This document shows, piece by piece, positions 1-64,000 of a DNA stretch of 64,000 nucleotides (its first letter is position 1; every line of letters begins with the position of its first letter). The stretch lies in the NCBI GenBank assembly GCA_037481875.1, contig JBBFKY010000007.1, positions 62,001-126,000 of the forward strand. Direction: 5' to 3'. The notes under the pieces are model-generated. The model ran no database searches, was not told the DNA's origin, and was given only the letters and a program-made list of their open reading frames with translations. The position numbers and the translations under genes are program-made. The DNA comes from Desulfosoma sp. (GTDB lineage Bacteria; Desulfobacterota; Syntrophobacteria; Syntrophobacterales; DSM-9756).

Positions 1-299
1 CGTTGGATGCGGTTTTTGATGCGCGCTGGACTTTCTTTTCCTATGAATTAGGTTTTGCCAAACCGGATCCTCATTTTTTTCGTATTATCGCGACACGCGC
101 TCGCCGCTTCAGCCTGGAGCCTCAGGCCGTGCTCATGGTGGGAAATGATCCCTTCAATGACATGGAAGCCGCTACAGTCCACGGCCTGCAAGCGGTGCTG
201 TTTCTTCCCGTGACGGCGGCATCCCCACAAAGTTCCCGCTGGGGAGGGCCGTGCCTGCACCGGTTCGACACCTTGGTGCAGGCCTTGGCAAACGGCTGA
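1..299 (+). CDS. HAD-family hydrolase, C-terminal part (cut by window edge)
   Basis: Only the last ~98 codons are present; the reading frame is open to the left edge, so the start lies outside the window. The fragment keeps HAD motif III (AKPDPHFF, with the lysine) and motif IV (VGNDPFNDMEAA, acidic pair for Mg2+), which identifies the C-terminal half of a haloacid-dehalogenase-type phosphatase. The N-terminal nucleophile motif is not visible. It ends 21 bp before a GpgS-like glycosyltransferase on the same strand, so the two may be co-transcribed. A phosphatase acting on a glycosyl-phosphoglycerate would fit that neighbour, but this is inference and the substrate is unknown. Confidence 0.75.
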   Translation, partial: LDAVFDARWTFFSYELGFAKPDPHFFRIIATRARRFSLEPQAVLMVGNDPFNDMEAATVHGLQAVLFLPVTAASPQSSRWGGPCLHRFDTLVQALANG

Positions 300-320
300 T
301 ATGCTTCAAAGGAGCCTCTT

Positions 321-1688
321 ATGTCCAACTTTGCGCAAAAGCATACAAAAATCGCGACCTTTTATCTCCTGACTTCCGACAATCCCCGAATGAAGGAGGA
401 ACTCATTCAGCATTCCCGGTGGAAGAAAACGGTTCTGGTCATTCCTTTGCTGGCAACCGAATTCACCGACCCGGAAAACCGACCGGTTTTTGAAAACATT
501 TTGGATGAACTTCAAGGGGCTCCGTACATTTCCCGCATTCTCTTCGGGTTGGATGCCGCGACGGAAGAAGAAGCCCGTGAGCTGTGGAGTATGGTTCGTA
601 GCCGTAAGCTCCATAACAGCCTGATCGTGCATAACGATGGGCCGGGTTTTCGAGGCATTTACAATCAGCTGTCCCAAGCCGGCTTTGCGCTGGATGTGCG
701 AGGCAAAGGCCGAAACATGTTCTTGTCTTTCGGCATCGCCCTGGCTTTGGGCGCTCAAACCGTGGCTTTGTTGGACGCGGATATCCGCACCTTTAACTGC
801 GACCAGCTGGACCGGCTCATCTATCCTGTGCAGGTCCTTAACTACCAATTCTCCAAAGCCTTCTATGCTCGACTTAAGAACGGCGAACTTTACGGCCGTG
901 TCAAACGGCTTCTTCTGGACCCTCTGCTCATCGCCCTCAAACGCAAATTCACTGAAAGCCAGGAAGAAAAGGTTCTACGCCTTGTGGACTTTCTGCTTAC
1001 CTTTAACTACCAGCTTTCGGGTGAAGTGGTCTTTGACATGAGCCTTCTCAAGCGCATGCATTTCGCCATGAACTGGGGTGTGGAAATCTTTACGCTTATT
1101 GAAGTTTACCGCAAGGCCAACAACATCGCGCAGGTGGAAATTTCACATGAACCCTTTGACCACAAACATCAGCCCGTTTCGCCCGATGACAAGGATCGAG
1201 GCCTGCATAAGATGGCCATCGACATTGTGACCACCCTGTTGAGCGCTCTCGTAATCGAAGAAGGCTTGGAAATTTCCGATCATTTCATTCGGGATCTGAC
1301 CTTGACCTACCTCAACGTGGCCGACAACCTTATCAAGATGTATTCGGACAACGCCGCGTTTTGCGGCCTGGACTACGACCCGGATCGCGAAGAAGAAATG
1401 GTTCACGGTGTCTTTAAAAACGCCATTCTGTATGCCGGAGACCTGCTGTTGGCTCCGTATCGGTTGGCCGATCGTTTCGTTTCCTTTGTGGGAAGCCAAC
1501 CTGCGTTTCAACCTTACGTGGCTTCAGGCCTCATACAAACCATTCATGAGTGCGCTCAGAACGCCCGCACCCAACTCTTTGAAACCCCGCAAACCATGTC
1601 CTGGGATCGGGTTCTTCGCAAGATTCCTGGCATCATTTACGACATCATCAACGTGGTGGAGGATGAAAAGCAGAAGTACGCCGATTAA
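321..1688 (+). CDS. Glycosyltransferase, glucosyl-3-phosphoglycerate synthase-like
   Basis: 455-residue cytoplasmic protein without signal peptide or membrane segment. A GT-A nucleotide-sugar fold is indicated by GKGRN at 128-132 and the metal-binding DAD motif in LLDADIRTF at 152-154. A conserved histidine-rich stretch FDHKHQ follows the catalytic half. Overall it resembles the GpgS/mannosylglycerate-synthase type of glycosyltransferases that build glycerate-based compatible solutes; that assignment is from memory and the sugar donor is not determined. Start ATG is preceded by AAAGGAG about 9 nt upstream. The 3' end overlaps the convergent gene on the other strand by 41 bp. A HAD phosphatase fragment lies just upstream. 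Confidence 0.7.
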   Translation: MSNFAQKHTKIATFYLLTSDNPRMKEELIQHSRWKKTVLVIPLLATEFTDPENRPVFENILDELQGAPYISRILFGLDAATEEEARELWSMVRSRKLHNSLIVHNDGPGFRGIYNQLSQAGFALDVRGKGRNMFLSFGIALALGAQTVALLDADIRTFNCDQLDRLIYPVQVLNYQFSKAFYARLKNGELYGRVKRLLLDPLLIALKRKFTESQEEKVLRLVDFLLTFNYQLSGEVVFDMSLLKRMHFAMNWGVEIFTLIEVYRKANNIAQVEISHEPFDHKHQPVSPDDKDRGLHKMAIDIVTTLLSALVIEEGLEISDHFIRDLTLTYLNVADNLIKMYSDNAAFCGLDYDPDREEEMVHGVFKNAILYAGDLLLAPYRLADRFVSFVGSQPAFQPYVASGLIQTIHECAQNARTQLFETPQTMSWDRVLRKIPGIIYDIINVVEDEKQKYAD

Positions 1689-3156
1689 TCTCATCCAGAA
1701 TGGCCCGTCTTCCTCGGTAAAAGGAGAGAGCCATGGATTCCACCACCGCGTCTACTTCTTCTCGGTAAAACCTTTCGGCTTCTTCTGGGGGGACACCAAG
1801 CTTTTTTTGCAAGGCACGCACTGCTCCGTAAGTGTTTGCCCCTAGGCGTTCGAGCTTTTCCCGGCAAAATTCCAAAAAAGCTGCGGTATAGAGGTAGCTA
1901 AGGCAGTCCTTGACAGCACCCACGTCTCGAACGGCCAGTAGATGGCCTAGACATTCATAGAGTAGCCGTATCCAAAAGTCCCGAGTCACCCCCAGAAACA
2001 AAACAGGATCGCTGTCGTGTGTCGAAGCGTTCTCGAGAGCCCGCACACGGTGGTGTATGTCGAGAAACGTTTTCGGGTTTAGGGTTTGTTTCATGGCCTC
2101 TTCATAGCGCGCAAAACCGGAAAGAAGCGTGTGCCGCTTTCGGTCCACGTCAAAAACATCCGTATACCCAGGGTCGATAAAAGCAATGCCGGTCTTTTCC
2201 GGTCCCCAGGTGACAGGGCGTCCCAGGGGTTCCTGAGAAACCAAGAGTCGAGAAATCCTGCCATCCAGATCTTCGTAGTGAAGCAGGCGGTTCAGAGCGG
2301 ACCCGATGACTTCTCCGGGCATCACGGAGAGCTTCGCTTCATCGGTGATGTCATGAAGTTTGGCTCCTAGATAGACTTCGTAAACGACCGTTTCAGGATC
2401 CGCAATGCTGTCAAAGGTAGTGGCAATGTCAGTGCCGTAGCGGCGACGAGCATCGTCCCAGAGAGCTTTCCGTTCATGCTGCACGGCCCCGGCTGAAAGC
2501 ACGATATCCCCGGAAATACCCCCGGGCACGTAACAGCCCATGAGCGTGGTGAGAGGCCCCACGATGAAGCGTGTCAAGGAAGCGTCCACGAAATGGCGCG
2601 CGTAACGGGCGGTGATGAAAAAATGCCGATTCGGCCACATGGATCGATGTTCCCTGATCACGGCAGCAAAGGTTCGAAACCACGGGTGAAAATCGTTTCT
2701 CAAGTCCCCGTCCAGAAGAATGAGCGTCTGCATGGCCGGGCAATGGGCCGTTTCATCAAAAAGGAGTTTGAGAGCGCTTCCCTTCCCGGGCGTGCGATCT
2801 CCTTGGTAGCCGTCATAGGGTGTGGCGACCACAAGGAGCCGAGCTCGAGAAGAGGCGTCCAGGGTTTGAAGGAACTCGACGGCGGCAGAAAGAGCCGCAT
2901 CCAAGGTGGAGGTATCCGGGGACTGAAGCGTACAGGTGCCGTCGGAAACCACAAAGGCGATGCGTTCGGTGGGAAAGGCGGCCAAAGCCGCCTCCATACC
3001 CCGACGCAGTTCCGAACCGATGTTATCCGCATTGCGAAAGGTGGGATGTCCCACCACATGGGCAGGATCAAACCGGGCCAGAAGGGAACCCAGGGATCCT
3101 GCCTGGACGGGAAAGGTGCCACGAAAGACATGAGGGGCCAGCTCGTTTAAAGGCAT
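1648..3156 (-). CDS. Glycosyltransferase-like protein of unknown specificity
   Basis: 502-residue soluble protein. TPGKGSALKLL at 123-132 followed by LLDGDLRND (DGD at 149-151) is the pattern of a GT-A fold, the GKG contacting the nucleotide sugar and the DGD a metal. Otherwise I do not recognise a named family. ATG is preceded by GGAGAAA at good spacing. It faces the GpgS-like gene tail to tail, with a 41-bp overlap of coding ends, and both proteins are roughly the size of glycerate-glycoside glycosyltransferases, so a shared pathway is possible. Part of a C-terminal helical region is rich in charged residues. Specificity unknown. Confidence 0.6.
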   Translation of the reverse strand: MPLNELAPHVFRGTFPVQAGSLGSLLARFDPAHVVGHPTFRNADNIGSELRRGMEAALAAFPTERIAFVVSDGTCTLQSPDTSTLDAALSAAVEFLQTLDASSRARLLVVATPYDGYQGDRTPGKGSALKLLFDETAHCPAMQTLILLDGDLRNDFHPWFRTFAAVIREHRSMWPNRHFFITARYARHFVDASLTRFIVGPLTTLMGCYVPGGISGDIVLSAGAVQHERKALWDDARRRYGTDIATTFDSIADPETVVYEVYLGAKLHDITDEAKLSVMPGEVIGSALNRLLHYEDLDGRISRLLVSQEPLGRPVTWGPEKTGIAFIDPGYTDVFDVDRKRHTLLSGFARYEEAMKQTLNPKTFLDIHHRVRALENASTHDSDPVLFLGVTRDFWIRLLYECLGHLLAVRDVGAVKDCLSYLYTAAFLEFCREKLERLGANTYGAVRALQKKLGVPPEEAERFYREEVDAVVESMALSFYRGRRAILDEINRRTSAFHPPPR

Positions 3157-3243
3157 GATGCTTTCTCCATATTTCTAAGGCATCGTGAGCGTAGATGTGC
3201 ACCGGTGTGTGTGCCGCTCACTCGGACCCCGTTGCCGGTTTGT

Positions 3244-3270
3244 GGGGCGGACACATCGGTCCATCCCTAC
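3244..3270 (+). repeat. REP-like palindrome, family A
   Basis: GGGGCGGACACATCGGTCC followed by a decayed right arm (ATCCCTAC). The downstream stretch CACGGTGATGACGTAACG is shared with the copy 81 bp further on, so the two are tandem copies in the same orientation. Confidence 0.7.
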
Positions 3271-3324
3271 ACGGTGATGACGTAACGATCAAGGCCATGG
3301 ATGCGCCAAGGTGTGCTGTTGGCA

Positions 3325-3350
3325 GGGGCGGACACATCGGTCCGCCCCTA
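3325..3350 (+). repeat. REP-like palindrome, family A
   Basis: Perfect 9-bp stem GGGGCGGAC / GTCCGCCCC around a 6-nt loop, then TATAGGGTGGTGAC. It lies in the 255-bp gap downstream of recD2 (minus strand) and upstream of the glycosyltransferase. It could act as a transcript end, but it lacks a U-run. Confidence 0.85.
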
Positions 3351-3411
3351 TAGGGTGGTGACTTAACGGGGTGTCCATCGAGGTCTTCCTTAGAAGTATC
3401 TAGGTCGGTCC

Positions 3412-5616
3412 TTATCGCCCCGAGGCAGGCAAGCCTCGATTCAAACGATGCGCCAGCAGTGTGTAGCGCTCTTGGATACGGTTGTTGCGCACCGCCATGG
3501 CCAAAGCCTTACGAGAACCTACCAGCACCACAAGCTTTTTCCCTCGGGTTACAGCCGTGTACAGAAGATTACGCTGAAGCATGACGTAATGCTGGGTCAC
3601 CAGAGGAACCACCACCACCGGGTATTCGCTTCCTTGAGATTTATGGACACTCACAGCATAAGCGTGGGTAATCTCGTCCAGTTCAGAAAAATCGTAGGTT
3701 ACCAGCCGGCCGTCGATTCGAACGCGTAGTTCTTGGTTTTCTTCGTCCACCGCATGAATACGGCCCACATCCCCGTTAAAAACTTCCTTGTCGTAATTGT
3801 TGCGAACCTGCATGACCTTGTCGCCCACACGATACACTTTTCCGGCGCGTTCCACAGCCCGGCCCTTGGGGTTCAAGGCCTTTTGCAGCACCTCGTTCAA
3901 TCGCTGCGCTCCCACGACCCCTCGATGCATGGGGCTCAGAACCTGAATGTCGTCCACTGGGTTCAAACGAAATCGTTTCGGTATGCGGCTCACACACAAT
4001 TCCACCACAAGACCCAGGACTTCTTCCGGATCATCCTTTTCGATGAAATAGAAATCCGAAAGTTTGTCCTTTTGGGTACTGCCATTGATTGGAAACAATC
4101 CTTCCCGAATCCGATGGGCGTTGACCACAATGAGACTTTTTTGTGCCTGCCGAAAGATCTCCGTCAGGCGCACGACGGGAAAAGCCTCGGAGGCGATGAT
4201 GTCCTGCAAAACGTTTCCGGCACCGACAGAAGGCAGCTGATCCACGTCCCCTACAAAGATGACCGTGGTTTTGGGGGCGACGGCCTTAAGAAGATGATGA
4301 GCCAACAAGGCGTCCAGCATGGAAGCTTCATCCACGATAAGGCAATCGGCCGTGAGAGGTTTCTGTTCGTTCCGCTGGAAACCTCCAGCCGCCGGACTGA
4401 ATTCCAAAAGGCGATGGATAGTCGCGGCTTCCCGGCCTGTGGCTTCACTCAGTCGCTTGGCCGCACGCCCCGTAGGAGCGGCCAGGGCCACGCGAGCCCC
4501 TAGAGCCCTGTAAGCAGCACAGATGGCTCGAACCAGAGTGGTCTTACCTGTTCCGGGGCCTCCGGTGATGACCAGAACCTTTTCCGTCAGGGCTTTGCGA
4601 ACGGCCTCCAACTGTAATGGAGCCAATGGAAACGGCAACCGAGATGTTATATCCGTAAGGATCTGATTGATGGTACTTGAAGAAAACCGCTTGGCAAGAA
4701 AGGCAATCGAAGCCAATCGGGCAGCCGTTTGGGTTTCTGCCGTGTAGTAGCCTCGAAGATACACGACCTCTCTGTCCCCCATCGCCTGGGCCATTGTATC
4801 GGTCAATTTTTCCACAATCACTCGGCCATCAGCCGCTAACGCCTGCAGTCCCTGTTCCAAGACCTCGCGGGAGGATTCAAGAAGCTTTTCGGCCTCCGCC
4901 AGAAGCCGGTTTCGAGGTAGACACACATGGCCCTCGTCGGTCGCATGAAACAACACATAATGGAGCCCGGCTTCGGCGCGCCGCACCGAATCACGGCTGA
5001 ATCCCAAGCTCTGGGCGATCTTGTCCGCCGTGACAAACCCGATCCCGGACACCTCCATGGCCAGCCGATAAGGGTTTTCCTGAAGCACCTTGAGGGATTC
5101 CTGACCGTACTGTTTAAAGATGCGTGTGGCATGGGTTGCACTTACACCATGGGTTTTCAGAAAAATCATCACTTCACGGATTTCTTTTTGATCATCCCAT
5201 GCCTTGATGATGCCGCTCAGGCGTTTCGGCCCGATCCCTTCCACTTCAAGAAGTCGTTTAGGTTCACGCTCAATCACATCCAGGGTAGCCGATCCAAAGG
5301 TTTTCACGATACGCTTGGCCATTTCGGGTCCGATACCCTTGATAAGCCCGGAACCCAAGTACTTACGGATACCTTCCACCGTGTCGGGAGTGAGCGTCTC
5401 ATATTGATCCACGCGAAACTGTTCGCCGTACTTGGGATGACGCGTCCAGGAACCATGAAGACGCAGCACCTCGCCGGGTGTGACCGAGACAAAGGATCCC
5501 ACCACCGTCACCAGATCCCGCCGATCCCGGACTTTGAGACGGAGCACACTGTAGCCGTCTTCTTCACCGGCATAGGTGATCCGTTCCACTTGACCCTCCA
5601 AGATGTGCGTCGTCAT
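3412..5616 (-). CDS. recD2: ATP-dependent 5'-3' DNA helicase RecD2
   Basis: 734-residue SF1B helicase of the RecD/TraA type, the stand-alone RecD2 form not tied to RecBC. Domain order: N-terminal OB-like segment (~1-75), helix-hairpin-helix repeats (~90-200, e.g. GIGPEMAKRI and GIGPKRLSGI), Walker A GGPGTGKTTL at 352-361, Walker B DEASM, and the C-terminal UvrD-like motif with VHKSQGSEYPVVVVP. It acts in DNA repair and replication-fork processing. Length matches the family. ATG is chosen as the first in-frame start giving the complete N-terminus; no strong Shine-Dalgarno is visible. No recB or recC gene is nearby. Confidence 0.95.
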   Translation of the reverse strand: MTTHILEGQVERITYAGEEDGYSVLRLKVRDRRDLVTVVGSFVSVTPGEVLRLHGSWTRHPKYGEQFRVDQYETLTPDTVEGIRKYLGSGLIKGIGPEMAKRIVKTFGSATLDVIEREPKRLLEVEGIGPKRLSGIIKAWDDQKEIREVMIFLKTHGVSATHATRIFKQYGQESLKVLQENPYRLAMEVSGIGFVTADKIAQSLGFSRDSVRRAEAGLHYVLFHATDEGHVCLPRNRLLAEAEKLLESSREVLEQGLQALAADGRVIVEKLTDTMAQAMGDREVVYLRGYYTAETQTAARLASIAFLAKRFSSSTINQILTDITSRLPFPLAPLQLEAVRKALTEKVLVITGGPGTGKTTLVRAICAAYRALGARVALAAPTGRAAKRLSEATGREAATIHRLLEFSPAAGGFQRNEQKPLTADCLIVDEASMLDALLAHHLLKAVAPKTTVIFVGDVDQLPSVGAGNVLQDIIASEAFPVVRLTEIFRQAQKSLIVVNAHRIREGLFPINGSTQKDKLSDFYFIEKDDPEEVLGLVVELCVSRIPKRFRLNPVDDIQVLSPMHRGVVGAQRLNEVLQKALNPKGRAVERAGKVYRVGDKVMQVRNNYDKEVFNGDVGRIHAVDEENQELRVRIDGRLVTYDFSELDEITHAYAVSVHKSQGSEYPVVVVPLVTQHYVMLQRNLLYTAVTRGKKLVVLVGSRKALAMAVRNNRIQERYTLLAHRLNRGLPASGR

Positions 5617-5711
5617 GACGTTTTTGTTCCGTGCAAGGATTTTGACAACCAGGGCGTAATGGTTAGAATACCATTGAAATCCCCGAGATTCCAGGTAGAG
5701 GGAGGATGACC

Positions 5712-5948
5712 ATGGCTCTGTACATAAAAACGGATGATTATCGAAAGTACGGCATCAATAAGTTTTCCACGCTGGAACAGGTGCGAGCTGTGGTCCAAAA
5801 AGAGTTTAATATTTATCCGCTTTTCGTGCGGTTCGTCAATCGGCACGAATTCATTCGTGTGGACTTCCTCAAACCTCGAGGGCGTCGCCAAAGGGGCCGT
5901 TCTCAAGACGCACGAAGCCATCGACGTCGACGCCATCGCCCACAATAA
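5712..5948 (+). CDS. Small hypothetical protein, possibly frameshifted at its 3' end
   Basis: Starts at ATG 5712 with GGAGG 6 nt upstream (an in-frame ATG at 5706 is too close to it). The first ~54 residues (MALYIKTDDYRKYGINKF...) look like ordinary protein, but from about nt 5872 this frame becomes an arginine-rich run typical of a wrong frame. The +1-shifted frame is then open with G/C-rich third positions and reads EGVAKGAVLKTHEAIDVDA to a stop at 6018. Either the true gene switches frame near 5872 (real frameshift or sequencing error) or it ends in a degenerate tail. No family recognised. It lies divergent from recD2, 95 bp away. Confidence 0.5.
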   Translation: MALYIKTDDYRKYGINKFSTLEQVRAVVQKEFNIYPLFVRFVNRHEFIRVDFLKPRGRRQRGRSQDARSHRRRRHRPQ

Positions 5949-6087
5949 AACGCTGAAGATAAATCGATTCACCCGGCAAGTCCGCATGGATACACATGTG
6001 CATGGCACCCGAACGTAGGTTGAGCCTCTTGGGAGCGCATGTGCAACCGGTCCCATAGGTTGGACATGCACGTAGGGTAAGACCCTG

Positions 6088-6113
6088 TAGGGGCGCACCG
6101 GTGTGTGCGCCCC
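6088..6113 (-). repeat. REP-like palindrome, family A (GCGCAC variant)
   Basis: Perfect 9-bp stem GGGGCGCAC / GTGCGCCCC with loop CGGTGT, preceded by GTA. Orientation is opposite to the copies that end in CCGCCCCTAC. Confidence 0.85.
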
Positions 6114-6295
6114 GAAAACATGCGCTGGCGGCAGTTTTTGCGACGAACCCATGGGTCGGCCCCCACTGAGTGATGGCCCATGACCTGAGAGATTGTCCGA
6201 GAACGGATGTGACCCAGGGAGCGCGGGTGTCCCGCCCGCAAAAATAGCGGGCCAGAGGCCCGCACTCTCAGGGGGAACGGCATCATTTCGGGTTT

Positions 6296-6324
6296 GTAGG
6301 GGGAAGGCGCCGCTTCGTCCCTAC
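6296..6324 (-). repeat. REP-like palindrome, family A (divergent copy)
   Basis: GTAGGGGGAAGGCG.CGCTTCGTCCCTAC: outer arms GTAGGG / CCCTAC are intact and the inner stem is AAGGCG / CGCTT. Confidence 0.6.
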
Positions 6325-6408
6325 CAAATGGCATGCGATCCAACCGTCTTTGTCGTTCCTGGTCAACTTCCGTCCGTTGGGTTCGTTCTAAAAAGGGACA
6401 GGTTTGAT

Positions 6409-6433
6409 GGGTGGACACACGGGTCCGCCCCTA
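6409..6433 (+). repeat. REP-like palindrome, family A (decayed left arm)
   Basis: GGGTGGACACACGGGTCCGCCCCTA; the right arm matches the consensus, the left arm has a C-to-T change. Confidence 0.65.
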
Positions 6434-6615
6434 ACGACATGCTGCCACTAGTCCAAGCGATGAACGCTCGTCTAGGGGTAAAGGTTTGTCCCCATGACCA
6501 TGGTCACATGTTGGCACATAGAGACGGACCGCTCCCTTACGCCTCTGGTCATGGCGGCCAGACACCCATGCCTACGCTCCTGCCGGCATTTTGGGTGATG
6601 GGCTGAAAAATTTTC

Positions 6616-6645
6616 TTGACAAAAACCTTCTCAATGTCTTAGGCA
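6616..6645 (+). promoter_or_regulatory. Predicted trp operon promoter
   Basis: Consensus -35 TTGACA at 6616-6621, then a weak -10 around TTAGGC/TAGGCA at 6639-6645. It lies 22 bp before the leader-peptide start. The -35 is strong and the -10 poor, so a repressor or activator may also act here, but no TrpR-type operator is recognised. Confidence 0.5.
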
Positions 6646-6666
6646 AAAGCCGTTACGAGAGGCGAC

Positions 6667-6789
6667 ATGAACTTCAAAAGAAAGGTATGCACCGTGGGTT
6701 CATCCGTGTGTAGGCATAACGCGCGTTTCTGGTGGTGCTGGTGGTGGTGCGTTGTGCATGGGTGCGCCTACGGAGGTGTGTCGCTCTAG
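6667..6789 (+). CDS. trpL: trp operon leader peptide
   Basis: 40-codon reading frame starting ATG at 6667 with GAGAGG 4 nt upstream and ending TAG at 6787-6789. Codons 22-28 read Trp-Trp-Cys-Trp-Trp-Trp-Cys (TGG at 6730, 6733, 6739, 6742, 6745), five Trp codons in six positions, which is diagnostic of a tryptophan leader peptide. It also carries six Cys codons in total. Translation senses charged tRNA-Trp: a ribosome stalled on the TGG run leaves 6766-6773 free to form the antiterminator; one that reaches the stop codon covers it and lets the terminator at 6815-6842 form. Longer than the enterobacterial TrpL (14 residues). Confidence 0.93.
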   Translation: MNFKRKVCTVGSSVCRHNARFWWCWWWCVVHGCAYGGVSL

Positions 6790-6825
6790 ACCACCGGCAT
6801 CAGAGAAGCCATTAGGACCGTGGGC
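6710..6825 (+). promoter_or_regulatory. trp attenuator: alternative RNA helices 1:2 and 2:3
   Basis: Segment 1 GTAGGC (6710-6715) pairs with GCCTAC (6766-6771), enclosing the Trp codons. Segment 2 extended, GCCTACGG (6766-6773), can instead pair with CCGTGGGC (6818-6825, one G-U), which is the 5' arm of the terminator. The two pairings are mutually exclusive, as required for ribosome-controlled attenuation. Pairings were found by eye; energies were not computed. Confidence 0.8.
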
Positions 6826-6850
6826 CACCCGGCCCACGGTCCTTTTGTTT
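6815..6850 (+). terminator. trp attenuator terminator
   Basis: Perfect 12-bp stem GGACCGTGGGCC / GGCCCACGGTCC with loop ACCC, followed by TTTTGTTT. This is helix 3:4 of the attenuator; its 5' arm overlaps the antiterminator. Confidence 0.92.
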
Positions 6851-6857
6851 GTGAGCC

Positions 6858-6891
6858 AAAGGCCGTGGGATTTGATCCCTCGGCCTTTTTT
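6858..6891 (+). terminator. Second terminator-like hairpin before aroF
   Basis: Stem AAAGGCCG.GGGAT / ATCCC.CGGCCTTT (one T-T mismatch, loop TTG) merging into TTTTTT. Its 3' arm (TCGGCC) can alternatively pair with GGCCGA at 6910-6915, so it may be switchable. It sits 60 bp before the aroF start. Confidence 0.7.
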
Positions 6892-6896
6892 CATTT

Positions 6897-6916
6897 TTCG
6901 GCCTTTTATGGCCGAA
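6897..6916 (+). promoter_or_regulatory. Small hairpin before the aroF ribosome-binding site
   Basis: Perfect 7-bp stem TTCGGCC / GGCCGAA with loop TTTTAT, competing with the 3' arm of the preceding terminator-like hairpin. Possible antiterminator or translation-level element; inference. Confidence 0.45.
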
Positions 6917-6949
6917 CCCATCTCCCTCTAGGCACAGGAGGTTTCCGCC

Positions 6950-8008
6950 ATGCTTGTCGTCATGCATAAAAGGGCCACCCCGGAAGACATCGCCCAGGTA
7001 GTGCGTGCCATTGAAAGTCGAGGTTACAGCGCTCGTCCCATTCAAGGCGGGGAACGTATGGCCATTGGCATATTGCACAACCGAGGACCTGTGGATCCCA
7101 ACTGGGTGTTGAGTCTGCCCGGGGTCAAGGAGGCCATTCCCGTCACACGGCCCTACAAGCTGGTCAGCCGCGAATTTCATCCCCAGGACACGGTGATTTC
7201 CGTCGGGGATGTGCGCATCGGCAACGGTTCACTGGTTATCATTGCCGGACCCTGTGCTGTGGAAAGTGAGGAGCAGGCCTTGACCATTGCACGGCATGTG
7301 AAACGTGCCGGAGCGCACCTCTTTCGTGGCGGCGCCTTCAAGCCGCGCACGTCCCCGTACGCCTTCCAAGGGCTCGGAGAAAAGGCTTTGAAAATCCTCG
7401 ACAAGGTACGTCAAGAAACGGGTCTTCCCATCGTTACCGAAGCTCTGGACCACACCGTCTACGACCTGGTGGAAGAAACCGCCGATATTGTGCAGATCGG
7501 CGCCAGGAACATGCAAAATTTTACCTTGCTTCGACGTGCCGGGCATTCTTCCAAGCCGGTGCTGCTGAAACGCGGTATGGCGGCCACCCTGGAAGAATGG
7601 CTCATGGCCGCCGAATACATCCTGGAAGGCGGAAACCCTCACGTGATTCTGTGCGAACGTGGCATTCGTACCTTCACGGACCACAGCCGTAACACCCTGG
7701 ATCTTTCCGCCGTGCCTGTCGTCCGCAAAGAAAGCCATCTTCCCATTCTGGTGGATCCCAGCCATGCCTGCGGACGCCGTGACCAGGTGATCCCTTTAAG
7801 CCGCGCCGCCGTCGCCGTCGGGGCCAACGGGCTTATGGTGGAAGTGCATCATCGGCCCGAAGAAGCTCTAAGCGACGGTGCCCAATCTCTGTATCCCGAA
7901 CAGTTTCGAAGGCTCTGCGAAGAAATCGCTCCTCTAGTGCAACTCTACGCTCGAGCCCCGGAACCGGAAAGCACCGGCTTTTCCGCTCATCGAGCTGCCT
8001 CTTCGTGA
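6950..8008 (+). CDS. aroF: 3-deoxy-7-phosphoheptulonate synthase (DAHP synthase, type I-beta)
   Basis: 352 residues; condenses phosphoenolpyruvate and erythrose 4-phosphate, the first step to chorismate, in the cytoplasm. Residues ~1-75 form the ferredoxin-like regulatory domain seen in the Thermotoga-type enzyme; the TIM barrel follows with IIAGPCAVES, FRGGAFKPRTSPYAFQG, QIGARNMQNF, LLKRGM and the C-terminal DPSHACGRRD. ATG has AGGAGG 8 nt upstream. It is the first gene after the trp attenuator and 22 bp before trpE, so chorismate supply is placed under tryptophan-responsive control. The N-terminal domain suggests feedback inhibition (Phe/Tyr in homologues); the effector here is not known. 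Confidence 0.95.
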   Translation: MLVVMHKRATPEDIAQVVRAIESRGYSARPIQGGERMAIGILHNRGPVDPNWVLSLPGVKEAIPVTRPYKLVSREFHPQDTVISVGDVRIGNGSLVIIAGPCAVESEEQALTIARHVKRAGAHLFRGGAFKPRTSPYAFQGLGEKALKILDKVRQETGLPIVTEALDHTVYDLVEETADIVQIGARNMQNFTLLRRAGHSSKPVLLKRGMAATLEEWLMAAEYILEGGNPHVILCERGIRTFTDHSRNTLDLSAVPVVRKESHLPILVDPSHACGRRDQVIPLSRAAVAVGANGLMVEVHHRPEEALSDGAQSLYPEQFRRLCEEIAPLVQLYARAPEPESTGFSAHRAASS

Positions 8009-8030
8009 CCTCTACAGGAGTTCTTCAACC

Positions 8031-9809
8031 ATGAAGCTCAGATTTTTCCCAACCCGAAGTGAATTCAAGGACCTGTTTCAACGAGGAAACATGGTCCCGG
8101 TATGTTGTGAAATTCTTGCCGACACGGAAACCCCGGTGTCGGCCTTGGCCAAGATCAGACAACCAGGCCGTCCCGTCTTTCTTCTGGAGAGTGTGGAAGG
8201 CGGGGAACGATGGGGGCGATACAGCTTTCTCGGAGTATCGGCTTCTCGGCATGTACGTCTGTTTCGGGATCATGTGGAAATCACCGAAAACGGCAGCCGG
8301 CACCTTCTGCCGCATCATGGAAATCCTCTGCAGGTTCTGCGGAACCTCATGGCTTCCTATCGGCCTGTGTCTGTTGCCGGACTTCCACGATTTTGGGGCG
8401 GTTTGGTGGGATGGTTCGCCTACGAAACCGTTTCCTTTTTTGAAAGGATTCCCAACTCATTGCCTTCAGAAGCCCCTCTCGGCCATTTCGTCATGACCGA
8501 CGAACTGATCATCTTTGACAATGTGCGACACACCTTGACCTTGCTGGTACCCGTTGTCTCATCAAAGGAAACCGCCGATCTTGATCGTGGTTATGACGGG
8601 GCCGTAACACGCCTGGAATCCCTGGCGGAATCCTTGGAAAAACCCTTGCCTTTTCCTCCTATTCCACTAGGAGCTTATCCCAGAACGTCAAAGACCGATC
8701 CTCGAATGGCATGTCAAAGAAGGACAGAGGCGCCGGCTCATCCCTCCCTGCCTGAAACCGTCTCTTTTTCTGGACCCTCTCATTCTGCGGGCGGGACATC
8801 TACACTCATAGAAGAAGACCCGTTCTCATCCATGCCCTTTGGTTCACTCACTCCCGTTTCCCCTGGTTATCATGACGCTACAAAGCGCCCTTTCGCCGCG
8901 CGATCCGGTTCCACTTCAAGCGCGTTTCGGTCCTTGGTGGCCCCAGATGATTTTTTGGCCATGGTTCGCACGGTCAAGGACTATATTCGTGCCGGGGATG
9001 TCATCCAAACGGTCATTTCCCAGCCCTTCGTGATCCAGCCGGCTCCGGACCCTTGGTTTCTCTATCGAGCCCAGCGTTTTATCAACCCATCCCCTTATAT
9101 GTTTTTTATGGAACTGGACGACCGGATCCTTGTGGGTTCATCTCCGGAAACCATGGTGCGTCTGGAAAACGGTGTGGCCACACTTCGGCCCATTGCCGGC
9201 ACACGGCCTCGAGGTGCCACCGAACAGGAAGATCGACGTCTGGCCGACGAACTTCTCAAAGACCCCAAGGAACGTGCTGAGCATCTCATGCTGGTGGATC
9301 TAGGCCGAAACGACCTGGGGCGAGTGGCCGAAACCGGGACCGTGCAGGTCACCGACCTCATGGTGGTGGAAAGGTATTCCCATGTGATGCACCTGGTGTC
9401 CAACATCACCTGCGACCTTAGGCGGGACTATGATGCCTGGGATCTGTTGCGCGCCACTTTTCCGGCGGGAACCCTCACCGGAGCCCCCAAGATTCGAGCC
9501 ATGGAAATCATCGCCGAGCTGGAACCCACACCGCGAGGTCCATACGGCGGGGCGGTGGGCTACATCTCATACACGGGCAACATGGATCTGGCCATCACCA
9601 TTCGCACCGCTTGCCTGCACGACGGCCTCATGACCGTTCAAACGGGTGCCGGGATTGTGGCCGACTCCGTCCCCGAACGGGAATACGAGGAAACCGTGAA
9701 CAAAGCCAAGGCGATGCTCAAGGCCGTGGCCTTGCTTCAAAACGCCGAAACCTTCAATCACCAAAGTGAAGGAGGACTTTTCCATGATTGTCATGATCGA
9801 CAATTATGA
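8031..9809 (+). CDS. trpE: Anthranilate synthase component I, with enlarged interdomain insert
   Basis: 592 residues, against roughly 490-520 in most homologues. With TrpG it converts chorismate and glutamine to anthranilate. The tryptophan feedback site LLES at ~52-55 followed by RYSFLG is intact, and the chorismate-binding domain carries the usual PETMVRLENG, PIAGTRPRG, DLGRNDLGRV and GTLTGAPKIRAMEII motifs. Between the two domains, residues ~205-300 form a Ser/Pro/Thr-rich low-complexity insert absent from typical TrpE. It keeps frame and has no stop, so it is part of the protein. AGGAG precedes the ATG. The 3' end overlaps trpG by 26 bp. Confidence 0.96.
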   Translation: MKLRFFPTRSEFKDLFQRGNMVPVCCEILADTETPVSALAKIRQPGRPVFLLESVEGGERWGRYSFLGVSASRHVRLFRDHVEITENGSRHLLPHHGNPLQVLRNLMASYRPVSVAGLPRFWGGLVGWFAYETVSFFERIPNSLPSEAPLGHFVMTDELIIFDNVRHTLTLLVPVVSSKETADLDRGYDGAVTRLESLAESLEKPLPFPPIPLGAYPRTSKTDPRMACQRRTEAPAHPSLPETVSFSGPSHSAGGTSTLIEEDPFSSMPFGSLTPVSPGYHDATKRPFAARSGSTSSAFRSLVAPDDFLAMVRTVKDYIRAGDVIQTVISQPFVIQPAPDPWFLYRAQRFINPSPYMFFMELDDRILVGSSPETMVRLENGVATLRPIAGTRPRGATEQEDRRLADELLKDPKERAEHLMLVDLGRNDLGRVAETGTVQVTDLMVVERYSHVMHLVSNITCDLRRDYDAWDLLRATFPAGTLTGAPKIRAMEIIAELEPTPRGPYGGAVGYISYTGNMDLAITIRTACLHDGLMTVQTGAGIVADSVPEREYEETVNKAKAMLKAVALLQNAETFNHQSEGGLFHDCHDRQL

Positions 9810-10368
9810 TTCCTTTACCTACAACCTGGTGCAGTATCTTCAGATGCTAGGAGCCGACGTTCGGGTAATCCGTAACGATGCGGCGTCGGTGGAAGAAATC
9901 TTGTCCTGGCGTCCTCAGGGCATTGTCATTTCTCCTGGACCCGGTCGGCCTGAAGATGCAGGCGTCTCGGTAGCTCTTATTCGAGCTGCTCGCTCCATCC
10001 CCGTTCTCGGGGTCTGCTTAGGCCATCAGGCCATCGCCGTGGCTTATGGAGGACGTGTGGGTTCGGCCCGTCATCTGATGCACGGCAAAACATCCATGGT
10101 GCATTCGGACGGTCGCGGCATTTACCGAGGGATTTCGGGGCCGTTTCAGGCCATGCGCTACCATTCTTTGGCCGTGGACCCCGCAGTGCTGCCTGAATGT
10201 TTGGAAATCAGCGCCCAGGCCGATGACGGCGAAGTCATGGGCATTCGCCACAAAACCTACCCCTGTGAAGGCATTCAGTTTCATCCCGAATCCATCATGA
10301 CTCCTGTGGGAAAACGCCTTTTGCGCAATTTCCTGAACGGGCAAGGAGGGAACAGCCGTGTTTGTTGA
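9784..10368 (+). CDS. trpG: Anthranilate synthase component II (glutamine amidotransferase)
   Basis: 194-residue class I amidotransferase that supplies ammonia to TrpE. It begins MIVMIDNYDSFTYN; the nucleophile Cys78 lies in GVCLGHQ and the His-Glu pair in FHPES near residue 168; the PGPGRPEDAG loop binds glutamine. The start at 9784 is chosen because GGAGG lies 8 nt upstream; a GTG at 9766 precedes that site. The gene begins inside the last codons of trpE and ends 11 bp inside trpD, so the three are likely translationally coupled. It could also serve p-aminobenzoate synthesis, as in some bacteria, but context favours tryptophan. Confidence 0.95.
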   Translation: MIVMIDNYDSFTYNLVQYLQMLGADVRVIRNDAASVEEILSWRPQGIVISPGPGRPEDAGVSVALIRAARSIPVLGVCLGHQAIAVAYGGRVGSARHLMHGKTSMVHSDGRGIYRGISGPFQAMRYHSLAVDPAVLPECLEISAQADDGEVMGIRHKTYPCEGIQFHPESIMTPVGKRLLRNFLNGQGGNSRVC

Positions 10369-11425
10369 TCTGCTTCAGCGTCTCACACGACGAATCGACC
10401 TCACGGAAGACGAAATGAGCGGCCTTATGGAACAGCTCATGTCCGGAGCTCTTACCGACGCTCAAATCGGAGCCTTCATGGCGGCTCTGGCCACCAAAGG
10501 CGAAACCTTTACCGAACTGGCGGGGGCCGCTCGAACCATGCGCCGAAAAGCTTATCGTCTGCACGTACCCGCCTCCACCGTGGTGGATACATGCGGCACG
10601 GGCGGTGACGGCGCTCAAACTTTCAACATTTCCACGACAGCCGCCTTTGTGGTGGCAGGCTGTGGTGTCACTGTGGCCAAACATGGGAATCGTTCTGTTT
10701 CCAGTCGTTGCGGTAGCGCCGATGTGCTGGAAGCCCTGGGGGTTCGGCTGGATGTGGATCCGGAAGTGGTGGAAGAAATCATTGGGGATATCGGGATCGG
10801 TTTCCTCTTTGCGCCGCTTTATCACGGCGCCATGAAATACGCAGCCAAAGCGCGCAAAGAAGTGGGGATTCGATCCATTTTCAACATGCTGGGCCCTTTG
10901 ACCAACCCGGCAGGAGCCAACTGCCAGGTGCTTGGTGTGTTTGCTCCGGAATTAACGGAAATGTTCGCCAAAGCCTTGCAACTTTTGGGAACACGTCGTG
11001 CTTTTGTGGTCCACGGCCATGACGGCCTGGATGAAATCAGCGCTTGTGCACCGACACGTGTCACAGAACTTCAGGACGGTCTTGTGCGGACCTACGACCT
11101 GGATCCGGAACGTCTTCTGGGCCGAACGGCCGATCCTGACGCCCTGCGCGGGGGATCTTCTGAGGAAAACGCGCGGATTCTGCAATCAGTCCTTCAAGGA
11201 TCCTCAGGACCATGCCGGGATGTGGTGGTGCTCAATGCGGCGGCGGCATTGATCGCCGCAGGCAAGGCAGAGGATTTTCGAGAAGGCATTCGTATGGCGG
11301 AACAAAGCATCGATTCCGGCGCCGCCTTTGACAAGTTGAAAAGCCTTGTGCGTCTCACGCGTGAAAAAGCACCAAGTGAATCGCTCGAGCCACCGCCTAA
11401 GACGGCTTTCACTTCGGGAAACTGA
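10358..11425 (+). CDS. trpD: Anthranilate phosphoribosyltransferase
   Basis: 355 residues; transfers phosphoribose from PRPP to anthranilate. The signature DTCGTGGDGAQTFNIST and the following KHGNRSVSSRCGSADVLEALG are intact, as is GPLTNPAGA. GTG start with AAGGAGGG upstream, overlapping the trpG stop by 11 bp. Length is slightly above the usual ~340 because of a short C-terminal extension (APSESLEPPPKTAFTSGN). Confidence 0.95.
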   Translation: MFVDLLQRLTRRIDLTEDEMSGLMEQLMSGALTDAQIGAFMAALATKGETFTELAGAARTMRRKAYRLHVPASTVVDTCGTGGDGAQTFNISTTAAFVVAGCGVTVAKHGNRSVSSRCGSADVLEALGVRLDVDPEVVEEIIGDIGIGFLFAPLYHGAMKYAAKARKEVGIRSIFNMLGPLTNPAGANCQVLGVFAPELTEMFAKALQLLGTRRAFVVHGHDGLDEISACAPTRVTELQDGLVRTYDLDPERLLGRTADPDALRGGSSEENARILQSVLQGSSGPCRDVVVLNAAAALIAAGKAEDFREGIRMAEQSIDSGAAFDKLKSLVRLTREKAPSESLEPPPKTAFTSGN

Positions 11426-11458
11426 AGAGGCTTAGGGGCTTTGTGGGGGTTTTCATTC

Positions 11459-12307
11459 ATGAGTGACATTCTTTCGAAAATCCTGAAGACCAAACATGAA
11501 GAAGTGGCGGCTCGATCGGCTCAAAGGCCTTTGGCAGAACTTCGTCGCATGGCGGAAGCCATGCCGAAACCGCGCCCGTTCGCTTCGACCCTTTACGCCG
11601 GGGGAACGTCTAATGACCAGTTTGAAAGCCAAAGAGTTCGGCTCATTGCTGAAATCAAACGGGCGTCTCCTTCCAAAGGGATCCTTTGTCCCGATCTGGA
11701 TCCTGTGGCTTATGCTCAAGCCTATGCCCGCGGTGGAGCCGCCGCCCTTTCCGTTCTCACGGACGGCCCCTTTTTTGCCGGATCTCTGGAAGATTTGCAG
11801 GCGGCTCGAAAGTCTGTATCCCTTCCGGTGCTCCGCAAAGATTTCACGGTCAGCCTCTACCAAATCTATGAAGCTCGAGCCTTTGAAGCCGATGCGGTGC
11901 TTTTGATCGTGCGGGCGGTTTCCCCGGAATTCCTGCGGGATGCTCTCGCTCTGTGTGATGCTCTGGGTTTAGCGGCACTTACCGAAGTCCACGATGAAAC
12001 GGAACTGGAAACAGCTCTTCGGTACGGTGCCCGGCTGGTGGGGGTCAACAACAGAAACCTTAAAACCTTTGAAACCAGAGTGGAGACATCGATTCGGTTG
12101 AGGCGCCTTATTCCCGAAGACCGCATCATGGTGGCGGAAAGCGGCATTCGAGACCGCTCGGACATCGAACGGCTTCTGGAAGCAGGAATTTTTAACGTGT
12201 TGGTGGGAGAATCCTTGGTCAAGGCTCCAAATCCCGAAGCCGCCGTACGAACATTGGCCGAACCCTTTGGGTCTGGAACAGTTAGGACCACGGTCGGCAA
12301 CCCGTGA
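11459..12307 (+). CDS. trpC: Indole-3-glycerol phosphate synthase
   Basis: 282-residue TIM-barrel enzyme converting carboxyphenylaminodeoxyribulose phosphate to indoleglycerol phosphate. Motifs seen: LIAEIKRASPSKG, LSVLTDGPFFAGS, PVLRKDFTV, LLIVRAV, GVNNRNLKTF, VAESGI and VLVGESLV. ATG 11459 is preferred over an upstream TTG at 11441, since homologues begin near MSDILSKIL; the ribosome-binding site is weak. Stand-alone, not fused to TrpF. It is followed by an unusual 355-bp gap before trpF. Confidence 0.95.
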   Translation: MSDILSKILKTKHEEVAARSAQRPLAELRRMAEAMPKPRPFASTLYAGGTSNDQFESQRVRLIAEIKRASPSKGILCPDLDPVAYAQAYARGGAAALSVLTDGPFFAGSLEDLQAARKSVSLPVLRKDFTVSLYQIYEARAFEADAVLLIVRAVSPEFLRDALALCDALGLAALTEVHDETELETALRYGARLVGVNNRNLKTFETRVETSIRLRRLIPEDRIMVAESGIRDRSDIERLLEAGIFNVLVGESLVKAPNPEAAVRTLAEPFGSGTVRTTVGNP

Positions 12308-12662
12308 AGCCGTTATATGGAGGAAAAGGGAGCCATGAGGCATCGTCACCCCATTAAAAATTCTTCAACCGACCCTACCCGTCTTCGCATACCCATGTGT
12401 CCGTCCCCACTAGCAGAACCCTTTACGGGCGGACCGATCTGTCAGCTCCCCATCGCGGGACCCGTTACCGTTCCATTCATGTGTCGCCCAACTACCGGGG
12501 GACCCTGTCGCGGCGCACAGACTTGTCCATCCCAAATGGCACCCATAGGGCCCGATTTCGATCGCACACATGGGTACGCCCCTACAGATGTCGGTCCCTG
12601 CGCACGATTTTCCAAACCTGGACACCGACCCACAGTCCCACTTCACCTGCGAGGCTTTCACC
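12308..12662. other. Repeat-filled gap inside the trp operon (trpC-trpF)
   Basis: All other junctions in this operon are 22 bp or less, or overlap. Here, 355 bp hold about four decayed family A units (around 12391-12412, 12423-12449, 12500-12530 and 12569-12590, the last ending in GTACGCCCCTAC). A good ribosome-binding site, GGAGGAAAAGGGAGCC before ATG 12334, stands at the left end but drives only a frame made of repeat sequence. Confidence 0.7.
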
Positions 12663-13313
12663 ATGTTCATTAAAATCTGCGGGATCACTTCCCCTGAAGA
12701 CGCCCAAGAGGCCGCATCTTTGGACATTCAGGCGGTGGGGCTCGTCTTTTACCCCAAAAGCCCACGCTACGTGCCTGAAGCCACCGCCCGGGACATCGTG
12801 CGCGTACTCCCTTCCCACATCCTGGCCGTCGGTATCTTCGTGGATGTCCCTTCGACAGCCATCCTGGCCACGGCCCATTCCCTGGGGCTTCATGCCGTAC
12901 AACTGCACGGTCTAGAACCCCCCGAAGACATCATCCATCTCAAAGCTGCAGGACTTTGCGTCATCAAGGCTCTCTTTGTGAATCGAAACCCTTCTCTTCT
13001 CGATCACCCTCGCTACGCGCCTTCGGCCTTTCTGGTGGAATGCGCCGGAACTCACCGTCCCGGAGGCAACGCTTTGGCTTGGGACTGGGGTCAAGCCCGA
13101 GGCATCGTCCACGGCACACCCATGATTCTTGCCGGAGGCCTCACACCCGAAAATGTTCAGGGAGCCATTCGCATCGCGGAACCTGACGGTGTGGATGTAA
13201 GTTCCGGTGTGGAAAGTCAACCTGGCCGAAAGGATCCTGAAAAGATGCAAAGATTCGTCAACGCCGTGCGCCGTTTGCGGCCACGGCCCATGCAAGGAGG
13301 CATTTTCGCATGA
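12663..13313 (+). CDS. trpF: Phosphoribosylanthranilate isomerase
   Basis: 216-residue TIM-barrel isomerase. It starts [14 protein letters not shown], with the catalytic Cys in KICG; QLHG, VLAGGL-type [11 protein letters not shown] and DVSSGVES are present. ATG 12663 is the family start; the frame is open upstream but only through repeat-derived sequence. GAGG lies ~9 nt upstream. Its TGA overlaps the trpB ATG by 4 bp, indicating coupling with trpB. Confidence 0.95.
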
Positions 13314-14542
13314 ATCCCACAATCGCCGTGACACCCGTTCAGGTTAACCCCAAATTCGAACCCCGACACCCCATGCCGGATGTTCGAGGCCATTTCGGCC
13401 CCTACGGAGGCCGCTATGTGGCGGAAACCCTCATGCCGGCCCTACTGGAGCTGGAAGCCGCGTACATGGATGCTCAAAAAGATCCCTCCTTTCACAAAGC
13501 CTTTCATCGGCTTTTACAGGATTACGCCGGCCGCCCCACGCCCCTCTTCTTCGCTCGACGTCTCACGGCCTATGGCGGCGGCGCCAAAATTTACCTCAAG
13601 CGCGAAGATCTGGCCCATACCGGAGCCCACAAGATCAACAACACGCTGGGTCAGGTCTTGCTGGCGCAACGCATGGGGAAGACAAAGGTCATTGCGGAAA
13701 CGGGAGCCGGTCAGCATGGGGTGGCCACCGCCACCGCAGCGGCTCTTTTTGGCATGGAATGCCGCATCTTCATGGGTACCGAAGACGTGAAACGCCAAGC
13801 CCCCAATGTACGCCGCATGGAACTTCTTGGAGCGCAAGTGATTCCCGTGGCTTCCGGCACGGGGACGCTCAAAGACGCCATGAACGAAGCCATGCGCTAT
13901 TGGGTGAGTGCCGTTCGAGACACCTTTTATGTCATCGGGTCCGTGGCGGGACCTCACCCCTACCCCACCATGGTTCGGGATTTTCAGCGCGTGATAGGCG
14001 ATGAAGCCCGTCGTCAGATTCTGGAACAGGAGGGCGAGCTGCCCAAGGCTCTTATCGCATGTGTGGGAGGCGGCAGCAATGCTATGGGCCTTTTTTACCC
14101 CTTTCTGGAAGATCCTGTGGAACTGATCGGCGTAGAAGCGGCCGGAAAAGGTCTTCATACGGGAAAACACGCCGCAACTTTGGGAGCGGGATCCATAGGA
14201 GTTTTGCACGGATCCAAATCCTATGTGCTTCAAGACGCTTACGGACAGATCCTTGAAGCCCATTCCATCTCGGCCGGTTTGGACTATCCGGGTGTTGGTC
14301 CGGAACATTCCTGGTTAAAAGACAGCGGCCGAGCACGCTATGTTTCCATCACCGATTCGGAAGCTCTTGAAGCCTTTCGCACCTTGTCCACTCTGGAAGG
14401 GATCATTCCCGCGCTGGAAAGTGCCCATGCCGTCGCGCATGCCATAAAGGAAGCGGCCCGAAGACCCTCCGAAGATATTCTCATCGTCAATCTTTCGGGT
14501 CGCGGCGACAAGGACCTGGGTATCGTCTTCAAGGATCTTTAG
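13310..14542 (+). CDS. trpB: Tryptophan synthase beta chain
   Basis: 410 residues; PLP-dependent condensation of indole and serine. Schiff-base Lys108 lies in [11 protein letters not shown]; the phosphate-binding loop is [18 protein letters not shown] and the C-terminal LSGRGDKD are intact. This is the TrpB1 type that pairs with TrpA. AAGGAGG precedes the ATG, which overlaps the trpF stop (ATGA). trpA follows 13 bp later. Confidence 0.97.
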
Positions 14543-14555
14543 AAAGGTGCACACG

Positions 14556-15353
14556 ATGAGCCGATTGCAACACACCTTTGAAACACTCAAGGAAAAAGGC
14601 GAAGGCGCTCTGGTGGGTTTTGTCACGGCAGGGGATCCCAACCCGGAAACTTCCATGAGCCTTCTTCGAGCCATGATCGACGGAGGGGTGGATATTCTCG
14701 AGCTGGGTGTCCCCTTTTCGGATCCTACAGCCGACGGCCCTGTGATTCAGCGCTCTTCGGCAAGGGCGCTGGCTCAAGGCATGACCTTGGAAAAAACCCT
14801 TCAAATGTGCCGAGCATTACGGGAATGGACCGATATTCCCGTTGTGATTTTCAGCTACTATAATCCCATTCTGGCGATGGGAAATGCTCGGTTTTATGAG
14901 GAAAGTCTTAGGTGCGGAGCCGACGCTGTCCTTGTGGTGGACCTGCCCCCTGAAGAATCCCGAGAACTTCTGGACCAATGGGCCGGAAACCGGTTGGATT
15001 TCATTCGGCTCGTGGCCCCGACCACACCCACTAAACGCATGGCGGCCATCGCCCGTGAAGCTTCCGGGTTTCTTTACCTTGTGTCCATGACCGGGGTGAC
15101 GGGAAGCTCAGGGTTGGATCTTTCAGAAGTGGCCGCAACCGCCGGGCGTTTGAAACAGGTGACTTCCCTTCCGGTCTGTGTGGGCTTCGGCATTTCTCAA
15201 CCGGAACATGTAACGGCCGTCTGCCGCATGGCCGAAGGGGCTGTGGTAGGAAGCGCTTTTGAGCGGCTTATCGAAGAAAACCTGGAAGCCACGGACCTTG
15301 CCGAACGCATCGGCCGCTATGCCCGGTCCCTCAAGGCCGCCACCCGCAAGTAG
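14556..15353 (+). CDS. trpA: Tryptophan synthase alpha chain
   Basis: 265 residues; cleaves indoleglycerol phosphate to indole, which is channelled to TrpB. Catalytic Glu in DILELGVPFSDPTADGP and Asp in VDLPPEES are visible, with YLVSMTGVTG and VCVGFGIS downstream. ATG 14556 is used (AGAAAGG upstream); a GTG at 14547 overlaps that site. Last gene of the operon; no U-tailed hairpin directly follows, and the next 500 bp are repeat-rich. Confidence 0.96.
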   Translation: MSRLQHTFETLKEKGEGALVGFVTAGDPNPETSMSLLRAMIDGGVDILELGVPFSDPTADGPVIQRSSARALAQGMTLEKTLQMCRALREWTDIPVVIFSYYNPILAMGNARFYEESLRCGADAVLVVDLPPEESRELLDQWAGNRLDFIRLVAPTTPTKRMAAIAREASGFLYLVSMTGVTGSSGLDLSEVAATAGRLKQVTSLPVCVGFGISQPEHVTAVCRMAEGAVVGSAFERLIEENLEATDLAERIGRYARSLKAATRK

Positions 15354-15355
15354 GA

Positions 15356-15449
15356 TCGTGTCCGACAACGGACCCAGCCCTGGAAGCGCAGGCGATCCGC
15401 TCGCTTCATGAGCGGGCCAGAGCGTCGTTTTCTCAGGGAAAAACACGAT
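15356..15449. repeat. Family B element with short terminal inverted repeats
   Basis: Begins ATCGTGTCCGACAACGG and ends CAGGGAAAAACACGAT; terminal 7-bp inverted repeat ATCGTGT / ACACGAT; interior GAGCGGGCCAGAGCG resembles the other members. Confidence 0.5.
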
Positions 15450-15456
15450 TCAGACT

Positions 15457-15484
15457 TGTAGGGGCGGACCGATGTGTCCGCCCC
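15457..15484 (-). repeat. REP-like palindrome, family A (near-consensus)
   Basis: TGTAGGGGCGGACCGATGTG followed by TCCGCCCC: perfect 9-bp stem GGGGCGGAC / GTCCGCCCC, loop CGATGT. Inverted relative to copies ending CCGCCCCTAC. Confidence 0.88.
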
Positions 15485-15510
15485 AAAAACATACGCCACC
15501 TGGAGAATAG

Positions 15511-15534
15511 GGGGCGCACACACCGGAGCGCCCA
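15511..15534 (+). repeat. REP-like palindrome, family A (variant)
   Basis: GGGGCGCACACACCGGAGCGCCCA; outer GGGGCGC / GCGCCC arms paired, right arm shortened. Confidence 0.65.
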
Positions 15535-15559
15535 TACAGCCAGGGCACATGACCCTGGA

Positions 15560-15582
15560 AGGGCGGACCGATGTGTCCGCCT
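15560..15582 (-). repeat. REP-like palindrome, family A (one arm shortened)
   Basis: AGGGCGGACCGATGTGTCCG followed by CCT; 8-bp stem GGCGGAC / GTCCGCC. Confidence 0.7.
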
Positions 15583-15866
15583 TTAGGAAGGAGGCGGTGC
15601 CTCGCCCTTCCCTTGACAAAACGTTCGTAGCAACGGTCATTGTGCTCTCTCAGACAACCTGGGTGCCATCGTCCTTGCATCTCACAGCAGTGTTTGGTTT
15701 ATTGCCTGGATAAGGACCGAAAGCGCGGCGTGTTATGAACGCACTCGCTTCAGGCTCCTCTGAACGCCGGGAATCTATCTGATTTAGGAACAGCGCCTGA
15801 AGGATATGCAAACCGTTTACGAATCCTTTTTCGTGGCGATCGCCATCGAAGGGGTTGGACTGAGAA

Positions 15867-16301
15867 ATGGGGTCGAAAAAGAGCGCCATTGGCACGGCAC
15901 GGCGTGTGGTCGCTAAGGAAATTCCCTATTTTTCTAGATACATTTTGGTAGGCGTGTTAAATACGGTCCTAGGCTATGGAATCATCTTCGGCCTCATGGC
16001 CTGCAGCTTCAACCCGTATCTCAGCAATGCCCTAGGTTACATGATTGGGATTTCCTTCTCCTATGTTCTTAATAAACGTTTCAGCTTTCGATCCTCGGCT
16101 CCCGACCGCATCGCCTTTCCCCTTTTTCTGGCTTCCCTCGGGACCGCCTATCTAGCCAATCTCGCCGTCCTCTTTTCGCTCCTGAAATTTCTCGCCGTAA
16201 ATCCTTATGTGGCTCAGATTGTCGCCGGCGGCGTATACACCCTCGTGGGTTTCCTCGGCAGCCGCTATCTCGCTTTCACCGCGCTCCAATCTCGATCATA
16301 A
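15867..16301 (+). CDS. GtrA-like membrane protein
   Basis: 144 residues with four hydrophobic segments (~22-42, 50-68, 84-104, 112-134) and the family patterns RYILVGVLNTVLGYG and NKRFSFR. GtrA-like proteins are small inner-membrane proteins linked to flipping or transfer of polyprenyl-linked sugars in cell-envelope glycan synthesis. The start is ATG 15867; GAAGGGG lies somewhat far (~13 nt) upstream. No partner glycosyltransferase is adjacent, so its pathway is open. Convergent with glnA. Confidence 0.8.
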   Translation: MGSKKSAIGTARRVVAKEIPYFSRYILVGVLNTVLGYGIIFGLMACSFNPYLSNALGYMIGISFSYVLNKRFSFRSSAPDRIAFPLFLASLGTAYLANLAVLFSLLKFLAVNPYVAQIVAGGVYTLVGFLGSRYLAFTALQSRS

Positions 16302-16469
16302 ATAGAAAAAATGGATTATCCCACTCACATCGGCTGGCATATCTAAGTTTACAAACCTCAATTGGCTCTTAAAGTTGTCCGTCTCTTGCAGCCGTCAGGA
16401 CCTCTGCCAGGTTGGAAACAAAGCAGAAAAGGGGCGAGGACGACCGGTGGGCTGACCCTTTTGGGAAGA

Positions 16470-16495
16470 CCCTCTCGCCTTTGCAAGCGAGAGGG
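16470..16495. terminator. Hairpin in the gtrA-like / glnA convergent gap
   Basis: Perfect 9-bp stem CCCTCTCGC / GCGAGAGGG with an 8-nt loop, followed on the plus strand by CAGATTTT. U-tail is poor on both strands, so it is only a possible bidirectional terminator. Confidence 0.4.
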
Positions 16496-16543
16496 CAGAT
16501 TTTGAGGGGAGAGCGGGGAAAAGAACGGAGTATCTTAGAGCTC

Positions 16544-17956
16544 TTAGATGTCGAAGTAGAGCATAAACTCGTAAGGGTGCGGGCGCAGCCGAACGGGGTC
16601 CACTTCGTTGGAACGTTTGTAATCCAGCCACTTGGCGATGACATCTTCCGTGAACACATCGCCTTTGAGCAGAAAGTCGTGATCCTGTTCCAAAGCCTTG
16701 AGGGCTTCTTCCAAAGATCCCGGCGTAGACGGCACATTGGCCAGTTCCTCAGGACTCAGAGCATAGATGTCTTTGTCCAGAGGTTCTCCAGGATCGATGC
16801 GGTTTTCAATGCCGTCCAAAGCGGCCATGAGCAGGGCGCTGAAAGCCAGATACCCGTTGCAGGAGGGATCGGGGAAGCGAATTTCGATGCGTTTCGCCTT
16901 GGGTGACGGCGAATACATGGGAATACGAATGGAGGCGCTGCGATTTCGGCTGGAATAGGCCAGATTCACCGGCGCTTCATAGCCGGGCACAAGCCTCTTG
17001 TAGGAATTGGTGGTGGGATTGGTAAAGGCACACAGAGCCGCCGCATGACGCAGCACACCCCCGATGGCATGCAAGGCCATTTCACTGAGCCCCGCGTAGC
17101 GGTCCCCGGCAAACAAAGGTTTACCTTCTTTCCAGATGCTTAGATGCGTGTGCATACCCGAGCCGTTGTCGCCGAAGAGTGGCTTGGGCATGAAGGTCAC
17201 CGTTTTCTTGTGTTTTCGAGCCACGTTCTTGATGATGTACTTGAACCACATGAGCTGGTCACCCATCTTGACAAGCGGTGCAAAGCGCATGTCGATTTCC
17301 GCCTGACCCGCCGTGGCCACTTCATGATGCTGACATTCCACCTGAATGCCCACCTGCTGCATCATGAGCACCATTTCCGTACGAATGTCCTGCTGGGTGT
17401 CGGTAGGTGGCACAGGGAAATAGCCTTCCTTATGACGCGGCTTGTAGCCCAGGTTCGGGTTTTCTTCCCGACCGCTGTTCCAAATGCCTTCTTCGGAATC
17501 GATGAAGTAGTAGCTGTAATGGGCCGCCGAGGCGTAGCGAATGTCGTCGAAGATAAAAAATTCCGCTTCCGGACCGAAATAGGCCGTATCCCCGATGCCT
17601 GTGAACTTGAGGTACGATTCCGCCTTGTGGGCGATGTAGCGAGGATCCCGAGTGTAACGTTCCTTGGTCACGGGATCCACGATGTTACAGATGAGCGTGA
17701 GGGTAGGTACCTGAAAGAAAGGATCCATGACGGCCGTGTCGGGATCCGGAATCACCAACATGTCACTGGCATTGATAGGCTGCCAGCCACGAATGCTGGA
17801 TCCGTCAAATCCGAAACCGTCTTCAAAGGATGATTCGTCAAATTCGCTGATGGGCACCGTAAAATGCTGCCAGATACCCGGAAAATCCAAAAAGCGAAAA
17901 TCCACCATTTGAGCGTTGTGTTCCTTGGCAAAAGCCATCACTTCCTGAGGGGTCAT
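16544..17956 (-). CDS. glnA: Glutamine synthetase type I
   Basis: 470 residues, the usual GSI length; makes glutamine from glutamate, ammonia and ATP. Motifs: FDGSSIRGW near the N-terminus, metal-site [27 protein letters not shown] and the C-terminal [19 protein letters not shown]. The adenylylation loop [11 protein letters not shown] (Tyr near residue 398) is present, marking a GSI-beta enzyme controlled by covalent modification. ATG 17956 has AAGGAGG upstream; the frame is open further but that part covers the promoter. It follows glnB and glnD on the same strand, with its own sigma-54-type promoter in between. Confidence 0.97.
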
Positions 17957-18013
17957 GCAGTTTCCTCCTTGTCGAATCATGTGGATAATATGTCCGGTTC
18001 CATGGCGAAGAGG

Positions 18014-18028
18014 GCAAATTTCAGGCCA
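18014..18028 (-). promoter_or_regulatory. Predicted sigma-54 (-24/-12) promoter of glnA
   Basis: On the minus strand TGGCCTGAAATTTGC matches TGGCACG-N4-TTGC with the invariant GG and GC ten bases apart. Expected start is near 18002, ~45 nt before the glnA ATG. Implies RpoN and an NtrC-type activator. Confidence 0.65.
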
Positions 18029-18083
18029 AGTCTTTGCCAAAGCCCTCTTTTTGAAAATCCCTCCCCATGGCCCCACGTCCACA

Positions 18084-18105
18084 GAACAAAATTGTCACTT
18101 TGTTC
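18084..18105. promoter_or_regulatory. Inverted repeat upstream of the glnA -24/-12 promoter
   Basis: GAACAAA-N8-TTTGTTC centred ~70 bp upstream of the -24 element, a typical distance for an enhancer-binding protein. It is not the enterobacterial NtrC consensus; function is inferred from position only. Confidence 0.4.
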
Positions 18106-18135
18106 CCAAATTCCGGCATGAAAAGGACAAATTCG

Positions 18136-21119
<2,984 letters not shown>

Positions 21120-21467
21120 TCATCATCCTCTCGATACCCATGAGCTATGGGCCGGCGCCGCCCGGACCCAAAAGCCTTGGTGGTCACGGACAACACCGGC
21201 GGTGTCTGGCGCCTTTTGGACTCGTTTCCATCGACGCGGCGCACCACCAACCTTACCAAATCTTCATCCCATCCCACGGCTCACATGTCGTCCACGGATT
21301 TCCCTTCTTCCATATGGGCCTTGAGAGTGGGGTCCAGAACCTCATAGGGTGGCAGCCTGTCCTGGTCCTTTTGTTTAGGGTAGGTTCCGCGAACCGAGGG
21401 CGTCCCGCCCACACAAAAACCCGGCCGAAAACTTGCGTTTCTACGGAACAGCCCGGTTTCAGCCTTG

Positions 21468-21489
21468 TAGGGGCGAGGCGACGCCTCGA
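21468..21489 (-). repeat. REP-like palindrome, family A (variant)
   Basis: GTAGGGGCGAGGCGACGCCT then CG: CGAGGCG / CGCCTCG stem with the common GTAGGGG left end. Confidence 0.65.
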
Positions 21490-21643
21490 ACCCCGGCCCT
21501 TCCCCTGCCCCTGTCATTCCAGTGTCTGGTATGGCCTATTTTGAGTATTTGGACAAGAAAGTAAAAGGTATTGGAGAAAGGATTGAAGGGCCCCAAGGGT
21601 GGGCAGGGTTCACATGGTTATTGGGTGGCGGCAGAGGATTTTT

Positions 21644-21670
21644 GGGGCGGACACATGGGACCGCCCCTAC
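21644..21670 (+). repeat. REP-like palindrome, family A
   Basis: GGGGCGGACACATGGGACCG then CCCCTAC; one mismatch in the inner stem. Confidence 0.8.
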
Positions 21671-21714
21671 GAAAGACCGCGTTTTCCCGGATCGCATGCA
21701 CGTGGCAACAATCT

Positions 21715-21741
21715 GTAGGGGCACACCGGCGTGTGCGCCCC
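21715..21741 (-). repeat. REP-like palindrome, family A (GCACAC variant)
   Basis: GTAGGGGCACACCGGCGTGT then GCGCCCC; outer arms intact. Confidence 0.75.
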
Positions 21742-21768
21742 CATTTTTCCCATGACCCGTCAATTTGC

Positions 21769-21794
21769 GGGCGGACACATGGGTCCGCCCCTAC
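21769..21794 (+). repeat. REP-like palindrome, family A (near-consensus)
   Basis: GGGCGGACACATGGGTCCGC then CCCTAC; 8-bp perfect stem GGGCGGAC / GTCCGCCC. Confidence 0.88.
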
Positions 21795-21884
21795 GGGGGC
21801 TGGGTGGACATGGCCGGCTGTCGCCATGGAGGGTCGGTTTTTCGAGGCGGGGACATAGAGACCGCCAAGGGTCATTTGACGTTA

Positions 21885-23432
21885 TCAGTCCAAAGGTGCT
21901 TCGAGAACTGTACGGGTTCGGTCCAGGAAGCGGCGGGGGTCGATCCCGTATTTTCGAATTTTGTATTGAACGATACGCTTTGTGGTGCCCAATAGTCGAG
22001 CCGCCTGTGCTTGGTTGCCTCGAGCGTCCTTTAAGGCTTCCACAAGAATGTCCCGTTCAAAGGCTCCCACAAGAGCTTCCAGTTTTCCTCGAGACTGTCT
22101 TTGCAGTTCCATAGGTTTCATTTGCAGCGTGGGTGGCAGATGCCTCGCTTCAATGGCATCCCCGGTGGCCAGCACGACGGCACGTTCGATGCAGTTTTCC
22201 AGCTCACGCACGTTCCCGGGCCAGTGATAGGCCATGAGAAGGTCAATGGCCGGAGTGGAAATGCGGTTGACGGTCTTTCCCAAGATTTGGGCATATTTTT
22301 GGACAAAGTAATCGGCCAGAAGCAAAATGTCGGGCCCTCGATCCCGCAAGGGAGGAAGAAAGATGGGGAAAACATTTAGCCTGTAATACAGGTCCGAACG
22401 AAACCGCCCGTGAGCCGTCTCCTGTTCCAGATCCTTGTTGGTGGCGGCCACCACACGCACATCCACCTTGACCACTCGTGAGGCCCCCAGGGGCTGAAAT
22501 TCCCTTTCCTGAAGCACCCGCAGCAGTTTCGCCTGGGCTACGGGGGACAGCTCCCCCACTTCATCTAAAAAGATCGTGCCCCCTTGCGCCTCTTCAAAAC
22601 GGCCCTTGCGACGAGCCACAGCTCCCGTGAAAGCTCCTTTTTCGTGGCCGAACAGTTCACTTTCCAGAAGCGTGTCCGGCATGGCGGCGCAGTTAACCCG
22701 CACCATCGGCCCGGAAGCTCGAGAGCTGTTGTCGTGAATGGCTTTAGCCACCAGTTCCTTGCCCGTGCCTGTTTCGCCGTGAATGAGCACGGTGGTGTTG
22801 GTGTCGGCCACCTGATCGATGAGGCGAAGCACATCCCGAATTTCCTTGGAACGTCCAAGAATTTGTGTTTTGGGACGGTGCGCTTCGGCGAGTATGCTGC
22901 GAAGTTTACGGTTTTCTTCTTCCACCGCTCGAAAATGAACCGTTCTTCCCAGCAGCTCCGCCACCGCCTCCAGCAGCTCCACTTCCCGACTCAGATCCTC
23001 CACGTCCCGGCTCAGCTTGTCTGCGGAAAGAACACCTACCACTCGTCCTTGGTGAAAAATGGGCACGCATAAAAAGGCCAGTTCTTTGCGGTCGAGTTTC
23101 TTTCGGGCTCCGGTGCGGTCCAAAAAATGGGCTTCTTCCCCGAGATCGGCAATGGCCATGGGCCGTCCCGTCTGAGCCACCTTGCCCGTGATGCCTTCCC
23201 CAGGCCGGTAAACGATGCTCCCTGCGCTCACATCGAGACCGAGAGCCACATCCAACCAGGCTTCTCCGGTCTTGTGGTCCAGAATGGAAATCATGCCACG
23301 TTGCATGCCCAGTTCTTCGCTGAGGACCGCCAAAACACCCTGAAACTGTTCCTTGATGTCATCAGGGCGAGCCAAGATGCGGGCCACATGATGCAACACG
23401 ACAAGCTCTTTAAGACTATATTTTTCGCTCAT
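21885..23432 (-). CDS. NifA-like sigma-54-dependent transcriptional activator
   Basis: 515 residues in GAF-AAA+-HTH order. GAF domain ~1-170; Walker A GETGTGKE at 219-226; the sigma-54 contact loop GAFTGA at 266-271; Walker [10 protein letters not shown]-terminal Fis-type helix-turn-helix with [21 protein letters not shown]. The plan and sequence match NifA-type activators, with no receiver domain, so it is not NtrC. The linker before the HTH lacks the cysteine pair found in rhizobial oxygen-sensitive NifA. Targets are unknown; nif genes are not in the window, and it could also act on nearby nitrogen genes such as glnA. Confidence 0.85.
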
Positions 23433-23479
23433 GCCTTACATGCACACTCGTCTGCAAATCAGGAAGCAGGGTTCGCCGC

Positions 23480-25060
23480 TTATTCATTGACGCTTTCCTT
23501 GGCCTGATGTTCCGGCCGTAACAAATCCAGGACCGTCTTGACGGGGTTAAAGGTTTGTGATGGAACTTCCACGAAAATGGTATTCCACATAGCCATGGAA
23601 CCGTTCCACAGGCCGGGAAGTTCCAGGGCTCTGAGAGGCCGTCCGTTGAGAGATTTTTGGGTGATGATCACCGCGTCAGGATCTCGATATCGCATCAGGT
23701 CATAAGGGTTCCCGTCCACATCCCTTACGGCGCAGACCAAATCCACGGGATTGAAATGGGTCGCTCGTTCCCATATAGCCTTCTGCCGTGGATCGGTCAT
23801 GTCCACTTGGGCTTTTTCCACAATCTGACATGTGAGGCGTCCTTCACGGTCCCAAGCCCAAAAAGGACCACCGCCGGGTTCCCCCACGTTACGCACCATG
23901 CCGCAGACTCGAATGGGCCGGTTCAACACGTGAAGAAGCAAATCCCTTTGCGCCACTAAAGCACCTCCAATGGCGCACGTGCTTCCCCAAAAAGTGGTTT
24001 GGATAAAGCGTCGAGCCTGTTCCACCGTTTCCGACGACAACTTTTGTCGAAGCGCCTTCATATGCCGATGAATCCGTTCCTGAATCAGAATGGCAAACCC
24101 ACCCAAGATTTTTTTCCATCGCCATATTTCGCCTTTGAGGTGATCCGGAACCACGTTGTCGATGTTTTTGATAAAAATGAGGTCGCCTTTAAGCCGGTTC
24201 AAGTTTTCAAGCAGGGCTCCGTGTCCAGCAGGCCGAAACACCAGTCGACCTGCGGCGTCTCGAAACGGGCGGTTGTTTTCATCCACGGCGATGGTATCCG
24301 TCGCCGAACTTTGTTTGGATAAAGTGATCTGAAAAGAACAATCCCAAAGAGCTTCGTGACGCGGACGCACCCGGGCGATGTGTTCCAGAAATCGCTCTTC
24401 ATGCTCGGGGCTCACGGTGAAATGCACAGGGCACAATCCGTTCGGCATACGCACGTAGCCCACGGCTTCCGCCAGGTGTTCTTCCAGGGCTGTGCGAGGT
24501 CCATCCTCATAACGATGGAAGGGGATGAGCGCCTTCGGTAGGCGTCCCAGATCCAAACCTTTGGACGTGAGCAGCACCTGAAGGGCTCTATCGATTTTTC
24601 CGGCACGCAGATCCTCATCCAGGTCCGCTCCCAACTTCGCCATGGCCTGGCACCAAGCTTCATAAAAGGGGAACCGACGGACATGCCTAAAAAAATTGCA
24701 GACCCTTTGCGCCGATGTGTCCCCCGAGGCCGCTTGTTCCGCGAGGGTGGCAAGATTGGGGACCGGTTTTCGATCAAGCACGGCGAAAAGATCCTGAAAC
24801 ATGCGGGTCGCCGCCCCGGAAGCCGGCACGAACTTAAGAAAGCGCCCCTTTTTAAGGGCCTTCTTGTAGGCTTCTTCACATAGTTGGGCCATCTGCGAGT
24901 CTAGGCCGACAATACCGTCGCCAAGGGTGCATGGTCTGTGCAGTTCCAAGGTGATTTTTCTCTTTTCGAAAAGGGCCAACTGGCGTTCCACTTCCCAGCG
25001 GGAAATGCCCAACTCTTGCATTTGCTTCAGATCCGCTTCGGTAAAGATCGTTAAGTCCAT
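23480..25060 (-). CDS. DUF4301 family protein
   Basis: 526 residues. The N-terminus TEADLKQMQELGISRWEVERQL and the patterns FVPASGAATRMF, FIKNIDNVVPD and RNVGEPGGGPFW are those of DUF4301, a family known to me mainly from Bacteroidota. SGAATRMF and KNIDNV resemble the nucleotide-sugar pyrophosphorylase fold (G-x-A-T-R-M and a DN pair), so a sugar-1-phosphate nucleotidyltransferase-like activity is plausible but unproven. ATG 25060 is chosen because GGAGGA lies just upstream; the frame is open to 25132. It is divergent from mlaA and 47 bp upstream of the NifA-like gene. Confidence 0.75.
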   Translation of the reverse strand: MDLTIFTEADLKQMQELGISRWEVERQLALFEKRKITLELHRPCTLGDGIVGLDSQMAQLCEEAYKKALKKGRFLKFVPASGAATRMFQDLFAVLDRKPVPNLATLAEQAASGDTSAQRVCNFFRHVRRFPFYEAWCQAMAKLGADLDEDLRAGKIDRALQVLLTSKGLDLGRLPKALIPFHRYEDGPRTALEEHLAEAVGYVRMPNGLCPVHFTVSPEHEERFLEHIARVRPRHEALWDCSFQITLSKQSSATDTIAVDENNRPFRDAAGRLVFRPAGHGALLENLNRLKGDLIFIKNIDNVVPDHLKGEIWRWKKILGGFAILIQERIHRHMKALRQKLSSETVEQARRFIQTTFWGSTCAIGGALVAQRDLLLHVLNRPIRVCGMVRNVGEPGGGPFWAWDREGRLTCQIVEKAQVDMTDPRQKAIWERATHFNPVDLVCAVRDVDGNPYDLMRYRDPDAVIITQKSLNGRPLRALELPGLWNGSMAMWNTIFVEVPSQTFNPVKTVLDLLRPEHQAKESVNE

Positions 25061-25152
25061 CAAGGCGTCCTCCGGGGAATCCGTCCTGCCCCACTCCTTT
25101 GCACTGCGGTCTTGTCTTGTCACATAACACAAACCCCGTCACTGACAAAAGA

Positions 25153-25185
25153 GTCCCTTAGTCATTGACAAGACCACCAAGGGAC
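25153..25185. promoter_or_regulatory. Inverted repeat over the mlaA promoter
   Basis: GTCCCTT (25153-25159) and AAGGGAC (25179-25185) form a 7-bp inverted repeat spanning the -35 and spacer; operator-like by position. Confidence 0.35.
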
Positions 25186-25194
25186 GACTTTAAT
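25165..25194 (+). promoter_or_regulatory. Predicted mlaA promoter
   Basis: TTGACA (25165-25170), 18-bp spacer, TTTAAT (25189-25194). The start point near 25201 rules out the in-frame ATG at 25193 and supports ATG 25241 for mlaA. Confidence 0.6.
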
Positions 25195-25240
25195 GGCGAA
25201 CCACGTTGAAACTTCTTCTTCACGAGCCATGGAGGACACT

Positions 25241-26035
25241 ATGGAACACAAGGCAAGATTGGAACGGCTCGGTATTGTTGTCTGGATGATGGCTCTTCTC
25301 GTCACAGCCGTTGGAGTGGTGAGTCATCTTTGGCCAATCCAGAGTTCTTTGGCAGGCCCTTCCACGGTATGGGCTGCAACCAATGAGGAAGAAGACGACA
25401 GCTACCTGCACGATCCCTTTGCCGACAAGCATCTGGCGGTGGCGGACCCTTTGCAGCCGCTGAATCGAGCCTTCTTTCATGTTAATGACAAGATCTATTT
25501 CTGGGTTCTCAAGCCAACGGCCCTAGTCTACAAAACCTTTGTCCCCACGGGTGTGCGCCTGTGTGTCCGTAACGTTTTTACGAACCTCATGGCCCCGGTG
25601 CGCGTCGCCAACAATCTGCTGCAATTGAAATTCCAACAAAGCGGCACCGAGCTGGCTCGATTTGCCATCAATTCCACCCTCGGGGCCGCTGGCATGTTCG
25701 ACCCCGCAGAACAGGAATTCGGTCTGAAGCCATATGACGAGGATTTCGGTCAAACCCTGGGCCATTACGGCTTAGGGAACGGTATCTTTTTCATCTGGCC
25801 TATCCTAGGGCCGTCCTCCCTAAGAGACACTGTGGGGTTGGCAGGCGATCATTTTTTGGATCCCTTAAGTTACCTTTCATGGCAACCATACGGCATCGCC
25901 AAAGGGGTTCGTGAGGTCAACCGCACCTCATTGACTTTAGGCGAATACGAGGATTTCAAGGCCTCGGCCGTAGATCCATATGTTTCCATGCGTGATGCCT
26001 ACATTAACTATCGAAACCGGCAAGTTCGAAAATAA
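25241..26035 (+). CDS. mlaA: MlaA (VacJ) family outer-membrane lipid-asymmetry protein
   Basis: 264 residues. N-terminal hydrophobic segment (~10-30) with a signal-peptide-like AxA region (VWAA) but no lipobox cysteine, so it may be secreted without a lipid anchor, unlike E. coli MlaA. The family body is clear: DPLQPLNRAFFHVND, LMAPVRVANNLLQ, ARFAINSTLGAAGMFDPA, EDFGQTLGHYG and GPSSLRD. It removes misplaced phospholipid from the outer leaflet and hands it to the MlaC/MlaBDEF system, which is not in this window. Start chosen by GGAGG 5 nt before ATG 25241. Followed 28 bp later by the antiporter. Confidence 0.9.
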   Translation: MEHKARLERLGIVVWMMALLVTAVGVVSHLWPIQSSLAGPSTVWAATNEEEDDSYLHDPFADKHLAVADPLQPLNRAFFHVNDKIYFWVLKPTALVYKTFVPTGVRLCVRNVFTNLMAPVRVANNLLQLKFQQSGTELARFAINSTLGAAGMFDPAEQEFGLKPYDEDFGQTLGHYGLGNGIFFIWPILGPSSLRDTVGLAGDHFLDPLSYLSWQPYGIAKGVREVNRTSLTLGEYEDFKASAVDPYVSMRDAYINYRNRQVRK

Positions 26036-26063
26036 CTGACTCCATCTGGATATCGAGTCGCCT

Positions 26064-27032
26064 ATGCTCCTTCATGTGACAGCCGTCGTTTTAGGAACCC
26101 TATTGTTGGTATGGGGAGCCGACCGTTTTGTGGACGGGGCTGCGGCTCTCGCCCGTCGTCTCGGCATCTCACCGATTATCATCGGTCTTACGGTGGTCTC
26201 CATGGGCACGTCATTGCCCGAATTGCTGGTGAGTCTGACCGCCACGATCATGGGGCATCCCGATGTGGCCGTCGGAAACGTGGTAGGAAGCAACATCGCC
26301 AACATCGGACTTATCTTGGGGGCCGCTTCCCTGTTTCGGCCTCTCATGGTTCACAAATCCATCCTGCGCCAAGAATATCCCTTTCTGGTGTGTGTTTCCG
26401 TCATCGCGTGGCTCATGGCACAAAATGGTACCTTCAGTCGTTTCGAGGGCATTCTTCTTGTTGCGGGTCTCCTGCTTTTCCTTGCCAAAATGGTAGCCGA
26501 CGCCAAACTAACCGCTTCGGAAGTCCTCCTTCATGAAACAACCCTCAGCAACCCCATGGGTCCACAGAATGTTTCGCTTAAGAAATCGCTCCTTTCTTTG
26601 ATCCTGGGCCTGATAGGCCTGACGGCGGGAAGCCGGGGCTTGGTGTGGGGGGGGGTGGCCCTGGCTCGATCTCTTGGCGTCAGTGAATTGGTTATTGGGC
26701 TCACCTTAGTGGCCGTGGGCACAAGTCTTCCCGAACTGGCCACATCGGTGGTCGGTGCTATCAAGAAGCAGCATGATCTCGCCGTCGGCAACGTGGTGGG
26801 ATCCAATCTTTTCAACACTCTGGCCATTCTGGGGATTCCCGCCACGATTCGACCCTTGATCGTTTCCCCCGAAGCGTATCATCGGGATTTTCCTGTGATG
26901 CTTTTGGCTACCCTTGTCCTGTGGCCCGTGTGTCGATCCTGGAGCGGCCGTCAAGGCCGTGTTAACCGGATGGAAGGCGGCGCCTTGTTGGTCGGGTATG
27001 TGGTGTATTCGGTCTACCTGTTCAAATCGTAG
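26064..27032 (+). CDS. Calcium/sodium antiporter, CaCA family (YrbG-like)
   Basis: 322 residues, about ten membrane helices. Two alpha-repeats carry the transport signature: GTSLPELLVSLTA with GNVVGSNIANIGLILG in the first half and GTSLPELATSVVG with GNVVGSNLFNTLAILG in the second. This is the YrbG type of cation/Ca2+ exchanger in the inner membrane. In E. coli, yrbG neighbours the mla operon; here it follows mlaA, an echo of that linkage. Probably co-transcribed with mlaA. Convergent with cobA-hemD. Confidence 0.9.
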   Translation: MLLHVTAVVLGTLLLVWGADRFVDGAAALARRLGISPIIIGLTVVSMGTSLPELLVSLTATIMGHPDVAVGNVVGSNIANIGLILGAASLFRPLMVHKSILRQEYPFLVCVSVIAWLMAQNGTFSRFEGILLVAGLLLFLAKMVADAKLTASEVLLHETTLSNPMGPQNVSLKKSLLSLILGLIGLTAGSRGLVWGGVALARSLGVSELVIGLTLVAVGTSLPELATSVVGAIKKQHDLAVGNVVGSNLFNTLAILGIPATIRPLIVSPEAYHRDFPVMLLATLVLWPVCRSWSGRQGRVNRMEGGALLVGYVVYSVYLFKS

Positions 27033-27104
27033 GAAAAAGCAGGAAGCTTCGTAGGCGCTCACCATTGTGTGCAGCTGAAGGCGAGCCCCAGGGGAATGTG
27101 TTTC

Positions 27105-27131
27105 GTGGCGGACACATGGGTCCGCCCCTAC
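27105..27131 (+). repeat. REP-like palindrome, family A, in convergent gap
   Basis: GTGGCGGACACATGGGTCCG then CCCCTAC, in the 144-bp gap between the antiporter and cobA-hemD 3' ends. Hairpin could end transcripts from both sides. Confidence 0.85.
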
Positions 27132-27176
27132 AGAGAAATCAGAATCCGGTTGGGTGTGGCGTAGAGGCGAGCAAAT

Positions 27177-28709
27177 CTATGACGCCGTGATGTGGGAGGT
27201 CAGAGCGCGCACCAAACCGTCCATGGTGTATTCTTCGGCCACCACGTTCGGCGTGATGCCGAAGGATCGAGCAGTGTACGCCGTGATAGGCCCAATGCAG
27301 GCGACGGTTGTTTTTTTCAAAAGCTCGGCTGCATGGCGGTCTCCAAGAGCTTGGACAAAAAAAGTAACGGTCGACGATGCTGTAAAGGTCACTACGTGAA
27401 TGTCACCGCGTTCCAGCATGGCCGTCACTTCACTCACCCCTTCGGCGGCAGGAACGGTTTCATACGCCGGAACCACATGCACATGAGCTCCCCACCGGCG
27501 TAAGGTTTGCGGCAAAACATCCCGAGCCTGGGCGGCTCGAGGCAGCAGAAAGCGGCGGCCTTGCACGGCTTTTTCACCCAAAGCTTCCAAAAGAGATTCC
27601 GCTCTGTATTCTTTGGGCACCACATCCAGGCGAAGACCTCGGTGTTCCAAGGATTCCGCCGTCTTGGGACCGATGGCCGCCAGGCGTGTTCCGGCCAAAG
27701 CACGCACATCACGGCCCGAAGCCCAGAGTCTTTCCATAAAGAATTTCACGCCGTTGACACTGGTAAAGACCACCCAGTCGTATTGGTCGAGGGATTCCAA
27801 GGCCGTATCCAAAGCCTCCCAGGATGCCGGAGGAACAATGGCGATGGTGGGAAATTCCACACATCGGGCACCCAGATTTTCCAGCATTTTTCGCAAATCA
27901 CTGGCTTGCTCTCGAGCTCGCGTCACAAGAATCGCTTTGCCAAAAAGGGGTTTTTTTTCAAACCAATTCAGGGATTCTCGAAGACGCACCACTTCGCCGA
28001 CCACGATGACGGCCGGAGGTTTCAAACCCGCGGCCTGGACTTTATCGGCGATATCCGCCAGAGTTCCCACCACGGTCTGCTGCTGCGGCGTGGTACCCCA
28101 GCGAATGACCGCCGCTGGAGTCTTGGGGGAACGGCCGTGCTCCATGAGCCGTTGGGTAATCTCAGGAAGGTTTTTCACCCCCATGAAAAAAACCAGGGTT
28201 CCAATGCCTGAGGCCACCTTTTCCCAATCGATACCTTCTTTGCTTTCCGGAGCGGCACCGTCGGCTCTTTCATGACCTGTGATGAAAGCCATGCTGGAAG
28301 CGTAATCCCGATGGGACAAAGGAATCCCTGCATACGCGGGGACAGCCACAGCTGCGGTGACTCCCGGAACAATCTCGAAGTCGATTCCGAGAGCCGCCAA
28401 TTCCTGAGCTTCTTCGCCGCCTCGGCCGAAGACGAAAGGATCCCCTCCTTTCAGACGCACCACCACGTGATTCCGAGCCTTTTCCACCAAAAGACGGTTG
28501 ATGGCTTCTTGGCTTAGGGTATGCTCCCCACCCTTTTTACCCACGTAAATTCGTTCCGCGTGCGGTGGAGCATATTTCAGGAGTTCTTCGTTAGCGAGAT
28601 AGTCGTAAATGACCACATCGGCCATGGCCAGCACATCCCGGCCTTTCACGGTGAGCAGACCCGGGTCACCTGGGCCCGCCCCCACAAGGTACGCTTTCCC
28701 TTTTTTCAC
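27177..28709 (-). CDS. cobA-hemD: Uroporphyrinogen-III C-methyltransferase / uroporphyrinogen-III synthase fusion
   Basis: 510 residues. Residues ~1-245 are the SAM-dependent methyltransferase (VGAGPGDPGLLT, LKGGDPFVFGRGGEE, VPGVTAAVAVPAY) that makes precorrin-2; residues ~260-505 are HemD, closing hydroxymethylbilane to uroporphyrinogen III (VFTSVNGVKFF, TFTASSTVTFF, CIGPITAYTARSFG). The fusion channels tetrapyrrole to sirohaem/cobalamin and to haem, sensible in a sulfate- or sulfite-reducing anaerobe. GTG 28709 is chosen: GAGGA lies 5-6 nt upstream, while the open frame continues to 28748. Follows hemC on the same strand. Confidence 0.95.
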   Translation of the reverse strand: MKKGKAYLVGAGPGDPGLLTVKGRDVLAMADVVIYDYLANEELLKYAPPHAERIYVGKKGGEHTLSQEAINRLLVEKARNHVVVRLKGGDPFVFGRGGEEAQELAALGIDFEIVPGVTAAVAVPAYAGIPLSHRDYASSMAFITGHERADGAAPESKEGIDWEKVASGIGTLVFFMGVKNLPEITQRLMEHGRSPKTPAAVIRWGTTPQQQTVVGTLADIADKVQAAGLKPPAVIVVGEVVRLRESLNWFEKKPLFGKAILVTRAREQASDLRKMLENLGARCVEFPTIAIVPPASWEALDTALESLDQYDWVVFTSVNGVKFFMERLWASGRDVRALAGTRLAAIGPKTAESLEHRGLRLDVVPKEYRAESLLEALGEKAVQGRRFLLPRAAQARDVLPQTLRRWGAHVHVVPAYETVPAAEGVSEVTAMLERGDIHVVTFTASSTVTFFVQALGDRHAAELLKKTTVACIGPITAYTARSFGITPNVVAEEYTMDGLVRALTSHITAS

Positions 28710-28853
28710 AGGTTCCTCACTCCAAGGTTCAGCTCGATGCCAAGCCACGGGGTTTTATGATTCAAACCCGCGGATAAGACACAGATTGAAGAGGCGAGGC
28801 GCGTCTCACCCCCTTCTTTAAACCGGCATTTCATGCCCTGGTATAGCACCTTC

Positions 28854-29789
28854 TCAACCAGCCTTCCAAGGCAACAAGGTTTCCAAAATGCTTTGCGCCC
28901 CCGCCTGAAGAAGACGTCGAGCAAGATCCCGTCCCAAGTGCTCTTCTTGACCAAAAGGCGCACCGTCTGTCAGACGATACACAGTTGCCCCGTCCAGGGA
29001 TGCTACCAGACCTGTGAGGGTCACGGTGCCGTCATGCACCTTGGCATGTCCGGCAATGGGAACTTGGCATCCTCCCTGAAGTTCATCCAGAAAGGCACGT
29101 TCCGCCGTCACAGCCCGCCATGTGGGTTCATGATGTAAAGGGGCGACCAGCTCCTGAACCGCCCTATCTTCCTTTCGTAATTCAATCCCTAGCGCCCCCT
29201 GGCCGATGGCGGGAACGAATTCATCCGGGTCCATCACGGCGGTGATAGCGTCCTGCCAGCCCATACGGTGAAGTCCCGCCGCGGCCAAAATGACGGCATC
29301 GAATAGACCTTCTCGCACCTTGCGAAGGCGCGTGTCCAGATTCCCTCGAAGGTTTTCCACGCGTAGATCCGGCCTAAGATGCCGAATCTGGGCAGCTCGG
29401 CGTAGGCTGCTGGTGCCGATGACGGCCCCCGAAGGCAAGGCATCCAGCCCGGAAGCTCGATGGGCGACGAGAACGTCCCGAGGATCTTCTCGAGGCGGAA
29501 CCACCGCAAGGGTCAAAAGGTTTGGTAATTCTGACGGCACATCTTTCATGCTGTGCACAGCCAAATCCACACGACCGTCCATGAGGGCTTCTTCGATTTC
29601 CTTGACAAAAAGCCCTTTGCCCCCCACTTTCGCCAGAGGCACATCCAGGATTTTATCCCCCGTGGTCTTGATGATTTCCAAGGTCACTCGCAGGCCGGGC
29701 CACTGGTCTTCCAACGCCTGCTTGATCATGTCCGCCTGACGCAGAGCCAGAAGACTTCCTCGAGTCCCGATAACCAGGTGCGGTTTCAA
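28854..29789 (-). CDS. hemC: Porphobilinogen deaminase (hydroxymethylbilane synthase)
   Basis: 311 residues; polymerises four porphobilinogens into hydroxymethylbilane. The dipyrromethane-anchoring Cys lies in GGCQVPIAGH (~240); VIGTRGSLLALRQAD, TTGDKILDVPL, GKGLFVKEIE, HSMKDVPSELP and GTSSLRRAAQ are intact. The start is TTG 29789, with AGGAGG 6 nt upstream; no in-frame ATG fits the family length. Upstream and cobA-hemD downstream are on the same strand, giving two consecutive pathway steps. Confidence 0.95.
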   Translation of the reverse strand: MKPHLVIGTRGSLLALRQADMIKQALEDQWPGLRVTLEIIKTTGDKILDVPLAKVGGKGLFVKEIEEALMDGRVDLAVHSMKDVPSELPNLLTLAVVPPREDPRDVLVAHRASGLDALPSGAVIGTSSLRRAAQIRHLRPDLRVENLRGNLDTRLRKVREGLFDAVILAAAGLHRMGWQDAITAVMDPDEFVPAIGQGALGIELRKEDRAVQELVAPLHHEPTWRAVTAERAFLDELQGGCQVPIAGHAKVHDGTVTLTGLVASLDGATVYRLTDGAPFGQEEHLGRDLARRLLQAGAQSILETLLPWKAG

Positions 29790-29827
29790 GCATTCCTCCT
29801 CGCGTTCAAGCCGCCCACTCGCTCCTT

Positions 29828-30001
29828 GGAGCCTATCCGACAATTTAGAATGAGCCATTCCAGGCCAAGACGTAAGGGCACGGCGCGCCGTGCCCCTGGT
29901 CCCAAACCCTTTGTTTTCCTGGGAGCGCGAGTCTTTGGCCCGCATATTGCTTGAGCGGGCCCCAGCGCTCCCAACAGAAAATCCGTTATCGGATTCGCTC
30001 C
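29828..30001. repeat. Family B element with terminal inverted repeats
   Basis: Ends GGAGCCTATCCGA (29828-29840) and TCGGATTCGCTCC (29989-30001) are an imperfect 13-bp inverted repeat. The interior includes a 20-bp perfect palindrome and CAGCGCTCCCAACAGAAAATCCGTT. Lies between hemC and the FmdB-like gene. Confidence 0.6.
29876..29895. repeat. 20-bp perfect palindrome (CGGCGCGCCG core)
   Basis: GGGCACGGCGCGCCGTGCCC, followed by CTGG. Same core as the copy at 33576-33601; a variant of family A. Confidence 0.85.
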
Positions 30002-30012
30002 TGGGCGATCGA

Positions 30013-30246
30013 TCAGTGGCACGTGGCGCAACTGCCACCAGCACATCCCGAACATGACGATGTTCCTGAACCCATACGGCTACTGGCAGCGCCCTTGTCC
30101 CCACCACTCTTGAACCCGAAGACACTCATTTCCCGATGCGCTTCCGAAGACCCGCATTTGGGACAGCAGACTGTCTCATCACTTCGAAACACCAAACATT
30201 CGTAATGCTCTCCACAGCTTCCACATCGATACTCGTAAATGGGCAT
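30013..30246 (-). CDS. FmdB-type zinc-ribbon protein
   Basis: 77 residues beginning MPIYEYRCGSCGEHYE, the hallmark of the FmdB/CxxC_CXXC_SSSS family, with CGSC and CPKC pairs forming one zinc ribbon. The C-terminal tail is Ser/Gly/Cys-rich (CSGCAGGSCATC), adding six cysteines. The role is uncertain; relatives were named after a putative regulator of formamidase/amidase genes. ATG 30246 follows GAGGTGATGATT. It ends a run of minus-strand genes with short gaps. Confidence 0.85.
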   Translation of the reverse strand: MPIYEYRCGSCGEHYECLVFRSDETVCCPKCGSSEAHREMSVFGFKSGGDKGAASSRMGSGTSSCSGCAGGSCATCH

Positions 30247-30296
30247 AATCATCACCTCACTTCTCGTTTCCTCGGTACTTTTCGTGCCCTTTCATC

Positions 30297-30674
30297 TTAA
30301 GTCGCCAAGACAATGCGAACAAGGTCCCCGTCCTTGACCGCTTTGAAATGGATGGGATCACCGCACACTTTTCCCACAATGTTGACGGCGCTGGCGGGGC
30401 GAATCTCCCCCGGAGCACTGATCGGTGTGGGGCCGAAAAAGATGCAAAAGGCTTTTCCTCTAGGCCAATAGCCCAAATCCCCGGCTTGGACCAGATCCTT
30501 GGCCCGCTCATCTAGAGGCATGCTCACGGGGATGGAAAAATAGATTTCGTCCCCCCATCTGTTGGCTTCCGCTTCCAGAGGCAAAGCCCGCACGATGGCC
30601 TGTGCCGTCGCACTGTCGTTTAACATGCCGTCCATGACCAACGTGGGTGTTTCAATACGAATGCGTGTCGGCAT
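30297..30674 (-). CDS. Cyclophilin-like fold protein
   Basis: 125 residues with ALPLEAEANRWGDEIYF, YWPRGKAFCIFFGPTP and VNIVGKVCGD, the pattern of the small cyclophilin-like family typified by Thermotoga TM1367 (PF04126). No peptidyl-prolyl isomerase activity is established for this group. AAGGAGGAG precedes ATG 30674. Its first 23 bp overlap the end of the preceding gene, indicating co-translation with it. Confidence 0.8.
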   Translation of the reverse strand: MPTRIRIETPTLVMDGMLNDSATAQAIVRALPLEAEANRWGDEIYFSIPVSMPLDERAKDLVQAGDLGYWPRGKAFCIFFGPTPISAPGEIRPASAVNIVGKVCGDPIHFKAVKDGDLVRIVLAT

Positions 30675-31623
30675 GGGCTCCTCCTTGATACAGCCTTTCC
30701 TTGACCGTGGCACAGAACAAAGGGAAAAGAATTTCATGATGTCCCACAAAAGAAAAGCCGCGTCCGGTACCGGCCGTCGGGCGTTCCACGACGTTCACTC
30801 GAGGCCGATACTGCCGAATGAAATCCATGTCAATCGTCGTCAGGCCACTTAGATCATGCCCCAGGTTAAAAGCAATCGCCACAGCTTTGAGGAAAATTTC
30901 GGGAAGGATCACAGCCGAGCCCAGGTTGATATAGACCCCGCCGGCCAAGTCGCACACCAAGGCGCAAAATAAACGAAAATCCTTGTAACTCAGCTTCCCC
31001 GTGACCGCTCCGTCCATGGAAGGATGCATGTGAATGATGTCGGTGCCAATGGCCACATGGACCGTGACAGGAATGTGAAGGGCCGCGGCCGTCGCCAAAA
31101 TGCTATGGTCTTTATGGGGTGCCGAGGCCTCGATCAAGGCTTCTCCCACGGCGCGGCCAAATCCCACAGATTCCTGATCCGCTGCACGGCGCAGAGCCTC
31201 GTGAATGAAATCCGCCGTTTCCCTGGCCATCCCAAAACGGCCGGCATGGAGTTCCGATCCCACATCTTCCGAGGTTCTTCCCACCAGAGCCATTTCCACA
31301 TCGTGAATGACACCCGCTCCGTTGAGAGCCACTCCTTTTAGAATACCCGCACAAAGCCAATCGATCACCAGCGGGCTCAACCCCACTTTGATCGGATGAG
31401 CGCCCATGCCCAAAAGCACGAGACGATCGGTTCGAACAGCTTGAGCCGTTCGGTCCACGGCTTCCATGAATGCCGATCCTGCAAGCTGCTTGGGAAGGCC
31501 TTCAAGAAATTGGGCAAAGGATCCACCGGGTCTCCAGGGTGTTGCCGCATCCTTGAGGGTCACCTTGCAGGGCCGATCATAAAGGCTCACCCTGCGCACA
31601 TTTTTTAACGACAAGGGTTCCAT
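30652..31623 (-). CDS. Deoxyhypusine-synthase-like conserved protein
   Basis: 323 residues, soluble. The stretches GMGAHPIKVGLSPLVIDWL, NGAGVIHDVEMALVG, GTDIIHMHPSMDG and VYINLGSAVILPEIFLKA recall deoxyhypusine synthase (Rossmann-type fold, NAD site), but bacteria lack eIF5A hypusine and I do not know the substrate. I do not see an obvious counterpart of the DHS catalytic lysine. ATG 31623 is 10 bp after gmhA ends, and the 3' end overlaps the cyclophilin-like gene. Its place between a SIS isomerase and small conserved proteins suggests a conserved operon of unknown function. Confidence 0.55.
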   Translation of the reverse strand: MEPLSLKNVRRVSLYDRPCKVTLKDAATPWRPGGSFAQFLEGLPKQLAGSAFMEAVDRTAQAVRTDRLVLLGMGAHPIKVGLSPLVIDWLCAGILKGVALNGAGVIHDVEMALVGRTSEDVGSELHAGRFGMARETADFIHEALRRAADQESVGFGRAVGEALIEASAPHKDHSILATAAALHIPVTVHVAIGTDIIHMHPSMDGAVTGKLSYKDFRLFCALVCDLAGGVYINLGSAVILPEIFLKAVAIAFNLGHDLSGLTTIDMDFIRQYRPRVNVVERPTAGTGRGFSFVGHHEILFPLFCATVKERLYQGGAHADTHSY

Positions 31624-31633
31624 GTCACATCAC

Positions 31634-32266
31634 TCAGCAACAGGGCACTGGGGGCGCCGAGGACGTGGAGGTTCCGAGTCCGAAAAGCATCTCTTCAACC
31701 AGGTCACAGATGGCATGCCCTACGGTAAGATGGACTTCTTGCACTCGAGCGGTCACGGTGTCGGGCACATGAAGAATCAGATCGCAGTAAACATCCATAT
31801 CCGTTGACTGAACGCCGGCCAAACCCAAGGTGTGCAGGCCGTGTTCTCGAGCCCATCGCAAGGCTCGCAGCACATTTTCCGAGCGCCCGCTGGTGCTCAA
31901 ACCCACAGCCACGTCCCCTGCTTCTCCCAAACCTCGAAGTTGACGCACAAAAATATCACGAAAATCGTAGTCATTAGCAATGCTTGTGAGCACAGAAGTA
32001 TCCGTGGTCAGAGCCATGGCCGGCAAAGGATCTCTTTCTTTTTGAAACCGGTTGATGAATTCCGCCGCCAGATGTTGACAGTCGGCGGCGCTTCCTCCGT
32101 TACCAAAAAGATAGAGCCGTCTATGGGATCGAAAGGCGTCGGTGACCACCTGAGCCATTCGAACGATGGTTTCGGCATCGCGATCCTTGACGGCAGCCAA
32201 AGCCAGCATGGTCGCTTCAAAGATTCCGTGCACCCGTGACACCCACTGGAGGAGGTCATGTTCCAT
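31634..32266 (-). CDS. gmhA: Sedoheptulose-7-phosphate isomerase
   Basis: 210-residue SIS-domain protein. LYLFGNGGSAADCQHLAAEFINRF and LSTSGRSENVL bind the sugar phosphate; VQEVHLTVGHAICDLVE is the C-terminal active-site helix of GmhA. It makes D-glycero-D-manno-heptose 7-phosphate for lipopolysaccharide core. DiaA is the main alternative, but the full match to GmhA-type motifs favours heptose synthesis. No other heptose genes (hldE, gmhB) are seen close by. Gap to the aminotransferase is 35 bp. Confidence 0.88.
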   Translation of the reverse strand: MEHDLLQWVSRVHGIFEATMLALAAVKDRDAETIVRMAQVVTDAFRSHRRLYLFGNGGSAADCQHLAAEFINRFQKERDPLPAMALTTDTSVLTSIANDYDFRDIFVRQLRGLGEAGDVAVGLSTSGRSENVLRALRWAREHGLHTLGLAGVQSTDMDVYCDLILHVPDTVTARVQEVHLTVGHAICDLVEEMLFGLGTSTSSAPPVPCC

Positions 32267-32301
32267 AATGTCGCTTCCTCCCAGAAAGATCCCGTCCTCG
32301 T

Positions 32302-33306
32302 TCAGCTCGTTTCCTCATCATCGTCAGACCAAACCGGGGTTCTCACGCCTTCGCCGGATTGGGCATCTTGAAGGAGCAGGGAACGAAACAGACGAAACCA
32401 GGGACCCGGCAGGCCGTTCCCAATGGGTCGCCCGTCGTAGAAGACCACCGGCAGCACGGGATAGGTGGTACCAAAAATCATGATTTCCGCCGCTTCGTAG
32501 GCGTCCTGAGGCCGAATGTCCTCCTCCGCCACTCCCGCTAGTTGCCCCTCAGAAACCAGTTCTCGAGCCAGTTCCATCATACGGATCACGGTGGTCCCTT
32601 GAAGAATCCGGTCAAAGCGCGGCACCAGAAACCGGGAGTCCCGTGTGACAATGCCCACGTTTTCGGTGGCACCTTCTCCCAGAAAGCCGTTTTCGTCGAT
32701 GGAAACGGTGAAATCCACCCCGGAATCTCTAGCTTCCTTGGTCATCAGAACGTTGGGCAAATAATTGCAGCTTTTGACATTGGCAAAGTACGATTTTTTG
32801 ATGGGTATACGGCTGCTTTTGAGAGAAACCCCTCGAACCAGCTTCTCCTCGGGGACTTCATGGACGCGTGTGACCACGATGTAAAGTTGACTCGCCGGGC
32901 ACTCATAAGGATCGGCGCTGAACCCACCTGGACCTCGAGAGATGTAGAGCCTCACCAGACAATCACGGACACCGGCCGCACGTACCGTGTGTTTGATAAG
33001 GGAAACCAGCTCGTGACGGTCCACAGGCCAAGTGAGTTGAGCTATTTCGGATGACCTTGCCAGTCGTTCAAGATGCCGGTCCAGAAGATAAAGGAAGCCA
33101 TTTACACATTTGAAGGCCTCAAAGACGCCGTCACCGCGGTGGACCAAATGGTCATCCATAGGGAGAAGCATCATGCGAGGATCGGTGCAGATCCCTCCGT
33201 ACCAAGACGAATACATGGCCAAATAGTCGGCATGAAACGGTTCCTTTTTTTCTAACAACCGATCCACCACGGCGTCAAAGCTCAATGTGGCCACCTTTAA
33301 GCCCAT
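32302..33306 (-). CDS. PLP-dependent aminotransferase, fold type IV (branched-chain/D-amino-acid class)
   Basis: 334 residues. PLP lysine is expected in KSCNYLPNVLMTKEA; HRGDGVFEAFK, LYISRGP and FLGEGATENVGIV are class IV features. The family includes IlvE, D-alanine aminotransferase and aminodeoxychorismate lyase. The sequence has an N-terminal extension of about 35 residues and lacks enough to pick a substrate. AAGGAGGATC precedes the ATG. It heads a five-gene minus-strand run with gmhA, the DHS-like, cyclophilin-like and FmdB genes. Confidence 0.85.
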   Translation of the reverse strand: MGLKVATLSFDAVVDRLLEKKEPFHADYLAMYSSWYGGICTDPRMMLLPMDDHLVHRGDGVFEAFKCVNGFLYLLDRHLERLARSSEIAQLTWPVDRHELVSLIKHTVRAAGVRDCLVRLYISRGPGGFSADPYECPASQLYIVVTRVHEVPEEKLVRGVSLKSSRIPIKKSYFANVKSCNYLPNVLMTKEARDSGVDFTVSIDENGFLGEGATENVGIVTRDSRFLVPRFDRILQGTTVIRMMELARELVSEGQLAGVAEEDIRPQDAYEAAEIMIFGTTYPVLPVVFYDGRPIGNGLPGPWFRLFRSLLLQDAQSGEGVRTPVWSDDDEETS

Positions 33307-33401
33307 TTTTGATCCTCCTTAACCCCTCTTTGCTGTCAGGCCCATGCTTCCTATCACGGCTCGAATCCTCGGCACGTAATCGTGGGCGTGGAACCACCAA
33401 A

Positions 33402-33520
33402 GAGCTTGTCCAACAAGGACATTGAGCGATGCTTTTCCTGCAAGCGCGAACCGCTGACCTTCCCTTTGTGTCGGCGGAACGCCAGCGCTCCCAGGGAAAA
33501 ATCCGTTCTCGAACAAGCTC
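33402..33520. repeat. Family B element
   Basis: Terminal GAGCTTGT / ACAAGCTC 8-bp inverted repeat; interior CCAGCGCTCCCAGGGAAAAA then TCCGTTCTCGAA matches the other members. Confidence 0.55.
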
Positions 33521-33575
33521 GTGAGAGCATGTCTTAAAACTCATGATCAGTCACTCCAGGCAACGCTATGGCCCA

Positions 33576-33601
33576 TAGGGACACGGCGCGCCGTGCCCCT
33601 A
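33576..33601 (-). repeat. REP-like palindrome, CGGCGCGCCG variant
   Basis: ATAGGGACACGGCGCGCCGT then GCCCCT; core ACACGGCGCGCCGTGCC is nearly perfect. Confidence 0.75.
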
Positions 33602-33766
33602 CGTACGAAACCGTCCGTTTTCCAAAGAGCGTGTTCTTCCCGGCCGCATTCGAACCAAGTCACTCTTCTACGCTCCCAACAAGACCATCGGTCTTCTTCA
33701 TTGTCGAACACCCTGAAAGAAGAAGGGCTTCACAATAGTCAAGCCGCATACGATGTGCAAGGCTTG

Positions 33767-33794
33767 TTGCGCTTTCAAAAGGGAATGCTATAGT
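33767..33794 (+). promoter_or_regulatory. Predicted promoter of the HAD phosphatase gene
   Basis: TTGCGC (33767-33772), 16-bp spacer, TATAGT (33789-33794); start near 33801, 50 nt before the ATG. Confidence 0.5.
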
Positions 33795-33850
33795 TTTCAA
33801 AGAAAGGCTGAAAGGCTTCTTGAAAAACGCTCTCTAAGCGTGAGGTCTGC

Positions 33851-34528
33851 ATGGTTATCGACACCGTCCTTTTTGATTTTGACGGCACTCTGGCCGAATT
33901 GCATATTGATTTTTCCGAGATGAAAAGGCGGGTTGCCGATATTGCTGCGCTTTATTCAAAGCGTCACCCGAAGGCTTCAACCATGCCGGTCCTGGAATGG
34001 ATTGACACCATCGCCCAAGAACTTCGTGACGGATCCAACGGGTTGGCCCAGGCTTTTCGATCCCAAGCTCTGGCGGCGGTAGAAGCCATAGAAATGGAGG
34101 CTGCGGTTAAAGGAAATCTATTTTCTTTTACGCGGCCTATGCTTGAGGATCTGACGGATCGAGGGGTCAAGGTCGCCGTCGTGACTCGAAATTGCGCGAA
34201 AGCGGTCCGTACCGTCTTTCCCGATGCGAACCGGTACTCCTTTCAGCTTTTTGCCCGAGACCATGTGCATCGCGTAAAACCTCACCCCGATCATCTGCAC
34301 ACGGCTTTGAGTGCTTTGGGAGCTTCCCCCGACCATGCCTTGATGATTGGAGATCATCCTTTGGATATAGAAACAGGAAAGCGTGTCGGTTTGCGTACAG
34401 CGGGCGTGGCCAGCGGTCGAATTTCCTTTAAGGACCTTCATGCCTGCCATCCCGATTGGGTGGCTCATGACTGCGAGGCTTTGATCCAGATTCTTGATGC
34501 CCAGAAACTCCTTCCGGGAAAGGCATAA
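33851..34528 (+). CDS. HAD-family phosphatase (phosphoglycolate phosphatase-like)
   Basis: 225 residues. Motif I FDFDGTLAEL with the nucleophile Asp near residue 9, motif II in VVTRN, motif III Lys in HRVKPHPDH, motif IV MIGDHPLDIETGKRVG. A helical cap lies between motifs I and II, the subclass IA plan of phosphoglycolate phosphatase and relatives. Substrate unknown. GAGG is 5 nt before the ATG. The next gene starts one base after its stop codon. Confidence 0.85.
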   Translation: MVIDTVLFDFDGTLAELHIDFSEMKRRVADIAALYSKRHPKASTMPVLEWIDTIAQELRDGSNGLAQAFRSQALAAVEAIEMEAAVKGNLFSFTRPMLEDLTDRGVKVAVVTRNCAKAVRTVFPDANRYSFQLFARDHVHRVKPHPDHLHTALSALGASPDHALMIGDHPLDIETGKRVGLRTAGVASGRISFKDLHACHPDWVAHDCEALIQILDAQKLLPGKA

Positions 34529-34529
34529 G

Positions 34530-35390
34530 ATGGCCCTGACGGCGCGTGAAGAGAGCATGCATTTTTCTAAGATCGTGGTTTTTCTAAGGGGATGGTCCGA
34601 TGCCGGGGGCCTGGCGGATACAGTCCTTGAGGCCATTCAAAAAAGGCTTCCATGTCAAGTCGTGGCCCGCATGGATATGGACGTTTTTGTCCAGGCCTCG
34701 GAAAATCGTCCGACGGTCCACATTCAGCACGGTGTCCTCAAAGACTTTCATTGGCCCGCTCTGGAATTTTATCGCCCCGACGATCCGACTCATCACGACA
34801 TGGTGTTTGCCTTTGGGCCGGAACCTGCCATGCAATGGCGACGCTTTGTTTCCGAATTTATCACCGTGGTAACATCCTGGAAATGTGAAGAGCTGCTTCT
34901 TGTGGGAAGTCTTTACGATCACATCTTCTACGATGAAATCCAGATTTCAGGTGTGGCGGTAAACTCGCTTGGATACAATCTTCTTCGGCATTGGCAATGT
35001 CGGCCGGCCTTTTACCAAGGTCCGGCCTCGGTGTATTCGGCCATACTTCACGAATTGCGCCGAAGCCCCATAACCGCCGTCAGTCTTTGGGCTCATGTGC
35101 CCTTTTACCTTAAAGGTCCGCACGAACTTCTTGTGCACGCTGTGATGAGAATCGTCGGAGATCTCGCCCATATTGAGTGGAATCTCGATGATCTTCTGGT
35201 TGAATGGAAAAGCCGGGAAATGGAAATCGAGGAAATCCTTTCTCAAGATCCATCACTTCGTGAACAAATACGGGCCTTGAAAAAGGAGGGAATTTCGTCC
35301 CATGGGATAGAAAGTCAAAACAAACGAGCTGAAGTCATCAATTTCCAAAAATTTAAGAAAAAAGGTAAAAACGACGTCGAAAACTCTTGA
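34530..35390 (+). CDS. PAC2 family protein
   Basis: 286 residues. FLRGWSDAGGLADTVLE near the N-terminus and LLVGSLYDHI, ISGVAVNSLGYNL, SLWAHVPFYLKGPHE fit the PAC2 family, whose eukaryotic members are proteasome assembly chaperones; the bacterial role is unknown. The C-terminal ~60 residues are charged and helical. Start ATG 34530 (GGAAAGG ~8 nt upstream) lies one base after the preceding stop, so it is translated with the HAD gene. Confidence 0.8.
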   Translation: MALTAREESMHFSKIVVFLRGWSDAGGLADTVLEAIQKRLPCQVVARMDMDVFVQASENRPTVHIQHGVLKDFHWPALEFYRPDDPTHHDMVFAFGPEPAMQWRRFVSEFITVVTSWKCEELLLVGSLYDHIFYDEIQISGVAVNSLGYNLLRHWQCRPAFYQGPASVYSAILHELRRSPITAVSLWAHVPFYLKGPHELLVHAVMRIVGDLAHIEWNLDDLLVEWKSREMEIEEILSQDPSLREQIRALKKEGISSHGIESQNKRAEVINFQKFKKKGKNDVENS

Positions 35391-35608
35391 TGACACTTCC
35401 CAAAACCCACACGGCGCAAGGTCTTTTCCATCGATAAAAGATCCAGATCTCCGGCTCTCGTGACGGTATTTGAATTTGTTATACATGGATCGGGCGGCTT
35501 GAACGACGGCCTCGGTCGACGGGATGTCTTGCCTCATTGGCGTCAAGATGATAGTTTTTTGGGGTCAGAGGATTACGCGCCACAACGCCGCCAAACGGGA
35601 AAACCCTT

Positions 35609-36178
35609 ATGAGTTTATCACAAATTCCTGAAAATCCTCCCCTGAACGAAGAGATCATTGCCACCCTTCGCCGGCTTGTGCAGGAAGAAGCACAAAGCCT
35701 GATCGGTGAAAAGATCGTGGAGTTTGTCCGGGCAAATGAGCAGCGGGCCAAAGAGCTGTCCCTACTGGAGCGCATTATTCGTGTAGAGGAGGAACTAAAG
35801 GCCCTTCGACAAATAGAAGCAGACCGCTTCCAGGCCATCAACGACCGCTTTGTGTCCTTGGACAAACGCTTTGAGGCCTTACTGCGGGAAATCCAGGCCC
35901 ATTTTGAAGCTGTTGATAAACGCTTTGAAGCCACGGACAAACGCTTTGAAGCCTTAATGCGGGAAATCCAGGCTCGCTTTGAAGCTGTTGATAAACGCTT
36001 CGAAGCCATGGACAAACGCTTTGAAGCCATGGACAAACGCTTTGAAGCTATGGAAAAACGTTTTGAGGCTGTGGACAAACGCTTTGAGGCCATGGACAAG
36101 AGGTTTACGATGCTCCAGTGGACTATGGGCATCGGTTTTTCGTTCTTAGCCGTCCTTATTGGAATTCTGAAGTTTTAG
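35609..36178 (+). CDS. Heptad-repeat coiled-coil protein with C-terminal membrane anchor
   Basis: 189 residues. After a short N-terminal region, residues ~75-168 consist of repeated heptads of the form DKRFEAM / DKRFEAV, twice interrupted by LREIQAxFEAV, predicting a long coiled coil. Residues ~170-188 (MGIGFSFLAVLIGILKF) form one membrane helix at the very C-terminus, a tail-anchored topology. Repeats are nearly identical at DNA level, so length may vary between strains. Reminiscent of DUF1640/DUF3782-type coiled-coil proteins; function unknown. The ribosome-binding site is weak. Confidence 0.7.
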   Translation: MSLSQIPENPPLNEEIIATLRRLVQEEAQSLIGEKIVEFVRANEQRAKELSLLERIIRVEEELKALRQIEADRFQAINDRFVSLDKRFEALLREIQAHFEAVDKRFEATDKRFEALMREIQARFEAVDKRFEAMDKRFEAMDKRFEAMEKRFEAVDKRFEAMDKRFTMLQWTMGIGFSFLAVLIGILKF

Positions 36179-36267
36179 TTCCTCTTGTGGCGATAAACAT
36201 CAGCCTCAACAATCCCACATGTTTTATGGAGGGCCAGGTCTTTATCGTCGGTCTTTTGTCAAACCGG

Positions 36268-37077
36268 TTAGAATTTCCATCCGGCAAGGCGATACAGGGC
36301 ATGAAAATGATGCACGGGCCCATGACCTTTACCCAAGGGTAGGGCTTCTCGAATGGCTCCTGTGATGTATGCCTTGGCCTGCGCCACGGCCGTAGGCACA
36401 TCCAAGCCCCTGGCCAAACCTGCGGCGATGGCCGAAGCAAAGGTGCACCCGGTACCATGGGTGTGCGGTGTGTCATATCGAACCGTTGGAAAACGAGACA
36501 CGGTTTCGCCGTCGTCCAAAATGTCCATGGGATCTCCCGGCAAATGTCCTCCTTTGAGCACCACATACCGTGGGCCGAGCGACTTAATCTTGCGAGCCGC
36601 CTTTTCCATATCCGCCGTATTCCTGACCGGAAAACCCACCAAGACTTCGGCTTCATGCAGATTGGGTGTCACCACGAGAGCCAAAGGCAGGAGTTCCTCA
36701 ACCAGAGCTGTGACGGCGTCTGCTCGCAGTAAGGAATCACCGCTTTTAGCAACCATGACAGGATCCACCACCAGCTTGGTCAGGCCTAGATCCCGCACAT
36801 CTCGAGCAACTCGCTGGATGACGGCCGACGTAGCCAGCATGCCTGTCTTCACTGCATCCACGCCGATATCTTCCACCACGGCGTGTATTTGGGCGGAGAC
36901 AAATTCGGGATCCACTTCCAAGACGGCGCGCACTCCCACGGTGTTTTGGGCGGTGAGAGCCGTAAGAGCACTCATGCCGTAGACTCCCAAAGCGGCAAAG
37001 GTTTTAAGATCCGCCTGGATTCCAGCGCCGCCTCCAGAATCGGAACCCGCAATGGTCAAGGCTCGCGGAATCTTCAT
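36268..37077 (-). CDS. thiD: Hydroxymethylpyrimidine/phosphomethylpyrimidine kinase
   Basis: 269-residue ribokinase-fold enzyme giving HMP-PP for thiamine synthesis. [20 protein letters not shown] at the N-terminus, [11 protein letters not shown] and the C-terminal [15 protein letters not shown] (anion hole and catalytic Asp region) are intact. ATG 37077 has AAAGGAGGTGG upstream. Same strand as thiE-thiL but separated by 258 bp, so it may be transcribed apart. Confidence 0.95.
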
Positions 37078-37335
37078 GAATCCACCTCCTTTCACGACCT
37101 GGAACTCAGCCCCACCCAACCCCTGGGCTCAGAACGGTCTCGGCCACATTCCTGCGGAAACAAACACCAAAGTCCATGGTACCGGGATTTCGTCATCGGA
37201 AAACGACTTTTTAGGGCAGAACTATGAATCTGCCCCGAACATGATCTGGATGGGGCGCATCTCCGGCGCTCACGCAGGTGTGCCCTCTAGAAATGATTTC
37301 AAAGGAGCGTCATGTTTTTTGGAGTCGTCGAGGGA

Positions 37336-38490
37336 TCAAGGTTTCCCGCCGAAATGATCCCAGGCATGACCGGATGTGATTTCCATGAGAGATCCGTCCC
37401 GGCGCATGCACCGAATCCCGTCATCCCTAGGCACAATCCGCCCCACAACCCGGCAAGGAACAGCTCCTGCCTGAGCCAGGTTTTCCACGATGTTATCAAG
37501 TCCCACCGGATCCACCGCTGCTAAAAGCTCGTAGTCTTCGCCTCCGCTCAAGGCCCAAAGGATCGCATCTTGCCCTAAAGCCTGTGCCACAGCCTCACAT
37601 GCCGAATCCACCGGTAAGGCGTCCACATCAATCACGGCACCCACACCGTTCGCTTCACACAGATGAGCCAGATCCCCCAAAAGCCCATCACTGACATCAA
37701 TCATGGCATGAACCCAGCCTGAGGCGGCCATAAGCCGCCCTTCTCGGACTCGAGGCTCAGGCACCCAATGCTTGAACACCGCCTGTAACCATATCTCTCG
37801 ATCCAGTGCCGACAAGGGGTTTTTGAAATTTTCACCTCTCGACAGGGGTTGCGCCTGCAATACATCCATCCCACTGGACCGTTCCTTTTTCCATGCGTTA
37901 AATGCCTCGGCAGCTTCTTCAACCAGAAAGGGGAACATCCGCAGAGATTCCAGGCCAGCCTTAGACGCACCGAGACTTCCCGTCACTACAATCACGTCTC
38001 CTACGCGCGCGCCACGGCGCAGCAGCACTCTATTGGCATCCACCTCCCCTAACAATGTCATATCGAGGACGATACGGTCTGGATGTCGAGCCGTATTACC
38101 TCCTACCAGAACGGCGCCATGAGTCCTCAGGGTTTCGATGACACCTTCATACAGATCTTCCACCCAGTCCACCGGCGTGCTTTCCGGAAGCATCACGGAC
38201 ATCAAGGCCCACAGTGGAGTTCCCCCCATGGCGGCTATGTCGCTGAGGTTCACAGCGGCGACACGTTGTCCCAGAAAACGAGGTGGAATGGATTGTCGAA
38301 GAAAATGAACGCTTTCGACTTGGCTGTCGCAGGTGGCTAGAAGAAGGCGATCCGGCATGGAACGAAGCACAGCGACATCATCTCCGAGACCCACAAGAAC
38401 CGATGAGGGTTCCTGAGGAAGAAGCCGTCGAAGGCGGTCGATGAGGCCGAATTCGCCGAGATCTTTGACGGTAGGTTTCAAAGATTTCAT
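37336..38490 (-). CDS. thiL: Thiamine-monophosphate kinase
   Basis: 384 residues, somewhat longer than the ~325 usual. Phosphorylates thiamine phosphate to [53 protein letters not shown] and [10 protein letters not shown] are the ThiL/PurM-type motifs. The extra length sits mainly near residues ~195-245, a charged insert ([16 protein letters not shown]...). ATG overlaps the thiE stop (ATGA), so the two are coupled. Confidence 0.94.
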
Positions 38491-39137
38491 GATGCAGGCT
38501 TTGTAGGCATAAGGCTCCGTAAGGTTCGAGCCGCCAGTTCGGGATCGTCCTGAGCCAGGACGGCGGAAACAACGCAGACACCGTCGACACCTGTCAGCAG
38601 AACGTCTCGAATATTTTGCGCGTTGATGCCTCCGATGGCCACAGCCGGACATTCCACCCACGTCATAAGCTTTTTCAGGCCGTCTATACCCAAGGGTTTC
38701 TGATGATCTGGCTTAGTGGTCGTGGCAAACACTGGTGCCAGAGACAGATAGTCCGCTCCATGCTCCTGGGCTTCTCGTATTTCCTCCGGATTGTGCACTG
38801 TGACACCGATAATGCGATCAGCCCCGAGAAGACGCCGAGCGAGCGGCAAAGGCATATCGTCCTGACCCAGATGCACGCCGTCGGCATCCACGGCCAACGC
38901 CACATCGATCCGGTCATTGATGATAAACGTGACCCCGTATCGCCGGCACAAGGCAGCCAGAGTCATGGCTTCTTTCACCATGGCCCGCGTGGACTTGTTT
39001 TTTTCACGGTACTGAAGCACCGTGGCACCACCCCGTAAAGCCCCCTCCACCAGGGCCTCAAGGGAACGAGAACCGATGATGCGGGCATCGGTGATGAGGT
39101 AAAGGGATAAGTCCAGGTGTTTGGCAGAGTCTGTCAT
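38487..39137 (-). CDS. thiE: Thiamine-phosphate synthase
   Basis: 216-residue TIM-barrel enzyme joining HMP-PP and thiazole phosphate. LYLITDA, VLQYREKN, FIINDRIDVALAVDADGVHLGQDD, VFATTTKPDH and AIGGINAQN are intact. No TPP riboswitch consensus was recognised upstream, where a 22-bp palindrome and a family A copy lie. Confidence 0.95.
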   Translation of the reverse strand: MTDSAKHLDLSLYLITDARIIGSRSLEALVEGALRGGATVLQYREKNKSTRAMVKEAMTLAALCRRYGVTFIINDRIDVALAVDADGVHLGQDDMPLPLARRLLGADRIIGVTVHNPEEIREAQEHGADYLSLAPVFATTTKPDHQKPLGIDGLKKLMTWVECPAVAIGGINAQNIRDVLLTGVDGVCVVSAVLAQDDPELAARTLRSLMPTKPAS

Positions 39138-39156
39138 GGTTCGCGTGTCCTGGTCG

Positions 39157-39178
39157 CCGCGCCGTCATGACGGCGCGG
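39157..39178. repeat. 22-bp perfect palindrome upstream of thiE
   Basis: CCGCGCCGTCATGACGGCGC then GG: an 11-bp stem without loop, so either a protein site or a cruciform-prone repeat. Eight bases upstream of a family A copy. Confidence 0.6.
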
Positions 39179-39185
39179 ACGAATG

Positions 39186-39212
39186 GGAGCGGACACGCAG
39201 GTCCGCCCCTAC
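39186..39212 (+). repeat. REP-like palindrome, family A
   Basis: GGAGCGGACACGCAGGTCCG then CCCCTAC, followed by AAGGTGGTCGCTGTCA, a longer match to the copy at 3325. Confidence 0.8.
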
Positions 39213-39253
39213 AAGGTGGTCGCTGTCAGGATTTTGGCCCGGTAGGGATGGGA

Positions 39254-40423
39254 TCAGGCGATTTTTCGGGAATAGTCCTGGTCGATGCCGAGCCCTTCAA
39301 TGTCTGTGGTTTTTTCGCCTCGAGCCGCCTTGATGCGGTCCACACCGCGTTTCACTTCCGCTCGGTTGGACGCATACCCCAGGGCCGTCACTTCTGTGAT
39401 CAGCCCTTTTTCGTACAACGAGACAATGGAATCGTCAAATGTTGTCCATCCAAACGGACGTGATTGCTGCATCATTTCGTAAAAGGTTTTGCCTTCCGAT
39501 TCCCCGTGAATAATGGATTCTCGAACCCGCAGATTGTTTCCCATGATTTCAAAGGCGGCCACACGCCCGCCTCCCACCTTGGGCAGCAACCGCTGGCTCA
39601 CCGTCCAGCGCATGGCGTCGGCCAGCCGTATGCGAATCAGTCGCTCCTCTTCCAGCTCAAACATGCCCACAATACGGTTCACCGTATGGGACGCATCGAT
39701 GGTATGCAGCGTGGTAAGGACCAAATGGCCTGTTTCGGCGGCGCTCAAGCCGATTTCCACCGTCTCTCGATCCCGCATTTCCCCCACCAGTATGACCTTG
39801 GGGGCTTGACGCAAGGCAGCCCGCAAACCATTGGCAAAGGTGTCGAAGTCTTGGCCCAGTTCCCTTTGGTTGAAGGTGGCTTTGAGTTGCGGATGAACAA
39901 ATTCTACGGGGTCTTCCAAGGTCACCACATGCACCGATTTGGACCGGTTGATTTCATTGAGGATGGCCGCAAGGCTCGTGGTCTTGCCGCTTCCTGTGGC
40001 GCCCGTCACAAAGACGATACCGTTTCTTTCTTCCGCGATCTTTTTAAAAACCTGAGGCAACTCCAACTCGTCGATACTCATGACTCGAGTGGGCAGCACG
40101 CGCATGACCACGGAGTAATAGCCACGTTGCGAAAAAACGTTGACGCGGAAACGAGCGCGAGCGTCCAGCGCGTAAGATAAGTCGCAGGATCCGGTATCCA
40201 GGAGGTTTTTGACAAGACGCTTGTCCGGACCGATGAGGGCCAGCGCGATATGTTCCGTATGATACGGAGTAAGGATTCCAAGACCCAGGTCAAGGCACGA
40301 TGGGCGCAGCACCCCGTCCACTTCCGCTTGAATAGGTTTACCCACGGTGAAATTAATGTCCGACAAATTAGGATGTTCGTCGAGAAGCCGATGTAAGACG
40401 CGGTTTATGTCTTGACGCTTCAT
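39254..40423 (-). CDS. PilT/PilU-like retraction ATPase
   Basis: 389 residues. N-terminal PAS-like domain, Walker A GATGSGKTTS at 141-150, Asp box TLEDPVEFVHP, Walker B ILVGEMRDRETVE and His box TGHLVLTTLHT. It is a hexameric ATPase of the PilT subfamily that powers type IV pilus retraction. It diverges from the neighbouring PilT in the C-terminal half (SRPFGWTTFDDSIVSL, then a basic tail), so a PilU-like accessory role is likely. Gap to the upstream pilT is 47 bp; probably one transcript. Confidence 0.88.
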   Translation of the reverse strand: MKRQDINRVLHRLLDEHPNLSDINFTVGKPIQAEVDGVLRPSCLDLGLGILTPYHTEHIALALIGPDKRLVKNLLDTGSCDLSYALDARARFRVNVFSQRGYYSVVMRVLPTRVMSIDELELPQVFKKIAEERNGIVFVTGATGSGKTTSLAAILNEINRSKSVHVVTLEDPVEFVHPQLKATFNQRELGQDFDTFANGLRAALRQAPKVILVGEMRDRETVEIGLSAAETGHLVLTTLHTIDASHTVNRIVGMFELEEERLIRIRLADAMRWTVSQRLLPKVGGGRVAAFEIMGNNLRVRESIIHGESEGKTFYEMMQQSRPFGWTTFDDSIVSLYEKGLITEVTALGYASNRAEVKRGVDRIKAARGEKTTDIEGLGIDQDYSRKIA

Positions 40424-40470
40424 GGAAGGACCGCTCCCTTGTGGTGGAAGTTGTCACCATGCCGAAACCA

Positions 40471-41553
40471 TCACACCTCGGTAAAGTCCGTGGGCGGCTC
40501 GGTGAGGTACTGTTTGAATTTTTCTTTTTCCACGCACTTCATGTACGCTTCGTTGGGGCTGATGCGGCCGGCTCGTAGATGTTCCATAATGCCGTCGTCC
40601 AGGGTCTGCATGCCGTATTTTTTCCCGGTTTGAATGGCCGAAGGAATCTGATGGGTTTTGCCTTCTCGAATGAGGGCTCGGACAGCATGGGTGGCGATGA
40701 GGATTTCCAGAACGGCGATCCGGCCCTTGATGTCAACACGTTTGAAAAGGGCTTGAGACACCACCGCACGCAACCCGTCGGCCAGCGTGGATCGAATTTG
40801 GGCTTGTTCCCCGGTGGGAAAAACTTCGATGATACGATCCACCGTTTTGGCGGCGCTGGTGGTATGCAATGTGGAGAACACCAAATGGCCTGTGGCGGCA
40901 GCTTCGATGGCCAAACGCATGGTTTCCAGATCGCGCATTTCACCCACCAAAATGATGTCCGGGTCTTCACGGAGGGCCGCTCGAAGCGCGCTGGAAAACG
41001 TTCGTGTATGAGTCCCGACTTCACGATGGTTGATGACGCAGTTCTTGCTCTTGTGCACGAACTCAATGGGATCTTCAATCGTGATGATATGATCTTTCCG
41101 CTTGCGGTTCGCTTCGTCGATGATAGCCGCCAAGGTCGTCGATTTTCCACTTCCGGTAGGACCCGTCACGAGCACCAAACCTCGAGGCAACAAGGCCAGG
41201 CGCGAGATGACCGGAGGCAGTCCCAATTGTTGCACGGTGAGAATCTCTTCGGGAATCTCGCGAAATACGGCACCGATGCCGTTCTTTTGCATGAAATAAT
41301 TGGCTCGGTATCGGCCAAGGCCTGGAATTTCGTAGGAAAAGTCTAAGTCTCCGGTCTCTTCAAAGATTTTGATCTTATCTTCCGGGGTGATTTCGTAAAG
41401 CATGGTCCGGAGTTCGTCGTCGTCCAGCACCTTGTACTTGACGCGTTCCAGTTCCCCGCGAATACGCAGCACAGGTTGTTGCCCGGACACCAGGTGCAGG
41501 TCCGACGCCTTCTGTTCGTGCATGAGCTTGAAAAACGCATCGATTCTCGCCAT
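40471..41553 (-). CDS. pilT: Twitching motility ATPase PilT
   Basis: 360 residues, canonical length. DLHLVSGQQPVLRIRGEL N-terminal domain, Walker A GPTGSGKSTT, TIEDPIEFVH, VGEMRDLETMRLA, TGHLVFSTLHTTSA and the C-terminal GMQTLDDGI. Drives type IV pilus retraction at the inner membrane. ATG 41553 with GGAGGG ~11 nt upstream. No pilB, pilC or pilin gene lies in the window. Confidence 0.93.
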   Translation of the reverse strand: MARIDAFFKLMHEQKASDLHLVSGQQPVLRIRGELERVKYKVLDDDELRTMLYEITPEDKIKIFEETGDLDFSYEIPGLGRYRANYFMQKNGIGAVFREIPEEILTVQQLGLPPVISRLALLPRGLVLVTGPTGSGKSTTLAAIIDEANRKRKDHIITIEDPIEFVHKSKNCVINHREVGTHTRTFSSALRAALREDPDIILVGEMRDLETMRLAIEAAATGHLVFSTLHTTSAAKTVDRIIEVFPTGEQAQIRSTLADGLRAVVSQALFKRVDIKGRIAVLEILIATHAVRALIREGKTHQIPSAIQTGKKYGMQTLDDGIMEHLRAGRISPNEAYMKCVEKEKFKQYLTEPPTDFTEV

Positions 41554-41578
41554 CTGAAAGAGCCCTCCGTGGTGAATC

Positions 41579-42223
41579 TCAGACGCTGTAAAACACCTCA
41601 TCGGGAAGGCACACACAGGTGAGCTTGTTGCCGTAGACGGCGCCCGTGTCGATCCCGATCTTTCGTCTGTCCACGAAGGGTTTCAGGAAAGGCGTATGGC
41701 CGAAAATGACTCTTTTGCCGAAGTCATAATCGGAGGTGATGAATTCATTTCGAATCCAGTACACGTCTTGGTCTGCCTGGTTCGCGAGCGCGACGCCCGG
41801 TCGAAACCCTGCGTGGACAAAAAGGTAATCGTCCGTTTCATAAAACTTCTTGAGTCCACGCAGGAAATTTTTGTGGGTTTCAGGAACGAGACATTGACCG
41901 CCGTCGTTTCCCACCGAATAGCTATGCACCGTGACAGCGCCGCCGTTGATCAAGAACAATTCCACTTCCTGATCCCTTAGGTAGTTTTCCATCATGAGTT
42001 CGTGATTGCCGCGAAGGCAGACCACGTGAAAGCCTTCCTTCATCAGCTGGAGCACACGCTCGATAACCCCTCGAGAATCCGGGCCTCGATCCACGTAGTC
42101 CCCCACGAAGACGAGTTGGTCACGATCTTTTCGAAGGGGAAGGCGGTCCAGAAGCCTTTCCAGCTTGAACAGCATGCCATGCACATCGCCGATGGCGAAG
42201 ATCTTACCGGATTCCTTGCGCAT
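41579..42223 (-). CDS. PPP-family protein phosphatase / metallophosphoesterase
   Basis: 214 residues with the three PPP signature blocks GDVHG, GDYVDRGPDS and LRGNHE, plus HAGF and GHTP histidine ligands: a dinuclear-metal Ser/Thr phosphatase or diadenosine tetraphosphatase-like enzyme. Start ATG 42223 (AAAGGGG close upstream); an ATG at 42241 would add six residues and overlap the upstream gene. Located between radical SAM and pilT genes, so possibly a regulator of the pilus cluster, which is inference. Confidence 0.85.
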   Translation of the reverse strand: MRKESGKIFAIGDVHGMLFKLERLLDRLPLRKDRDQLVFVGDYVDRGPDSRGVIERVLQLMKEGFHVVCLRGNHELMMENYLRDQEVELFLINGGAVTVHSYSVGNDGGQCLVPETHKNFLRGLKKFYETDDYLFVHAGFRPGVALANQADQDVYWIRNEFITSDYDFGKRVIFGHTPFLKPFVDRRKIGIDTGAVYGNKLTCVCLPDEVFYSV

Positions 42224-42234
42224 GTGCCCCTTTG

Positions 42235-43161
42235 TTACCATAGAATAAACCGGCGGGTTCGACGGTCCAAGCGTGTCAACCCGGCACGCCGAGCGGCCTC
42301 AAGGGCGTTTTCATATTCTTCTATGGTGATTCGCCGTCTCAGAGACGGAATTTCCATAGCTCTTCCACAGGGATGGTACTGGTTCATGATGTTGACATAC
42401 GTGTTAGAAGAGACTTGCCGGGCCAGAAACCGACAAACTTCATTCGTTCCGGCCAGACCGTCCGGCATGACTAGATGACGCACCAGGAGTCCTCGAAGAG
42501 CGATCCCTGTGGGATCCAAGGTCAGGTCCCCCACCTGTCGGTGCATCTCCAAGAGCGCCTCGCGAGCCCGCTGCGGGTAATCTTCGGCCTGACACAAGGT
42601 CTTGGCCACCTGAGGATCCCAAAACTTGAAATCGGGCATATAGATATCCACGATGCCTTCCAAAAGCTTTAGGGTCGGCACCCTTTCGTATCCGCCGCAA
42701 TTGTAGACTAGAGGCACCTTCAGGCCATGTTCTACGGCCAAAGGCAAAGCTTCCAGAATTTGGGGGACCACATGGGTAGGTGTGACAAAATTGATATTGT
42801 GGCAGCCACGATGCTGCAATTCCACCATGACACCCGCCAACTGCTCCGGCGATGCCGTCTCCCCATGACCTTGGTGGCTGATGTCGTAATTTTGGCAAAA
42901 CAAGCACAGCAGGTTACAATGGGTGAAAAATATGGTTCCGGAACCGTTACGGCCAACGAGAGGGTCTTCTTCACCGAAATGAGGCCCGTAGCTGGCCACC
43001 ATGGCATATCGCCCCGTGCGGCAGAAACCTTTTTCGTTTGCCAGACGATTCACGCGGCATAGGCGAGGACACAGGGTACATTTTCTAAGCCACCGTAAGG
43101 CCTTTTCGATGCGTCGCTGCAGAAGACCGGTGCGATACGCCTGAAGGTAGGCAGCCTCCAT
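42235..43161 (-). CDS. Radical SAM protein, PflX-like
   Basis: 308 residues. The cluster motif CNLLCLFC (CxxxCxxC) occurs in FFTHCNLLCLFCQNYDISH. An N-terminal Cys motif CTLCPRLCRVNRLANEKGFC is typical of the PflX-like group (COG1313) related to pyruvate-formate-lyase activases. Such proteins presumably bind a [4Fe-4S] cluster and generate a 5'-deoxyadenosyl radical; target unknown. No glycyl-radical enzyme gene is adjacent. Ends 14 bp before the downstream phosphatase start. Confidence 0.85.
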   Translation of the reverse strand: MEAAYLQAYRTGLLQRRIEKALRWLRKCTLCPRLCRVNRLANEKGFCRTGRYAMVASYGPHFGEEDPLVGRNGSGTIFFTHCNLLCLFCQNYDISHQGHGETASPEQLAGVMVELQHRGCHNINFVTPTHVVPQILEALPLAVEHGLKVPLVYNCGGYERVPTLKLLEGIVDIYMPDFKFWDPQVAKTLCQAEDYPQRAREALLEMHRQVGDLTLDPTGIALRGLLVRHLVMPDGLAGTNEVCRFLARQVSSNTYVNIMNQYHPCGRAMEIPSLRRRITIEEYENALEAARRAGLTRLDRRTRRFILW

Positions 43162-43175
43162 GGGTTCCTCCCCCG

Positions 43176-43805
43176 TTATTCTTTCTTGAGAATGACCACG
43201 CGCACTTGGCCCTCCAGGGCTTTCTGAAACCTTCGAGCGTCCTGTTCCGAACCCACAATGGCTCCGTAATGCATAGGAATGGCCACTTTGGGTGAAATGG
43301 TCTTGGCGGCTTCTACAGCTTCCTCGGCATCCATGACATAGGTTCCGGAAACAGGCAAAAAGGCGATGTCCACTTGAAGTCCCTTCATTTCGGGAATGAG
43401 GTCGGTATCCCCGGCGTGGTAATAGGAAACACCGTCCATGGTGACCACAAAGGCAAGCATTCCCGATGTTTTGGGATGGAATTTCTTGTTCACGTTATAG
43501 GCGGGAAGCACTTTAACAAGCACCCCATCCAGTTCCAGGTGATCTCCGGGTCGAACGACCCGTACGTTCCCTGAAAGCTTCTTGGCCGATGCAGCATCAG
43601 TGACAATGACTGTTTCGGGTTTTTGAATCTTGGCCACATCCGAAGGAGAACAATGGTCGAAATGTTCGTGGCTGATGAAGATGACGTCGGCCGAAGGACC
43701 TGTTTGGATTTCGTAGGGATCGAAGTAGATGATTTTTGAGCCGTCCACACGAAAGGCATCATGACCAAGCCAATGAATTTTTTTTAAAACCTCATCCAGG
43801 TTCAT
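43176..43805 (-). CDS. Metal-dependent hydrolase, UPF0173 (metallo-beta-lactamase fold)
   Basis: 209 residues. HEHFDHC is the zinc-binding HxHxDH motif; YYHAGDTDLIPEM and IPMHYGAIVGS supply later ligands. This matches the UPF0173/UlaG-like small hydrolases. Substrate unknown. ATG 43805 with AAGGAGGAGG upstream. Heads the minus-strand run with the radical SAM gene 15 bp downstream; divergent from the amino-sugar cassette. Confidence 0.88.
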   Translation of the reverse strand: MNLDEVLKKIHWLGHDAFRVDGSKIIYFDPYEIQTGPSADVIFISHEHFDHCSPSDVAKIQKPETVIVTDAASAKKLSGNVRVVRPGDHLELDGVLVKVLPAYNVNKKFHPKTSGMLAFVVTMDGVSYYHAGDTDLIPEMKGLQVDIAFLPVSGTYVMDAEEAVEAAKTISPKVAIPMHYGAIVGSEQDARRFQKALEGQVRVVILKKE

Positions 43806-44081
43806 GGCCTCCTCCTTGTCTTTCGTGGCTCGATGCGTGACGTCTCTGTTTTGCTGAAAGTCTCCTGCCATGGACTCCTAACCGGGTCCCGCCGACCGTG
43901 TCAATCCCCAAGGCCGTCACATTATCGCTTTGGCCCTTTAGGGCCGAGAAGGCGTCCAGATCGCTTCAAATATCTCACATTTGTCGCTTGACAAAAAACG
44001 AGAGCCGTGAAAGATCAGCGACGTTTTCCTTATGGAAAGTTTTCATCCGCGAAAGCGGTATCTTATATGAAGGAGGCCGGC

Positions 44082-44522
44082 GTGGTTTCCAAAGTTGCGT
44101 TTTTGGCATCGCGGTCGGTCTACGATGCAGCCATCATTCACTTCCCCAAGATTCTTGACGACCGGGGGAACCTCACCTTTATCGAAGCCCGAAGACATAT
44201 CCCTTTCGATATCACGCGTGTTTATTGGATTTACGATGTTCCAGGGGGTGAGTCCAGGGGAAGCCACGCCTATCGGACATTGCACGAGGTTATCATTGCG
44301 CTGTCGGGCAGCTTTGAGGTCTTTTTGGATGACGGCATGGCTCAGAAAACGGTGGTGCTCAACAGAGCCTACTACGGACTCTATGTGCCAAACCTCATCT
44401 GGCGTCGTATGCAACAGTTTTCCACCAACGCCGTGGCGCTGGTTTTGGCCTCCAAATCGTATGATCCGAATGATTACATTCGAGATTACAAAGAATTTCA
44501 AAGGACCAACTTGAAGGCGTGA
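44082..44522 (+). CDS. dTDP-4-keto-6-deoxyglucose 3,4-ketoisomerase-like (FdtA/QdtA family), first copy
   Basis: 146-residue cupin. ARRHIPFDITRVYWIYDVPGG, RGSHAYRTLHEVIIALSGSFEV and the terminal DPNDYIRDY are FdtA/QdtA features (WxcM-like family). It would convert dTDP-4-keto-6-deoxyglucose to a 3-keto isomer. GTG 44082 is chosen because AAGGAGG lies 5 nt upstream; it gives a length near that of the second copy. An isolated -35 TTGACA is at 43988-43993 without a good -10. The TGA overlaps the next GTG (GTGA). Confidence 0.8.
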   Translation: MVSKVAFLASRSVYDAAIIHFPKILDDRGNLTFIEARRHIPFDITRVYWIYDVPGGESRGSHAYRTLHEVIIALSGSFEVFLDDGMAQKTVVLNRAYYGLYVPNLIWRRMQQFSTNAVALVLASKSYDPNDYIRDYKEFQRTNLKA

Positions 44523-44932
44523 AAACAACCGTCCACGATTGCCGACTTATCCATCTGCCCAAAATCCACGACCGCCAAGGAGCCATCACTCCGATCTACG
44601 GAGGTGGGCACATTCCGTTTTCCATTCAGCGTGTGTATTACCTCTACGATGTCCCCGGCGGCGTGAGTCGTGGCGGGCATGCGCACCGGGAGTTGCAACA
44701 ACTTATCGTCTCCGTCATGGGCGCTTTTGATGTTGTCCTGGACGATGGCACCGAGCGGCGCCGAGTCCACCTGGACCGGGCTTATTACGGGTTATATGTA
44801 CCGAGCATGATTTGGAGGGAACTGGAGAATTTTTCCTCAGGAGGAATTTGTCTTGTGCTCGCTTCTTTGCCCTTTGATGAAGCCGATTACATACGCGATT
44901 ACAATCTGTTTCGTCGGGAAAAAAGCTCATGA
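44519..44932 (+). CDS. dTDP-4-keto-6-deoxyglucose 3,4-ketoisomerase-like (FdtA/QdtA family), second copy
   Basis: 137-residue cupin, a clear paralogue of the preceding gene: [61 protein letters not shown]. The classic HAHR motif is kept here, whereas the first copy has HAYR, so the two may differ in activity or stereochemistry (galacto versus gluco product in FdtA versus QdtA). GTG start overlaps the previous stop, and the stop overlaps the next ATG. Confidence 0.82.
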
Positions 44933-46035
44933 AGGTGCCTTTTCTGGATCTTCGAGCCCTATATCTTGAGTTGGAGGACGATCTGGATGCCGCGTACCGT
45001 CGGGTCATGACTTCGGGCCGGTACATACTCGGTGAGGAGGTCGCGGCTTTTGAATCGGCGTTTGCTCGCTACTGCAGCGTGAAACATTGCGTAGGCACAG
45101 GAAACGGACTAGACGCTCTGCACCTGATTCTGCGAGCCCTGGACATAGGGCCGGGGGATGAGGTGATCGTTCCAGCCCATACTTTTATTGCCACTTGGCT
45201 CGCTGTAAGCTTGGCGGGCGCCACACCGGTACCCGTAGACCCTCAAGAATCCACTTATAATATAGATCCTGAAAAGGTTGAAGCGGCGGTCACTTCGCGG
45301 ACAAGGGCGATCATCGCCGTGCATCTTTACGGCCAGCCCGCCGATATGGATCCCATTGTTGAGATTGCCCGAAGATACAGGTTGCATGTCATCGAAGACG
45401 CAGCCCAGGCTCATGGAGCACGGTACAAAGGAAAAAGAACGGGGGGACTCGGGGACGCTGCGGCCTTCAGTTTTTATCCAGGCAAGAACCTGGGAGCCTT
45501 TGGAGATGGGGGCGCGATCACCACCAATGATGATGAGCTGGCGGAACGACTTCGCTCCCTGCGCAACTATGGATCCCCCATAAAATACCTCCATGAAATC
45601 AGAGGATGGAATTCCCGCCTTGATGAGCTTCAGGCAGCTTTCCTTCGAGTGAAGCTTGAGAGGCTCGATGTTTGGAACGAGCGGCGTAGGCAGCTGGCAT
45701 CTAGGTATCTAATGGGTCTGCATCAGTTTTGCGAGATTGTTCCGCCTTGGGTGCCTGACTGGGCTGAACCCGTATGGCACTTGTTCGTCATCCGTGTCGA
45801 TAATAGGGACCATGTTCAGCGTGCCCTAACAGAGCAAGGGATCGAAACGCTGATTCATTATCCGGTGCCCCCTCATAAGCAAAGGGCTTATGGAGAAATG
45901 CACGAACGGTCTTATCCTGTGACTGAACGCCTTCATGCACAGGTTCTGAGCCTGCCCATGGGACCCACCATGACCGAAGCTGACGTGGATCGTGTTCTGG
46001 AAGTCCTTGAGCTGAGCTTGCGACGAAAAGGGTGA
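44929..46035 (+). CDS. DegT/DnrJ/EryC1/StrS aminotransferase (FdtB/QdtB-like)
   Basis: 368 residues. PLP lysine in [34 protein letters not shown] and the substrate motif [13 protein letters not shown]. With the ketoisomerases it would form a dTDP-3-amino-3,6-dideoxyhexose for surface glycans. ATGA overlap with the preceding gene makes a tight three-gene cassette. rmlA/rmlB, which supply the substrate, and an acetyltransferase are absent here and must lie elsewhere. Confidence 0.9.
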
Positions 46036-46368
46036 TCACTGCTTTAGCCTGACCATGGTCTGTGCCCATCTGAAGGGGAAGACCTTGGGTTCTGCCTTTT
46101 TGTAGCCGCAAGAGTCTTTTCTTGCTTTTTAACGAGGCAGGACTGAGTGTTTCCTCCAAGCGCATGACTTGGAAGATAAAATAGGCGGGTGTATTCACAA
46201 AGCGGGGCCTTCACACGCTTGCTGAATCTGTTTGTGTCCCTGTGATACCTTTGAGCAGCGAATGCGCAGAGAAACTTGCTTGGCCGGAACCGTTCGGGTA
46301 AGATAACTTTAAATTCAAGGGCGGTCTTAGACGAGCTTTACGTGCTCATGAATCGAGGACTTCGAACC
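46036..46368. other. Gene-free stretch before the tandem-repeat protein
   Basis: 333 bp. The frame of the next gene is open back to 46276 but lacks a ribosome-binding site there. I see no REP-like palindrome, promoter or RNA in it. Confidence 0.5.
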
Positions 46369-47715
46369 ATGGCTATCACCATTTCGTTGATTCGAAAACT
46401 TGAACAGTTTCCTCCGGACCTTCGTGAAGCTTTCTTTGCGATCATCGAAGAACTGGAGCATCATCGACGGAACGTGGTTACCAAAGACGATTTCGCTGAA
46501 CTCAAAGCCGCCGTTACCGATTTGGCCGTGTCGGTGCGTGATTTATCCGAAGCCCAAAAGCGTACCGAACAACGGGTTAACGAACTCGCTCAAGCCCAAA
46601 AACGAACTGAGGAACGGCTTAACGAACTCTTTGAAGCCCAAAAACGCACGGAAGAGAGACTGAATAAACTTGCGGAGGCTCAGGAACGCACGGAAGAAAG
46701 ACTCAACCGATTGGTGGAGGCTCAGAAACGTACGGAAGAAGGACTCAATCGATTGGTGGAGGCTCAGGAACGCACGGAAGAAAGACTCAACCGATTGGTG
46801 GAGGCTCAGGAACGCACGGAAGAAAAACTCGACCGGTTGGCGGAGGCCCAGGCACGTACCGAAGAAAGACTGAACCAACTGGCAGAAGCCCAGGCTCGTA
46901 CCGAAGAAAGACTCAGCCGATTGGTGGAGGCTCAGGAACGCACGGAAGAGAGACTCAACCGATTGGTGGAGGCTCAGGAACACACGGAAGAAAGACTCGA
47001 CCGGTTGGCTGAGGCCCAGGCACGTACCGAAGAAAGGCTGAACCAACTGGCAGAAGCCCAGGCTCGTACCGAAGAAAGACTCAACCGATTGGTGGAGGCT
47101 CAGGAACGCACGGAAGAAAAACTCGACCGGTTGGCGGAGGCCCAGGCACGTACCGAAGAAAGACTGAACCAGCTGGCAGAAGCCCAGGCTCGTACCGAAG
47201 AAAGACTCAACCGATTGGTGGAGGCTCAGAAACGTACGGAAGAAGGACTCAATCGATTGGTGGAGGCTCAGGAACGCACGGAAACCCAAGTGGCTTCTCT
47301 GGCCAAAGCGGTTCAGGGATTGCGAGAACAAGTCGGAGGTCTCGCCCACAGCATGGCGTACGCACTGGAAAATGAAGCCTACCGTAAGCTCCCGGCGTAC
47401 CTGCATAAGGTGCATAACATTCGTGTGCTGGAAAGTCTCATTCGGACCGAGATCGCCGATGAAGAAGTGAACTTCTGGGCCAAGGCGCTGAAAAACGGCA
47501 AGGAAGTGCAGCTTGTGGGAGAATCCGTTCTGAAACTGGACGACGCTTCCAAACTAAAAACTCTCCATCGAAAGCTGCAGAAGATCGGGCGCGTCGCCCC
47601 GTCAGAGCTCGTGCCTATTCTGGTCACGCATTACGCCAAGCCTAAACTGTTGGAGCAGGCGACCGAAAAGGGCATTCTTGTGGTGTTGAGCTACCAATGG
47701 GACCAGGATTTCTAA
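46369..47715 (+). CDS. Coiled-coil tandem-repeat protein with DUF3782/nuclease-like C-terminus
   Basis: 448 residues. Residues 59-310 are 18 consecutive 14-residue units of the type LVEAQERTEERLNR, predicting a very long coiled coil. The C-terminal ~115 residues (EIADEEVNFWAKALKNGKEV, VPILVTHYAKPKLLEQATEK) resemble the PD-(D/E)XK-like domain found after coiled coils in DUF3782-type proteins. By my recollection those carry a GEAK-type E-x-K motif; here the site reads GESVLK, so catalysis may be lost. ATG 46369 with GAGGA ~9 nt upstream. The helicase gene follows 34 bp later. Function unknown. Confidence 0.7.
   Translation: MAITISLIRKLEQFPPDLREAFFAIIEELEHHRRNVVTKDDFAELKAAVTDLAVSVRDLSEAQKRTEQRVNELAQAQKRTEERLNELFEAQKRTEERLNKLAEAQERTEERLNRLVEAQKRTEEGLNRLVEAQERTEERLNRLVEAQERTEEKLDRLAEAQARTEERLNQLAEAQARTEERLSRLVEAQERTEERLNRLVEAQEHTEERLDRLAEAQARTEERLNQLAEAQARTEERLNRLVEAQERTEEKLDRLAEAQARTEERLNQLAEAQARTEERLNRLVEAQKRTEEGLNRLVEAQERTETQVASLAKAVQGLREQVGGLAHSMAYALENEAYRKLPAYLHKVHNIRVLESLIRTEIADEEVNFWAKALKNGKEVQLVGESVLKLDDASKLKTLHRKLQKIGRVAPSELVPILVTHYAKPKLLEQATEKGILVVLSYQWDQDF
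46543..47298 (+). repeat. 42-bp coding tandem repeat, 18 units
   Basis: Unit core GAACGCACGGAAGAAAGACT continuing with CAACCGATTGGTGGAGGCTCAG. Some units fall into larger ~126-bp blocks (an AQARTEERLNQ unit followed by an AQARTEERLxR unit, three times), so recent block duplication is likely. Units 1-3 are the most divergent. Confidence 0.95.
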
Positions 47716-47749
47716 GCGGATCCATGAAGCCCTTATCGGTCGTTCATTC

Positions 47750-50692
47750 ATGAAGAGCTTTCTCAAACGGCTGCTGACAAAAGATTGGAAAACGGCTCGA
47801 GTGGCTCACCACGCCGTCATCAATGCTCAAGAACCGCGTTACGCCGCCCCTCAAGACCCATTTCCCCAACCCATTCGACAAGCTCTCCATGCAATGGGTA
47901 TACGTCGCCTCTACAGCCACCAGGCGGCCGCTCTGGATCACCTAAGATCCGGCCGCCACGTGGTGGTGGCGACTCCGACCGCCAGTGGCAAATCGCTTAT
48001 TTACAACATTGCCGTCACCGAAGCCTTGCTTGAGGAACCTCACAGCCACGCACTGTACCTTTTTCCCATCAAAGCTCTGAGTCGAGACCAATTGGAGGCA
48101 CTCACCACTTTCTTTCAAGCAGTGCCCAGTGCTGTACCGTTGACAGCGGCGGTTTACGACGGGGACACAGCCAACCATCAGCGCGCGGCTATTCGCCAAA
48201 ATCCTCCCCATGTGCTCGTAACCAATCCGGACATGCTGCACTATGCCCTTTTGCCTTACCACGCCAAATGGCAGTCCTTTTTTCAAGGGCTACGCTACGT
48301 CGTGGTGGATGAACTGCACACGTATCGAGGCATCTTCGGTAGCCATGTGGCCCAGATTTTTCGGCGATTACGCCGTATCACCAATCTCTACGGCTCGCAT
48401 CCCCAGTATGTCTTCCTTTCAGCCACTATCGGTAATCCCGGCGAACTGGCCCAAAAACTTATTGACCAGCCAGTGGAAACCGTCTCGCAATCCGGTTCTC
48501 CTCAATCCCTTCGCCACTTTGTCTTCATGGAAACGGAAGGCCCTCTGGCCACCTTGGCGGCTCGAATCACTCTCGAAGCTGTGCGCTCAGGATTAAAAAC
48601 CATCGTTTTCACCCAATCACGTCGAATGACGGAATTGGTGCACATGAGCCTGATGCGGGCGGCCCCGGATTTGGCCTCCAAAGTGAGTTCCTACCGCGCA
48701 GGATTTCTTCCGTCCGAAAGGCGAAGCATTGAGCAAGGGCTCGCTGCTGGGCGTATAGCCGCGGTAATTTCCACGAGCGCCTTGGAAATGGGTATCGACA
48801 TTGGGGGGCTGGATGTGTGCCTTCTTGTGGGATACCCGGGCACCATCATGACCACGTGGCAGCGAGGCGGCCGCGTGGGCCGAAGCGGTCGCGAGAGTGC
48901 GGTCATCCTTCTTCCTCAACCTGACGCCTTGGATCAATACATTGTGCGGCATCCCGAAACATTTCTTGACGGCTCCTGTGAAACCGCGGTGACCGATCCG
49001 GACAACCCGGCTATCGTGGCGGAACATCTCCCTTGTGCCGCCGCCGAAATTCCCTTGCATGCCGAAGAAACGCTCCCGTGGAATCCAGCCCGCCAACAGG
49101 CCTTGATGGCCGCCACACATCGAGGGTCATTGGTGCAATCGGAAGACGGACAAAGATGGTTCGCCGCCTCGTCCTACCCGCATCGCGGTGTGGATATTCG
49201 CAGTGTCGGACCGTCGTTTACCATTCTGAGCCCCAATGCGCAAAACAACGCACAATGGATCCCCATCGGCACAACGGACGGGGTGCGTGCTTTTAAGGAA
49301 TGTCATCCGGGAGCGGTCTACCTGCATCGTGGTCGAACCTATGTGGTGCAAAGCTTAGACTTGGAAAAGCGAATTGCTCGAGCTGTTCCGGAAAACGCCG
49401 AATATTACACATGGGTGAAGAGCGAAAAAGAGACCGAAATTCTGGAAACTTTGGCTTCCAAGCCCTGCACGGCGTTTGTGGCGCGACTCGGCCGCCTTCG
49501 AGTGCGAGAGCGCATTCTGGGCTACGAAAAGAAACGCCTTTTCACCCAGGAGCTTTTGGATTTCTCTCCCCTGGATCTTCCTGAGCAGGTTTTTGAAACC
49601 GTAGGTTTCTGGGTGGAAATCGAAGAAATCATCGTGGAAAAGATCCGGCGGGCCGGACTCCATTTCATGGGCGGTATTCATGCCATGGAACACGCAGCCA
49701 TCAGCATGTTTCCCCTGTTTGCCCTATGCGATCGAAACGATATCGGTGGCATTTCCATACCCCTACATCCGCAATTGGGAAAAAGTGCCGTTTTCATCTA
49801 CGACGGTTACCCGGAAGGTATCGGCCTTGCCGCTCGCGGTTATGAGATTGTGGAATCCCTTTTGGAACGGACCCTGGAGCTCATTGAAACCTGTTCCTGT
49901 GACGAGGGGTGCCCCGGATGTATTCATTCACCCAAATGCGGTGCCGGGAATACGCCTTTGGACAAAGCGGCGGCCCTGGAAATACTTCGGTATATGCTGG
50001 GACGGAAACCATTGAAATCGGAAGACACTCGAAAAGAACCGCAAGAAGAGCCCCAAAGGGTGAAACTGAAGGATCGAACGCTGGAACGTCGAGAGGCGGC
50101 CATCGGCTTTTTCGATCTAGAAACCCAAAATTTAGCTCAAGATGTGGGCGGCTGGGACTATAAACACCTCATGCGTGTTTCCGTAGCCGTCCTATATGAT
50201 CACAGCCGCGGCGAATTTGAAGTGTTTCAAGAACCGGACGTGCCCGTACTCATCGAACGACTCCACGCCTTTGATCTCATCGTGGGATTTAACATTAAGC
50301 ATTTCGACTTTCAGGTATTGCAGGTCTATACACCCAAACCTCTGCGGGCTCTTCCGGCTTTTGATATGCTGGAGGTGCTTCGACGACAGTTAGGGTTTCG
50401 CTTGAGTCTGGATCACCTAGGTGAAAAAACCTTAGGTCGAAAGAAGACGGCGGACGGCATTCAAGCCGTCCAGTGGTTCCGCGAAAACCAGTGGGATCTT
50501 CTTATCCGCTATTGCCAAGAGGATGTGTCGCTCACACGGGACCTTTTCTTTCACGCCCTGGAAAAGGGCTATCTTGTTTACGAAGATCGATCGGGAAAGC
50601 GATTGCGCCTGTCAACCCCGTGGGACCTTGAAAAGATCCTTGAAGAATACGGAAGAAAAGGCGACAAAGATGACGCAAAAAGGCTGTACTGA
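47750..50692 (+). CDS. MrfA-like DEAD/H-box helicase fused to an exonuclease-like domain
   Basis: 980 residues. Residues ~40-480 are a two-lobe SF2 helicase: ATPTASGKS at 74-82, DELH box, SATIGNP, QRGGRVGRSGR. Residues ~500-770 include the DUF1998/MZB region with zinc ligands CSCDEGCPGC near 713-722. This is the Hrq1/YprA (MrfA) plan. From ~785 to ~930 follows an RNase H-fold DEDD exonuclease-like domain (FFDLETQN, LIVGFNIKHFDFQVL, RYCQEDVSLTRDLF) like B. subtilis MrfB (YprB). There the two are separate genes acting on mitomycin C damage; here they are one chain. RBS not strong. Confidence 0.85.
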   Translation: MKSFLKRLLTKDWKTARVAHHAVINAQEPRYAAPQDPFPQPIRQALHAMGIRRLYSHQAAALDHLRSGRHVVVATPTASGKSLIYNIAVTEALLEEPHSHALYLFPIKALSRDQLEALTTFFQAVPSAVPLTAAVYDGDTANHQRAAIRQNPPHVLVTNPDMLHYALLPYHAKWQSFFQGLRYVVVDELHTYRGIFGSHVAQIFRRLRRITNLYGSHPQYVFLSATIGNPGELAQKLIDQPVETVSQSGSPQSLRHFVFMETEGPLATLAARITLEAVRSGLKTIVFTQSRRMTELVHMSLMRAAPDLASKVSSYRAGFLPSERRSIEQGLAAGRIAAVISTSALEMGIDIGGLDVCLLVGYPGTIMTTWQRGGRVGRSGRESAVILLPQPDALDQYIVRHPETFLDGSCETAVTDPDNPAIVAEHLPCAAAEIPLHAEETLPWNPARQQALMAATHRGSLVQSEDGQRWFAASSYPHRGVDIRSVGPSFTILSPNAQNNAQWIPIGTTDGVRAFKECHPGAVYLHRGRTYVVQSLDLEKRIARAVPENAEYYTWVKSEKETEILETLASKPCTAFVARLGRLRVRERILGYEKKRLFTQELLDFSPLDLPEQVFETVGFWVEIEEIIVEKIRRAGLHFMGGIHAMEHAAISMFPLFALCDRNDIGGISIPLHPQLGKSAVFIYDGYPEGIGLAARGYEIVESLLERTLELIETCSCDEGCPGCIHSPKCGAGNTPLDKAAALEILRYMLGRKPLKSEDTRKEPQEEPQRVKLKDRTLERREAAIGFFDLETQNLAQDVGGWDYKHLMRVSVAVLYDHSRGEFEVFQEPDVPVLIERLHAFDLIVGFNIKHFDFQVLQVYTPKPLRALPAFDMLEVLRRQLGFRLSLDHLGEKTLGRKKTADGIQAVQWFRENQWDLLIRYCQEDVSLTRDLFFHALEKGYLVYEDRSGKRLRLSTPWDLEKILEEYGRKGDKDDAKRLY

Positions 50693-50815
50693 CGTTTCGG
50701 GGATGTTTAAGGCTTTGTTGCTTTTCGCCGATGAAAGCTTTGAGAAAGGACGAAGCGATGCAAAGATTTTTCTGACCGCATCGGCGCAAAACAAGCCACT
50801 AAAAAAGGTGCCTTT

Positions 50816-51472
50816 ATGCTGACGGACAAGATGGACGCCTCAATCAAAAAGGTGCATGCGCCGATCGCCTTGAGAACAGAAAGTCCCCTTTTATCCCGGG
50901 AAGACGCACCGGGCTGGTATGCCCTGTATGTGCAAGTCAATCACGAAAAAAAAGTGGCGGATCAGCTTCTTAAGAAAAACATCGAATGCTTCCTTCCTCT
51001 GCTACATACCTGGAGCAAAAGGCGTGATCGGCGTGTACGGCTTCAGGTGCCTTTGTTCCCTGGATACGTGTTCGTGCACACGGTCTTGGAAAGCGAAGTC
51101 CACGTGGAAATTTTGAAAATACCCGGAAGTGTCTACATCGTGCGAAGCAGTCAAGGACCTGCCTTGATTCCAGACTATCAGGTAGAAAGCCTGCGCAGAG
51201 TCCTGGATCATGCGGATACACTTACCCTGCATCCCTACCTCACCCAAGGCGATTGGGTGGAAGTGGTTCGCGGGCCTTTTACGGGATGTGTGGGCATTCT
51301 GCAGCGACTTAATCCCAAGAAAGGCACTCTGGTCATCAACGTGGATGTCATTCGCCAGGCGGCCAGCATTCAACTGGCCATCGAAGATGTTGTGCGAATC
51401 GACGGCCCTCCCGACAGGCGCCGTGACATGCGAGGTCGTCAGTCGTTTTCAGATTCCGCGAAAGACGTGTGA
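50816..51472 (+). CDS. NusG-family specialised transcription factor (UpxY/RfaH-like)
   Basis: 218 residues. NGN domain ~33-140 with GWYALYVQVNHEKKVADQLL and LFPGYVFVH; KOW-like segment ~165-200 with VVRGPFTGCVGILQRL. The general nusG normally sits with secE and rplK; this copy does not, and it has a ~30-residue N-terminal extension, so it is a specialised paralogue. Such proteins prevent early termination in long polysaccharide operons. The dTDP-amino-sugar cassette lies 5 kb upstream. AAAGGTG precedes the ATG. Confidence 0.85.
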   Translation: MLTDKMDASIKKVHAPIALRTESPLLSREDAPGWYALYVQVNHEKKVADQLLKKNIECFLPLLHTWSKRRDRRVRLQVPLFPGYVFVHTVLESEVHVEILKIPGSVYIVRSSQGPALIPDYQVESLRRVLDHADTLTLHPYLTQGDWVEVVRGPFTGCVGILQRLNPKKGTLVINVDVIRQAASIQLAIEDVVRIDGPPDRRRDMRGRQSFSDSAKDV

Positions 51473-51491
51473 ACACCAAGAATCTGGCTTT

Positions 51492-51517
51492 GTAGGGGCG
51501 CAGCGGCGTGTGCGCCC
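51492..51517 (-). repeat. REP-like palindrome, family A, in convergent gap
   Basis: GTAGGGGCGCAGCGGCGTGT then GCGCCC, between the NusG-like gene and moeA 3' ends. Confidence 0.75.
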
Positions 51518-51606
51518 GATTACCCACTCGAAACCGAATATTTGTCGAGAGGCCTCATCGGTCCGCGCTAGGTGGGAAGCCGTGATGAGGGCATGCCGCT
51601 CGTCGC

Positions 51607-52878
51607 CTACACGTTGTTGCTGATGGCACGACGCCCTATGGATCCGAAAAGGTGTACGGTGACAACCGTTCCGACCTCCAAGCCCTCCACATGTTCGGGA
51701 ACAATGACATAGCCGTCGGCTCTGGTCAGAGTGCTGATCATGGCCGAAGATCCAAACACCGGCTCGGCCCACATTTGACCCTTTTCTTCCCAGAGTTGGA
51801 CTCGAATGTAATCCGCTCTCCCGTGCACCGAAGGCATGTTACGGCGCAGCACCGCTTGGCAGGTCTGGGTCTTGGAAGATCGATCCACTTTCAAACCCTG
51901 CAACCGCAGAAGGCTCGGGCGCACAAAGGCCGTAAAAACAATCATGGCCGAAGCCGGCTGTCCGGGAAGACCCCACAAAATACGAGATCCAATGCGGGCC
52001 AAAATGGTGGGTTTTCCTGGACGAATAGCCACACCGTGGACCAAGAGCTCGGATCCCTCGAGCTTTTCCAGCACCTGCACCGTGTAGTCACGAACCCCTA
52101 CGGAACTACCGCCGGAAAGAAGCACCATGTCATGATTGTCTAAAGCTTTCCTGCAAGCGGACGCCAAAAGATCCAGATCGTCCGGAACCACCTGCATCCA
52201 TCCCGGAAGGCCGCCGGCTTCCCGCACCTGAGCCGCCAGGACAAAGGTGTTGATATCGCGGATTTTGCCCACAGGGACCGAAAGGGAATCAGGGGAAACG
52301 ATTTCGTCTCCCGTGGAAAGCACCGCCACACGGGGAACACGAAACACGGGCACGGAACGCACTCCGACAGCCGCAAGCACCCCCACGTCTTGAGCCCGCA
52401 ACTGCCAACCTGGTTGGAACAATAACCTGCCTTGGGCGATATCGTCTCCCGTTTCCAATATGTTGTCCCCGGGAGCCACAGGCCGGGTGACTTCAATGGT
52501 TCCGTCACCCACCTCCTGCGTGTACTCCACCATGACCAAAGCGTCCGCTCCGACGGGAATACACCCACCGGTCGGCACAGCCATGGCTTCGCCGGGACCC
52601 AGACTTCGCTCCGCAGGTTTTCCCATGAACACCTCGCCCACGACGGTCAAAAGGGCCGGCAAAGATTCCGAAGCACCAAAGGTATCGCGAGCCCTCACGG
52701 CATAGCCGTCCATGACGGCGCGGCGAAAATGCGGCACATCGCATGAGGCCGAAACATTTCGGGACACAACCCGCCCGAGAGCCTCCTCAAGAGGCACCAT
52801 TTCTTCTTCCAAAGGGGTAAAGTTTTCAATGAGACTCAGGACCTCTTCGGCTGTCTTAACCTTGAGAAATTCAGGCAT
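51607..52878 (-). CDS. moeA: Molybdopterin molybdenumtransferase
   Basis: 423 residues; inserts molybdate (or tungstate) into adenylylated molybdopterin. RRAVMDGYAVRA, VPTGGCIPVGADALVMVE, STGDEIV, SGGSSVGVRDYT and LWGLPGQPASAMIVF are intact. ATG 52878 with AAAGGTGG upstream. Divergent from a ModE-like regulator. Molybdenum enzymes such as formate dehydrogenase would be the clients in an anaerobe. Confidence 0.94.
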   Translation of the reverse strand: MPEFLKVKTAEEVLSLIENFTPLEEEMVPLEEALGRVVSRNVSASCDVPHFRRAVMDGYAVRARDTFGASESLPALLTVVGEVFMGKPAERSLGPGEAMAVPTGGCIPVGADALVMVEYTQEVGDGTIEVTRPVAPGDNILETGDDIAQGRLLFQPGWQLRAQDVGVLAAVGVRSVPVFRVPRVAVLSTGDEIVSPDSLSVPVGKIRDINTFVLAAQVREAGGLPGWMQVVPDDLDLLASACRKALDNHDMVLLSGGSSVGVRDYTVQVLEKLEGSELLVHGVAIRPGKPTILARIGSRILWGLPGQPASAMIVFTAFVRPSLLRLQGLKVDRSSKTQTCQAVLRRNMPSVHGRADYIRVQLWEEKGQMWAEPVFGSSAMISTLTRADGYVIVPEHVEGLEVGTVVTVHLFGSIGRRAISNNV

Positions 52879-53072
52879 TCTTACCACCTTTGCTTTCAGA
52901 TCGAATATCTTCCTCTCCACTTCGGTGAAGGACAAAAAATGCGTCCGGGACCTATACACACCTGCCCAGCCCACCGATTGACCCCAAGCGCACCCCGTGC
53001 GAAGATTCTTGTATCGAACGGAAGGCGCTAAGACAAGACAGGCGACGCAGACGTCAAAGGGGGAAAGGCACC

Positions 53073-53444
53073 GTGGCTCAGGGGAAAAGGCTCGTTGTCC
53101 ACTGTAAGGTATGGGTAGAAGACGACTCCGGAAACCTGGTTTTTGGTGCCGGGCGTCTTCGCATTTTGGAAGCCGTGGAAAGGGCTGGGTCGATCATTGG
53201 AGCGGCCAAGGAACTAGGCATGAGTTATTCCGCTGTGTGGGGAAAGATTCGAGCCACCGAAGAACGTTTGGGGCGCCCCATGCTGCAGAAGAAGATTGGC
53301 GGACTCAAAGGCGGAGGTTCGGCTCTCACACCGTTTGCCAAGGATATTTTGGAACGGTTTCGAACCCTGGAAGGGCGCACTCAAGAAGCCGCCGAACGGA
53401 TCTTTGAGGATGTTTTCGCCCAGAATTCGGGCAAAGATTCATAG
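53073..53444 (+). CDS. ModE-like winged-helix regulator, DNA-binding domain only
   Basis: 123 residues with VFGAGRLRILEAVERAGSII, AAKELGMSYSAVWGKI and GGLKGGGSALTPFAK, the N-terminal LysR-type winged helix of ModE. The C-terminal Mop/TOBE molybdate-binding domains of E. coli ModE are missing, a form common in many anaerobes. It probably controls molybdenum genes; the divergent moeA 194 bp away is the obvious candidate. GTG start with GGGAAAGG upstream. Confidence 0.85.
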   Translation: MAQGKRLVVHCKVWVEDDSGNLVFGAGRLRILEAVERAGSIIGAAKELGMSYSAVWGKIRATEERLGRPMLQKKIGGLKGGGSALTPFAKDILERFRTLEGRTQEAAERIFEDVFAQNSGKDS

Positions 53445-53481
53445 GGCTCGGTGGATACATGGGCTCGCTCGAGAAGGTTTT

Positions 53482-53508
53482 GGGGCGGCCACATCGGTCC
53501 GCCCCTAC
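53482..53508 (+). repeat. REP-like palindrome, family A, in convergent gap
   Basis: GGGGCGGCCACATCGGTCCG then CCCCTAC, between the ModE-like gene and sucD 3' ends. Confidence 0.85.
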
Positions 53509-53543
53509 AAAGAGGAAGGCTTTCGGCCTTAACTTCCCAGGCC

Positions 53544-54422
53544 TTACAAGACGGAGGCGAAGGCTTCCTTGCAGACAGCTCCCAACTCACCCAGGTTTTC
53601 CACCACTGTGATTCCCGCCTGTTTCATGGCCTGAATCTTCCCCTGAGCCGTGCCGCTGGATCCACTGATGATGGCTCCAGCGTGCCCCATGCGACGTCCT
53701 GGAGGAGCCGTAAGGCCCGCCACGAAGCCCACCACAGGCTTGGTCATGTTACGGGCGATAAAATCCGCCGCTTCTTCTTCGGCGGACCCTCCGATTTCTC
53801 CCACCATAACCACAGCCTTGGTTTCAGGATCTTCCTGAAAAGCTTTCAGGCAATCGATAAAATTGGTCCCGTTCACGGGATCCCCTCCGATACCCACGCA
53901 GGTGCTTTGGCCGATACCCTGCAACGTAAGCTGATGCACCACTTCGTAGGTTAAGGTGCCTGACCGGGACACCACGCCCACGGATCCCGGCTTGTGGATG
54001 GGGCCGGGCATGATGCCGACCTTGCACTGACCCGGTGTGATGATGCCGGGACAATTGGGGCCGATGAGACGAGAAGCGGATCCTTTGAGGGCGTTTTTCA
54101 CTTTGAGCATGTCCATCACGGGAATCCCTTCCGTAATGGTCACAATCAGGCGCACGCCGGCATCCATGGCTTCCAAAATGGCGTCGGCGGCAAAAGGCGG
54201 CGGCACGAAAATCATGGAACAGTCCGCCCCTGTCTGACGCACGGCCTCTTCCACGGTGTTGAACACGGGAATATCGTCCATGGTCTGACCGCCTTTTCCC
54301 GGCGTGACGCCGGCCACCACGCGCGTCCCATAGGCCACGCATTGCCTCGTATGAAACTGTCCTTCCCGGCCTGTAATACCCTGAACAAGGACTCGTGTTT
54401 GCGCATTCACCCAGATGCTCAT
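53544..54422 (-). CDS. sucD: Succinate-CoA ligase, alpha subunit
   Basis: 292 residues. CoA-binding N-terminal domain ([15 protein letters not shown]), [20 protein letters not shown] and the phospho-His in [13 protein letters not shown]. With SucC it interconverts succinyl-CoA and succinate with substrate-level phosphorylation in the TCA cycle or its reversal. Starts 11 bp after sucC; same strand, one transcript. Confidence 0.96.
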
Positions 54423-54433
54423 GGTGTTTCCTC

Positions 54434-55597
54434 CTAGGCCTTAGCAATGGCCGCCACTTTTTGGGCCGCGTCTTTGAGGTCCTGTGCCACGATGAGATTC
54501 AATCCCGATTCCTGCAAAATCTTTCGTCCTTGTTCCACGTTGGTGCCTTCCATGCGAATCACCACGGGGACCTTGACCCCCACCTTTTTGCTGGCTTCCA
54601 CCACCCCCTGGGCCAGCACGTCACAGCGCAAAATGCCTCCAAAAATGTTGATGAGCACTCCCTTGACGTTGGGGTCGCTCAGAATGATGCGAAACCCATT
54701 TTCCACCATCTCCGCGCTGGCACCGCCGCCCACATCCAGGAAGTTGGCCGGTTCGGCTCCTGCCAGTTTAATAATGTCCATGGTGGCCATGGCCAAACCG
54801 GCACCGTTGACCATGTTGCCGATGTTGCCGTCCATCTTGATGTAGTTGAGGTTGTACTTGGAAGCTTCCACTTCCAGAGGATCCTCTTCGTCCAGGTCGC
54901 GATAAGCCAGAAGGTCCTTGTGGCGAAAGAGGGCGTTGTCGTCGAAATTCATTTTGGCATCCAAGGCCAGCAGGCGTCGATCCTTGGTGATGACCAAGGG
55001 ATTGATTTCTACAAGGGACGCATCGTAGTCTAGGCACAATCGGTAAAGGGCCTGCACCATGGGGAGAAAAAGCTTGACGATGTCAGGTTCCAGGTGAAGA
55101 CCGTAGGCCAGTTTACGGGCCATAAAAGGTTGCAGACCCACGAGAGGATCCACATAGACCTTGACGATTTTTTCCGGGGTCTTGGCGGCGACTTCCTCAA
55201 TGTCCATACCGCCGGCTTCACTGGCCATAAAAACGATCTTGGCCGTAGATCGATCAGGCAAAAGGCTGAGGTAGAGCTCCTTAGCAATATCAAGTCCTTC
55301 TTCCACCAAAACTTTACGTACCAGACGGCCTTCAGGCCCGGTCTGATGCGTCACCAAGGTCATTCCAAGAATGCTGCCGGCCACAGAAGTCACTTCATCC
55401 GGCGTCTTGGCCAGTTTGACGCCGCCTCCTTTACCGCGACCTCCCGCATGGATCTGGGCCTTGATCACTACAGGAAAAGTCCCCAGCTCCTGAGCCGCCG
55501 CTTGGGCTTCTTCCACCGTAAAAGCCACTCGGCCCCGTGGAATGGGCACTCCATACTTTTGAAACAGCTCCTTCGCTTGGTATTCGTGGATCTTCAT
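54434..55597 (-). CDS. sucC: Succinate-CoA ligase [ADP-forming], beta subunit
   Basis: 387 residues. ATP-grasp fold: [44 protein letters not shown]-type [25 protein letters not shown] and [21 protein letters not shown] 55597 with GAGAGGGTGG upstream. A predicted promoter and an adjoining perfect palindrome lie ~110-160 bp upstream. Confidence 0.96.
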
Positions 55598-55704
55598 GGC
55601 CACCCTCTCTCGTTGATCATCCGTCGCACTCCAAACCGTTGCCCCAAGAAACACCGTTGGAATCGCCATGCGAAAAGCTCCACTTGGCCCTTTCCGCTTC
55701 GCCC

Positions 55705-55733
55705 TTTGTAGAAGAAAAGTTTCGCGAAGTCAA
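55705..55733 (-). promoter_or_regulatory. Predicted sucCD promoter
   Basis: On the minus strand TTGACT (55728-55733), 17-bp spacer, TACAAA (55705-55710); start near 55698, ~100 nt before sucC. Confidence 0.55.
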
Positions 55734-55735
55734 AA

Positions 55736-55755
55736 TCGTCAAATCGATTTGACGA
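55736..55755. promoter_or_regulatory. 20-bp perfect palindrome beside the sucC -35 box
   Basis: TCGTCAAATCGATTTGACGA, 2 bp upstream of the sucC -35, in the sucC/gatB divergent gap. Dimeric-regulator operator by appearance. The flanking GACGACTTCACGA recurs near 62137-62149. Confidence 0.5.
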
Positions 55756-55855
55756 CTTCACGAATCCCTCGATCAGTGCTAAAAGGGGCGGGTAAAAATC
55801 TTTGCGGACGGAAAGGCTCCGCTCCGTGCAACCGATGGTTCAGAAAGGCGCGTTT

Positions 55856-57286
55856 ATGGAATGGGAAACGGTCATTGGGTTGGAAGTGCATGCGCAATTG
55901 CTGACACAAAGCAAAATCTTTTGTGGATGTTCCACGGCCTTTGGAGCTCCCCCCAACATCCACACATGCCCTGTTTGTCTGGGCATGCCTGGGGTGCTTC
56001 CGGTGTTAAACCGGACCGTCGTTGAATACGCCATGAAGATGGCTTTGGCCACCCACTGCCGTATCGCTCCTCGGTGCCGCTTCGCCCGTAAGAACTACTT
56101 CTATCCGGACCTTCCCAAAAACTACCAGATTTCTCAGTACGAAGAACCCTTGGCCACGGGCGGATGGCTGGATATTACTACGGAAAACGGCACACGGCGT
56201 ATCGGTATCACACGGATTCACATGGAAGAAGATGCAGGAAAACTTGTCCACGATGAAGGCCAACCGGTAAGTTATGTGGACTTCAACCGTACGGGGGTGC
56301 CTCTCATTGAAATCGTGAGCGAACCCGACATACGCACGCCCGAGGAAGCCGCCGCATACTTGCGCACGCTTCGAGATATTCTCCGTTACCTGGAAATCTG
56401 CGACGGCAACATGGAAGAAGGCAGTTTTCGGTGCGACGCCAACATCAGTTTACGACCCGTCGGTGCCACGGACTTCGGCGTCAAGACGGAACTGAAAAAC
56501 ATGAACTCTTTTCGTAACGTGCAGCGCGCCCTGGAATTTGAAGTACGCCGTCAGCGAGCCCTTCTGGACAAAGGCGAACCCGTCGTGCAGGAAACTCGAT
56601 TATGGGATGCCGGCCGCGGCGTTACAGTGAGCATGCGCGGCAAAGAGGAAGCTCACGATTACCGCTATTTTCCAGACCCTGACCTGGTGCCCTTGGCCAT
56701 CGATGATGATTGGATTGAAGCCGTGCGGCGCAGCCTTCCCGAATTGCCCGACGCCAAGAGGGAGCGCTTTATGGCTCAATACGGACTTCCGGCCTATGAC
56801 GCAACGGTCCTGACGGCTTCCAAGGATGTGGCCGATTATTTTGAATCGGTTGCGGCAGATTTTCCTCAACCCAAAACCGTCAGCAACTGGATCATGAGTG
56901 AACTTCTGCGGGAATTGAAACGGGACGAGCGGGAAATCGACCAATGTCCCGTACCCCCCAAACACCTGGCGGAACTGCTGCACTTGGTGGACAAAAATGT
57001 GATCAGCGGAAAGATCGCCAAGACCGTTTTCAAGGAAATGTACGAAACCGGAGCCTCGCCGTCACGAATTGTGGAAGAAAAAGGATTGCGGCAGGTCACC
57101 GACGAAGGGGCGCTCATGGCCGTCGTTGAACAGGTGCTCCAAGAAAATCCCAAGGAAGTGGAAGCTTACCGACAGGGCAAGGAAAAGCTCATGGGCTTTT
57201 TTGTCGGGCAGGTGATGCAGAAAACACGGGGCAAAGCCAACCCCCAGCTGGTCAACCGCATGCTTAAGGAAAAACTTTCGGGCTGA
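55856..57286 (+). CDS. gatB: Aspartyl/glutamyl-tRNA amidotransferase subunit B
   Basis: 476 residues. [15 protein letters not shown] start, [57 protein letters not shown] and [19 protein letters not shown]-terminal YqeY-like tail domain from ~330. It binds Asp-tRNA(Asn)/Glu-tRNA(Gln) and phosphorylates the acyl group for transamidation. gatA and gatC are not adjacent. Start ATG 55856 (GAAAGG upstream) from homology; the frame is open further upstream. Confidence 0.96.
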
Positions 57287-57366
57287 TCGGTTGGAAACCG
57301 AGGCAGTCTTCGGTCAACTAAGTTTCAAGGACACTCATTTCCATACATGCACAAAGGAGACTGTTT

Positions 57367-58434
57367 ATGCCCCCTTCGCCGCTTAGGCCGATTTGGTGGG
57401 ACGGCGACGCTGTCATGATCTTGGATCAAAGGCTTTTGCCCCACAAGCACAAGGTCTTGCGCTGTACCACGGTGGATGAAGTCATTCGAGCGATTAAGAC
57501 CATGGCCATCCGAGGGGCGCCCGCCGTAGGGATAGCCGGAGCTATGGCCGCGGCCTTGGCTGCTCGAGCTATCACGGCGGCGGATGTGCGCACCTTTTTC
57601 CGGAAGTTTTCTCGTGCATGCCAACGTATTCGAGCGGCTCGACCAACGGGAAACAATCTGAGCTGGGCTGTGGATGCCGTCTTTGCCGTGGTGGTGGAAA
57701 ATCCTGGAGCGGATGTGCCCACATTGCAAAAGCTTATTCGAGAAAAATCCCAGGCGATTCTTGAGGAAGACATCCGCACCAATGAAGCCATCGGGCAGTG
57801 GGGACGGCAAGTGGTTCCTCGCGGCGCCCGCATCCTCACCTACTGCAACGCGGGTGCTTTGGCTACCGGAGACTACGGCACCGCTTTGGGGGTCATTCGT
57901 GCAGCGTTCGCCGCCGACCCCTCCATTCACGTTACCTGCTGTGAAACTCGACCGTTTCTTCAAGGAAGCCGCCTGACCGCTTATGAACTCATGGTGGAAA
58001 AAATACCGTGCACCCTGATCACGGACAATGCCGCCGGAAGCTTGATGCAGCAAAAAAAGATCGATCTAGTGATCGTAGGGGCGGACCGGATTGCAGCAAA
58101 CGGTGACACGGCCAACAAGATCGGAACCTACTCGCTGGCCGTGCTGGCCCAGGCAAACGGTGTGCCCTTTTACGTGGCGGCACCGAGATCCACCATCGAT
58201 CCTCTGTTGCCCAATGGGTCTGGAATCCCCATAGAAGTGCGGGATCCCAAGGAAGTGACCCATTTTTACGGGCGTCAAGTGGCTCCTCGAGGCATGGCGG
58301 CTCTGAATCCGGCCTTTGATGTGACACCCCATCGATACATTACGGGAATCATCACGGAAGTGGGCGTCATCAAAAAACCCTTTACACAAGGGATTCGCCG
58401 AGCCTTGGAAGCCCCTTTTGCACCCGTCTCGTAA
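57367..58434 (+). CDS. mtnA: Methylthioribose-1-phosphate isomerase
   Basis: 355 residues, eIF2B-like fold. IKTMAIRGAPAVGIAGA, LTYCNAGALATGDYGTALG, TDNAAGSLM and VGADRIAANGDTANKIGTY are the family motifs; GADR and the Cys in YCNAG are active-site parts. Acts in methionine salvage or, in anaerobes, in purine/5'-deoxyadenosine salvage. AAAGGAG is 9 nt before the ATG. Convergent with radA. Confidence 0.94.
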   Translation: MPPSPLRPIWWDGDAVMILDQRLLPHKHKVLRCTTVDEVIRAIKTMAIRGAPAVGIAGAMAAALAARAITAADVRTFFRKFSRACQRIRAARPTGNNLSWAVDAVFAVVVENPGADVPTLQKLIREKSQAILEEDIRTNEAIGQWGRQVVPRGARILTYCNAGALATGDYGTALGVIRAAFAADPSIHVTCCETRPFLQGSRLTAYELMVEKIPCTLITDNAAGSLMQQKKIDLVIVGADRIAANGDTANKIGTYSLAVLAQANGVPFYVAAPRSTIDPLLPNGSGIPIEVRDPKEVTHFYGRQVAPRGMAALNPAFDVTPHRYITGIITEVGVIKKPFTQGIRRALEAPFAPVS

Positions 58435-58452
58435 CCCCAGCGAGGGGCCTAC

Positions 58453-58480
58453 GCGGGCGGTCCCATGGGTCCGCCCCTAC
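58453..58480 (+). repeat. REP-like palindrome, family A, in convergent gap
   Basis: GCGGGCGGTCCCATGGGTCC then GCCCCTAC, 19 bp after mtnA, in the mtnA/radA convergent gap. A decayed further copy may lie at 58583-58616. Confidence 0.82.
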
Positions 58481-58723
58481 AGGGATTGAAGGTCAGGGCA
58501 GATGAAATGGTCTCGCCTCCATGTTCCTGTGCAGATGTGCGTTTTTGGGCAGTCCCTTAGGTCCGCCTCACCAGAGATTGTTTTACGGGGTGGGTCTGCG
58601 GACACATACGCCGGTACACCCCGACAAGGGTTTTTCTCAAGGACGAGGACGTGGAGGTCCCGATGGACATGGGTGCATCGACCGCAATATGGGCCCGGAT
58701 TGGAATCGGAGAATGGCGGCTGG

Positions 58724-60088
58724 TTAGCCGAAAAGGGTTTTGACGGCTTCTTCCACGGAGCGCACCCCGATACAATGCCCTTCGATGCCACATGAAGCCA
58801 ACTGTTCCTGATTCCCGCGAGGGCAAACGATGGTGCGAAATCCCAAAGACACAGCTTCAGCCAACCGACGCCCTGCATGCCCTACCCCTCGGACTTCTCC
58901 GGCCAGCCCCACTTCTCCCCAGGCCACCAAATCCTCAGGCAAAGCCACTTCCATGGAACTGCTTACCAAGGCCAAAACCACCGCCAGATCCGCCGCCGTT
59001 TCGCTCAGCTTGACCCCTCCCGCCACATTGACGAAAACGTCCTGCTGCAGAAAATGAAACCCCAATTTCTTTTCCAGCACGGCCAACAGCAGGGACACGC
59101 GATTGGGGTCCACGCCCATAAAGGTGCGCCTTGGCTGCGCCCAGCCGCTGGAAGACACCAAAGCCTGCACCTCCACCAGAATGGGCCGGGTGCCTTCCAT
59201 GGCACACACGACAACCGATCCTGCAACACCCTTGGGTCGCTCAGCGAGTAGGAATCGAGACGGATTCGGCACCTGTTCCAAACCCGATTCCTTCATTTCA
59301 AAAACCCCGATTTCATTGGTGGACCCGAAGCGGTTTTTCACGGCTCGAAGAAGGCGAAAGGTATGGCTGCGGTCTCCTTCCAGGTAGAGCACGGCATCCA
59401 CCAGATGCTCCAGGACTCGAGGCCCGGCCACAACACCTTCCTTCGTGACATGGCCCACAAGAAAAACACCCATGTTTTTTTCTTTGGCCAGACGCTGTAA
59501 CCATGCCGCCGATTCCCTCACCTGAGACACAGACCCCGGAGCGCTTTCCAAAAGATCCAACCGCATGGTTTGAATGGAATCTACAGCCAAGACTAAAGGA
59601 GGGCGGCTTGACAGAAGGGGTTCCAGAGTGTCCAAGCTTGTTTCGGCAAGAACCCACAGGGAGTCGGTCGGAGCGAGCCCGAGACGTTGCGCCCGCAATT
59701 TAATTTGGGCCAGGCTTTCTTCCCCGGAAACGTAAAGCACGGAACCCAGCCGTGCCATGTGTCCTAAAGCCTGTAAGAGCAGCGTGGATTTGCCGATACC
59801 CGGATCCCCGGCAAGGAGAATGACCGATCCGGGAACCAGTCCACCGCCCAGCACACGGTCCCATTCTTGCAAACCTGACTTGAGGCGCATTTCTTCCAGG
59901 ATCGGCACATCGAAAAGGAGTACAGGTTGCGCAGAGGTTGGTTTGCCTCCGATTGTTCGACCGCTTTTGGAAACTTTCACGGCTTCCTGAAACGTGTTCC
60001 ATGCCTGACAACCGGGACATCTCCCCAGCCATTTGGAAGTTTCGTAACCGCACTCCACGCATTGAAAAACAGTCTTGTCTTTGCTCAT
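58724..60088 (-). CDS. radA: DNA repair protein RadA (Sms)
   Basis: 454 residues. N-terminal zinc finger CVECGYETSKWLGRCPGC, RecA-like core with Walker A GDPGIGKST and the RadA-specific KNRFGSTNEIGVFEM, then a Lon-like C-terminal domain (DVFVNVAGGVKLSE). Promotes branch migration in recombination. ATG 60088 with GGGGAG upstream. Confidence 0.96.
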   Translation of the reverse strand: MSKDKTVFQCVECGYETSKWLGRCPGCQAWNTFQEAVKVSKSGRTIGGKPTSAQPVLLFDVPILEEMRLKSGLQEWDRVLGGGLVPGSVILLAGDPGIGKSTLLLQALGHMARLGSVLYVSGEESLAQIKLRAQRLGLAPTDSLWVLAETSLDTLEPLLSSRPPLVLAVDSIQTMRLDLLESAPGSVSQVRESAAWLQRLAKEKNMGVFLVGHVTKEGVVAGPRVLEHLVDAVLYLEGDRSHTFRLLRAVKNRFGSTNEIGVFEMKESGLEQVPNPSRFLLAERPKGVAGSVVVCAMEGTRPILVEVQALVSSSGWAQPRRTFMGVDPNRVSLLLAVLEKKLGFHFLQQDVFVNVAGGVKLSETAADLAVVLALVSSSMEVALPEDLVAWGEVGLAGEVRGVGHAGRRLAEAVSLGFRTIVCPRGNQEQLASCGIEGHCIGVRSVEEAVKTLFG

Positions 60089-60328
60089 GAAAAACTCCCC
60101 GGCATCCTTTCCGCCCATGGATGCCTTTTTCCACCAGGTCACGAGCACCATCGGGAGCCTTTGCAGCCCTCTTTACCACAGATTGCTCTGTAATGCGCAG
60201 GGACTCTTCAAGGTCTTCAAGGACGTCCGACCGTCTTGGCCTTGAAAACCGAAACTTTTCCAAAAGCATATTGTGAGAGACAATGCATTCCGCCGATACA
60301 TGAAAACCTTGAGGAGCCTTTGGGGATG

Positions 60329-60445
60329 CTGTCCGAGTCCTCGCAATAGCAAGGTCTCTTGCCGTTTGAAGGTAGGGGCGAGTCGGCGGCTCGGTCCTAC
60401 CCTGAAATGCCATGAAGCACCTCGGCATTGCTGGTTCTCGGACAG
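60329..60445. repeat. Family B element enclosing a family A palindrome
   Basis: CTGTCCGAG (60329-60337) and CTCGGACAG (60437-60445) are a perfect 9-bp terminal inverted repeat. The right end extended, CTCGGACAGGCTCC, is the complement of the left end of the element at 29828 (GGAGCCTATCCGA). Confidence 0.65.
60372..60400 (-). repeat. REP-like palindrome, family A (divergent copy)
   Basis: GTAGGGGCGAGTCGGCGGCT then CGGTCCTAC; GTAGG / CCTAC outer arms with a GAGTC-type inner stem. Nested in the family B element. Confidence 0.65.
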
Positions 60446-60591
60446 GCTCCCAGGTATTAAGCACCGGATCGAGAAACTGGGGAAGGCCTGTCTCGGCAGG
60501 CAGAAGGGCAAAAGGGCGCAGAAAGGGCGTCTCGTTCGCTTCCATGGAACCCAGATGGCGACCGAAACTCGATGAGCCTCTTTCGCAGGCG

Positions 60592-60621
60592 TTGACAAAA
60601 AAAAACGGGCTGGTTTATAGT
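60592..60621 (+). promoter_or_regulatory. Predicted trxA promoter
   Basis: TTGACA (60592-60597), 18-bp A-rich spacer, TATAGT (60616-60621). Start near 60628, ~80 nt before trxA. One of the best sigma-70 matches in the window. Confidence 0.7.
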
Positions 60622-60709
60622 CGCACATCAAGTTTTTTTGATGATGGAAGGGAACATTTGGGACAGGGTCCTTCGAACCCAAGCACAATGTCCAGGGAGG
60701 CGTGCTCAC

Positions 60710-61042
60710 ATGGCTGGAAAGAACATCATTGAAATCACGGACGGCAGTTTTGAACAGGAAGTTTTGCAATCCAGTATTCCGGTTCTGGTGGATTTCTGGG
60801 CGCCTTGGTGCGGACCGTGCCGTGCCATCGCTCCGGTGATCGACGAACTGTCGGCCGAATACGCGGGAAAACTCAAAGTGGCCAAATGCAATGTGGATGA
60901 AAATCCTAACACGCCGGCCCGGTTCGGCATTCGAGCCATCCCGACCCTGATCCTTTTCAAGAACGGAAACGTGACGGAACAGATTACGGGCGCGGTCGCC
61001 AAGTCCCAGATTGCTGCGGCAGTGGACAAGGTGGTCTCCTGA
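60710..61042 (+). CDS. trxA: Thioredoxin
   Basis: 110 residues. VLVDFWAPWCGPCRAIAPVI with active-site WCGPC and cis-Pro in IRAIPTLILFKNG. ATG 60710 with AGGGAGG 9 nt upstream; the frame is open to 60638 but the predicted promoter start and RBS fix the start. Its reductase follows 83 bp downstream; the gap has a small ATGGACCC / GGGTCCAT hairpin (~61073-61093). Confidence 0.96.
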   Translation: MAGKNIIEITDGSFEQEVLQSSIPVLVDFWAPWCGPCRAIAPVIDELSAEYAGKLKVAKCNVDENPNTPARFGIRAIPTLILFKNGNVTEQITGAVAKSQIAAAVDKVVS

Positions 61043-61125
61043 TCCCTCACCCTTCCCACAACGCCAATCACCATGGACCCTCTATGGGTCCATGAACTCA
61101 CGTCTCGAGCGCGTGCCAAATCCAC

Positions 61126-62061
61126 ATGATAACCCCTGAACTGTACGACATGGTGATCGTAGGTGGAGGCCCTGCGGGACTCACAGCGGCACTCTATGCA
61201 TGTCGAGCCCGCTACAAGACCCTTCTGGTGGAACGCATCGGCTTGGGCGGCCAGTTGCTCACCTACGAAAAAGTGGACAATTACCCTGGATTTCCCGAAG
61301 GGATCACTACCTTTGAATTGATCGAACTCTTCAAAGCGCAGGCTTTGCGATTCGGCATGGAACATCGCAGTGCTGAAGTGACATCTTTGGAAGTGACCGG
61401 CCCGGTCAAGGTGCTGCACACCACCGAAGGCCCTATTGAAGCAAAATCGGTGATCATCGCCACGGGATGCGCTCCCAAGAAGCTCCAGGTCAAGGGAGAA
61501 GTGGAATTTACGGGTCGAGGTGTTTCTTACTGTGCGATCTGTGACGGCCCGTTTTACCGCAATGAACAGGTGGCCGTGGTCGGCGGCGGGGACACGGCTG
61601 TGGAAGAAGCCGTGTACCTGACTAAATTCGCGTCCCATGTGCACATCATTCATCGTCGGAGCGAGCTTCGAGCCATCAAAGTCCTTCAGGAAGAAGCCCT
61701 GTCCAACCCCAAGATTACGGTCCATTGGAACCGTATCGTTTCGGAAATTCACGGCGGCCCTCAAGGTGTGACCGGCCTTGAACTGCAAGACACCACCACC
61801 TGCGAAAGTTCTCGATTGGACGTCTCCGGTGTCTTCGTCTTTGTTGGGCTTCTTCCCAATAGCCAGTGGGTGCCCGAAATTGTCCGGCGAGATGATTCGG
61901 GGTTTCTCATCACCAACGAAGAGATGGCCACGTCGGTTCCAGGCATTTTCGCAGCCGGCGATGTGCGATCGAAAAGCCTTCGCCAGATCGTTACCGCCGT
62001 AGGCGACGGCGCAACAGCGGCTTTTTGCGCCGGACGCTATATCGAGAATCGTAAAGCGTGA
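61126..62061 (+). CDS. trxB: Thioredoxin reductase
   Basis: 311 residues, flavoprotein. FAD site MVIVGGGPAGLTAALYACRA, NADPH site VAVVGGGDTAVEEA, redox-active CAICDG, and the C-terminal FAAGDVRSKSLRQIVTAVGDGA. Reduces thioredoxin with NADPH (or another donor, as in some anaerobes). Lacks a visible ribosome-binding site. The last codons run into short imperfect repeats of AATCGTAA(n)GTG beyond the stop. Confidence 0.95.
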   Translation: MITPELYDMVIVGGGPAGLTAALYACRARYKTLLVERIGLGGQLLTYEKVDNYPGFPEGITTFELIELFKAQALRFGMEHRSAEVTSLEVTGPVKVLHTTEGPIEAKSVIIATGCAPKKLQVKGEVEFTGRGVSYCAICDGPFYRNEQVAVVGGGDTAVEEAVYLTKFASHVHIIHRRSELRAIKVLQEEALSNPKITVHWNRIVSEIHGGPQGVTGLELQDTTTCESSRLDVSGVFVFVGLLPNSQWVPEIVRRDDSGFLITNEEMATSVPGIFAAGDVRSKSLRQIVTAVGDGATAAFCAGRYIENRKA

Positions 62062-62168
62062 AATCGTAAGGTGTGAATCGTAAGTCGTTCATGGTGAAGC
62101 GTCAATGGTGACTGAAAGGGAAAGGTGCCATGACCTGACGACTTCACGATTCCAGGGAGCGTCTCACC
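62062..62168. repeat. Short tandem and inverted repeats after trxB
   Basis: Three imperfect copies of an AATCGTAAG-GTG motif (one within the end of trxB), then GAATCGTAAGTCGT (62075-62088) inverted against ACGACTTCACGATTC (62138-62152). Could fold into a long stem-loop just before bamD. Confidence 0.5.
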
Positions 62169-62936
62169 ATGACTATTCTGTTTCAACGGTGGAACCTTGG
62201 CGGTGTGCTACGGTGCCTCGCAGTCTCGAGCCTCTGCATGGCGCTTTTGACCGGATGCGGGACAAATCTTCTCAGTTACTACTTCGACGATCTGTTTGAC
62301 TCAGGAGACACCGCCGAACGCACGCCGGAACAATTGGCCTGGGACGGAATGGAAGCCATGCGGGCCAAAAAATACGGTAAGGCTCTGGAGTCTTTCCAAA
62401 AACTTAAGGAACGATACCCATACAGCAAGTATGCCATTTTGGCGGAACTTAAAGTGGGAGACGCCCATTATTACAAGAAAGACTACGAAGAAGCCGCTCT
62501 CGCCTACGAAGAATTTGTGCGGCTGCATCCGAGAAACGAGGCCGTCCCTTATGTGTTGTATCAGTTGGGCATGAGTCAGTACCTCATCTCACCGTCCATG
62601 GACCGGGATCAGGATCAGACACGCAAGGCCATGGAAACCTTTCAGAGGCTCATGGAACTTTATCCCAACACGGAATATGCCGCCAAAGCCCAGGCTCAGC
62701 TCTTTGAATGCGAAAAGCGTATCGCCGCCCATGAATATCGTATTGCGCGCATGTACTACAACATGGGCAAATACCGAGCGGCTCAGCAACGTCTGACACG
62801 CCTGCTGGAAGATTATCCCAAAGCAGTAGAGAAGCTGGGCTACGGAAAGGACATTGAAAAGATTCTTGCCGAGAGCGGAAAAAAGTTGGAACGCCAAGGG
62901 GACGGCAAGAGTGTCTGGACTCGCCTGGGATTTTAA
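62169..62936 (+). CDS. bamD: Outer-membrane assembly lipoprotein BamD
   Basis: 255 residues. Lipoprotein signal with lipobox LLTGC (Cys ~31). [62 protein letters not shown] and [15 protein letters not shown] are TPR-like repeats of BamD. It acts in the BAM complex with BamA on the periplasmic side of the outer membrane. Stop lies 19 bp before rho. Confidence 0.93.
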
Positions 62937-62955
62937 TGGTGAAAAGGAAAAAGGA

Positions 62956-64000
62956 ATGATCGAGAACAACAACTCCACGGTTTCCACCGCCACGACGTCC
63001 AAGAAGGACGCTTCCGTCGCCCATCGTGAAATGAACCTGGTGGAACTCAAGCGGCGCAATATCAAGGAACTAGTCTCCCTGGCGCGAGCGCTTCAGATCG
63101 AAGGCGCCACTTCCATGCGCAAACAGGATCTCATCTTCGCCATTCTGCAGGCTCAAGCAGAAATGAGCGGTCTTATCTACGGCGAAGGTGTTCTGGAAAT
63201 CCTTCCCGACGGATTCGGGTTTCTTCGGACTCAGGACTATAATTACCTGCCCGGTCCGGACGACATCTACGTCAGCCCGTCCCAGATTCGCCGGTTCAAT
63301 CTGCGCACCGGAGACACCATCTCGGGCCAAATCCGGCCTCCTAAGGACAATGAACGCTACTTCGCGCTGCTCAAGGTGGAAGCGGTCAACTTCGAAGAAC
63401 CCGAAGTGGCCAAAGACAAGATCCTCTTTGACAACCTGACCCCCATTTATCCCGACCGACGGATCAAGCTGGAAACCACTTCGGACAACTATTCCACCCG
63501 CGTCATGGATCTCCTCACGCCCGTGGGATTCGGGCAGCGTGGCCTCATCGTGGCCCCTCCCCGCACCGGTAAGACCATGCTTTTGCAAAGCATCGCCAAC
63601 GCCATCGCCAAAAATCATCGTGACGCCTACCTTATCGTGCTTCTCATCGATGAACGTCCGGAAGAAGTCACAGACATGGAACGTAACGTGCGGGCGGAAG
63701 TGGTGAGTTCCACCTTTGACGAACCCGCGCAGCGCCATGTGCAGGTGGCCGAAATGGTCATCGAAAAAGCGAAGCGGCTCGTGGAACATCGCCGCGACGT
63801 GGTCATTCTGCTGGACAGCATCACACGGTTGGCTCGAGCCTACAACACGGTGGTGCCGCCTAGCGGCAAGATTCTTTCCGGAGGTTTGGATTCCAACGCC
63901 CTGCATCGTCCCAAGCGCTTTTTCGGCGCCGCACGAAACATCGAACAAGGCGGCAGCCTCACCATTATCGCCACGGCCCTTATCGATACGGGAAGCCGCA
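62956..64000 (+). CDS. rho: Transcription termination factor Rho (cut by window edge)
   Basis: At least 348 codons, open to the right edge. An N-terminal leader, then [21 protein letters not shown] (Rho N-terminal helical domain), cold-shock-like RNA-binding domain with [12 protein letters not shown] and [16 protein letters not shown], Walker [39 protein letters not shown] and the Q-loop region. C-terminal part is missing. AAAAAGGA precedes the ATG. Probably co-transcribed with bamD. Confidence 0.96.

Follow-up and report, generated by a model that had tools for sequence, protein, structure and literature searches.

The DNA in front of the aroF-trpEGDCFBA operon of a sulfate reducer related to Desulfacinum raises the question of whether tryptophan supply acts there on a single transcription terminator or on two. 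An earlier inspection of the same DNA (the sequence-only reading) described a complete trp attenuator ending at position 6850, but overlooked a conserved second terminator between 6850 and aroF. The element is probably a transcription attenuator under ribosome control, with two terminators coupled to each other. Positions refer to the window, i.e., the whole stretch of 64,000 nucleotides that was analysed, which belongs to a genome of 3.4 Mb; the closest named relative of its aroF among the genome contigs searched is that of a Desulfacinum MAG (84% protein identity).

All genes behind the attenuator are encoded on the plus strand in the order aroF-trpEGDCFBA (Table 1), placing aroF within the controlled operon as the sequence-only reading had proposed. 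The genes are tightly packed except for an unusually long gap of about 350 bp that separates trpC from the TrpF domain (12308-12662) and harbors an ORF (12317-12673) without Pfam match. Because the TrpF domain begins only at about residue 31 of the annotated frame, the true start of trpF may be ATG 12663. The probable promoter was not called by a consensus scan because of its poor -10 element, and the spacing from TTGACA to TTTAGG or TTTAGC is preserved among the relatives. A third palindrome (TTCGGCC...GGCCGAA, 6897-6916), which has no T-run, follows terminator 2 ahead of aroF; one congener (G001) has a similar inverted repeat and another (G002) lacks it.

Table 1. Positions of the attenuator elements and operon genes in the window.
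Feature	Positions	Strand	Remarks
Probable promoter	6616-6644	+	TTGACA 6616-6621, spacer 17 nt, weak -10 TTAGGC 6639-6644
Leader ORF trpL	6667-6789	+	40 codons from ATG6667 or 31 from GTG6694; stop TAG 6787-6789
Segment 1 (CCGTGGGT)	6692-6699	+	can pair with segment 2 (6766-6773) when the ribosome is absent; genus only
Regulatory codons	6730-6747	+	TGG TGG TGC TGG TGG TGG (WWCWWW); clustered Trp codons kept in relatives
Segment 2	6760-6773	+	antiterminator strand on the 5' side: GGGUG, bulged C, GCCUACGG
Post-stop element (ACCACCGGC)	6790-6798	+	complement of the Trp codons, giving an alternative 1:2-like helix
Segment 3 and terminator-1 loop (ACCC)	6814-6830	+	common to 2:3 and 3:4
Terminator 1	6814-6850	+	13-bp stem 6814-6826/6831-6843, loop ACCC, T-rich tail to 6850
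Segment 4	6831-6843	+	3' strand of the terminator-1 stem; its bases 6833-6841 pair with segment 5
Segment 5 (GGCCGUGGG)	6861-6869	+	5' strand of the terminator-2 stem; complementary to segment 4
Terminator 2	6861-6891	+	6861-6865/6881-6885 and 6867-6871/6875-6879, TxT mismatch 6866/6880, then T6
aroF	6950-8008	+	DAHP synthase, first structural gene; NF006421, E 5.5e-150
trpE	8031-9809	+	
trpG	9766-10368	+	
trpD	10358-11425	+	TIGR01245, over cut-off
trpC	11441-12307	+	
trpF	12570-13313	+	domain from about residue 31
trpB	13310-14542	+	TIGR00263, over cut-off
trpA	14547-15353	+	TIGR00262, over cut-off

The product of the leader ORF 6667-6789 reads MNFKRKVCTVGSSVCRHNARFWWCWWWCVVHGCAYGGVSL* and contains the five in-frame tryptophan codons (6730, 6733, 6739, 6742, and 6745) of the WWCWWW motif that had been recognized before. 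Clusters of at least four tryptophans within six residues occur at four places in the six frames of the 64 kb, one of them being trpL. The length of 40 codons assigned to the leader is a less firm matter: the reading frame exists, but ATG6667 is unconserved, GTG6694 is conserved, and both congeners are limited to the equivalent of the latter (31 codons), so that translation may begin at either the 40-codon or the 31-codon start. The peptide core FWWCWWWC is kept across the family. Segment 2 starts 3 to 19 nt past the last tryptophan codon, and its codon frame differs among the relatives, indicating that it is the RNA and not the peptide that is conserved past the tryptophan codons. The spacing in the window agrees with the proposed geometry, the last tryptophan codon lying 12 nt 5' of segment 2 and the stop codon just past it.

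The genomes used for comparison were picked via their TrpE proteins rather than via RNA features, and the DNA upstream was then read; their sequences are phylogenetically correlated. A Trp-rich leader ORF, terminator 1 and a second terminator are found in 32 of the 32 readable genomes of the order, including the window, a count that leaves out one genome with a sequence gap and a few contigs ending too early. All parts are also present in four genomes from another order of the same class, so that each of the 36 class genomes in which this region is readable has a tryptophan leader before aroF or trpE followed by tandem terminators, a finding that answers the call of the sequence-only reading for conservation of the leader. 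Outside the class, both terminators are present at four loci (L036, L038, L045, and L047) and a leader with one terminator at three (L037, L040, and L041), while no tryptophan leader was found at several relatives with related aroF genes. At L009/L116 (genome G005), the attenuator is followed by a short ORF with an AroF-like start (MLVVMHQKATQEQ...) and then by trpE; aroF seems to be reduced to an N-terminal remnant there.

The region of the attenuator folds better than 200 shuffled versions (z -4.7), and three hairpin-plus-T-run sites are observed in 6751-6900, where only 3 of 200 shuffles contain at least two. Two of the helices drawn before are real but were drawn too short. The antiterminator 2:3, given as 6766-6773/6818-6825, comprises in addition 6760-6764/6826-6830 and thus amounts to 13 bp with C6765 bulged, taking in the loop of terminator 1 besides its 5' arm. 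Likewise, the terminator helix given as 6815-6826/6831-6842 is present with T-rich DNA behind it, but its stem has 13 bp instead of 12 (-28.7 or -29.2 kcal/mol for helix 3:4). The search for covariation suggested at the time revealed compensatory changes in both structures, as judged from a trimmed alignment (A2) and tables of the arms. Helix 3:4 shows double changes at 7 of 12 pairs among the relatives, and each of the 34 leaders tabulated has an antiterminator predicted at -18 to -30 kcal/mol. The loop of terminator 1 covaries with segment 2, their own pairings being better than all 20,000 swaps, although this count is optimistic, the sequences being related.

The proposed 1:2 helix found no support. 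The strands 6710-6715/6766-6771 are complementary, yet this pairing lies outside the minimum free energy (MFE) fold and has no counterpart among the relatives; in the ribosome-free MFE fold, segment 2 is paired to segment 1 at 6692-6699 within a long 1:2 structure. This structure is strong in the window but variable across relatives: the CCGTGGG of segment 1 is found in two congeners and missing from the sister genera, and no shared 1:2 helix was found across the 34 leaders. The post-stop element is conserved in the family as ACC(A/G)CC(A/C)GC and pairs with the tryptophan codons in the ribosome-free folds of many relatives, but not in that of the window.

Terminator 2 has a predicted stability of -16.7 kcal/mol in the window and is placed 17 nt past terminator 1; in the tabulated relatives, the spacing is 9 to 26 nt (9-20 in most, with 13 to 17 the commonest range), and the second hairpin reaches -11 to -29 kcal/mol, again with a U-tract. 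Its 5' arm, segment 5, can form a helix of 9 bp with 6833-6841 of terminator 1. This helix 4:5 is present in all 34 tabulated leaders, and at its nine core positions 97.3% of the combinations are standard pairs, compared with 92.0% in the stem of terminator 2 itself. At the fourth core position, 12 of 33 genomes have a mispair in the stem of terminator 2, but 4:5 is paired in 32 of 33. On alignment A2, helix 4:5 shows double changes in 5 of 10 pairs, and sliding it by one column lowers the pairing from 96.5% to 57% or less. Mismatches in 4:5 do occur at some loci (L192 and L217). Within the 64-kb window, where few real terminators exist, no other terminator with an arm resembling segment 5 was found.

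From the sequences, the operon, and the conservation and covariation observed, we infer the responses of ribosome and polymerase as follows, the 4:5 step above all. With ample tryptophan, the ribosome would translate WWCWWW, arrive at the stop codon (6787) and hinder segment 2; judged by the general footprint of ribosomes, no more than the 3' end of that segment would be covered from there. Helix 3:4 would then form and RNA polymerase would halt near 6843-6850, while polymerases slipping through would meet helix 5:6 and halt near 6886-6891. If charged tRNA-Trp is scarce, the ribosome should stall on the TGG run, leaving segment 2 free to pair with segment 3 and the terminator-1 loop. Segment 4 would thereby stay single-stranded and may pair with segment 5, such that 5:6 is not formed and aroF-trpEGDCFBA is transcribed. 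The calculated energies agree with such a sequence of events: as long as segment 5 has not been made, 2:3 (-22.6 kcal/mol) loses to 3:4 (-29.2), whereas with segment 5 present, 2:3 plus 4:5 (-38.3) is stronger than 3:4. The best structure of the full-length RNA at equilibrium is 3:4 plus 5:6 (-46.9). The model therefore needs kinetic control, with the order of synthesis deciding, as is also the case in E. coli and for other attenuators. It appears fairly likely that this domino-like arrangement, in which one ribosome position flips the RNA between 2:3/4:5 and 3:4/5:6, represents an architecture that Trp, Phe, and Tyr genes share in much of the Desulfobacterota. Both intrinsic terminators would then open and close together, segment 5 locking the antiterminated state.

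The most serious alternative, possible but rather unlikely in our view, is a single-terminator trp attenuator followed by an independent fail-safe terminator, which would be a duplicate of terminator 1 weak enough to let enough polymerases by; helix 4:5 would then be a by-product of similar arms. Indeed, a CCGTGGG-like sequence is common to the arms of the aromatic attenuators in one genome, and duplication or a preferred terminator sequence may thus account for part of the 4:5 complementarity. Own 4:5 pairings inside genomes with multiple attenuators surpass cross-pairings only by a modest margin (-17.2 vs. -15.8 kcal/mol; 66 of 20,000 shuffles), and a control helix 3:6, which the model does not need, gives a signal similar to that of 4:5 (54 of 5,000), for which reason we keep the coupling as an inference. 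Against a mere by-product stand 22 cells of the arm tables in which 4:5 pairs despite a mispair in 5:6 or 3:4, compared with seven in which only 4:5 fails, all of the latter at the helix end and in one group. Moreover, both arms have changed together in two deep relatives: L038 carries A to G in segment 4 and T to C in segment 5, and in L047 the arms are rewritten, with 4:5 pairing at a position where both hairpins mispair. The strength of the second hairpins also disagrees with a leaky fail-safe device, since an uncoupled terminator of this kind before aroF would lower expression even in starvation; the logic of the system thus favors coupling.

Further attenuators of related design were sought with a covariance model (R1) built from terminator 1, the spacer and segment 5, which yielded candidate sites in 152 out of 395 genomes sampled from the phylum. 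Because R1 preferentially picks up loci that have a segment 5, these numbers should not be taken as frequencies, and the frequency of tandem terminators was derived only from the protein-chosen loci. Most R1 sites that were inspected closely are amino-acid attenuators whose leader codons fit the gene behind. In the genome of the window, a leader with FYFYYGWY and tandem terminators precedes a second DAHP synthase gene (G000:C2:85203-85257, minus strand; L182) and is the Phe/Tyr counterpart of the Trp-controlled aroF. A second Trp attenuator of the same genome (leader ...WSWWWQAWT*; G000:C3:15373-15432, plus strand; L185) lies with tandem terminators before a TrpB-like gene (trpB2), and a Tyr-rich leader (YDYYGYGY; G000:C3:359656-359717, minus strand; L183), likewise with tandem terminators, precedes a gene for a periplasmic amino-acid-type binding protein (PF13458), perhaps belonging to a tyrosine uptake system. 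The leuA gene is preceded by an LLRTLDLLLLL leader and a similar terminator without a second one (G000:C3:92588-92645, plus strand; L186), a natural single-terminator comparison. Other genomes contain attenuator sites before trpE, trpD, and aroA'-like genes, including aroA'-type genes with aromatic leaders and tandem terminators. Two Trp leaders with one terminator each (WWRWWW in L199 and WWCWWW in L201) point to a putative Trp attenuation of a 2-oxoacid oxidoreductase, the gene behind L199 matching the alpha subunit of indolepyruvate ferredoxin oxidoreductase (iorA) and that behind L201 looking alike. Finally, a Phe-rich leader (FFRFCCFQFFGGFFF) with two terminators is found before a gene for phenylacetate-CoA ligase (L198; G013:C25).

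The remaining explanations fare less well than the fail-safe one. That the element consists of helices 1-4 only, as first drawn, with terminator 2 lacking any role in vivo, appears quite improbable: four segments do explain Trp control without it, and L037, L040, and L041 outside the order manage with one terminator, but the occurrence of terminator 2 in 36 of 36 readable class genomes and beside the Phe/Tyr, trpB2, and transporter attenuators indicates that it is under selection. A further role in trans for the terminated leader RNA or its peptide, of the kind reported for Sinorhizobium meliloti peTrpL (PMC7298713), seems very improbable to us. Whenever tryptophan is plentiful, a short RNA that is stable and conserved would be made along with a peptide, and the conserved core of that peptide would suit such a role, but the Trp codons and the RNA pairing account for its conservation, and the C-terminal frame varies. 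Control by a T-box, a riboswitch or another catalogued RNA, with an incidental leader ORF, is extremely unlikely, since Rfam 15, including RF00513 (Trp_leader), gave no match up to an E value of 1 for positions 5500-8500, ten related loci yielded nothing at gathering score, and in each operon the leader codons fit the pathway under control.

If the chained reading is true, the tightness of an attenuator can be raised by a second terminator that is slaved to the first via one extra helix, under the physical rule that segment 5 out-competes segment 6 for pairing or precedes it, which would provide a usable part for tight amino-acid-responsive switches. The loci also outline a candidate regulon of sulfate reducers, in which Trp leaders would govern trpB2 and one DAHP synthase, a Phe/Tyr leader another DAHP synthase, and a Tyr leader a transporter gene. 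The catalogue of amino-acid attenuators beyond the Gammaproteobacteria is thin; a large survey had only four Rfam amino-acid leader families available (PMC3766115), none of which matches here.

Compared with trpL of E. coli (RF00513), the element shares a short leader ORF with adjacent Trp codons as the first part of the trp transcript and a 2:3 antiterminator excluding a 3:4 terminator. It differs by its leader ORF of 31 or 40 codons, as opposed to 14 codons in E. coli, by an antiterminator reaching into the terminator loop, by a second terminator complementary to the first, and by the inclusion of aroF in the operon. Two adjacent Rho-independent terminators behind a ribosome-controlled leader are mentioned for the ermK attenuator of Bacillus licheniformis in a passage of PMC4335068 citing Kwak 1991; as far as that description goes, ermK is set apart by responding to stalling by erythromycin instead of amino-acid supply and by controlling a resistance gene. 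Tandem terminators together with a potential antiterminator are also known from the rimP-leader of some Gammaproteobacteria, which precedes other genes and for which no amino-acid leader peptide is described (PMC2965389). Within the broader group, an attenuator was predicted upstream of the aroA'-aroB'-...-trp supraoperon of Desulfovibrio vulgaris (PMC1173090, Table 7, from Merino's database), likewise ahead of aromatic and trp genes; the passage concerned mentions neither tandem terminators nor a 4:5 pairing. No description of tandem or chained terminators in trp or other amino-acid leaders of Desulfobacterota was found in the open literature. The principle of the textbook trp attenuator is known, and what appears to be new in the element before aroF is the second terminator, probably chained to the first.
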